A stretch of DNA of 32,032 nucleotides, from NCBI GenBank assembly GCA_024275095.1, contig JAJRZV010000108.1, forward strand, positions 1-32,032, read 5' to 3'. The stretch is from a bacterium. Lineage in GTDB: Bacteria; JAJRZV01. Every line of letters begins with the position of its first letter. Within the stretch, counting starts at the first letter, position 1. Of the stretch, positions 1 through 32,032 are shown in pieces. Below the pieces are notes generated by a model. That model made no database searches. It saw only the letters and a list, made by a program, of their open reading frames with translations, and was not told where the DNA came from. The position numbers and the translations under genes were made by a program.

Positions 1-362
1 TATATGCGGTTATTTGACATCCCGAGTTGCCTGCGTACTGTATCCACGTCTTTCTCTGTATTGAGTATAAACACGGTATTCTCATCGCAACCTTCTTTTA
101 CAAGGGGCGACTGTATGAGAAAAGGGTCCACAACCACTACAAATTGAGGATCTTCCACGGGACCGTAAATGTAAATGGGTTCGTCAGAAATGCGGTTAAA
201 CGCCCTTACAGGTGCCCCGCGGCGTTCAGGCCCGAATTCGGGAAAGGCCTGAACATACTTGTTGCGGCTGATAAGAATTTCAGCCAGCATCTTGGCTGCA
301 GTAACGGTTCCCTGACCCGCTCTGCCGTGCCAGCGTACTCCGATGATTTTACCTTCCGCCAT
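1..362 (-). CDS. porG: 2-oxoacid:ferredoxin oxidoreductase gamma subunit (partial)
   Basis: The reverse strand from 362 reads MAEGKIIGVRWHGRAGQGTV and continues with AKMLAEIL and FPEFGPERRGAPVRAFNRIS. These are the hallmarks of the gamma subunit of pyruvate/2-oxoacid:ferredoxin oxidoreductases (the glycine-rich GRAGQG loop and the PEFGPERRGAPV segment). In the known family this subunit belongs to a cytoplasmic thiamine-diphosphate/iron-sulfur complex that oxidises a 2-oxoacid to acyl-CoA and reduces ferredoxin. The ATG at 362 is preceded by a strong ribosome site (GGAGGTGAAA). Only the first 120 codons are present; the rest lies beyond the left edge. It starts 45 bases after recR, so it may share that transcript. 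The 2-oxoacid specificity cannot be decided from this fragment. Confidence 0.9.
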   Translation of the reverse strand, partial: MAEGKIIGVRWHGRAGQGTVTAAKMLAEILISRNKYVQAFPEFGPERRGAPVRAFNRISDEPIYIYGPVEDPQFVVVVDPFLIQSPLVKEGCDENTVFILNTEKDVDTVRRQLGMSNNRI

Positions 363-407
363 TTTCACCTCCTTCGAAGAGGCTTTTATGCAGGTACCGT
401 CCGTTCA

Positions 408-1007
408 TCAAAGCTTCACCCGATACCTGAGTGCCTGTTCAAGAGTGCGTGGATCCACGTATCGAATGTGCGCTCCCAGAGGTATCCCGTGTGCAAGACG
501 TGTGACGGGAATCTTCCGTTTCTTCAACCGTTCTGCAAGGTAGATTGCAGTGGTTTCTCCCTCTACACTGGAGCCTGTTGCAATAATCACCTCGTTGACC
601 TTCCCTCTCTCCACACGCCTCAACAGTTCATCCATTTTAAGCTCCTCAGGACCAATCCCATCAATAGGGGAGATTGTCCCGTGAAGAACGTGATATTTTC
701 CCCGATAAATACCTGTATTTTCAATGTTCATCAACGATGCCACATCTTCTACCACACATATGACATTGCTGTCACGTTGAGAATCTGCACATATACTGCA
801 GAGATCACCCTCTGAAATATTAAAGCAGTCACGACACAAACCGACATGTTCTTTTACTTCCATCAGTGCCTGGCTGAGGTCCTGAACATAAGAATGAGGT
901 GCAGAAAGAAAGAAGAGTGCAAAGCGTCTGGCAGTTCCTTCTCCCACACCGGGTATATGCTTTAGAAGATTTACAAGATGCCGGAAGGGTCTGGGTTCCC
1001 GAGGCAT
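408..1007 (-). CDS. recR: Recombination mediator RecR
   Basis: This 199-residue protein has the length and layout of RecR: an N-terminal helix-hairpin-helix (HIPGVGEGTARRFA, residues 17-30), a four-cysteine zinc finger (C58, C61, C70, C73) and a Toprim domain (VICVVEDV, then GTISPIDGIGPEEL). RecR acts with RecF/RecO to load RecA on gapped DNA. The ATG overlaps the dnaX stop codon as TAATG, so the two are translationally coupled. The dnaX-recR pairing is widespread in bacteria and supports both calls. No truncation or odd residue is seen. Confidence 0.97.
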   Translation of the reverse strand: MPREPRPFRHLVNLLKHIPGVGEGTARRFALFFLSAPHSYVQDLSQALMEVKEHVGLCRDCFNISEGDLCSICADSQRDSNVICVVEDVASLMNIENTGIYRGKYHVLHGTISPIDGIGPEELKMDELLRRVERGKVNEVIIATGSSVEGETTAIYLAERLKKRKIPVTRLAHGIPLGAHIRYVDPRTLEQALRYRVKL

Positions 1008-2641
1008 TAAGCTCCGGCTCCGTCTTCGACCTTGTTTATGTTAATGACACGGGCCCCGAGGGAGGAAATGAACTTTTCAAGAACAGGGTCATTCAAAATT
1101 TTTGTTTCTGCATCTCGTGCATAATCAGACTTGCCTCGGGATGCCGACTTCAAAATCAAATCCACGTGATGTCCCAGCAATTCTTTTACACTATCTTCTA
1201 TGGCCCGAATGCGAGGAGCGTTAATTTCCTCGTCCAGAAGTGGACTGTCTTCCTTCAGTTTGATGGTGACAGTGCCTCCCTCAACAAGCACCTCCACAAC
1301 ATCCTTAGAAAGGAGTTCTGCTGTAACACGCGAGCGTTGAGAAAGAGAACCGATAATTTGACTTTCAAAATCACCCGGTGAAGGCCTGGTTGATACACTT
1401 TTTCCGGGACCAGCGGATTTCGGTTTCTCAGCCTTTTCTTTAGCGCTATCCTCTACACTACCTGTCAAGGGCTCATCGCCTCCTGCGGGGTTGTTCCGCT
1501 GCAAAGGAATACTTCCGGACGGATTTGCGGAGCGGAGCATTTCAACAACATCTGCTACTGATTGAAGACGCGGCAGGCGCGCAAGTTTCACGAGTCCTAC
1601 TTCGAGAGCGTAATCAGGTACGGGAGAGCGCTGAATATCCTCGAGAACACCGAGCATAACGCGGTATCTCGTTATAAAATCTTCTGCTGAGAGCTGTCCT
1701 ACAATCCGGGAAAACTCATCACTCCATACAGCGGCAGGTTTTCCACCTTCCCGCACAATAAGTGCATCCCTGAGTACTGCAAGGACATCTCTGGCAAGCC
1801 GGACCGCATCTACTCCCCTGTCAAGCACTGAACGGCATTGCTCGACCGCTTCCTTCGCCTTGCCATCCACCACAAATGACAAAATTTTCGTGACAGCTTC
1901 CGCCGGGGGGATGCCAAGCACCTTCTCCACATCCTCCCTCGAAACCCGTCCTCCAGAATAGGACGCCACCTGTTCGAAAAGACTCAGGGCATCACGAAGT
2001 GACCCACCTGCTTCCCGGACGATACTCTCGAGAGCACCCGGCTCCACATCAATGCCTTCTTTGGTGGTTACCTCCTGAAGCCTTTGCAATATAAGGGATG
2101 ACGGAATAGGCCTGAAGTCGAATCTGTGGCAGCGTGACATTACCGTATCAGGCACGCGGTGGGGCTCCGTGGTAGCAAAGATAAAAACAACGTGTGGAGG
2201 CGGCTCTTCGATTGTTTTGAGGAGTGCATTGAATGCGCTTCGGGACAACATGTGAAATTCGTCAATGATGACCACCCTGTAACGACCGCGTGCAGGTGAG
2301 TAACGAATCACTTCCTGAATCTCTCTCACGTTGTCCACCTGGGTATAGGATGCACCATCTATTTCCATAACATCCACACTGCTTCCTGTGTCAATTTCAC
2401 GGCATACAGGACACTTATTGCACGGTTCTCCCTCGTGCACATCAGGACAATTGAGGGACTTGGCCAGAATACGTGCAATGGTTGTTTTGCCTATTCCACG
2501 GGGTCCGGAAAACACGTATGCATGATGCGGACGCCCCAGACGAAGAGCGTTGCGAAGCGTCCGGGTTACGTGCTCCTGTCCAACCACTTCTGAAAAACGT
2601 GATGGACGGTACTTGCGTGCAAGGCCACGAAACTCCGCCAA
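1007..2641 (-). CDS. dnaX: DNA polymerase III subunit gamma/tau
   Basis: AAA+ clamp-loader ATPase of the replisome. Numbered from the TTG at 2641: Walker A GPRGIGKTT at 46-54, zinc-binding cysteines 65, 74, 77 and 80, Walker B VVIIDEFHML at 123-132 and the SRC sensor at 169-171. A low-complexity linker follows, then a C-terminal tau-like region. An earlier TTG at 2665 keeps the frame open and would add eight residues inside the mutase gene. I prefer 2641 because AGGGGTGAT lies just upstream and the protein then begins MAEFRGLARKYRPSRF, close to the normal DnaX start. I see no obvious slippery run for a shorter gamma form. The gene follows the mutase directly and is coupled to recR. Confidence 0.95.
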   Translation of the reverse strand: MAEFRGLARKYRPSRFSEVVGQEHVTRTLRNALRLGRPHHAYVFSGPRGIGKTTIARILAKSLNCPDVHEGEPCNKCPVCREIDTGSSVDVMEIDGASYTQVDNVREIQEVIRYSPARGRYRVVIIDEFHMLSRSAFNALLKTIEEPPPHVVFIFATTEPHRVPDTVMSRCHRFDFRPIPSSLILQRLQEVTTKEGIDVEPGALESIVREAGGSLRDALSLFEQVASYSGGRVSREDVEKVLGIPPAEAVTKILSFVVDGKAKEAVEQCRSVLDRGVDAVRLARDVLAVLRDALIVREGGKPAAVWSDEFSRIVGQLSAEDFITRYRVMLGVLEDIQRSPVPDYALEVGLVKLARLPRLQSVADVVEMLRSANPSGSIPLQRNNPAGGDEPLTGSVEDSAKEKAEKPKSAGPGKSVSTRPSPGDFESQIIGSLSQRSRVTAELLSKDVVEVLVEGGTVTIKLKEDSPLLDEEINAPRIRAIEDSVKELLGHHVDLILKSASRGKSDYARDAETKILNDPVLEKFISSLGARVININKVEDGAGA

Positions 2642-2645
2642 AATA

Positions 2646-4295
2646 TCACCCCTCGTACCTGCCAAAAACTTCCGCTAGTACAGTCACCATTTCACCAAGA
2701 GTACATCGTGCACGTACGCATTCCACCAGTGCAGGCATCAACTGTGCCCTGTCCGTGGCTCTCAAACGCAGTTCTTTAAGTGCTTTCTGTACGCGAGTTT
2801 TGTCCCGCTCCTTTCTGATGCGCTCAAGGCGCTGCTTTTGATCCTCTTCAACAGCAGGATCCACACGCAACAACTTTACACCTCCAACGAGGCCTTCGCT
2901 GAACATGTTGACGCCCACAACCACCCTTTCCTGTCTCTCCATTTCCAGCTGGGCTCGATAAGCGGATTCAGAAATTTCCTTCTGCATAAAACCTCTCTCC
3001 ACCGCAGCTAATGCCCCTCCCATCTCGTCAATACGTTTAATATAATCCCTCGCCCTGTTCTCAATTTCATCGGTAAGGGCTTCCAGCATGTACGAACCAC
3101 CAAGGGGGTCAACAGAAGACGTAATGCCTGTTTCGTATGCAAGAATTTGCTGGGTTCTGAGGGCAATCTTTACAGACTCCTCGGTGGGCAGGCTCAGTGC
3201 CTCATCATACGAATTGGTGTGAATAGACTGAGCACCACCAAGTGCTGCAGCAAGTGCTTGCACCGTGACGCGCACCACATTGTTCAGTGGTTCCTGTGCT
3301 GTGAGCTCACTCCCCGCTGTCTGGGCATGAAACCGCAGTTTCAAAGCATCACGGTCCTGAATATCAAAACGCTCCTTCAACAAGGTTGCCCACAGTCTGC
3401 GTGCTGCGCGGAATTTAGCGACTTCTTCCAATAGATTTGAACACGCATTGAAAAAGAAACTCACACGCCGTGCAATGCGGACCACATCCAGGCCTGCCTG
3501 CTGTGCCGCCTGCAGATACTGCAATCCATTGGAAAGCGTAAAAGCCACCTCCTGAACAGCGGTAGCTCCTGCTTCCCTGATGTGGTACCCGGAAACGCTG
3601 ATGGTATTGAAACGGGGTACATTTTCAGCAGCGTAACGCATAAGGTCAACAATAAGATAAAGCGAAGGCTCAGGAGGATATATGTACGTGCCCCTGGCCA
3701 CATATTCTTTCAATATGTCATTCTGGACCGTTCCGCGAAGTTGTTCCTGCTTCACCCCTGATTCTTCGGCAGTTACAATGTACATGGCCAAAAGGATGTT
3801 GGCAGTCGCATTGATCGTCATGGAAGTCGACACGCGCGCAAGGTCAATACCGCTGAAAAGCCTCTTCACATCTTCCACACTGTCAACCGCAACACCCACG
3901 CGCCCCACTTCACCGTGGGCTACGGGATGGTCTGAGTCGTAACCCATCTGGGTGGGAAGGTCAAAGGCCACCGAAAGCCCTGTCTGACCCCTTTCAAGTA
4001 AAAATCTGAAACGTTTGTTGGTGTCCTCGGCCGTGCCGAAACCTGCATACTGCCGCATTGTCCATATACGACCCCGATACATGGTTGGTTGAACACCGCG
4101 TGTGAATGGGAATTCACCAGGAAACCCCAGCTTCGAAAGATACTGGAAATCCTTAAGATGAAGCGGCGTGTATAAACGTTCTATCTCCACTCCCGAAGGT
4201 GTTTTGAACTCTTCCTGTCGTTCCGGCTTTTTCTCCAGTAGAGGTTCAAGAATCTCTTTTTCCCAGCGTTCCTGCGCCTCTTTCAGGTCCTTCAC
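2646..4295 (-). CDS. Methylmalonyl-CoA mutase large subunit, catalytic domain
   Basis: The 549-residue protein shows the signature of the catalytic (alpha) subunit of methylmalonyl-CoA mutase: TRGVQPTMYRGRIWTMRQYAGF, followed by AFDLPTQMGYDSDHP and STSMTINATA. The enzyme interconverts methylmalonyl-CoA and succinyl-CoA with adenosylcobalamin. It stops after the TIM-barrel part and has no C-terminal cobalamin-binding domain, so the B12 domain must be a separate gene, as in the split mutases known from archaea and many thermophiles. That gene is not in the window. The start is GTG, overlapping the stop of the biotin-carrier gene (GTGA), with GAGGTG upstream. It follows a biotin-dependent acyl-CoA carboxylase, so the pair probably turns propionyl-CoA into succinyl-CoA. 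A close relative such as isobutyryl-CoA mutase is possible but the context favours methylmalonyl-CoA. Confidence 0.93.
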   Translation of the reverse strand: MKDLKEAQERWEKEILEPLLEKKPERQEEFKTPSGVEIERLYTPLHLKDFQYLSKLGFPGEFPFTRGVQPTMYRGRIWTMRQYAGFGTAEDTNKRFRFLLERGQTGLSVAFDLPTQMGYDSDHPVAHGEVGRVGVAVDSVEDVKRLFSGIDLARVSTSMTINATANILLAMYIVTAEESGVKQEQLRGTVQNDILKEYVARGTYIYPPEPSLYLIVDLMRYAAENVPRFNTISVSGYHIREAGATAVQEVAFTLSNGLQYLQAAQQAGLDVVRIARRVSFFFNACSNLLEEVAKFRAARRLWATLLKERFDIQDRDALKLRFHAQTAGSELTAQEPLNNVVRVTVQALAAALGGAQSIHTNSYDEALSLPTEESVKIALRTQQILAYETGITSSVDPLGGSYMLEALTDEIENRARDYIKRIDEMGGALAAVERGFMQKEISESAYRAQLEMERQERVVVGVNMFSEGLVGGVKLLRVDPAVEEDQKQRLERIRKERDKTRVQKALKELRLRATDRAQLMPALVECVRARCTLGEMVTVLAEVFGRYEG

Positions 4296-4807
4296 GCCTT
4301 CACCTCGATTTCAACAAGTTCCACCCGTCCTTCCACCCGGTCGTTCTCTTTTACATATACCTTTTTAACAACACCACGCGCGGGAGACCGAATTTCATTC
4401 TCCATCTTCATGGCTTCAAGTGTAAGCAAGACACTGTTCTTTTCCACCTTATCTCCCTCTTTAACCATAAGCCGAACGATACGGCCCGGCATGGGTGAGC
4501 GTACAACTCTGTGGGCACCACCGGCTTCGCCTGCACTTTGCTGGATACTGGCTGAAGGAACACGCGTAAAACGCAGTTCCCACCGCTTCGCACCTGATGT
4601 AACAACTGCTTCATCACCACTCCTTCGCATATAAAATCGAACGGCATTACCATTAACGTTGGCAATGAAAAATCCTCCGCCAAGGTCCCTGATGTTCACA
4701 CGATATTCATTTTCACCCACCTTAATGGTGTATTCTCCGGGTCCACTCTCATTTACATAAAGACCTATTTCCTGTTCTTCTCGGGATATATACAGTGGTT
4801 TTCCCAT
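4292..4807 (-). CDS. Biotin carboxyl carrier protein of acyl-CoA carboxylase
   Basis: The last 70 or so of 171 residues form a biotinyl/lipoyl domain: SPMPGRIVRLMVKEGDKVEKN, then EAMKMENEI with K134 as the expected biotinylated lysine. The first 100 residues are a linker/BT-type region seen in carriers of propionyl-CoA carboxylases and related decarboxylases. The protein shuttles carboxybiotin between the biotin carboxylase and the carboxyltransferase encoded just upstream. The ATG at 4807 has AAGGAAG ahead of it and lies four bases after the biotin carboxylase stop; its own stop overlaps the mutase start. This is one operon with the carboxylase. Confidence 0.92.
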   Translation of the reverse strand: MGKPLYISREEQEIGLYVNESGPGEYTIKVGENEYRVNIRDLGGGFFIANVNGNAVRFYMRRSGDEAVVTSGAKRWELRFTRVPSASIQQSAGEAGGAHRVVRSPMPGRIVRLMVKEGDKVEKNSVLLTLEAMKMENEIRSPARGVVKKVYVKENDRVEGRVELVEIEVKA

Positions 4808-4811
4808 GGCT

Positions 4812-5303
4812 TCACACTTCCTTTCGGCGTTTCAACGAATGCCATCTCCCCTTCAAGCGCCACACGGAATTCTCCGACATGGTAAAAAGCGGGGAATGAT
4901 GCTTTACAAGTTCTGTATATGCAGCGGCCACAGCAACCGCTTCCTCCGGGCTGATCTCCTCTTCTTCAGTCTGGAAACCTTCAGCAAGAGAAGTATGAAC
5001 CCGACCTTCTACAAAATCGGGATTGGCCAGGAGCCAGAGGTGAAACGGCAGGGTTGTATAAATACCGGCAACTTCCAGCTCTTCCAGGGCTCTTTTTGCA
5101 CGCCGAATCACGTGACGGCGATCTTTTCCGTGAATAATAATCTTGAGAACAAGAGGGTCGTACTCCATGGGTACCACCCCGCCCTCCTCCACTCCGGAGT
5201 CAACACGAATTCCAGGACCTGCAGGTACTCTTAAGTGTGTGATCACTCCAGGCGTGGGCACGAAACCATTGAAAGGATCCTCGGCATTAATTCGGAATTC
5301 CAT
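4812..5303 (-). CDS. accC: Biotin carboxylase, C-terminal part (after in-frame TAG)
   Basis: This segment begins MEFRINAEDPFNGFVPTPG, which is the conserved start of the biotin carboxylase C-terminal domain (EFRINAEDP), not the start of a natural protein. It is in the same reading frame as the segment at 5340-6320. Between them lie one TAG (5342-5340) and 12 sense codons. Read through the TAG, the product is about 502 residues, normal for a long biotin carboxylase subunit, and the spacing from the ATP-grasp core to RINAEDP looks normal. The ATG at 5303 has no convincing ribosome site, so separate translation is doubtful. The end is coupled to the biotin-carrier gene. Nonsense mutation, base-call error or readthrough remain open. 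Confidence 0.85.
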   Translation of the reverse strand: MEFRINAEDPFNGFVPTPGVITHLRVPAGPGIRVDSGVEEGGVVPMEYDPLVLKIIIHGKDRRHVIRRAKRALEELEVAGIYTTLPFHLWLLANPDFVEGRVHTSLAEGFQTEEEEISPEEAVAVAAAYTELVKHHSPLFTMSENSVWRLKGRWHSLKRRKEV

Positions 5304-5339
5304 TGCTGCACCCCGGGGACGAGCCGGCCGAAGGTCTTG

Positions 5340-6320
5340 CTACAGCTGTTGTCCCTCTTCTACGTCCACCTGGAGAGCCACGAGGTCAACTCCCGTAACC
5401 TCTTCTGTAATGGGATGCTCGACCTGCAAACGTGCATTAACCTCCATGAAATAATAATGCTCTCCGCTACTGTCCACAAGGAACTCCACCGTGCCTGCTC
5501 CAGTGTACCCGCAGGCTCTGGCGATTTTTACGGCCGAATTCCACATGCCTTCACGCACCTTATCATTCAGGAGAGGAGCAGGCGTCTCTTCCACCAGTTT
5601 CTGGTGACGCCGTTGTACAGAACAATCCCTTTCAAACAGGTGTACGACATTACCATGATGATCAGCGATAATCTGAACCTCCACGTGCCGGGGATTAATC
5701 ACTGCCTTTTCAACATAAAGGCTCCCGTCACCAAACGCCTGCGTCGCCTCAGAAGACGCGGTACGAAATGCCTCTACAAAATCTTCTTCCTTTTGTACAA
5801 GTCTCATGCCTTTACCACCGCCACCGGCCTTCGCCTTGATCATCACGGGGAAACCCACCTTTCGTGCAATCTCCAGACCGTCTTCAGGAGTCGGCACCGT
5901 ACCCTCACTTCCAGGTACAACAGGAATTCCATTCTTAACAGCAGTTTCACGTGCAAGAGCCTTATCCCCCAGCAGTTCCATCGCCTCGGGAGGAGGCCCG
6001 ATAAATATGAGCCCGTTATCCTCGACCAGACGCGCAAAAGTAGAATTCTCGGCCAGGAAACCATATCCCGGATGAACCGCCTGGGCTCCCGCCTTTCTGG
6101 CAATATCCACCAGCAGCTCCATGTTGAGATAGGTTTCTCCCGGGAGCCGGCCCGGCAGGTGATAACTCTCGTCCGCCATTCTCACATAGGGTTGAAACCG
6201 ATCCACATCAGAATAAACCGCCACACTCGCAATCCCGTTTTCGCGAAGAGTACGTATCACCCGAACCGCGATTTCGCCGCGATTGGCTATGAGAACTTTG
6301 TTAATTCGCCTCTTCTTCAT
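5340..6320 (-). CDS. accC: Biotin carboxylase, N-terminal and ATP-grasp part (ends at in-frame TAG)
   Basis: The product starts [25 protein letters not shown] and carries [10 protein letters not shown], the ATP-grasp loop [17 protein letters not shown] and [11 protein letters not shown], and [18 protein letters not shown] with the expected catalytic residues. It carboxylates biotin on the carrier protein using ATP and bicarbonate. It ends at residue 326 with a TAG exactly where intact homologues continue into the C-terminal domain, which is encoded downstream in the same frame (4812-5303). The start overlaps the carboxyltransferase stop (ATGA). The complete enzyme would supply the ATP-driven half reaction of propionyl-CoA carboxylation. 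Without readthrough the C-terminal domain, needed for the active site and dimer, is missing. Confidence 0.93.
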
Positions 6321-7858
6321 AGTGGAATATTCCCGTGCTTCTTCGGTGGGTTTTCATCTCTCTTATCCTTGAGCATCTCCAGTGACTGGATGATACGCAC
6401 CCGCGTGAGGGACGGACGAATGACCTCATCAACATAACCCAGTTCCGCTGCCTTCCAGGGATTGGCAAATGTCTCACGGTACTGGGCCACGAGTTTTTGA
6501 CGGGTTGCTTCAGGGTCCTCAGCTTCCTGAATTTCGTTCCTGAAAATGATATTGACTGCACCTTCCGGCCCCATCACTGCAATTTCAGCGGTGGGATAGG
6601 CAAGATTAACATCTCCTCTGATGTGCTTGCTGCTCATTACGTCATACGCTCCACCATAGGCCTTTCGGGTGATAATGGTAATTTTGGGCACTGTAGCCTC
6701 GCAAAATGCGTACAGGAGCTTCGCACCGTGTCTGATAATTCCTCCGTATTCCTGCTCTGTCCCGGGGAGGAAGCCGGGCACATCCACGAAGGTCACAATG
6801 GGAATATTAAACGCGTCACAGAACCTGACAAAACGAGCTCCTTTAACAGAAGCGTTTATATCGAGGCATCCTGCAAGCACTGCAGGCTGGTTTGCCACGA
6901 TACCCACCACACGCCCGTTAAAACGAGCAAATCCCACAACGATATTCTGAGCATAATCTGCATGGACCTCCATAAAAGAATCCCTGTCCACTACCGTTAT
7001 GATAAGGTCCTTTATATCATAGGGTTTCTCCGGGTCTTCGGGTATAAGCCGATCCAGTTCTTCGTTTTCACGCCAGGGATCATCATCTGTCTCCTGCACG
7101 GGTGGATCCTCTGCATTATTTGAAGGCAGGTAAGAAATAAGCCTTCTAATCTGCATGAGGCACTCATAATCATTCGGTGCTGTAAAATGAGCCACACCGC
7201 TTACACTCGCGTGGGTCCGTGCTCCCCCGAGTTCCTCCTTTGTCACTTCCTCGTGAGTTACCGTTTTAATCACATCCGGTCCTGTGACGAACATGTAACT
7301 CGTGCCTTCCACCATAAATATAAAGTCGGTAATGGCCGGCGAATATACAGCCCCGCCCGCACACGGCCCCATGATCGCGGAAATCTGGGGAATTACTCCA
7401 CTGCACAGAGTGTTACGTAAAAATATATCCGCATATCCGGCCAGTGAAACCACTCCTTCCTGGATGCGCGCTCCTCCAGAGTCATTGAGACCGATAACAG
7501 GCGCACCAACCTTGGCTGCCAGGTCCATGATTTTACAAATCTTCTTAGCGTACGCGCCCGAAAGCGAGCCTCCAAAAACGGTAAAATCCTGGGAAAACAC
7601 GAACACAAGTCTTCCATCAATGGTTCCGTATCCTGTAACGACTCCGTCACCGGGTATCTTCCGCTTCTCCATTCCGAAATCCGTACACTGGTGCACCACG
7701 AACTTGTCGGTCTCAACAAAACTCCCCTCGTCCAGTAAAACGTGCACCCGCTCACGTGCTGTGAGCTTCCCAGCCTTGTGCTGACGCTCAATGCGTGCTT
7801 TGCCCCCTGCCTCTTCAGCCAGCCGATTCAACTCCTCAAGACGTTTAAACTGGTCCAT
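6317..7858 (-). CDS. Acyl-CoA carboxylase carboxyltransferase subunit (propionyl-CoA carboxylase beta-like)
   Basis: The product is a crotonase-fold carboxyltransferase of the PccB/MmdA type: [42 protein letters not shown] and [24 protein letters not shown], then [13 protein letters not shown]. It transfers the carboxyl group from biotin to an acyl-CoA, most likely propionyl-CoA given the mutase in the same operon. I start at the ATG at 7858 ([10 protein letters not shown]), with AGGAGG about eight bases upstream, rather than the in-frame TTG at 7864. The gene overlaps the biotin carboxylase by four bases. As first gene of the operon it has a long free region upstream. An MmdA role in a sodium-pumping decarboxylase is less likely because an ATP-dependent biotin carboxylase is present. 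Confidence 0.93.
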
Positions 7859-8333
7859 CTCCAACCTCCTCTCCGGGGTCAGGTCTCAACATTTGACATT
7901 CCTGACAAGCCATCTCCAATCTCCTTCACTGCCGGAACCCGATAAGAAATACCACAGGCTCCCTGCCAGGTCAAAAAATAGGTGAATGACATTCCAGCCA
8001 GGGTACTTCCGTCCAGATTTCGATAAGCAGAGGAACACAGCAAGCACATCCGCTCGCCAAGAGTACAGTCGAAGCAACCAAAATCTGTGTTAATCAACGG
8101 GATTTTTCTCTTCTTTTGTGCTTCATTTTCGCCCCTCTCCAGAGATTTGTCCAAAATCAGGCGCAACAACATGGGAGGATGTGGTCATACATGCACTGGA
8201 AGGCCAGGCAACAATTCGTCACCCCATTGAAAACAAACACCACAAACCAGGAGTTCTCCACATAAATTTTATCCACGGCTGTATTTTATGCCATGTCAAG
8301 AATCCACACCACAGCAAGCATGTTGAACCTTTT
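7859..8333. other. Intergenic stretch upstream of the carboxylase operon
   Basis: No gene can be supported in these 475 bases. A 97-codon frame on the minus strand (8172-7879) contains a cysteine-rich piece (CFDCTLGERMCLLC) but has no ribosome site and no family I recognise. On the minus strand TTGACA lies at 8299-8294, but no good -10 box stands at the right distance. The stretch probably contains the promoter of the carboxylase operon. Confidence 0.4.
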
Positions 8334-8759
8334 TCAAACATCAGCGCTATCAGCAAACGTCACTCTCAGCCATTCCCTAATTTCATCTCTGACCTTTCTG
8401 AAGCGAACGAGTTTTTCCTCCTGTGGTCCATTAAATGCGGAGGGGTCTTCAAAACTTCTGTGTAAATACTTTTTCCCTTTTGGAAAAAAAGGACAGGCCT
8501 CTTTTGCGTGATTGCAAACCGTAACAACGTAGTCAAACTCTTCTTCAGCGAATTCGGCGATACTTTTTGATCTATGACGCGATATATCAACTCCAATTTC
8601 TCTCATTACCTCAATAGCGCAGGGATCGACCTCCGACGGTGCTGTCCCTGCACTCCAGACTTTGTAAATACTGCCGTATAAATGTCTGAGCAATCCTTCA
8701 GCGATCTGTGACCGCGCCGAATTATGCGTACACAGGAACAGAACTTTCTTCTTTTCCAC
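8334..8759 (-). CDS. arsC: Arsenate reductase, thioredoxin-coupled (low-molecular-weight phosphatase fold)
   Basis: The 141-residue protein has the P-loop CTHNSARSQ with nucleophile C10 and the redox pair C82 and C89 (VTVCNHAKEACPFFP). These positions match the thioredoxin-dependent arsenate reductase of the staphylococcal pI258 type, which reduces arsenate to arsenite through a C10-C82-C89 disulfide relay. EDPSAFNG carries the general-acid aspartate of the family. The start is GTG, with AGGGGG five bases upstream. No arsenite pump or ArsR regulator is adjacent, so it stands alone here. A plain tyrosine phosphatase is unlikely because the two extra cysteines are present. Confidence 0.92.
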   Translation of the reverse strand: MEKKKVLFLCTHNSARSQIAEGLLRHLYGSIYKVWSAGTAPSEVDPCAIEVMREIGVDISRHRSKSIAEFAEEEFDYVVTVCNHAKEACPFFPKGKKYLHRSFEDPSAFNGPQEEKLVRFRKVRDEIREWLRVTFADSADV

Positions 8760-8826
8760 CTAAACCCCCTGGAGCTAGGTTGAAAAAATTAAACAGAACA
8801 CTCTCACTCCAAATCGGGAATAAAAT

Positions 8827-9666
8827 TTAAAAGCACACTTTTTCACCGTGGTGAAGAATCTTAACTCGATCCTTCAGTCCCATCCTGTCCATATACCTTT
8901 TCAAAAGTTGCAACGGCTCATCCGGCCTTTCCAGTGAAAGCCGAAAAGTGCCCCAGTGAATAGGAATCATCCATCGGGCACGGAGGTCAATAAACGCCTG
9001 AAGAGCCTCACGCGGGTCCATATGGACCAGGCGCATATAGAGGCGTGGGCGATACGCACCAATTGGAAGAAGCGCAATATCAATGGAAAAACGCTGACCG
9101 ATTTTTTTAAATCCTTTAAAGTAAGCGCTGTCTCCTGCAAAGTACACGGTACAGTTGTTGCTTTGCACCACGTATCCTGTATATCCCCTGTGAAAATCTG
9201 TAAGAAACCTCATGCCGTGATGTCTGGCAGGCACTGCGGTTACAGTGAGACCATTGATCGAAAAAGTCTCCCATTTCTTCAACTCCACCACCCGACCACC
9301 AAACACTTCTCTCACAAGCTCGCCGACCTTCGGCGGCACGAGAATTGTTGCTCTGACCGGGATGCGTTTGAGCGTGTTAAGGTCTAAGTGGTCGAAATGA
9401 GAGTGAGAAATAAGTACAAGATGGGGAGCAGGAAGTTCCTCCAGACGATGCGATGGAGGGCGCACCCGCGGAACTACGAGGGCCTTGCCGGAAAACATCG
9501 GGTCCGTAAGAACAAACTTCCCGTCCATTTCAAGAAATGTCGTGGCATGGCCAATATAAGTGATTTCACAGCGGCACCTGTGTTGCCCGTTTTCTGAAAA
9601 AGTCTGACCTGGAGGCTTTATCACACTCATTATCAAAAAAATCTTTACCGCGCCCGATATATCCAT
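8827..9666 (-). CDS. Metallo-beta-lactamase-fold hydrolase (UlaG/NAPE-PLD-like)
   Basis: The product shows the metal-binding motif HSHFDHLD (H88, H90, D92, H93), an early ITYIGHATTFLEMDGKFVLTDP strand block and later AVPARHHGM, FAGDSAYFKGF and PIHWGTF, each supplying further metal ligands. This order fits the broad UlaG/NAPE-PLD-like group of metal-dependent hydrolases; the substrate is unknown. The gene overlaps the preceding sugar transferase by about 20 bases if it begins at ATG 9666. A second ATG at 9630 (MSVIKPPG) lies after that gene and could be the true start; neither has a strong ribosome site. Its position after glycan genes allows a role in lipid-linked sugar metabolism, but this is only inference. 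Confidence 0.85.
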   Translation of the reverse strand: MDISGAVKIFLIMSVIKPPGQTFSENGQHRCRCEITYIGHATTFLEMDGKFVLTDPMFSGKALVVPRVRPPSHRLEELPAPHLVLISHSHFDHLDLNTLKRIPVRATILVPPKVGELVREVFGGRVVELKKWETFSINGLTVTAVPARHHGMRFLTDFHRGYTGYVVQSNNCTVYFAGDSAYFKGFKKIGQRFSIDIALLPIGAYRPRLYMRLVHMDPREALQAFIDLRARWMIPIHWGTFRLSLERPDEPLQLLKRYMDRMGLKDRVKILHHGEKVCF

Positions 9667-10244
9667 TGCATAAACCGCGGTAGCCTCTCCTTTCTCTCCC
9701 AGCCTCCAAAAAACGAAATAAGAAACGATAGAACAATAAGCTTGAGATCCAACCAGAACGAGCCTTTCTTCACGTAGAGAAGATCGTAACGTATTTTATG
9801 CCTGAGGGGCGCATCTTTCGGCGCGTAGACCTGTGCAATCCCCGTAAGACCAGGAGGTACGGAGCATCTCTTCTCAAATCCCGGCATATTACGGATGTTT
9901 ACAACCTTCCCGTCAAGGAAGTCTGCTTCATATTCTGCAAGAGCGCGAGGACCAACAAAGCTCATATCACCCCGAATGATATTCCAGAGTTGCGGCAACT
10001 CGTCCATGGCTGTGGCACGCAGCAATCTTCCGAATGGTGTAACGTTTCCATTTTGCATGGTGCGAAATTTATATGCATAAAACACCTTTCCATGAAGTCC
10101 AATACGGGGCTGCCTGAAAAAAACAGAACCTCCATCCTGGAGTTTAATAACGACAGCACTTACGACCCACACGGGAAGAGACACAAAAATTCCTGTGCTC
10201 GCAAGAATAATATCAAAGGCCCTTTTCAATCGTCGGTGCCTCAT
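9645..10244 (-). CDS. Undecaprenyl-phosphate sugar-1-phosphate transferase
   Basis: The product is a 199-residue bacterial sugar transferase of the WcaJ/PglC type: KRAFDIILASTGIFVSLPVW (one N-terminal membrane segment), FFRQPRIGLHGKVFYAYKFRTM, ATAMDELPQLWNIIRGDMSFVGPRAL and a conserved PPGLTGIAQVY. These enzymes move a sugar phosphate from a nucleotide sugar to undecaprenyl phosphate at the inner membrane, the first step in building a polysaccharide or O-antigen unit. The length fits the short PglC-like catalytic form. Its ATG overlaps the stop of the upstream glycosyltransferase (TAATG), so both are made together. The sugar cannot be told. Confidence 0.93.
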   Translation of the reverse strand: MRHRRLKRAFDIILASTGIFVSLPVWVVSAVVIKLQDGGSVFFRQPRIGLHGKVFYAYKFRTMQNGNVTPFGRLLRATAMDELPQLWNIIRGDMSFVGPRALAEYEADFLDGKVVNIRNMPGFEKRCSVPPGLTGIAQVYAPKDAPLRHKIRYDLLYVKKGSFWLDLKLIVLSFLISFFGGWERKERLPRFMQWIYRAR

Positions 10245-11410
10245 TATCCCGCCGTCTCCCGTATAATGCTCATATACCGCTGTGTAAGCACCCGAGGCTG
10301 GTGATACTGGTAAATGTAATCTACTCCGTTTTTGCCCATTGCGCGGGCAGTTTCTTGATCGTCTACCAATTGTGCAAAGGCACGGGAAATACTCACGGGA
10401 TTTTCAGGTGGAACAACAACACCACAGCGAGCGGTGCGCACAATCCTTGCCCCCTCTCCCTTGAGCGCAGCGACAATCGGCTTCCCTGCAGCCATATATT
10501 CGAGAAGTTTCCCTGGCAGAGCCGTGCGAAGCCCGGGAAAATTCCGCAACATAACCAGGCACGCTGTAGAACTTGCTATCTGCTTTATCACCTTACTTCG
10601 GGGAAGTGACCCCAGATAAACAAGGTTATGCACTTGCTCCTTCTCTTTCAATGCGAGAAACCGGCTGCGTAAAGACCCATCGCCAGCGACGACAACACGA
10701 GCAGACGGCAAGAGCCTGGATATTTCACAAGCTGTCTCTACCAGAAGCTCAGGCCCCTGTGAAAACCCGAGATTCCCTCCGTAAAAGAGCACAGGATTTT
10801 TATTCTTTTGATACCGGGACCCCATTTTATTCACGGGTACGTAGGGGGTTGGTATCACATGAACACGTTTGCGCGGAACACCGTGGCGCCGGACGATGTG
10901 GCGGGCAATGGCTGGATTGGTCGCTACGAACGCATGCGCCTGCGAGAACACAAAGCGCGAGAGTTCGTTCAACAATCGATATACAGCATGGTCCACAAGG
11001 CCATCCTGTAAGAGAACAATAGAATCCGGCCAGAGGTCACGCACCTCCAGCACAAGCGGCACACCACCAGCCTTCCTGAGCAACACCCCCACAATACCCA
11101 GCAGGTACTGAGGAAGTGACACCAGCACCACGTGAGGGCGGGCCATATACGCAGGCACAACAGCACCAGCACCCTCCCACATGTACTGCACAACACGTGA
11201 GATCGCTCCTCCACGGCTGAGGGGGAAGGATGGCAGGCGTAAAACAGTATAGCCCGGCCCTCGATAAAGGCCGGGGGGTGATCCGAAAGTCATGACCGTC
11301 ACATCGAGACCTTCTTTTGCAAAATGTTCAGCAAAAACGGACGCACGGTGAGCAAGTGTGCCCCAGAGCGGAGGAAACTGATCAACAATGTAGAGTATCC
11401 TCAAACCCAT
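10244..11410 (-). CDS. GT4-family glycosyltransferase
   Basis: The 388-residue protein has the GT-B layout: N-terminal LRILYIVDQFPPLWGTLAHRA, the hinge piece VIPTPYVPVNK, and a C-terminal half with LFYGGNLGFSQGPELLVE, VVAGDGSLRSRF, LVYLGSLPRSKVI and LLEYMAAGKPIVAA, which carries the donor-binding glutamate. It resembles WbuB-like enzymes that act beside a sugar-phosphate transferase in exopolysaccharide or O-antigen assembly, and it is coupled to that gene. Its start overlaps the end of the asparagine-synthase-like gene by ten bases. It is presumably cytoplasmic or membrane-associated. Donor and acceptor are unknown. Confidence 0.92.
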   Translation of the reverse strand: MGLRILYIVDQFPPLWGTLAHRASVFAEHFAKEGLDVTVMTFGSPPGLYRGPGYTVLRLPSFPLSRGGAISRVVQYMWEGAGAVVPAYMARPHVVLVSLPQYLLGIVGVLLRKAGGVPLVLEVRDLWPDSIVLLQDGLVDHAVYRLLNELSRFVFSQAHAFVATNPAIARHIVRRHGVPRKRVHVIPTPYVPVNKMGSRYQKNKNPVLFYGGNLGFSQGPELLVETACEISRLLPSARVVVAGDGSLRSRFLALKEKEQVHNLVYLGSLPRSKVIKQIASSTACLVMLRNFPGLRTALPGKLLEYMAAGKPIVAALKGEGARIVRTARCGVVVPPENPVSISRAFAQLVDDQETARAMGKNGVDYIYQYHQPRVLTQRYMSIIRETAG

Positions 11411-12891
11411 TTTTGTAGCACGTTCCAGAAAACATCCAGCGCCGTGGCTGCTGCCAGCGCGGAAAGGATTCTCCGGTCTCTGTTTTTCTCGTAGTGCTTG
11501 AGCATGCGAGAGACTGTTTCTCTGTCCACGATGCCCTTTCTCTCCAACAACGCGGCTTTAAACCAATTCTCCAGGTAACCAAGAAGGACCCTTTCCAGAT
11601 CGCCCCACGCATCCCCACCACAGCATGACTCCTCCTTGGGGACACCTGAGGCATCTTCCAGTCGCCGGAGCAACACGTTACGCCGAAAGCGCTTCCAGCG
11701 AGCCAGCGGTGGAAGAGAATGAGATGTTTCAAGTACTTCTCCAGAAATGCACGGAAACAAAGCAGGTACATCCAGTACCATCGCTGAGCGTACGACGAAC
11801 CCATAACCGGCAGGAGCCAGTTCCCTGTGAAAAAAATCCCACAGGCCGCGTTTTTTCGAAGCGGCGGCATACCGGTCCACGATACGCATTGTCGGCTCGA
11901 GTTCCAGACCCATATCCTTCATAAGAGGGCCGAGAAGACGATTCTTGTCTTCGTAATCCAGTGGAGACCAGAGTGCCAGCCAGTGACGTCCCTCCTCCAT
12001 TCCACCCTTCCCGTTACGGAACGGCTCAAAAGCAGCAACCAGCTCGAATCCTGCACTGCTGAGAAACACATCCTGCGTTGCTGCAGGCAGCGCAGTTGCA
12101 ACCTGCATAACCTCACCAATTGCATTGAGCTCGCCCGTAAGTTCATAAATTCTGGAAAGGCGCCGGGACCACTCGTCCTGTGAAACTTCTGTTAAGCCTT
12201 CAGCGGTGCGAACATTCCAGCCTTTTAACAGTGCAAGTGACTGAAACAGGGGGTCATATTTTCCGGCATTACATGTAACCGCAGAAGCACTTTCATCCCG
12301 CCCGAACGTTTCCAAGATAGCACTTTCAAGTTGCTCTAAAGTGTGTGACTCTTTTTCTACCTCTTCAGCAAGGTGCCTTATCACGGTCCTTCCTGAATTC
12401 ATATCAATCTCTACCTGAGTTCCTTCCTTTACCTGAAACACCCCTTCGAATACAGAAGCAGGTTGGGGCAGGTAGAGGAGACTGAGAAAATCCCACAGAG
12501 TCTGCCAGTTCACCTGGAGCGGACCGAGCCCTGCAGCGAGGAAAGCGAGAGGGTTTGTGGAAACAGCGACGGTGCCGTCTTTCACCAGATAATAAATGGT
12601 ATGGGGAGAGTACGCTTTTCTACGCAAAACGATTGCTCCGCCGTCTTCGGCCGCCCGGACATGAATTTCCAGACCATGATAAAGACCATGATAAAAACCG
12701 GACGAGGAAACAGAGAGGGTGCCCTTTCCTGCTTCAACATCCCAGGGGGAAGATGCACCTCCCGACACCATCAACCTCACCTTTCCCTCTGACCATTCCT
12801 CTGCTTCTGAAGAAGGAGAGAGGAGAGATGCCACGCGGACCACGTCTATCGATTCATTGTCTGCACCTGCACATAAAAAAACACCCGCCAT
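11401..12891 (-). CDS. Asparagine-synthase-like protein lacking catalytic motifs
   Basis: The first 190 of 496 residues follow the glutamine-hydrolysing asparagine synthase pattern: MAGVFLCAGAD at the start, HTIYYLVKDGTVAVSTNPLA, then LWDFLSLLYLPQPASVFEGV and VKEGTQVEI. The parts that make the enzyme work are altered. The usual MCG start with its nucleophilic cysteine is MAG, and the ATP-binding SGGLDS loop is replaced by CNAGKYDP (in VTCNAGKYDPLFQSL). The fold may be kept while both glutaminase and synthetase activities are probably lost. Intact asparagine synthase homologues are common in polysaccharide clusters as amidotransferases; here it precedes two glycosyl-transfer genes. A ribosome site (GGGGGAGG) lies nine bases before the ATG. 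Role unknown. Confidence 0.75.
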   Translation of the reverse strand: MAGVFLCAGADNESIDVVRVASLLSPSSEAEEWSEGKVRLMVSGGASSPWDVEAGKGTLSVSSSGFYHGLYHGLEIHVRAAEDGGAIVLRRKAYSPHTIYYLVKDGTVAVSTNPLAFLAAGLGPLQVNWQTLWDFLSLLYLPQPASVFEGVFQVKEGTQVEIDMNSGRTVIRHLAEEVEKESHTLEQLESAILETFGRDESASAVTCNAGKYDPLFQSLALLKGWNVRTAEGLTEVSQDEWSRRLSRIYELTGELNAIGEVMQVATALPAATQDVFLSSAGFELVAAFEPFRNGKGGMEEGRHWLALWSPLDYEDKNRLLGPLMKDMGLELEPTMRIVDRYAAASKKRGLWDFFHRELAPAGYGFVVRSAMVLDVPALFPCISGEVLETSHSLPPLARWKRFRRNVLLRRLEDASGVPKEESCCGGDAWGDLERVLLGYLENWFKAALLERKGIVDRETVSRMLKHYEKNRDRRILSALAAATALDVFWNVLQKWV

Positions 12892-12971
12892 CGCCTGAGA
12901 CCTCCCCCGGTTTCCTTAGAATAATTATCGCAAAAAAAGACCCATCCAGGCGAGATAAGATTTAACGAATT

Positions 12972-15557
12972 TTACTTTTTATTGAAAACAAACCCTTCCT
13001 CCGGTGAATAGTCAACTTCCACCACATCGCCTTCGCCAAAACGACCTTCAAGGATATATCTGGCGAGAGGATCCTGAATCTCCCGCTGTATGGTCCTCTT
13101 GAGGGGTCGTGCGCCGAACACAGGATCATACCCCATCTCCGCCAGTGCATCCTTGGCTTTTTCGGTGCGCACAAGGCCCACCTTGTGTTCCACGAGTCGT
13201 TCTTTGAGCTGTTCGAGCTGGATATCCACAATGGCGCGTATGTGTTCCCTTCCAAGAGGACGAAAAATCACGATTTCGTCAATTCGGTTGAGAAACTCCG
13301 GCCTGAGGTTTGCCTTGAGAAGCTCCATCACGCGTTCACGCATAAGGTTGAGGTCTTTCCCGGCAAGGTCCTGGATTTCGCGTGACCCGATATTCGACGT
13401 CATAATGATAACGGTATTGCGAAAATCTACAGTCCTGCCGTGGCTGTCAGTGAGGCGCCCATCGTCAAGAATCTGGAGCAAAATGTTGAACACTTCAGGG
13501 TGAGCCTTCTCAATCTCGTCCAGCAGTACCACCGAGTAGGGTTTGCGCCGTACGGCTTCCGTGAGCTGTCCACCTTCCTCGTATCCGACATATCCTGGAG
13601 GAGCTCCGATAAGGCGCGCCACCGAGTGTTTTTCCATGTATTCCGACATATCGAGGCGTATGAGTGCGTTTTCATCGTCGAACAGAAACTCTGCAAGGGC
13701 CTTGGCCGTCTCGGTCTTTCCCACACCAGTGGGACCGAGAAACAGAAACGAACCTATCGGCCGGCGCGGATCGGCCAGTCCCGCTCGTGCACGGCGTATG
13801 GCATTGGCAACGAGAGAAAGAGCCTCGTCCTGTCCAACAACACGTTTGCGCATGCGATCTTCCATCTCCAGGAGCTTCCGTGCTTCTGACTCCAGCAACC
13901 GACTCACCGGTATGCCTGTCCAGCGGGAGACAACCTTGGCCACCTCGTCAGCGTCGACCTCTTCTTTGAGCATGCGGTGTTCTTTTTGTACCTCCTGGAG
14001 CTTCTTGTATTCCTCATTGAGTTCCTTCTCCAGTTCCGGTATGCGCCCGTACGTGATTTCGGCAGCCCGATTGAGATCACCGCTGCGCTGCGCTTCCTGA
14101 GCCTCGAATTTCAGCCGGTCGAGCTCCTCTTTAATTTTGCGAACGCGGGAAATGATCTCTTTTTCCTTCATCCATTGTTCCTTGAGGCGCGCACTTTCAG
14201 AGCGGAGTTTTTCAATCTCGCTTTCAATGCGTGCCAATTTTTCCCTGGCTTCAGGGTCTGTTTCTTTCTGGAGCACAAGCTTCTCAATTTCCAGTTGCGT
14301 GATTTTACGCTCAATTTCATCAATCTCTGAGGGCATACTGTCAATTTCCATGCGGATGCGCGACGCTGCCTCGTCAATAAGATCTATGGCCTTATCAGGA
14401 AGGAATCGGTCTGTGATGTAACGGTGCGAAAGGGTCACCGCCGCCACAATGGCGCTGTCCAGGATTTTGACACCGTGGTGGATTTCGTACTTCTCTTTCA
14501 AACCCCGTAAAATGGATATGGCCTCTTCAACGGAAGGCTCATCCACATATATGGGCTGAAAGCGCCTCTCCAGCGCTGCGTCTTTCTCGATATACTTGCG
14601 ATATTCGTCCACTGTCGTGGCGCCGATGCAATGCAGTTCACCACGTGCAAGGGCGGGCTTGAGCATATTGGATGCATCCATAGCACCTTCGGCCTTTCCT
14701 GCACCCACGAGATTGTGAATTTCATCTATAAACAGAAGTATCTCACCCTCCGAATCCGTCACTTCCTTGAGCACAGCCTTGAGCCGGTCTTCAAACTCTC
14801 CCCGGTACTTGGTGCCTGCGATCAGTGCTCCAAGGTCCAGCTGCACAATGCGCTTATTTTTCAATCCTTCGGGTACGTCCCCGGAAGCAATGCGCTGTGC
14901 AAGACCTTCCACAATAGCCGTCTTGCCGACACCGGGATCACCAATGAGCACGGGATTATTCTTGGTGCGCCTGAGAAGCACCTGTATCACCCGCCGGATC
15001 TCCTCGTCGCGTCCAATAACGGGATCAAGCTTTCCCAGGCGGGCCATAGCCGTGAGATCCTTCCCGTAACGTTCCAGGGCCATGTACTTATCCTCGGGGT
15101 TCTGGTCCGTAACACGATGGGAACCCCGCACTTCCTGCAACGCTTTCACCAGAGCATCATGCGTGATCCCGTGACGCTTGAGAATTTCCGAAACAGCTCC
15201 ACCGTCCTCTGCGAGTGCCAGCAAGAGATGCTCCGTGGACACGAACTCGTCCTTCATTGACGAAGCCACCTGAAAAGATCTCTGGAGTACGGCCTCCAGT
15301 TTTTTTGACACGTATTCTGCTCCCGTGATGCCGCTCACCCTGGGAAGCCGACCTATTGCTTCAAGAGTTTCATTTTCGAGGAGCGAATCTTCCACGCCCA
15401 CGCGACGAAGTATTTGAGGAACCAACCCACCCTCCTGTTTTAAAAGTGCGAGAAATAAATGCTCGGGCTCAACTGTCTGGTTGCCGTGCTGAGAGGCAAT
15501 GGCCTGGGCTTCCTGGAGAGCCTCCTGTGCTTTGTATGTAAACTTATCCAGTCGCAT
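12972..15557 (-). CDS. clpB: Protein disaggregase ClpB
   Basis: This is a full-length 861-residue Hsp100 ATPase. An N-terminal double Clp repeat ([21 protein letters not shown]) is followed by the first AAA+ module with GDPGVGKT at 206-213, the long coiled-coil middle domain (about residues 400-530) that marks ClpB against ClpA/ClpC, and the second AAA+ module with [20 protein letters not shown] near 600 and [18 protein letters not shown]. It ends in [21 protein letters not shown] and the C-terminal domain. It rescues aggregated proteins with DnaK. The ATG has a near-perfect ribosome site (GAGGAGG). A promoter-like pair lies just upstream. Confidence 0.98.
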
Positions 15558-15593
15558 AAGCTCCTCCTCAAAAAGTGGTTATCTCCTTAGCAA

Positions 15594-15621
15594 AATTTAG
15601 GTGCGATCTTCCACCTGTCAA
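15594..15621 (-). promoter_or_regulatory. Likely sigma70 promoter of clpB
   Basis: On the minus strand TTGACA (15621-15616) is followed after 16 bases by TAAATT (15599-15594), about 37 bases before the clpB ATG. The -35 box is a perfect consensus. An imperfect inverted repeat (CCTAAATTTTGCTAAGG) covers the -10 box and could bind a regulator. It is not a CIRCE element, and no sigma32-type sequence was seen. Confidence 0.5.
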
Positions 15622-15632
15622 TTTTTTTACAT

Positions 15633-16832
15633 TCACACCAGATAGCGAGCAATCAGATCAATCACTCCCTTAAAATGTTCACGAATATGGGGGACTTTCT
15701 TACGCGCTTCCGTTTCACTGGTGCGTCCCTTGCTCAACGCGTGAAGCACAGCCTTCGCAAGAGCCTGAGGCTCATACGTGGGAAAAAAGAAACCGTCAGG
15801 TCTTACCTCCCTGTGCACAGGTATATCTGATGCTGCCACGGGGAGACCGAAAAACGCCGCCTCCAGCAGGGGAAACCCGAAAGACTCGGTAATGGAAGGC
15901 CATACCAGCACATCAGCATGACGGTAAAGGTGCGGAAGCATTCGATAAGGCAGAGGCCCCGTTGTAACAAAGTACTTTTCCACTTTCAGCTCTTTCATGA
16001 GCTTCCAGTCCCCTGTGGAATCGTAGATATGCTGTACAACGTTCTGGCCAATTTCCGCGGTCATAACCACCCGAACACGTTCCCCTATTTCACGCACTAT
16101 ATATGGGATTGCCCGGATGAGCGTGGTGAAATTTTTGTAATAAGAGTAATACCCCACGTGCAGCAGGCGGATCATACCCTCCGTCTCCTCAAGAGCTTTC
16201 CTTGCACGCGCGTTGAGAGGAAGAGGGTTTGTAAAGATCTCATGATGAATGCCGTAAGGTACAGCGAAAATCTTCTCAGAGTGCTTCTCTCCAACCGCTT
16301 CAATAACCTTTTGGCGAAAAGCTTCTGAAGGGGTAATCACGAGATCGGCCCTGCGCACAGAATGTAATGCGAGCATGCGCTGGGCCTGGATGTAAGAAAA
16401 AAATTTCACAAGTCCTCGCCTGAGCAGGTTCACCTGGAACTCCCGACAGAGAAGAAGGGAATTGCGCTGGTAGACTCCGTGCTTCAACGCCCCTCCCCCG
16501 CTGATAAAATTCCCCAGGTGAAGCACGCCCCTTACCGAAGGGTCCCTGGCCATGCCCCGAATCGCACTCCACTCTGCAAGCCATCGCTTCAAAGGATGAT
16601 CGGGCAACTTTTCTACAACCACCATGTGTTCTCCAGGAGATGTCTCCAGGGTTTGTTTCGGTGTGAGCACCAGGAGCCTGAAATCCTCTGTTAGAGACTC
16701 CTCTGCGAGCATATTCAAAAGTGAACGAGCCCCTCCCCTATCAGCCGAAAGAGCATTTATGAGAATCGTAACCCCTTGCACTGTCTTTACCATGTCCTGC
16801 CCGCGGGCCAAAATCCTTTGAACACTTTTCAT
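15633..16832 (-). CDS. GT4-family glycosyltransferase
   Basis: The GT-B glycosyltransferase begins near VTILINALSADRGGARSLL and shows an interdomain FAVPYGIHHEIF, then LLHVGYYSYYKNFTTLIRAI and the GT4 signature VLVWPSITESFGFPLLEAAFFGLPVAASDIPVHREV with two donor-binding glutamates. The start is uncertain: ATG 16832 is used, but ATG 16793 (MVKTVQGVTIL) has AGGAC just ahead and gives a more typical N-terminus, while the first ATG at 16865 has no ribosome site. It ends just before the clpB promoter and is the last minus-strand gene before the strand and composition change. It probably acts in cell-surface glycan synthesis; substrates are unknown. Confidence 0.9.
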   Translation of the reverse strand: MKSVQRILARGQDMVKTVQGVTILINALSADRGGARSLLNMLAEESLTEDFRLLVLTPKQTLETSPGEHMVVVEKLPDHPLKRWLAEWSAIRGMARDPSVRGVLHLGNFISGGGALKHGVYQRNSLLLCREFQVNLLRRGLVKFFSYIQAQRMLALHSVRRADLVITPSEAFRQKVIEAVGEKHSEKIFAVPYGIHHEIFTNPLPLNARARKALEETEGMIRLLHVGYYSYYKNFTTLIRAIPYIVREIGERVRVVMTAEIGQNVVQHIYDSTGDWKLMKELKVEKYFVTTGPLPYRMLPHLYRHADVLVWPSITESFGFPLLEAAFFGLPVAASDIPVHREVRPDGFFFPTYEPQALAKAVLHALSKGRTSETEARKKVPHIREHFKGVIDLIARYLV

Positions 16833-17157
16833 AACAATATACTTCCGACAACTGATAAAAGCCATTCAAACAATTTATGGCGCACTCAGCGTTTGTGCAC
16901 CCGACCTGGCTCTCCGGTTGAACGAGCCATGCCTCCGCCACATACTACGTTCGTACACACGTTCTTTTTAATACACCACCGACCAGCATTTTCCAAGCTT
17001 TTACCTTCGAGTATCGGAGTTTGGCTTTAAAAAGAGATTGAATTTTTAAAATCTACTCTCATGCGTTTTTCAAAATTTTCATCAATGGTCTTAGCAAATT
17101 TGTTGATTTTTTTCATGTCTTTGGATACATTTACACCATCTACCCCGGAGAGGGACT
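16833..17157. other. Divergent intergenic region at the strand switch
   Basis: These 325 bases separate the minus-strand chromosome genes from the plus-strand scar and cas genes. The right half is AT-rich. I see no tRNA or complete repeat. A minus-strand open stretch in the right half (ending VDFKNSISF at about 17024) runs into the antisense of the cas6 remnant and has no start I can defend. Confidence 0.4.
17103..17131 (+). promoter_or_regulatory. Possible promoter of the cas6/transposase remnant
   Basis: TTGATT (17103-17108) and TACATT (17126-17131) are spaced by 17 bases and lie 27 bases before the GTG of the remnant, which also has GGAGAGG as ribosome site. Each box matches four of six consensus bases. 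It probably served the cas6 gene before it was broken. Confidence 0.3.
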
Positions 17158-17362
17158 GTGAGACTTTCGCTGAGATTCCAGCTTGACCCTGGAGAACTCA
17201 TCCTTCCCCTTTCATACAACCACCTTGTCCAGGCCATGATCTACAGCAACATAGACAACTCCATAGCTCACTGGCTCCATGACAGGGGCTTTGCTTTTGG
17301 TAAGCGGAGGTACAAACTCTTCACCTTCTCAAGGCTCCTGTCAAAAAAACGGCGGCTCAACC
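17158..17362 (+). pseudogene. cas6: 5' remnant of a second cas6 gene
   Basis: The first 68 or so codons match the start of the intact Cas6 encoded at 28472: LPLSYNHLVQAMIYSNID versus FPVHYNHILQGFIYSCID, and GKRRYKLFTFSRL versus GKRRFKLFTFSRL. Cas6 cuts CRISPR precursor RNA; this piece holds the N-terminal half of the first RAMP fold, including the histidine in the same place (H41), but lacks the rest and the glycine-rich loop. The two copies differ at many residues, so this is an older or foreign cas6, not a recent duplicate. After about 17355-17366 the sequence turns into transposase. The frame stays open to 17922, so a 254-residue chimera could still be translated, but I read it as decay. 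Confidence 0.75.
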
Positions 17363-17922
17363 GGGACATACGTGAGGACAAAAGAAGGCATGTGGTGGTT
17401 CCTCATAAACGTGATGACTACTTTTCCAGATTCACCCTCTCTTGCCACAGCACGTTTTCACTTTCTGCGAAAGAAGGAATAAAAGCCCTTGAAAAGGCTT
17501 ATGAAAAAGCAAAAAGCCTTCACTCAAGCTCTTTTGAAGGTCTGGCTACCCTGCTCACAGATAATGGGTCTACATTCATCGCAAAACAGTTCAGGGACTT
17601 TCTCAAAAAACACTTTGAAAACTTCTTCAGGCACATCAAGGTGAAATACAGATCACCTGAGCAAATTGGAGTGATCGAGAGATTTCACCAGAACCTGAAG
17701 CAAGAAGCCTTCTATCCCGCTGAAGTGCAGAACGTACTTCACCTGATAAACACGGTGGAACACTACACCTGGTACCCGGGCTCGCGCAGGCCCCCCTGGG
17801 CATCAGGACTGAGAACACCGGCAGAGGTTCATCTGAATAAATCTTTTCACGAGATCAGAAAATTGGGCTTTGACTCAAATGTTACGGGATATAAAACATC
17901 CATCCAGGAGATGCACGCATGA
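17363..17922 (+). mobile_element. 3' remnant of an rve-type (IS3/IS481-like) transposase
   Basis: The DDE integrase core is recognisable. In the +1 frame it reads TYVRTKEGMWWFLINV; in the frame of the upstream cas6 remnant it continues as DDYFSRFTLSCHSTFSL, LLTDNGSTF (second aspartate), SPEQIGVIERFHQNLKQEAF (catalytic glutamate) and GLRTPAEVHL. The change of frame near 17415 indicates a small deletion. The N-terminal helix-turn-helix and the first catalytic aspartate, normally just before TYV, are gone; the breakpoint falls exactly there. It is therefore a dead insertion-sequence fragment. I could not identify terminal inverted repeats. It sits between broken cas6 and a broken toxin-antitoxin pair. 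Confidence 0.75.
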
Positions 17923-18124
17923 GAAGAAACTCTCTCATGTTTTCCAGGGAAGTTGTTCCGCTTTTTCCTGGACCAATGCACAAACAGGCAGGATTTATCC
18001 GTCAGGAACTCCCCGCAGATTGCTCCATAGATATTCTTGTAAGAACCTCGGAGCAGATTAAAGAAAGAATTAAACTTGACGATTTTTCATCAAAAAGATT
18101 GTGTCTCAGGGAATAGAACTATGA
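17919..18124 (+). pseudogene. 3' remnant of an MNT-type nucleotidyltransferase (antitoxin)
   Basis: The C-terminal half of a minimal nucleotidyltransferase can be read: CSIDILVRTSEQIKERIKLDDF. The frame then derails at a run of five T (18083-18087). Adding one T restores FIKKIVSQGIEL and a TGA that overlaps the next ATG (ATGA), the normal junction of MNT-HEPN pairs. The 5' half with the GSxARG nucleotide-binding motif is missing, replaced by transposase sequence. In the known family MNT proteins AMPylate and neutralise the HEPN toxin. This copy cannot function. Confidence 0.6.
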
Positions 18125-18285
18125 AACCACTCACCAAAGAATGGATTAAAAAGGCTGAAGAAGACCATCTTGTAATGGTAAGGGAATCAAAAGAGACGCC
18201 TCTCGTAGCATCTGCTATATGTTTCCATGCCCAGCAGTGTGTTGAAAAGGAGGTTATAATAATATTTGTGTTAGGAGGTAGTTGA
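18121..18285 (+). pseudogene. 5' remnant of a HEPN-domain toxin gene
   Basis: The 54-codon frame begins MKPLTKEWIKKAEEDHLVMVRE and reaches ICFHAQQCVEK, which is the first half of a HEPN domain as found next to MNT nucleotidyltransferases. After VEK (about 18249) the sequence becomes AT-rich and unrelated, and it stops. The C-terminal half, where the RNase motif RxxxxxH usually lies, is missing. The break marks the left border of the AT-rich cas segment. The upstream MNT remnant confirms the identity. Confidence 0.65.
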
Positions 18286-18310
18286 TATAAAAGTGAAGGC
18301 AGTGAATAAA
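18282..18310 (+). promoter_or_regulatory. Possible promoter of the cas operon
   Basis: TTGATA (18282-18287) and AATAAA (18305-18310) are 17 bases apart and lie 34-49 bases before the two candidate cas3' starts. A lone TATAAT occurs at 18255-18260 without a -35 partner. All genes from here to cas1 are on one strand with short gaps or overlaps, so one promoter could serve them. Confidence 0.35.
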
Positions 18311-18343
18311 GGAATTAATTGTTTACAGATGAGGGAATAATTC

Positions 18344-20056
18344 GTGGAAGAGATTTTGATGAGCATTAAAAATTTTTATAAAAGTTATTTAATGATCTCC
18401 AATCCTCATAAATACCAGGAGTTTACGTGGGAATGTATTAAAAGATTAAACTTTCCCCTTTTTATAAAAGCACCCACTGGCTCAGGAAAGACAGAGGCTG
18501 TGCTGGCACCGTTTCTGTCACAATTTATTGACAACAATTTTACTATCGCTCCAAGGATGATATATGTTTTACCAATGAGAGTTCTGGTTAATTCTCTTGC
18601 TGATAGAGTTAGACAATACACCCGAAGAATAAATCCTCATATTTCTGTGGAGGTTCAGCACGGGGATGTTCCTAATTCCCCGTTCTTCATGGCAGACATA
18701 ATTTTTACCACTCTGGACCAGTTCGTCTATGGCTTTGCAAGGGCAAGCGGACAGGTGGGAAGGCATATAGATATTCCTGCAGGCGCCATTGCATCTTCAC
18801 TGGTGGTTTTTGATGAGGCCCACATGTACAGAGATGAATTTACATTTTCAATTATGAGGGCTGTAATGGAGATATTATATAAGAGCAATATTCCTTTTGT
18901 TGTAATGACAGCAACCATGCCAGAAACTCTTGAAAGAAGCCTTTTTGAAAATATCAATATGCCTGAAGATTGCAAAATATCTGCTTCAATACCTGCCAGT
19001 AACACGCTTGACTTCTATCTTGAGAAAGGACCTTTATATTCTGATGATGAAGTGAATATTCCTGAGGTAATTTTAGATAAAATCAGAGAAAAGAAAACTT
19101 TAATCGTTGTCAATCAGGTTAAAAGAGCACAGAAGATTTATGAAGATATTAAATTGAGGCTTAATCTTAACGACAAACAAATTGTTTTACTGCATTCACG
19201 GTTTACAAAAGCAGATAGAAAAGACCATGAAGAACAAGCAATTTCGTTAATCCCGCGCAAAAAGGATGGGAAAATTGTAATCCCTGAAGGCGTAGGAATT
19301 GTTGTCTCAACGCAGGTTCTCGAGGCAGGCATTGATTTTTCGGCAGAATTTTTGCTGACTGAACTTGCCCCTGCTGATTCACTGGTTCAGAGAGCTGGGA
19401 GATGTGCAAGATATGAAGGCGAAAGGGGGGAGATGGTAATTTTCCCGGTGGATGGAAAAGACAGGAATCATCTGCCTTACAAAAAAGAGCATTTAGAAAA
19501 AACGCTTGAGTGGTTGAAAAGAAATGAACAGTTTAACATTAAAAATTTTAATGAAGTTTGCTCTTTTGTTAATGAAACACTTGACTATCAGGCTAATGAT
19601 TATGAAGCAAGGGATACTTTGATTGACCTCTATGAGTGTGTTCTTTATGCAGATAGCAAACCAGATAATATTCAGGTGAGAAAAAGCAAACCTGTAAGAA
19701 TATTAGTTGTAGATTTTTCTCTTGGTATTGAAAATAAAAAATACAGGAAAAAGCAAAAAGACGAAATAGAAGAAATAGTAGAAAATTCGATAAAGAAAAC
19801 AAACATTCATGAAAATACTTTTGATACTGATATTGGGGTAGCATGGTCATTGTATAATAAAAAATTACTTAAATGGGAGTTAAAATGGGAACTTGATAAA
19901 GAAAAAAAGAAAAATTGGAAACTAATCTTTATAAAAAAAGATAATCCTGATGAAGAAGATATCAAAATAAGCCCTTTCAAAACTTATATTTTGAATGCAG
20001 AGAGCAACTATACTTCAGAAAAAGGAATAATTAACGATGACAGCTTTATTATCTAG
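18344..20056 (+). CDS. cas3: CRISPR-associated helicase Cas3' (stand-alone)
   Basis: The 570-residue superfamily 2 helicase has Walker A KAPTGSGKTEA (residues 42-52), DEAH box VVFDEAHMYRDE (157-160), motif III MTATMPETL (about 188) and motif VI QRAGRCAR (349-356). There is no HD nuclease domain; that is supplied by the next gene, the split arrangement typical of type I-A. Cas3' unwinds DNA flagged by Cascade. The GTG at 18344 has GAGGG upstream; ATG 18359 is an alternative. The 3' end overlaps cas3'' by 20 bases, so the two subunits are likely made in step. It is the first gene of the cas operon. Confidence 0.93.
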   Translation: MEEILMSIKNFYKSYLMISNPHKYQEFTWECIKRLNFPLFIKAPTGSGKTEAVLAPFLSQFIDNNFTIAPRMIYVLPMRVLVNSLADRVRQYTRRINPHISVEVQHGDVPNSPFFMADIIFTTLDQFVYGFARASGQVGRHIDIPAGAIASSLVVFDEAHMYRDEFTFSIMRAVMEILYKSNIPFVVMTATMPETLERSLFENINMPEDCKISASIPASNTLDFYLEKGPLYSDDEVNIPEVILDKIREKKTLIVVNQVKRAQKIYEDIKLRLNLNDKQIVLLHSRFTKADRKDHEEQAISLIPRKKDGKIVIPEGVGIVVSTQVLEAGIDFSAEFLLTELAPADSLVQRAGRCARYEGERGEMVIFPVDGKDRNHLPYKKEHLEKTLEWLKRNEQFNIKNFNEVCSFVNETLDYQANDYEARDTLIDLYECVLYADSKPDNIQVRKSKPVRILVVDFSLGIENKKYRKKQKDEIEEIVENSIKKTNIHENTFDTDIGVAWSLYNKKLLKWELKWELDKEKKKNWKLIFIKKDNPDEEDIKISPFKTYILNAESNYTSEKGIINDDSFII

Positions 20057-20768
20057 CCCCGAAGAGGAATATAGATTTCATATAGAAAGATGTAAAGAAA
20101 AATTAAACCTCCTCTTCCATGTATTTGAACTTACATTAAAAAGGATATTTGGAATAGGGGATAATAAAATGCTAAAAGATGCTGTTTTAAATATGGTTCT
20201 TTATCATGACCTCGGTAAGTTAACAAAAAGATGGCAGGATAATGTTGGAACATCTCGTAAACTCCCTTCTCATGCACCCATAGGAGCAGGATATTTATAT
20301 AAAAAATTTACTAAAGAAAAGATCCCTGAAGATTTGAAGAATGCGATTTGTTTTGCAGTAGCTATTCATCATACTGACAAGGGACTGCTTGGAGATAACA
20401 TAGAAAAACCCGATGTCCAGGCTATATTAGAAGATGTAGCAAATAATTATGGAGAAATAATATGGGCAGATGAAGCAAAAACTTTAGGAGATGAATATTT
20501 TGATTCTCTTGCAGAGAATTTAACAATTTATGATTTAAAAGAAATGGCAAGAGGATTAAGAATATGGGCACTAGGGGATTCTATTATCCATCAACATAAA
20601 AAACGATTACAGGCAACCCTTATGCACCATATATTGAAATTATGTGACATTTCTGCCGCTTTGGAGAGGAAAGCATATAAAAAGAAGGAAGAGGATTACT
20701 ATGGTGGGTGGTTGATGGTGGAGGGGATAAAAAAATACATGGATAATGTTAAACAAAGAGGTGTTTGA
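20037..20768 (+). CDS. cas3: CRISPR-associated HD nuclease Cas3''
   Basis: The 243-residue HD phosphohydrolase-fold nuclease has metal ligands in YHDLGKL (H57, D58), SHAPIG (H79) and AIHHTD (H111, H112), in the order seen in Cas3 HD domains. With the helicase Cas3' it should degrade target DNA after recruitment by the type I complex. The gene starts inside the helicase gene and ends directly before the Cas10-like gene (TGAATG), so it sits between the type I helicase and a type III-like block. That position leaves open which complex it serves. Confidence 0.9.
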   Translation: MTALLSSPEEEYRFHIERCKEKLNLLFHVFELTLKRIFGIGDNKMLKDAVLNMVLYHDLGKLTKRWQDNVGTSRKLPSHAPIGAGYLYKKFTKEKIPEDLKNAICFAVAIHHTDKGLLGDNIEKPDVQAILEDVANNYGEIIWADEAKTLGDEYFDSLAENLTIYDLKEMARGLRIWALGDSIIHQHKKRLQATLMHHILKLCDISAALERKAYKKKEEDYYGGWLMVEGIKKYMDNVKQRGV

Positions 20769-22724
20769 ATGGCAAAAGAATTTATCCCTGAACTGCATGA
20801 TATTGGTAAGCTTATTGACAAAGAGAAATTAAAACAAGAGAATCTTCAATGGAGCAGACATACTTTTGAAGATTTTGATTTTAACCAGGCGGGCTTTGTA
20901 AAACCAACTTCCCCTTCTTGGTGGGGCCAATATCATCACAGGATAGATGTAAATAAGGATTTAAATGACTGGACACATATTGATGGTAACCATAAACCCG
21001 ATCTATTCTTATTGATATTGGCTGATCATCTTGCTTCTTCAATTTCACGAGCCTTACCACAACTGGGGAGTGCAGGAGAATCGGACAGTATTCTAAAACT
21101 TTGGAACCATGGTTATTCTGAAAATCAACGAAATAAAGGTAAACATTGGGCAGCATTTAAAACAAAAGATGATTTAAAGAGTATGTTTGAACTTATTGAC
21201 AGCATTACATCATATAAAGATTTTTTAGATGCGTATCGAGAGAATCTTCTCTTAACCCCGGAAGATAAATCTATACCAAGAAATATCACTTCTCTTTTTA
21301 CTCACATTAAATTGGTAGGAAAGATATATCGAGTTCTCAAAAGACATATCTTAATTAAAAATAATGGCAAGAGAATTTTATTTGAACTATCTGGAGAACA
21401 AGTAAAAAGTATTAGAGAAACAGAAGGGGGCAACAGAACAACTGGAAACCAAAATGTTGATAAAGGCAGATGGCAAGCAAGATTTGTCAAATGCCACATA
21501 AAGTTCCCACACTCTTTTGTTAGACTTCAAGACATCAATCTATTAGTTAAAAGGAATAAATTGGTTTCTAAACTTGTCGATAATTATGAGGATTATGTGA
21601 TATTCTATAATCCCGACTTCTTATTTCTTTTTCTGCCAATGGGGATAGAAATAGAAGATATATTCAAGGAGCTTCTAAATCTTAAGTTCTTTATTGACTA
21701 TGTAGAAATAATCGCAGATCTGGGCATTCTACGATCAAATCTTGACAGCAAAATCATCAGAGCAAGAAGGGATAGAGATATTCAAACTCTTAATGTCCTT
21801 CAAAATAGAAAATCAAAGGTTTACAAAAAGATACTTTTACCTGAATTTCCAGAGAAAATTTATCCCCCTATCTGTGACATTTGCCAGAGAGAACGAGCTA
21901 CAGAGAGAGCAAAAGAGAATATAAGAGAATGGCTCTGTGATAAATGCCAAAGTATAAGGGATATGGATGAGCCTTTTAGAGAATATGCTGAATGGACTGA
22001 TGAAAAAGTGGTCTGGTTAAAGTTTAATTTCAATCAGGATAAGTTAGAAAAATGGTTACAGGAAGCCTTTGAAGAATACATAGATAAAATACCAAATTTA
22101 GAAAATGGTCAAGTATTGAAAGAAGAATTCCGTTCCTTGGCACCACAGATGGATTTTATTAACGATTATGAAGAGATGCTATTAAATTTTTGGCAACGGT
22201 GTTCAGAGGACGATATTAAGAGACCGATATCAAATTATAATGAGATTGCAACATTTAAATATTCAGGACTCCTTATAATGAAAATAATAACACTCTTTAT
22301 AGAGCTACATGATGCTTATTTCCTCGACTGTAAAAGTAACACAGATTCTCCTATAAGCTTATCTTTGAGTATTGCTCATCATAAATATCCCATTCGTGAA
22401 CACTGGAGATATTTTGAGAATCCAATAAATTTTTTAAATATTAGGTATCATAATGTTTTTAAAGAGAACTATACTAAGGAAGAAGCTAAAGAGATAATAG
22501 AAAAATTAATAACCTCTGAAAAAGTCTCATCGCATTTTCTCCATAACTTGATTGCTTTATATGAGGAATTAGATTCTGAACTTCATATTGCAATAGAATT
22601 ACTCAACAATAGGAAGAAATATCCAGAGCCTTTTGAATTATATTCAAGGCTTGGCATCCCGCCGGTAAAATTCCTAAATTTTTGTAGAATAGCGGAGGAA
22701 GAAAAAGATGTTCTTCAGACTTAA
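20769..22724 (+). CDS. cas10: Cas10-like large subunit with HD domain and no GGDD motif
   Basis: Three Cas10 features are visible in 651 residues. An N-terminal HD domain (ELHDIGKLID with H10/D11, WGQYHHR, LILADHLASSISR) comes first. A four-cysteine zinc finger follows (C369, C372, C390, C393). A C-terminal palm piece reads SLSLSIAHHKYPIREHW, matching the conserved AHHKxP block that follows GGDD in Cas10. The GGDD motif itself is absent: where it is expected the sequence reads TFKYSGLLIMKIITLF. In active Cas10 the GGDD palm makes cyclic oligoadenylates, so this one should not signal. It resembles Csx11/type III-C or III-F large subunits, though it is short for Csx11. It is coupled to cas3'' (TGAATG) and overlaps the next gene. 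Confidence 0.75.
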   Translation: MAKEFIPELHDIGKLIDKEKLKQENLQWSRHTFEDFDFNQAGFVKPTSPSWWGQYHHRIDVNKDLNDWTHIDGNHKPDLFLLILADHLASSISRALPQLGSAGESDSILKLWNHGYSENQRNKGKHWAAFKTKDDLKSMFELIDSITSYKDFLDAYRENLLLTPEDKSIPRNITSLFTHIKLVGKIYRVLKRHILIKNNGKRILFELSGEQVKSIRETEGGNRTTGNQNVDKGRWQARFVKCHIKFPHSFVRLQDINLLVKRNKLVSKLVDNYEDYVIFYNPDFLFLFLPMGIEIEDIFKELLNLKFFIDYVEIIADLGILRSNLDSKIIRARRDRDIQTLNVLQNRKSKVYKKILLPEFPEKIYPPICDICQRERATERAKENIREWLCDKCQSIRDMDEPFREYAEWTDEKVVWLKFNFNQDKLEKWLQEAFEEYIDKIPNLENGQVLKEEFRSLAPQMDFINDYEEMLLNFWQRCSEDDIKRPISNYNEIATFKYSGLLIMKIITLFIELHDAYFLDCKSNTDSPISLSLSIAHHKYPIREHWRYFENPINFLNIRYHNVFKENYTKEEAKEIIEKLITSEKVSSHFLHNLIALYEELDSELHIAIELLNNRKKYPEPFELYSRLGIPPVKFLNFCRIAEEEKDVLQT

Positions 22725-23322
22725 AGTTCATATAGATTCTATAGTAATTGGAGAAAGAATTAAAGGCGGAACTTATAGGCCTTGCCTGGAAACAATTCCT
22801 TCTTCTACCATCAAAGGTGTATTCAGGCACTTCTTTGGTAAAGATGTTAAGGGAGTAGGCCATTTTGAAAAAGGAACCTATGAGCAAAAAGAGCTAATCT
22901 ATTCTGTGAAGGATAAATATCTTGAAGCTGCTAAAATGCCCATTATTTCTAGTTATTTAGCACCAAAGAATACAGAAAAAATAAAGGCAGATATTTTTAT
23001 TGTTAAAGAAAATCATATCACTAAAGACATGTTTGATAACTTTATCTTTACAATGGGGGGATTGAAAAGCAGAGGTTTTGGTAGATCTGAGGTAATAAAT
23101 GTTGAAGAAGTGACACCACAAATTAAACAGGGATGGTTAAAAATCAGGATATTTGAAGATGAAGTTGAATATTTTGCGATACAAGCTTTGTCTCCTCTTT
23201 ATGGCTACCTTTTTCATCCGACTGATTTTGTTTCTGGTTTTTATAAAAGAGCATTGTTCGAAGGAAGTCTTGTAAAAGCACCAGAGATATTTTTAGAAAA
23301 GGAGAGCTATTATGATGAGTAA
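22708..23322 (+). CDS. Short Cas5-like RAMP protein (Csx10/Csm4 group)
   Basis: The 204-residue RAMP protein has two marks of the superfamily: TIPSSTIKGVFRHFF (residues 29-43), the usual loop after the first strand, and a glycine-rich loop MGGLKSRGFGRSEV (116-129). Size and place, right after a Cas10-like gene, fit a Cas5-group subunit that caps the crRNA 5' end and contacts Cas10. It is shorter than usual Csx10 or Csm4 proteins. The gene starts 17 bases inside the Cas10-like gene with GGAGGAAG upstream, and overlaps the next gene by 11. I cannot place it in a named subfamily. Confidence 0.65.
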   Translation: MFFRLKVHIDSIVIGERIKGGTYRPCLETIPSSTIKGVFRHFFGKDVKGVGHFEKGTYEQKELIYSVKDKYLEAAKMPIISSYLAPKNTEKIKADIFIVKENHITKDMFDNFIFTMGGLKSRGFGRSEVINVEEVTPQIKQGWLKIRIFEDEVEYFAIQALSPLYGYLFHPTDFVSGFYKRALFEGSLVKAPEIFLEKESYYDE

Positions 23323-23869
23323 AATGGATTTAATCCTCCGAAAGGTATTAAACGATCCAGATATCTTCTGGATAAGGAAAGAAATTTTTAAGAAGGACGA
23401 ATGGAGCGATTTAAGAAAGGATTTAGGAAAGCCAGAAGAATTTAATAAAAAAGTAGATATCAAGATACAGAAGTTAGAAGAAGAGAAGAATAAGGAACAG
23501 GATAATAAGAAAAAGAAAACAATTGAAGCTGCGATAGAGCAATGTAAAGGGATTAAAACCACTTTAGAACAAAATCCATATCTTGTTAAACAACTGTTTG
23601 ACAATCTTGAGTCCTTTGGAATAGTTCAAAGTAATCTTCCTAATATGGATGATCATGGGAAGATAATAGAGAGACACAACTTTTCTATAGTTGAGCAATT
23701 TTTCTTGGACAAAATAAAAAGAGAAAATAACCCACACAAGAAAAAGGCTCTTAAAAAAATTCTAGGATATTTTAAAGAACTGGCTGAATTTAATCAATCC
23801 ATTTTAGAAATAGCCTTTTTCGTTAGAAAACTCGATTCATTACAGAAATTATGGGAGATATCAAAATGA
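23312..23869 (+). CDS. Helical, charged protein; possible small subunit (Cas11-like)
   Basis: I do not recognise the family. The 185 residues are rich in lysine and glutamate (KKVDIKIQKLEEEKNKEQDNKKKKT), look helical, and contain no RAMP or nuclease motif. Type III and type I-A complexes have a small helical subunit (Csm2, Cmr5, Csa5) that lines the target strand. This is the only gene in the locus that could fill that role, and it lies between the two RAMP genes of the type III-like block. No separate csa5 is seen beside cas8a. Start is ATG 23312 or 23315; GGAGAG lies upstream. Function is inferred from position only. Confidence 0.5.
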   Translation: MMSKMDLILRKVLNDPDIFWIRKEIFKKDEWSDLRKDLGKPEEFNKKVDIKIQKLEEEKNKEQDNKKKKTIEAAIEQCKGIKTTLEQNPYLVKQLFDNLESFGIVQSNLPNMDDHGKIIERHNFSIVEQFFLDKIKRENNPHKKKALKKILGYFKELAEFNQSILEIAFFVRKLDSLQKLWEISK

Positions 23870-23899
23870 ATGCATTAAAAGTAACTCTATAATGGAGAA

Positions 23900-24721
23900 A
23901 TGGAAATAAACTTCAAGCAAGAGGGTAAGGTAGAACTATTGCTTTTGCCTATATGTATTACTGTTGAAGAAGGCTCTTTTCTCCATATAGGAACGGCTCC
24001 TTCACCCCTGACAGAAAAGAAAGGAGCCATTTTTAAAGTTGATAGAATACCGGTGATTCCTGCTACAAGTTTCAAAGGTGCTTTGAGAAATCAATTAGAA
24101 TTGCTGTTGATAGAAAAACTTACTGAACTCAAGGAAAGCCTTAAGTTGGATGATGACAATATTCTTAAGCCCTGCGTTCCAGCTCCAAGACCTACCAGAG
24201 CTGAAAAAGAGCTAATAAATTCAGGAACCTATAGAGGAGATCATTGTGAAATTCGGTCAGATGAAGAAAAGATAGAGGTAGGCAATTCAGGTATTTGCCC
24301 TGTTTGCTACTTTATGGGAGCAACAGGAATAATGGGTTTCTTAAGATTTACAAACTTTTATGCTGAAGAAGGAGATTGGTTAATTGATCAAATTAACATC
24401 AGAATAGATAGAAAAACAGGCACTGCAGCACATCGAGCGAAAGTTGATGGTGAACAGGTTAAACCGGGCACAATTTTTACTGGAGCAGTTGAACTAATAA
24501 ATAAAACACCTCAAGGTTTTGAATTTGGACACCCAAGAAAGATAGGCAACGTTATAATAGATAAATGGTTAGAAAAGCGGGCTGACCAAGATAACAATCG
24601 CAGAAAAAAGATCCTGATTGAGAAAATTCTCCTCCCCGCTATTCAAAATGTTAAACTTTTAGGTGGGCAGAAAAGTAAAGGAGCAGGAAAAGTTAAAGTT
24701 GAAATAATAATAAATGCTTAA
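23900..24721 (+). CDS. Csm3-like Cas7 RAMP backbone protein
   Basis: The 273-residue RAMP protein of the Csm3 kind has VIPATSFKGALRNQ (residues 52-65), cysteines C92, C116, C133 and C136 (ICPVCYFMGA, likely zinc site), RIDRKTGTAAHRAKV (168-182) and the glycine-rich LLGGQKSKGAGKV (253-265). In type III complexes Csm3 forms the crRNA-binding backbone and cuts target RNA with an aspartate in the loop before the IPGSS segment. Here that loop reads IGTAPSPLTEKK with no aspartate in the expected place, so RNA cleavage may be lost; the alignment is by eye. It is the only backbone RAMP in this block. The ATG has TGGAGAA upstream. Confidence 0.75.
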   Translation: MEINFKQEGKVELLLLPICITVEEGSFLHIGTAPSPLTEKKGAIFKVDRIPVIPATSFKGALRNQLELLLIEKLTELKESLKLDDDNILKPCVPAPRPTRAEKELINSGTYRGDHCEIRSDEEKIEVGNSGICPVCYFMGATGIMGFLRFTNFYAEEGDWLIDQINIRIDRKTGTAAHRAKVDGEQVKPGTIFTGAVELINKTPQGFEFGHPRKIGNVIIDKWLEKRADQDNNRRKKILIEKILLPAIQNVKLLGGQKSKGAGKVKVEIIINA

Positions 24722-24732
24722 AGGATAAAATT

Positions 24733-26169
24733 ATGCTTACCCTTTACACCCCGGCAACAGGATTTCCAGATTTGGAGATAAAGATTGCTTATGGATTGGC
24801 GAGGGTGGGGATTGAGGCTGGGGCTGAAGTTTCTATCGTGCCACAGATTGGTTTTTATGAAGTTGTTTTTAATTCACTTCCTCATGTCTCGTCTCTGAAT
24901 AAAACATTTCATATTCTTTTGAAACGTATTCTTTCTAATAAAAAATTTTATAATTTAGGAGTCAAAGCAAGGTATAGAGCTGTATATCTTCCAGTTGATA
25001 TTAAAAAGAAAGACTTTAAAACTCATCTTTTAAAAATTGACCTGTCCAGTTTATATAAGCCTGCTAACATAGAAAAATATTTTGATTTCACGAGAGATAA
25101 AGCGTGTCATCATAAAAAAAATCCCAAATTTGGATCAACACAAAAGAATGCAAAAGGATTAGGGGGGTTGATACTACTTGCTTCTGTTCATGCAGGCAAA
25201 CCTCAGTATAGAGACAACAGGAAAAGAGATTTAAATTTGGGGTTGTGTGAAGCATGTGGATATCTCAATGTATTGGGGAAAGAGTCCTTTTCCTTTGAGA
25301 TTCAATTAGGAAAGGGTAAAAATAGAAAGTCTGTATGGGTTCTCCCTATCCCGAATAAAAAATTAGAAAACAAAAATATCCTAAGTTTGCTATCTCTCCA
25401 GAAGACATTACATAATTTCTGGCTTTCTGATTTGATACCTCTAAGGACTTTTGCTGTGGGATTATTAGCCAAGATTCCTTCACTTAGCGATATAATTGAA
25501 GAGTTAGAATTGAGTTTTCACCTCTCGTTAGTTTCAAAAAATAATAGAGGTGACACAGTTGTAGAACAAACAGCAGTTGTAAATACAATGCCATTTTCGA
25601 AGTTTATTACAAACTCACCATATAATTCTGTTACTTTGGAAAGATTATTATCAGGTCAACCCAAAGTTCCATCTTTGATTAAAATTGTAGATATACTTGA
25701 GAATAACAAGGGAAAGGATTTACCAACATTCGCCCGCCTCTATGTTCAGGAAACATCATCAGATAACCGGGTAAATCTTTTATACCCGGAAACAACAAAA
25801 TATCTTTTAAAGGAGGTTGCTATGATTGATTCAAAAATCATTGAAAACCCCGCACTGGAGAGTCTCGCAAGGACTCTCCGATATTTTATAAAAAAACGAA
25901 AATATAGTTATGCTGATGACATCAGAAATGCAAAAAAAGAATCCAGAGATTTTGAAGAGACAATTGCAAAGATGTTGAGAGAAGGAAAACTCAGGCTTGA
26001 ACAAGAAGAGATGATTCACCTTCCAGATACAGAAGAAATAAAGGAAGTATTTAAACTCGCTAATGAAGATTTTGAAAGCACAAAAACTGCGCTTGTAATC
26101 CTTGCCTTTTCATTTCCTTCAAGGGATGAAAAAGAGCAAAAAACAACACAGGAGGTCCAAAATGCTTAA
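24733..26169 (+). CDS. cas8a: Type I-A large subunit Cas8a (Csa4-like)
   Basis: The 478-residue protein fits the Csa4/Cas8a2 family: N-terminal MLTLYTPATGFPDLEIKIAYGLARVG, a possible zinc site (CHHKK near 128, then LCEACGYLN), and a C-terminal ENPALESLARTLRYFIKKRKYSYADDI with a helical acidic tail. Cas8a is the large subunit of the I-A Cascade and recognises the PAM and recruits Cas3. It is followed directly by cas7 and cas5, the expected I-A order. The ATG has AAAGGA upstream, eleven bases after the Csm3-like gene, so both effector blocks are in one transcript. A Cas8a1 or Cas8b relative is possible, but the Csa2-type Cas7 next door supports I-A. Confidence 0.75.
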   Translation: MLTLYTPATGFPDLEIKIAYGLARVGIEAGAEVSIVPQIGFYEVVFNSLPHVSSLNKTFHILLKRILSNKKFYNLGVKARYRAVYLPVDIKKKDFKTHLLKIDLSSLYKPANIEKYFDFTRDKACHHKKNPKFGSTQKNAKGLGGLILLASVHAGKPQYRDNRKRDLNLGLCEACGYLNVLGKESFSFEIQLGKGKNRKSVWVLPIPNKKLENKNILSLLSLQKTLHNFWLSDLIPLRTFAVGLLAKIPSLSDIIEELELSFHLSLVSKNNRGDTVVEQTAVVNTMPFSKFITNSPYNSVTLERLLSGQPKVPSLIKIVDILENNKGKDLPTFARLYVQETSSDNRVNLLYPETTKYLLKEVAMIDSKIIENPALESLARTLRYFIKKRKYSYADDIRNAKKESRDFEETIAKMLREGKLRLEQEEMIHLPDTEEIKEVFKLANEDFESTKTALVILAFSFPSRDEKEQKTTQEVQNA

Positions 26170-27100
26170 ATTTGTAACTTTTGCCGTAAAGGTGCAATTA
26201 AATGTGCATGATTTAAACAATGAAGCAGTAGCAGGTAATGTGACTGATATAAGGGTAATGGAGTTTCTTGATGAAAATGGAAAAAGGCAGGAAGCACCTG
26301 CGGTGTCAGGCAGAATGCTCAAACATTGGCATTGTGAAGGAATTAGACACCTAATAATAAGTGGCGAGTATTCCACCATTCCTCTCTGTGCAGGGTGCAA
26401 AGCAGGAGAACCAATAAGACCCGGTATGATTAATAATGGCAATCTCTCTCAAAATTCGGGTATTACAGAAGAGGAAGCTGTTCAAGGTTGTATAGTTTGC
26501 GATACCCATGGCTATTTAATTGCAACACCTGAAACCACGGCGGGGGAAGGTGGTGTCTCCGCACGGAGAAGTTCACGAGTTATGTTCTCATGGCTTATGC
26601 CTGTTATGGGTATGGAAGCAGTTTCTAAACAGGTAATTCATAACAGAGTTTCTGCTGACCCTAAAACAATGATGCCTTTCAACAAATCCTATGCCTCTGG
26701 CATTTATGCTTTTGTTTCTGCTCTTGATGTGGATAGAATTGGACTTGTTGAATTAAATCTTGGAAGTGATAATCCCTATGCAGTGGATGATAACAACGGA
26801 CGAAAAGACAGAATAAAAGTTGCTATTGAGGCATATCGCTATCTTATATCAGGACAGATAGGAGCGTCCCTATCACATGCCATTCCTCATTGGGACCCTA
26901 TTGAGATTTTAGTATGCTATTCTGAAAAAGGACCTTTACCTTTTCCCGTATCGCCGATATATCCTGACTATATTGTGAAAACTCTTGGAGTTATGCCTGA
27001 GGGAACAAGTTTCCTATACACTGGAAAGGATTCCCCTGAGGGAGTGAATAAAAAAGAAAAGATAGATGAAATCTTTAGGGAATTGTTGAACAAGGTATAA
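26162..27100 (+). CDS. cas7: Type I Cas7 backbone protein (Csa2/DevR family)
   Basis: The ATG at 26162 has a perfect ribosome site (AGGAGG) and gives 312 residues beginning MLKFVTFAVKVQLNVHDLNNE. Family marks are NVTDIRVMEF, APAVSGRMLKHWH, two CxxC pairs (LCAGCKAGEP, GCIVCDTHG), SARRSSRVMFSW and the late FNKSYASGIYAF. This is the DevR/Csa2 Cas7 type that coats the crRNA in I-A/I-B Cascade. It overlaps cas8a by eight bases and is followed by cas5. It is unlike the Csm3-like RAMP two genes upstream, so the operon encodes two different Cas7-type backbones. Confidence 0.92.
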   Translation: MLKFVTFAVKVQLNVHDLNNEAVAGNVTDIRVMEFLDENGKRQEAPAVSGRMLKHWHCEGIRHLIISGEYSTIPLCAGCKAGEPIRPGMINNGNLSQNSGITEEEAVQGCIVCDTHGYLIATPETTAGEGGVSARRSSRVMFSWLMPVMGMEAVSKQVIHNRVSADPKTMMPFNKSYASGIYAFVSALDVDRIGLVELNLGSDNPYAVDDNNGRKDRIKVAIEAYRYLISGQIGASLSHAIPHWDPIEILVCYSEKGPLPFPVSPIYPDYIVKTLGVMPEGTSFLYTGKDSPEGVNKKEKIDEIFRELLNKV

Positions 27101-27103
27101 AAA

Positions 27104-27904
27104 TTGCAGGCTCTTGTTTTTGAGATAAGGCTGAATTCACTTTATTCTATTAGACTCCCCTTCACCTGGCAGTCCTCTTTGATCTATCCTGTTCTTCCCC
27201 CTTCCTCAGTTATAGGGCTCGCTGCCAATGCCCTGCAAAGGTATAAAAACAATAAGCATCCCCTTGAATATCTTAAAGAACTTCAAGAGAGGATTGAATG
27301 GGCAGGTTCAAGATTGCTTTTTCCCTGCGTTATAAAGAGTTATACGACTTCAGCTATTACAAAGTGGAAAATTCCCCTGGGTGGAAAGTCTACAAATGCC
27401 CTGGGAAGAGAATTTGCATATAGCAGGGGAATGCAACTTCTTATAATCTATAAAGATGAAGAACTTATTAAAGAGACGGCTTTGGCCTTAAAAACTTCCC
27501 CGATTACAGCTGGAGATAGCGAGTCTCCAGTTTTTATAAACGACGGTCCGTATATAAAAAAGGTTAAAAAATATAATGTAAACAAAGAAGAAACTGTTGT
27601 AACAAATTTTCCTTTTCCTTTTGAACCTCAAAAATTAGAAATAATTGAAGGGAGAGGGTTAGTGTTTCTTTTTCACGAAAAGTGCTTAAAAATTAAAAAT
27701 TTTCCATTGAGAACTTATGTATGTCCTTTGGCGATGGGAAGCAAAAATATAATTTGTCCAGAAACTGTTAAATTAAAATTTAAACAGGAGGCGACAATAT
27801 TTGAGGTAGAGGAAGCAGGTAAAATTGTATTTTTCCCTGCATCAACTGAAGAGTCATCCTGCCCATCTATTAAGAAGAAAGGAGGGGGTAAAAAGAAGAG
27901 GTAA
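27104..27904 (+). CDS. cas5: Type I-A Cas5
   Basis: The 266-residue Cas5-family RAMP has LNSLYSIRLPFTWQSSLIYPVLPPSSVIGLAANALQ at the N-terminus (the pattern of Cas5a), then AGSRLLFPCVIKSYTTSAITKW and a later ALKTSPITAGDSESPVFI. Cas5 binds the crRNA 5' handle and pairs with Cas8a at the foot of Cascade. The start is TTG three bases after the cas7 stop, with no strong ribosome site, so coupling is likely. The last 15 residues are an odd lysine/glycine tail (KKKGGGKKKR). Confidence 0.9.
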   Translation: MQALVFEIRLNSLYSIRLPFTWQSSLIYPVLPPSSVIGLAANALQRYKNNKHPLEYLKELQERIEWAGSRLLFPCVIKSYTTSAITKWKIPLGGKSTNALGREFAYSRGMQLLIIYKDEELIKETALALKTSPITAGDSESPVFINDGPYIKKVKKYNVNKEETVVTNFPFPFEPQKLEIIEGRGLVFLFHEKCLKIKNFPLRTYVCPLAMGSKNIICPETVKLKFKQEATIFEVEEAGKIVFFPASTEESSCPSIKKKGGGKKKR

Positions 27905-27938
27905 CTTTCAGAATGATTTTTGCCTAAATAAAAAGGTA

Positions 27939-28433
27939 ATGCCCCAAGTAACCGGCACACTTATCTGGTATTATTTCATATGCAAGAGGGAGGTGTGGTT
28001 GATGGGTCACGGAATAACTCCGTTCCAGGATAACCCCTTTGTGGAAATAGGGCGCTTGATTCACGAAGAGTCCTACCAGAGGGAAAAGAAAGAGGTAGAT
28101 GCAGGCAATATGAAATTTGACATTATAAAAAAGAGGGATGGCAAAGTTATTGTAGCAGAAGTTAAAAAATCCTCACGATTTATAGATTCTGCCACCATGC
28201 AACTTGTCTTTTACCTTTACAATCTCAAAAAGCAGGGGATTTCAGCAGAAGGGGAACTGCTTGTTCCAAGAGAGAAGAAAAGAATAAAAGTTGAACTTAC
28301 AGAAGATAATATAAAAAAAATTGAGAATGCGATTTCAGAAATCAGGGAAATAACAAACCGCGATATTCCGCCTCCAGTTGTAAAAAACAGGTATTGCAGA
28401 AGGTGTGCATTCAGTGACTTTTGCTGGGCATAA
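27939..28433 (+). CDS. cas4: Cas4 nuclease (spacer processing)
   Basis: The 164-residue RecB-type nuclease has an iron-sulfur cluster: C15 (YYFICKREVWL) and C153, C156, C162 (YCRRCAFSDFC) are the four ligands. Nuclease residues are H42 (GRLIHEE), D61, and E74-K76 in VAEVKKS, followed by Q88. Cas4 trims prespacers and checks the PAM so that Cas1-Cas2 inserts them correctly. I use ATG 27939 since the frame further upstream overlaps cas5 and carries no Cas4 sequence. The ribosome site is weak (AAAAAGG directly before the ATG). Confidence 0.93.
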   Translation: MPQVTGTLIWYYFICKREVWLMGHGITPFQDNPFVEIGRLIHEESYQREKKEVDAGNMKFDIIKKRDGKVIVAEVKKSSRFIDSATMQLVFYLYNLKKQGISAEGELLVPREKKRIKVELTEDNIKKIENAISEIREITNRDIPPPVVKNRYCRRCAFSDFCWA

Positions 28434-28471
28434 ACTGGGAACAAATGTGCATTTTTGATATATTATAAATT

Positions 28472-29218
28472 ATGAGGATTAGAATAAATTTTGAAACCAG
28501 TGAAAGTAAAATAGTTTTTCCAGTTCATTACAATCATATTCTCCAGGGGTTTATATATTCCTGTATTGATGATGACCTTGCAGAGTTTCTTCATGAAAAA
28601 GGATATGTTTATGGAAAAAGAAGATTCAAACTCTTTACCTTTTCCAGACTTATGGGCAGCTGTTCATTTGATAGAAACAATAAAAAACTTGTTTATAATT
28701 CTTCAATTTATTTTATAATTGCATCGCCACTCGAAAGTTTTCTTGAAAGTCTCGTGAGAAATATGCTGAAGGGTGGTGAAATTAAGATGAACTCACAGAC
28801 GCTTTATGTTTCATCTGTGGAGGTTCTTCCTTTACCGGACCTGAACACCACTGCTTCAGTAAAGATAAAGATGCTTTCCCCTATAACAGTTTACAGCACC
28901 CTTACAAAAACAGACGGAAAAAAGAAGACATATTATTACAACCCTTATGAGAGGGAATTTGCAGAGCAAATAACAGAAAATCTCAGAAAAAAATATGTAA
29001 TCCTCAGGGGAAATGACGAAGGATTTGTGTTTGAGATAAAACCCAAAAACGTCAAATCCCGTGATGAAAAGATAATAATCTACAAGCAAACCGTCATCAA
29101 GGGATGGATGGGAACTTATACTGTAAAGGGGAGTATTGATGTTCTGAAAACTGCTTACGATACAGGAATAGGCAGCAAAAATTCTCAAGGTTTCGGGATG
29201 TTTGAGATAATTGGTTGA
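28472..29218 (+). CDS. cas6: CRISPR RNA endonuclease Cas6
   Basis: The 248-residue Cas6 has two RAMP folds: VHYNHILQGFIYSCID and FLHEKGY (candidate catalytic H41), GKRRFKLFTFSRL, and the C-terminal glycine-rich loop IGSKNSQGFGMFEI (residues 233-246). It should cleave the repeat RNA eight bases before each spacer, leaving an AUUGAAAU handle. It is the only intact cas6, so it presumably matures crRNAs for both effector blocks. It lies between cas4 and cas2. No clear ribosome site precedes the ATG. Its N-terminus is matched by the broken cas6 piece at 17158. Confidence 0.93.
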   Translation: MRIRINFETSESKIVFPVHYNHILQGFIYSCIDDDLAEFLHEKGYVYGKRRFKLFTFSRLMGSCSFDRNNKKLVYNSSIYFIIASPLESFLESLVRNMLKGGEIKMNSQTLYVSSVEVLPLPDLNTTASVKIKMLSPITVYSTLTKTDGKKKTYYYNPYEREFAEQITENLRKKYVILRGNDEGFVFEIKPKNVKSRDEKIIIYKQTVIKGWMGTYTVKGSIDVLKTAYDTGIGSKNSQGFGMFEIIG

Positions 29219-29227
29219 GGAAAAGAC

Positions 29228-29491
29228 ATGTTTGTAATTATGGTTTACGATGTAAATGAGAAAAGGGTTACCAGGGTTCTGAAAACAGCGAGAAAGTTCC
29301 TTACATGGGTTCAAAATTCAGTTCTTGAAGGCGAAATCACAGGAGCGAAATATGAAAAATTGAAATACGAAATCAAAAAAATCATAAACGAGGATGAAGA
29401 TTCAGTTATTTTTTATATTTTCAGAACAAGGCTTTACACATCAAGGGAAATAATGGGCGTTGAAAAAGGAAAAGAGGAAGTAATAATTTGA
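29228..29491 (+). CDS. cas2: Cas2 spacer-acquisition protein
   Basis: The 87-residue ferredoxin-fold protein starts MFVIMVYDVNEKRVTRVLKTARKFL with the conserved aspartate D8 after the first strand, then QNSVLEGEITGAKYEKLK and SVIFYIF. These are standard Cas2 features and the length is normal. Cas2 dimers bridge two Cas1 dimers in the integrase that inserts new spacers. It is nine bases after cas6 and six before cas1. Confidence 0.95.
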   Translation: MFVIMVYDVNEKRVTRVLKTARKFLTWVQNSVLEGEITGAKYEKLKYEIKKIINEDEDSVIFYIFRTRLYTSREIMGVEKGKEEVII

Positions 29492-29497
29492 ATTTAA

Positions 29498-30493
29498 ATG
29501 AAAAAGACAATTTACATTTTCTCTAACGGAGAGTTAAAAAGGAAACAAAACACCCTTTATTTTGAATCTTCAGACGGTGGTAAAAAATACATCCCGGTTG
29601 AGAATACAGGAGAAATACTTGTTTTTGGAGAGGTAACTATAAACAAAAAACTTATCGATTTTTTATCTCAGCATGAGATTGTTCTTCATTTTTATAATTA
29701 CTACGGGTTCTACTCAGGCACTTATTATCCACGTGAACATTACAATGCGGGCATAATCTTGTTAAAACAGGTTCAGCATTACCTTGATAATGATAAAAGG
29801 AGCATTCTCGCGAGAGGGTTTGTTAAAGGTGCTTTTGAGAACATCCAGAAGGTGCTTCAGTATTATAAAAACAGAGGAAGCGACCTTGAAGATGAAATAC
29901 AGAGAATATCTGAGTTTGAAGACCTGCTTGAAAACGCGAGTTCAATAGAAGAACTGATGGCTTTTGAGGGTAATGTAAGGGATATATACTACAGGTCATT
30001 CAACAAAATAATTAACAATGAAGATTTTTACTTTACAGGAAGGCGAAGAAGACCCCCGGGAAGCAGGATGGATGCTCTTATAAGTTTTGGCAACTCTCTG
30101 CTTTACACATTTTGTCTTTCAGAGATTTACAAAACTCATCTTGACCCCCGGATTGGTTTTCTCCACGCATCAAATTTCAGAAGGTTTTCTTTAAATCTTG
30201 ATATAGCAGAAGTTTTCAAACCAATTGTTGTGGACAGGTTGATTTTTTCGCTTGTGAATAAAGGTATTTTAAAGAAGGAACACTTTATTGATGAGATGGG
30301 CGGGCTTTACCTTGATGAAAAAGGAAGGAAAATCTTTGTTAAAGAAATAGACGAAAAATTAAAAAGCACTCTCAAGCACAGAAAACTCGGAAGGCACGTC
30401 TCATACAGGACATTAATCAAAATGGAACTTCACAAAGTTGAGAAGCATTTAATAGGTGAGGAAATGTATGCCCCCTTTGTAGCATGGTGGTGA
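29498..30493 (+). CDS. cas1: Cas1 integrase
   Basis: The 331-residue Cas1 has metal ligands E157 (FEGNVRDIYY), H223 (GFLHASNFRRF) and E238 (SLNLDIAEVFKP), all present. The N-terminal beta domain and C-terminal helical domain have normal length. FYFTGRRRRPPGSRMDALISFGNSLLY is typical of Cas1 of type I-A/I-B loci. It inserts spacers at the leader end of the array that begins 168 bases downstream. The last gene of the cas operon. Confidence 0.97.
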   Translation: MKKTIYIFSNGELKRKQNTLYFESSDGGKKYIPVENTGEILVFGEVTINKKLIDFLSQHEIVLHFYNYYGFYSGTYYPREHYNAGIILLKQVQHYLDNDKRSILARGFVKGAFENIQKVLQYYKNRGSDLEDEIQRISEFEDLLENASSIEELMAFEGNVRDIYYRSFNKIINNEDFYFTGRRRRPPGSRMDALISFGNSLLYTFCLSEIYKTHLDPRIGFLHASNFRRFSLNLDIAEVFKPIVVDRLIFSLVNKGILKKEHFIDEMGGLYLDEKGRKIFVKEIDEKLKSTLKHRKLGRHVSYRTLIKMELHKVEKHLIGEEMYAPFVAWW

Positions 30494-30661
30494 GAAAATC
30501 GTCCAAGTGTGATAATGCAAAAACACCTGGAGATAGACGATAAAACCTAACGCTAAAAAGTTCTGGAAAATCAGGGAAATATAATGTACTATCTATTTCA
30601 GGAAGTGTTATTATGCGTTCTTTGATATTTGAAGATGTTAATAATATAGAGAACAAAATGG
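30494..30661 (+). promoter_or_regulatory. CRISPR leader
   Basis: This AT-rich, gene-free stretch lies between cas1 and the first repeat. It contains TATAAT at 30580-30585, about 77 bases before the first repeat, without a good -35 box. Its position, and the fact that the changed terminal repeat lies at the other end of the array, identify it as the leader that drives array transcription to the right and receives new spacers. Confidence 0.7.
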
Positions 30662-31687
30662 GTTTGCAGCCTACCTATGAGGAATTGAAATAATATTCGC
30701 TTAAAATTTCAGGAATTAGAACTTCACGTTTGCAGCCTACCTATGAGGAATTGAAATATTTCATGTATATATAGTTCTTTCGGACTCGCCCACTGTTTGC
30801 AGCCTACCTATGAGGAATTGAAATCTATAGAGTCCTCTATGGGGAATTCGCGAGCACTCGTTTGCAGCCTACCTATGAGGAATTGAAATAGGAATATGGC
30901 AAAATACCGGCCTCCAAAGCCGGAGGTTTGCAGCCTACCTATGAGTAATTGAAATCGAGTTCGTCATACCGCCGAGCTACAGCCATCGCCTCGTTTGCAG
31001 CCTACCTATGAGGAATTGAAATTCGCCTCGATAATCCTGTCGGGCTCTCCGCTGCTCGGTTTGCAGCCTACCTATGAGGAATTGAAATTCAAGTATTTTT
31101 CTCATAAGCCTACCGACTATCACAGTTTGCAGCCTACCTATGAGGAATTGAAATCTGAGAGGAATAAAGCTTACAACGGGAGCGAATCTCTGTTTGCAGC
31201 CTACCTATGAGGAATTGAAATCGCATCCATTCTCTGACGCATAAGGGCATTTAATCCGTTTGCAGCCTACCTATGAGGAATTGAAATTAAACTTGCTGTT
31301 CATGGTCTGTTCTAAAAGTCAGTGTTTGCAGCCTACCTATGAGGAATTGAAATCTACTGGCTCTGGGTCGGCCTTGAGAACCTTTTTGTCCGTTTGCAGC
31401 CTACCTATGAGGAATTGAAATATCTCACACCCCACCCTCTTGTGTTGATCCGGGAGGTTTGCAGCCTACCTATGAGGAATTGAAATATGAGAGGTTTAAC
31501 GTCCGCCAGCCCTGTCGTGGGAGTTTGCAGCCTACCTATGAGGAATTGAAATCATCAGCTGGTGCTTCTTCTTCAGTTGAAAGCGTCAGTTTGCAGCCTA
31601 CCTATGAGGAATTGAAATTGCTGATGAGGGGACGATAATATCGGGATACTTCCGCGGGTTTGCAGCCTACCTATGAGGAATTGAAAG
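30662..31687 (+). CRISPR. CRISPR array, 16 repeats and 15 spacers
   Basis: The 30-base repeat begins GTTTGCAGCC, continues TACCTATGAG and ends GAATTGAAAT. Repeats start at 30662, 30728, 30795, 30860, 30926, 30993, 31059, 31125, 31192, 31258, 31324, 31392, 31457, 31523, 31589 and 31658. Spacers are 35-39 bases. All repeats are identical except number 5 (GAGG becomes GAGT at 30945) and the last (final T becomes G), which marks the leader-distal end. The repeat has no strong hairpin, as usual with Cas6 of I-A/I-B and III systems, and yields an AUUGAAAU handle. Spacer 4 (30890-30925) carries a tRNA-Trp anticodon arm and spacer 3 (30825-30859) a short palindrome. Confidence 0.99.
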
Positions 31688-32032
31688 GAATTACCAACAA
31701 AAACTCTTCCATCCTCTATCCCGGTTCGGATCCATCTTCTACAGTTGCATTTCAAAAGTTATTAAAAATCCGGCAGTCATGAGCATACAAAATCTTTTTG
31801 GCACTACACTGGATGGTTTTATCTGAACATGGCGTTTCTTTAATACGTCTCAAAATATTTAATCATCACCTTCGGGGTTTAATTTCCTCTTGCCAGACCC
31901 GGGAAAAAATACCCTTGCCCTGCAGATTATGGATGTCTTAAAGATCCCTTCTCATTATGCAAATGCTGATGAAACCTGAGAAAACACCTAACACGAATAA
32001 AGCTTTTTAACATCCTGGATTATAAAAATACA
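31688..32032. other. Region after the array
   Basis: These 345 bases hold no gene I can support. A plus-strand frame without a start (about 31863-31979) reads NFLLPDPGKNTLALQIMDVLKIP and stops after NADET; it may be the tail of a decayed gene. No extra repeat, tRNA or clear terminator was seen. Confidence 0.4.

What the first reader, a model, noticed from the sequence alone, without database searches (positions are those of the whole stretch)
18344..27904. One operon carries a type I-A effector set and a minimal type III-like effector set
Seen: cas3', cas3'', then a Cas10-like gene, a short Cas5-like RAMP, a helical protein and one Csm3-like RAMP, then cas8a, Csa2-type cas7 and cas5, all on one strand with overlaps or short gaps. 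Known: type III-F was described with one Cas7, one Cas5, one Cas11 and a Cas10 with inactive palm but HD domain; type I-A uses split Cas3. Inference: the four-gene block is a III-F/III-C-like DNA-targeting complex wedged between Cas3 and Cascade, sharing Cas6, Cas1, Cas2, Cas4 and the array. The two blocks could form separate complexes or exchange subunits.
Basis: partly seen in the sequence, partly recalled or inferred. Interest (0 to 1): 0.85.

Follow-up and report, generated by a model that had tools for sequence, protein, structure and literature searches.

The report
Combined type I-A and III-F CRISPR operon
One bacterial CRISPR operon carries two complete effector machines: a common DNA-cutting type I-A set and, nested inside it, a rare and unstudied type III-F set. 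The same nested order recurs in a second, distant genome bin, so the pairing looks like a maintained unit rather than an accident.

Summary
All four inserted genes match profiles of one named subtype, III-F: Cas10f 5e-175, Cas5_IIIf 6e-72, Cas11f 1.5e-48, Cas7_IIIf 2e-99. The flanking genes are type I-A: cas3', cas3'', cas8a, csa2-type cas7 and cas5, then cas4-cas6-cas2-cas1 and a 16-repeat array. Cas10f keeps the HD residues but lacks both metal motifs of the cyclase palm, with the GGDD stretch deleted. A survey found the same order, cas3''-cas10f-cas5f-cas11f-cas7f-cas8a, on a contig of a Bacteroidetes MAG at 54-70% protein identity in the four III-F genes, under purifying selection. The pairing is recurrent but very rare. 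The genome has one cas1 and one array of this repeat, so both modules probably share crRNAs. The cas8a gene also encodes Csa5, with a conserved internal ribosome-binding site. Each module thus has its own backbone, favouring two separate complexes over a mixed one. Both parts are known subtypes and I/III hybrid loci are a known category; the nested, conserved I-A/III-F operon appears undescribed in the papers searched. No protospacers or usable structures were obtained.

The parts
18344..20056 (+). cas3' helicase (type I-A split Cas3)
   Evidence: PADLOC Cas3a1 1.3e-73, NCBIfam cas3_core 8e-64; motifs GSGKTE, DEAH, TATMP, QRAGRCAR visible in the translation
20037..20768 (+). cas3'' HD nuclease
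   Evidence: NCBIfam cas3_HD 2.3e-15 above cut-off; motifs YHDLGK and HHTDKG
20769..22724 (+). cas10f, III-F large subunit: HD nuclease intact, cyclase palm inactivated by deletion
   Evidence: PDLC01558 Cas10a|Cas10f 5e-175; alignment with Csm1
22708..23322 (+). cas5 of subtype III-F
   Evidence: PDLC02151 Cas5_IIIf 6e-72
23312..23869 (+). cas11f, III-F small subunit
   Evidence: PDLC01223 Cas11f 1.5e-48
23900..24721 (+). cas7 of subtype III-F (Csm3-like), the only Cas7 of the module
   Evidence: PDLC02150 Cas7_IIIf 2e-99; Pfam RAMPs 1.6e-17
24733..26169 (+). cas8a with C-terminal Csa5/Cas11a domain (residues 346-473)
   Evidence: PDLC01216 Cas8a 3e-87 over 1-343; PDLC01215 2e-64 and TIGR01878 Csa5 2.5e-29 over about 346-473
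25811..26169 (+). probable internal Cas11a reading frame: Shine-Dalgarno AGGAGG followed by in-frame ATG at 25822, 115 aa product
   Evidence: Sequence TTTTAAAGGAGGTTGCTATG, conserved in a relative as TTTTAAAGGAGGTGGCTATG; product still matches Csa5 models. Inferred, not shown
26162..27100 (+). cas7 of type I-A (Csa2)
   Evidence: Pfam DevR 3.3e-49; TIGR02583 9.7e-38; GGAGG-ATG at 26151-26164
27104..27904 (+). cas5 of type I
   Evidence: PDLC01453 7e-11, TIGR02593 2.2e-5 above cut-off
27939..28433 (+). cas4 (start by inspection)
   Evidence: Pfam Cas_Cas4 2.5e-59
28472..29218 (+). cas6 crRNA endonuclease
   Evidence: TIGR01877 2e-43, Pfam Cas6_C 3.9e-40
29228..29491 (+). cas2
   Evidence: Pfam 5.6e-22
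29498..30493 (+). cas1
   Evidence: Pfam 9e-96; only Cas1 in the assembled genome
30662..31687 (+). CRISPR array, 16 repeats of 30 nt (last one degenerate at its final base), 15 spacers of 35-39 nt; only array with this repeat in the genome

Best explanation
This is one probably mobile CRISPR unit with a single adaptation module, a single intact Cas6 and a single array feeding two complete effector complexes. The type I-A complex (Cas8a, Cas7, Cas5, Cas11a probably made by internal initiation, Cas3' and Cas3'') recognises PAM-bearing DNA and shreds it. The III-F complex (Cas10f, Cas7f, Cas5f, Cas11f) binds complementary transcripts without needing a PAM and uses the Cas10 HD domain to cut DNA at the transcription site, with no cyclic-nucleotide signalling. 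The III-F module would act as a second line with the same guides, for instance against phages that escape type I-A by PAM or seed mutation. Shown: gene content and order, subtype assignment, HD residues present, palm motifs absent, single cas1 and array of this repeat, recurrence of the order under purifying selection. Inferred: co-transcription, crRNA sharing, RNA-triggered DNA cutting, the backup role.
For: Subtype profiles. HD motif H10-D11, H56-H57, D86 conserved in both Cas10f proteins. The palm motifs DVDxLG and GGDD, present in three Csm1 proteins, are lost in both Cas10f. Identical order cas3''-cas10f-cas5f-cas11f-cas7f-cas8a in L003, with both outer junctions (cas3''/cas10f and cas7f/cas8a) tight in both genomes. 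NG86 dN 0.20-0.33 against saturated dS in the four III-F genes. Single Cas1 and single array of this repeat. No other Cas10 profile hit above cut-off in the genome. The whole operon is about 0.35 GC against about 0.52 in neighbouring chromosomal genes, consistent with acquisition as one unit. Precedent for III-B using type I crRNAs and countering PAM escape (PMC5576922) and for III-B complexes sharing crRNAs from a type I-A system (PMC11127173). Type III-F generally keeps HD and lacks cyclase motifs and effectors (PMC11229360).
Against: No protospacer was found, so neither PAM nor target strand is known. Only one other genome shows the order, on a 4.9 kb contig with uncertain binning. No biochemistry of III-F was found in the searched library. 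Cas7f RNase status is ambiguous.
Confidence: 0.65

Rival explanations
1. Mixed machinery: the III-F complex borrows the Cas3' helicase, and perhaps Cas3'', of the I-A module, working as a dsDNA-targeting I-D-like machine (Cas10 with HD plus a separate Cas3' helicase).
For: cas3', cas3'' and cas10f are directly coupled (20 nt overlap, then 0 nt gap), and the cas3''/cas10f abutment is kept in L003. In type I-D the HD domain sits on the Cas10-like subunit and the helicase is a separate Cas3' (PMC7689449, abstract).
Against: Cas10f does not match Cas10d models; a dedicated Cas3'' and Cas8a are both present and look intact; III-F loci elsewhere are described as four-gene sets (PMC8036902 lists Tlet_0097-Tlet_0100).
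Confidence: 0.12
2. Subunit-swapping hybrid: Cas7/Cas5/Cas11 subunits of the two modules assemble into one mixed crRNP.
For: One operon, one array, one intact Cas6.
Against: Each module has its own complete backbone, including separate small subunits (Cas11f and a Csa5 domain with probable internal start). The two Cas7 proteins match different families.
Confidence: 0.06
3. Passive co-location: the III-F genes are a recent, possibly non-functional insertion that happens to lie inside a I-A operon.
For: The related Cas8a in G138 lies directly behind a Cas6-like C-terminus, with no Cas10f found in that genome, so the I-A module can exist without III-F.
Against: Same nested order in a second bin at 54-70% identity with low dN and no frameshifts in any gene.
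Confidence: 0.12

Closest known systems
CRISPR-Cas subtype III-F (type example Thermotoga lettingae Tlet_0097-0100, as listed in PMC8036902)
   Same: Cas10 with HD and dead palm, one Cas7, one Cas5, one Cas11; profile matches to all four
   Different: Most III-F loci lack arrays (PMC12669027); here the module sits inside a complete I-A operon with cas6, adaptation genes and array
CRISPR-Cas subtype I-A
   Same: Split cas3'/cas3'', cas8a, csa2-type cas7, cas5, cas4, cas6, cas1, cas2
   Different: Csa5 is encoded within the cas8a gene, with a probable internal start; a III-F block lies between cas3'' and cas8a
I/III hybrid loci and shared-crRNA type III systems (Marinomonas III-B/I-F, Sulfolobus islandicus III-B with I-A)
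   Same: A type III effector with access to type I crRNAs (PMC5576922, PMC11127173); hybrid loci are a recognised class in surveys (PMC11229360)
   Different: Those type III systems are III-B; here it is III-F, without cyclase, and nested with close coupling in one operon
CRISPR-Cas subtype I-D
   Same: HD nuclease on a Cas10-like large subunit plus separate Cas3'
   Different: No match to Cas10d; Cas7 and Cas5 of the block are III-F type; Cas3'' also present

Membership tests
CRISPR-Cas III-F | Cas10 of the III-F clade | tested here: met
   PDLC01558 Cas10a|Cas10f 5e-175; no Cas10 tree was built
CRISPR-Cas III-F | Cas10 cyclase motif absent | tested here: met
   DVDxLG and GGDD positions of Csm1 are lost in both Cas10f proteins
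CRISPR-Cas III-F | HD nuclease domain with intact residues | tested here: met
   H10-D11, H56-H57, D86 conserved and aligned to Csm1 HD
CRISPR-Cas III-F | Single Cas7, single Cas5, single Cas11 in the module | tested here: met
   Cas7_IIIf 2e-99, Cas5_IIIf 6e-72, Cas11f 1.5e-48; no further type III RAMP in the operon
CRISPR-Cas III-F | Cas7 without the RNA-cleaving aspartate (expected if DNA is the only target) | tested here: inconclusive
   Alignments place the catalytic Asp at G42 (III-D Cas7), P34 (Csm3) or D48 (MAFFT); structure model unusable
CRISPR-Cas III-F | DNA cleavage by the complex | not testable with these tools
   Only predicted in the literature read (PMC8036902)
CRISPR-Cas I-A | Cas8a large subunit | tested here: met
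   PDLC01216 3e-87
CRISPR-Cas I-A | Csa5 small subunit | tested here: met
   TIGR01878 2.5e-29 above cut-off, but fused to Cas8a
CRISPR-Cas I-A | Separate Cas3' helicase and Cas3'' HD nuclease | tested here: met
CRISPR-Cas I-A | Csa2-type Cas7 | tested here: met
   Pfam DevR/Csa2 3.3e-49 above cut-off; TIGR02583 9.7e-38 but below its curated cut-off (130 against 212.6 bits)
CRISPR-Cas I-D | Cas10d large subunit | tested here: not met
   Cas10f matches no Cas10d model up to E 1
CRISPR-Cas III-A | Csm1 with active palm, Csm3, Csm4, Csm5 set | tested here: not met
   TIGR02578 only 21.9 bits against cut-off 170; no Csm4 or Csm5 gene in the operon; GGDD absent

The most novel reading that the evidence does not exclude
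A recurrent integrated I-A/III-F defence unit in which the Cas10f complex is functionally coupled to the I-A Cas3' helicase, a PAM-independent arm that hands DNA to the same helicase-nuclease. It would be the first III-F with a defined partner and a new hybrid interference mechanism.
Probability: 0.12. Interest if true: 0.8.

Novelty: new variant of a known kind. Interest (0 to 1): 0.52.

Why it matters
No experimental study of subtype III-F was found in the searched library, and most III-F loci lack an array, so it was unclear where their guides come from. Here a III-F module sits in the same operon as Cas6, the adaptation genes and an array, in an order that recurs elsewhere. That makes its guide source and its division of labour with a type I-A system directly testable.

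Tried and rejected
AlphaFold2 models of Cas10f and Cas7f (two-sequence alignments) had mean pLDDT 35 and 40, so no fold search was made. PDB profile search with Cas10f gave nothing. Protospacers: array against phages, and six spacers against viral contigs, no match. Plasmids and viral contigs hold no close relative. A weak hit in G449 with internal stops (9.3e-5) was not followed. Promoter and terminator scans were at shuffle level and say nothing about operon limits. The window's phylum has only this genome held, so no close relatives could be compared. III-C, III-A and I-D were considered and set aside on profile evidence.

Full report
Observation. The window holds a cas operon on the + strand from 18344 to the array ending near 31687. 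Junctions between consecutive genes from cas3' to cas5 are -20, 0, -17, -11, +30, +11, overlap, +3 nt. The cas7 start is best placed at ATG 26162, behind a GGAGG, making its overlap with cas8a 8 nt.

Identity of the block. PADLOC profiles assign the four genes to Cas10a|Cas10f (5e-175), Cas5_IIIf (6e-72), Cas11f (1.5e-48) and Cas7_IIIf (2e-99). NCBIfam Csm1 gives only 21.9 bits against a cut-off of 170, and Pfam sees only RAMP domains. The flanks are Cas3', Cas3'', Cas8a, a Csa2-type Cas7 and Cas5, followed by Cas4, Cas6, Cas2 and Cas1.

Catalytic state. Aligned with three full-length Csm1 proteins that carry GGDD, both available Cas10f proteins lack the DVDxLG metal motif and the stretch bearing GGDD, while the Zn-finger cysteines and the HD residues (H10-D11, H56-H57, D86) are kept. 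The MAFFT alignment is of very divergent sequences, so the exact deletion borders are approximate, but no GGDD motif occurs anywhere in either protein. [quoted passage not shown] The status of Cas7f as an RNase is unresolved: three alignments put the catalytic Asp of Csm3/Cas7 at three different residues, G42, P34 or D48.

Recurrence. A scan of one genome per species of 84,980 species found one relative: L003, contig JAGXRB010000174.1 of a Bacteroidetes MAG. It runs cas3''(partial)-cas10f-cas5f-cas11f-cas7f-cas8a(partial), with abutting or overlapping junctions, and all six are confirmed by profiles. Identities to the window are 61, 58, 54, 55, 70 and 41%. Differences concentrate at third codon positions; dN is 0.20-0.33 in the III-F genes, dS saturated. 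The bin assignment of this 4.9 kb contig is uncertain, and no Cas3' match was found elsewhere in that MAG. Sampling 386 bacterial genomes for Cas10f and Cas5_IIIf, and 396 of the L003 phylum for Cas10f, gave no other strong case. The single-sequence scan would miss divergent relatives, so rarity is partly a limit of the search.

I-A without III-F. Genome G138 carries the same Cas8a family (3.4e-143), but the sequence just before it ends like a Cas6 (SLGYGLFNEYNQ), and no Cas10f is found in that genome. The contig is 3 kb, so the wider order is unknown. The two modules are therefore separable.

Separate complexes. The cas8a gene encodes Cas8a (1-343) and a Csa5 domain (346-473). Inside it, TTTTAAAGGAGGTTGCTATG places an in-frame ATG at 25822 behind a strong Shine-Dalgarno sequence. 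The same 20 nt, bar one base, are kept in G138 although the proteins are 47% identical overall (77% in this domain). GGAGG-ATG alone is not rarer than chance in the window (8 seen, 5.4 expected), so the argument rests on frame, domain border and conservation. Internal Cas11 translation is known for type I-B (PMC11899642, title and abstract). With Cas11f for III-F and Cas11a for I-A, each module is complete on its own, which favours two complexes.

One guide source. The genome (97% complete, 136 contigs) has one Cas1, one array of this repeat, and no other Cas10 above cut-off. Arrays with other repeats were not searched for. [quoted passage not shown]). In Marinomonas a III-B system used I-F guides to stop PAM-escape phages. 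I infer a similar backup role here, with the difference that III-F lacks signalling.

Origin. GC is 0.32-0.43 from about 18,000 through the array, against about 0.45-0.55 before it; GC3 of all cas genes is 0.25-0.40 against 0.51-0.58 for chromosomal genes. The whole system, both modules and the adaptation genes, looks acquired together. L003 has GC 0.35 as well.

Novelty. Each half is a named subtype, and hybrid I/III loci are recognised. The nested, conserved I-A/III-F order was not found described in the open library, but the primary 2020 classification paper is not held, so a prior mention there cannot be excluded.

Noticed in passing
window 17158-17922 (+): Chimeric ORF: about 55-60 residues of a Cas6 N-terminus (Pfam Cas6_I-A 1.4e-5; DNA 71% identical to part of the cas6 at 28472) joined to an integrase-core (rve) fragment, just upstream of the low-GC island. 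It looks like a second cas6 truncated by a mobile element.
   Followed up: partly
window 25811-26169 (+): Strong Shine-Dalgarno and in-frame ATG inside cas8a at the Csa5 domain, conserved in G138: probable internal translation of Cas11a in a type I-A system.
   Followed up: yes
window 24733-25770 against L020/L003: Cas8a is mosaic: the C-terminal Csa5 part is 77% identical to G138 and the first 60 residues 60%, but the middle about 25-31%, whereas L003 and G138 agree with each other where both are available (62-72%). It suggests a swapped or fast-evolving middle of Cas8a.
   Followed up: partly
L020 777-1127 (-): A small nucleotidyltransferase-like (MNT-type, GSHIKGKARKRSDIDILVEF) ORF sits between cas8a and cas7 in genome G138.
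   Followed up: no
window 30926-30955: One repeat of the array carries a G-to-T change (GAGTAATTG); the last repeat at 31658 is degenerate at its final base, marking the leader-distal end.
   Followed up: no

Follow-up and report, generated by a model that had tools for sequence, protein, structure and literature searches.

A four-gene type III-F CRISPR cassette interrupts a type I-A operon, at the exact junction of cas3'' and cas8a-csa5, in the 32,032-nucleotide stretch of DNA analyzed here (the window; Table 1). The first gene of this cassette had been described as encoding a Cas10-like protein with an HD motif and no cyclase motif, a reading that missed its subtype. Its profile match and those of its neighbors identify the protein as Cas10f, the large subunit of the III-F effector Cas10f-Cas5f-Cas11f-Cas7f, with a single Cas7f. 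The open reading frame is real (651 amino acids from an ATG start), and its full length is kept in five relatives at 45-55% identity and in one at 25-28%. Assignment to III-A (Csm) was rejected, with TIGR02578 scoring 21.9 bits against a cut-off of 170, GGDD absent, and only one Cas7. Searches of the PDB with the Cas10f sequence, singly and as a profile, gave no match.

Profile searches found all of Cas8a, Csa5, Cas7, Cas5, Cas3', and Cas3'' in the surrounding operon, which places it in type I-A. Its genes form a dense run on the plus strand (18344-30493) in the order cas3', cas3'', cas10f, cas5f, cas11f, cas7f, cas8a-csa5, cas7, cas5, cas4, cas6, cas2, cas1, followed by the CRISPR array. From cas3' to cas7 the genes abut, overlap, or lie at most 30 nt apart, the widest gap being that before cas7f: the cas3'' stop codon ends at 20768 and the cas10f ATG begins at 20769, cas5f and cas11f each overlap the preceding gene, and the spacing from cas7f to cas8a is 12 nt. 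The locus holds one full-length Cas6, one adaptation set, and one array, and since no other full-length Cas6 is seen in the window, this one is presumably common to both effectors. Upstream of cas3', an open reading frame at 17158-17922 begins as a Cas6 I-A N-terminal domain (PF21350, 1e-5) and continues as an integrase core (PF00665, 2.5e-6), apparently a second cas6 disrupted by a transposable element. Comparison of the spacers with phages identified no targets, the one match, to a phage tRNA at the E 0.1 limit, being disregarded.

Table 1. Genes, motifs, and array of the nested locus, with window coordinates and the basis for each assignment
Feature	Position	Strand	Basis
cas3' helicase (type I-A)	18344..20056	+	TIGR01587 8e-64; PADLOC Cas3a1 1e-73
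cas3'' HD nuclease (type I-A)	20037..20768	+	TIGR01596 2e-15; YHDLGK and HH motifs intact
cas10f, III-F large subunit	20769..22724	+	PADLOC PDLC01558 Cas10a/Cas10f 5e-175, residues 3-640; homologs
Cas10f HD nuclease H10-D11	20796..20801	+	aligned with Csm1 HD motifs
Cas10f HD residues H31; H56-H57; D86	20859-20861; 20934-20939; 21024-21026	+	Csm1 alignment
Cas10f zinc finger C369-x2-C372 ... C390-x2-C393	21873..21947	+	four Cys invariant in 7 sequences
Cas10f palm beta1 N420-F421-N422, Csm1 D-x-D position (T. thermophilus D550, D552)	22026..22034	+	alignment
Cas10f N489-Y490-N491-E492, most likely GGDD equivalent	22233..22244	+	AF2 secondary structure and one MAFFT register
Cas10f KYSGLLIMKI, GGDD position in the sequence-only reading	22257..22286	+	predicted strand end and helix 500-517 (AF2)
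cas5f (III-F RAMP, 204 aa)	22708..23322	+	PADLOC Cas5_IIIf 6e-72
cas11f (III-F small subunit, 185 aa)	23312..23869	+	PADLOC Cas11f PDLC01223 1.5e-48
cas7f (III-F backbone RAMP, 273 aa)	23900..24721	+	PADLOC Cas7_IIIf 2e-99
Cas7f K41, replacing the Csm3 catalytic Asp	24020-24022	+	alignments
cas8a-csa5/Cas11 fusion (type I-A, 478 aa)	24733..26169	+	PADLOC Cas8a 3e-87, residues 1-343; Cas11 2e-64, residues 346-473; TIGR01878 Csa5 2.5e-29
cas7 (Csa2/DevR)	26162..27100	+	PF01905 3e-49
cas5	27104..27904	+	TIGR02593 2e-5; PADLOC Cas5 7e-11
cas4	27939..28433	+	PF01930 2.5e-59
cas6	28472..29218	+	TIGR01877 2e-43; sole full-length Cas6 seen in window
cas2	29228..29491	+	64-78% to cas2 of related I-A loci
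cas1	29498..30493	+	63-72% to cas1 of related I-A loci
CRISPR array	30662..31687	+	16 repeats x 30 nt (GTTTGCAGCCTACCTATGAGGAATTGAAAT); spacers 35-39 nt

The HD domain of Cas10f carries the complete set of Csm1-type motifs. Its HDIGK (10-14), H31, YHH (55-57), and LADHLAS (84-90) correspond to HDVGK, HT, RHH, and LADTYAS in Csm1 sequences from Thermus and other plasmid-borne III-A loci, which brings H10-D11, H31, H56-H57, and A85-D86 onto the Csm1 motifs HDxGK, HT, RHH, and LADxxAS. All seven aligned Cas10f proteins, the distant L018 at 25-28% identity among them, have H10, D11, H57, and D86 and the zinc finger cysteines C369, C372, C390, and C393; H10-D11 and the four cysteines had been picked out by the sequence-only reading, and both stand. 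The Cas10f HD domain could be inactive even with these motifs intact.

Loss of the cyclase in Cas10f is strongly supported. Because the full-length AF2 model is weak (pLDDT 52.8), residues 389-651 were folded as a fragment from five sequences (pLDDT 78.9, pTM 0.80), giving strands at 413-421, 483-484 (short), 493-497, and 529-537, a helix at 500-517, and a C-terminal helical domain. When this fragment was compared with the PDB by Foldseek, the top hit was P. furiosus Cmr2 (probability 0.98, TM by query 0.48, E 0.017), with Csm1, the minimal CRISPR polymerase, and nucleotide cyclases at lower ranks, and the first 28 hits of the weaker full-length model were Csm1 alone. By sequence the palm resembles Csm1 weakly (hhalign probability about 1-2%), and the predicted homology rests on the modeled fragment and Foldseek.

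The palm block AHHKYPI was correctly recognized from the sequence and aligns to the beta4 region of Csm1. The absence of GGDD is likewise upheld, since no register restores two glycines and two acids in the window protein, and no member of the Cas10f family carries the motif. Where the motif should have been is another matter, and the position originally given for it, KYSGLLIMKI, is probably about eight residues too late. One register (MAFFT globalpair; hhalign) deletes the GGDD hairpin opposite KYSG, with KYS leading directly into the helix, and the other (MAFFT genafpair) puts N-Y-N-E 489-492 at the GGDD position, where close relatives have x-Y-D-E or x-Y-N-E. Csm1 has a strand after its DD pair and a helix eight residues on, and because N491-E492 would be spaced in the same way from the strand at 493-497 and the helix at 500, we prefer the second register, with N-Y-N-E more likely than KYSGLLIMKI to be the GGDD equivalent. 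Three of the four palm acids are then Asn in the window protein and both glycines are gone, the DxD position of beta1 reading N-x-N here and S/N, D/N, or S/D in relatives. Structure prediction and palm comparison, which had been proposed as a check, bear out the cyclase loss and favor a register other than the original one. No alternative acidic pair was found in the palm of the window protein; relatives carry D-E at the hairpin. Profile searches matched no CARF family among the window proteins scanned, in agreement with the earlier reading, and its suggestion that cyclic oligoadenylate signaling has been lost is supported by the loss of the cyclase motif. The methanococcal Cas10f proteins (L007 9992-12166 and L023 8340-10616) have long charged palm insertions of about 60 and 95 residues, probably coiled-coil, between beta1 and the hairpin.

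Cas7f of the window reads EKKGAIFK where T. thermophilus Csm3 has GDLDNPVVR and a III-D Cas7 has LAKDSILK, and the Asp is absent at this position from all five aligned Cas7f proteins of the window lineage. The Cas7 of L018 keeps an Asp there (SGRDNPIARI). Judging from these alignments, slicing appears to have been lost in one III-F lineage and is possibly kept in another. Because the slicing Asp of Cas7f has gone along with the cyclase, the HD domain is the sole apparent catalytic center of the III-F complex, which strengthens a claim first made from Cas10 itself. The second HD protein that was noted beside it, Cas3'', does adjoin Cas10f but belongs to the I-A operon and not to III-F as such.

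When conserved stretches of Cas10f were used to scan 84,980 species genomes, four relatives came up, in two WOR-3 bacteria (L004, L005), a Thermococcus (L006), and a Methanothermococcus (L007), and group searches added L023 (G791; same phylum search as the L007 genome) and the distant L018 (G622; phylum search of L004). III-F Cas10 was absent from 385 other genomes, drawn from random families as relatives within the same domain, so Cas10f is rare. Two thermophile phyla and the 385 genomes yielded no III-F, their sole match being a weak one of 17 bits (L003) that was rejected as not a Cas10. Neither a single-sequence scan of viral contigs and plasmids with Cas10f nor a search of viral contigs with the Cas7f alignment gave a match. 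In L005 (WOR-3 SKW181) the nested gene order is identical to that of the window. III-F also occurs alone, in WOR-3 and Methanococcales: the four genes of L004, L007, and L023 stand by themselves, the stretches examined there showed no CRISPR array, and L006 is interrupted by a contig end. These stand-alone cassettes, together with the repeat of the nesting in WOR-3 SKW181, make III-F a portable unit. The distant III-F locus (L018 8399-15019) has its own cas6, cas1, and array, and its Cas11f (105 aa) falls in a second family (PDLC01224). The genome that carries the stand-alone L004 cassette (G523) also has a solo cas6 (L025 9068-9814), 47% identical to the window Cas6, with no other Cas gene match in its surroundings, where the 7 kb examined also lacks repeats.

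We consider it probable that the III-F complex is a crRNA-guided switch for the Cas10f HD DNase, dead for slicing and signaling, with its cassette lodged in the I-A operon and its crRNAs drawn from the common array and Cas6. Cas6 would process the shared array into crRNAs that load either the I-A Cascade or the III-F complex; Cascade would call on Cas3'/Cas3'', and target recognition by the III-F complex would activate the Cas10f HD DNase with neither target slicing nor cyclic oligoadenylate. We slightly prefer RNA-triggered DNA cutting to direct DNA recognition, on the grounds that the fold resembles that of Csm1, that no DNA-unwinding protein accompanies stand-alone III-F, and that an RNA trigger would complement the PAM-dependent targeting of I-A. 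If the III-F complex cannot slice, however, then another process would have to shut off RNA triggering.

Direct DNA recognition would avoid this shut-off problem, and for that reason a type I-D-like action of III-F, unlikely as we think it, keeps a real share of the probability. Here the crRNA complex would open double-stranded DNA for degradation by the Cas10f HD domain and the neighboring Cas3', which would be common to I-A and III-F. The parts list given for I-D Cas10d in PMC7689449 is the same (HD, no cyclase, a separate Cas3' helicase), cas3' lies in the same operon in both the window and L005, and III-F has been predicted in the literature to target DNA (PMC8036902). Yet cas3' is missing from the 20-22 kb around the stand-alone L004 and L023, no Cas8a-Csa5 homolog was found in the L004 genome, Cas3' here already has a dedicated Cas3'' partner, and Csc1 and Csc2 are absent.

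The embedding of the cassette in the I-A operon and the fact that two of the three type III activities are gone could also be accommodated if the III-F complex only binds, as a regulator or helper of the I-A complex, with the HD domain a structural remnant. This is improbable given that bacterial and archaeal Cas10f proteins all share the core HD residues, down to an overall identity of 25%, and that III-F is found without an I-A neighbor. A live palm, in which the hairpin acidic pair of the alternative register (x-Y-D-E in relatives, N-Y-N-E in the window) makes some nucleotide product, strikes us as more improbable still. The spacing of strand and helix in the AF2 model, like one MAFFT register, does put Y-D/N-E at the GGDD position, Y490 and E492 are invariant among close relatives, and GGDE variants occur among Cas10 proteins judged active (PMC11229360), but both glycines are gone, Asn replaces the first hairpin acid in the window protein, beta1 DxD has become N-x-N there and S/N-x-N/D in most relatives, the distant L018 lacks Y-D/N-E, and the window proteins scanned include no CARF protein. 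That the protein is instead the Cas10d of a type I-D system, as an HD-bearing, cyclase-dead Cas10 adjoining cas3' might suggest, can be dismissed almost entirely, since profile searches gave no Cas10d, Csc1, or Csc2 match for these genes and the neighbors match III-F Cas5, Cas11, and Cas7 profiles.

The position of the cassette is not peculiar to III-F. Four further I-A operons came from a search for the Cas8a-Csa5 fusion in 147 genomes of the L004 phylum. The slot is empty in L036 (G554) and L034 (G621), where cas3'' and cas8a overlap by 4 nt. In G580 a complete III-C cassette occupies it (L044 14673-18500, L035 156-12735), the single-contig order being cas6, cas3', cas3'', Cmr1, Cmr6, Cas10c, Cmr4, Cmr5, Cmr3, cas8a-csa5, cas7, cas5, cas4, cas1, cas2, and the G557 contig, before it breaks off, has III-B genes and a CARF gene next to cas8a. 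The contents of the slot across these loci are III-F (window, WOR-3 SKW181), III-C (G580), III-B pieces (G557), or nothing (G554, G621). In G557, Cmr5, Cmr6, and the CARF protein lie immediately upstream of cas8a-csa5 (L033 3707-8448), and a small nucleotidyltransferase-like open reading frame (4795-5085) lies between cas8a and cas7.

Gene trees do not agree on how the nesting arose. The III-F tree joins the window and L005 moderately (86/90; cas10 alone 93/92), but the cas3 tree joins the window with the empty-site L036 (99/99) and rejects window plus L005 (AU p 0.008). This conflict rules against the nested arrangement as one clade and implies gene reassortment, or parallel insertion or loss. 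The cas3''-cas10f junction is alike in the window and L005 (AACAAAGAGG, 7 nt, ATGG), a resemblance that hints at a single junction in an ancestor, with reassortment or loss afterward. The repeats of the window (30662-31687) and L036 (1-2700) share the core ACCTATGAGG-ATTGAAA, which fits the closeness of their cas3 and adaptation genes, though L036 has no III-F. We propose, tentatively and as somewhat more likely wrong than right, that the cas3''-cas8a junction of the Cas8a-Csa5-fusion I-A operon is an exchangeable type III slot (III-F, III-C, III-B, or none). A single array and a single Cas6 would then serve a DNA-targeting Cascade and a swappable second effector of different chemistry; in the III-F form both complexes would draw on the same spacers, and Cas3' may be common to them as well.

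Cyclase loss with HD retention is already published for III-F, and this protein adds another example. III-F lacks cyclase motifs and effectors and generally has HD (PMC11229360), is predicted to cleave or target DNA, with T. lettingae as the example (PMC8036902), and was without experimental test as of a 2020 review (PMC7694759); our literature searches found no experimental III-F study. Hybrid type I/III loci are recognized in general, and the open-licence literature yielded no description of III-F nested in I-A or of the cas3''-cas8a slot. What this locus adds of interest is the nesting of one operon in another and a slot in which type III cassettes recur. With HD as its apparent sole active site, the complex could show whether an HD DNase is by itself enough for immunity, which is difficult to ask of systems where RNA slicing and signaling operate as well, and the nested operon with its empty-site and III-C counterparts offers a natural comparison of type I and type III effectors combined on one array.

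Among known systems, the closest is III-F of T. lettingae TMO (Tlet_0097-Tlet_0100), which shares Cas10f, Cas5f, Cas11f, one Cas7f, the HD domain, the missing cyclase motif, and the lack of a visible effector gene; in the window the cassette is nested in an I-A operon with shared Cas6, Cas1, Cas2, Cas4, and array. That operon has the Cas3', Cas3'', Cas8a, Csa5, Cas7, Cas5, Cas4, Cas6, Cas1, and Cas2 of type I-A, but its Csa5 is fused to Cas8a and a type III cassette interrupts it between cas3'' and cas8a. Type I-D likewise pairs an HD-bearing, cyclase-dead Cas10 (Cas10d) with a nearby Cas3' helicase, whereas the window has Cas3'' and III-F subunits in place of Csc1 and Csc2. Subtype III-H, distantly related to III-F, shares a cyclase-dead Cas10 with HD and a Cas7 without the catalytic Asp (PMC12669027); by its description, a diverged Cas11 replaces the Cas10 C-terminal domain and adaptation genes are absent, whereas the window has a predicted Cas10 C-terminus (AF2 model), a separate Cas11f, and adaptation genes. 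Subtype III-C also has a cyclase-dead Cas10, and the G580 cassette (L044/L035) lies in the same slot, but its subunits are of Cmr type, and Cas10c reads LHLLGK at the HD motif (with YRDGTGIYF near the expected cyclase motif) while Cmr4 retains its Asp (GRVDLPIIRE), the reverse of the III-F cassette in the window.
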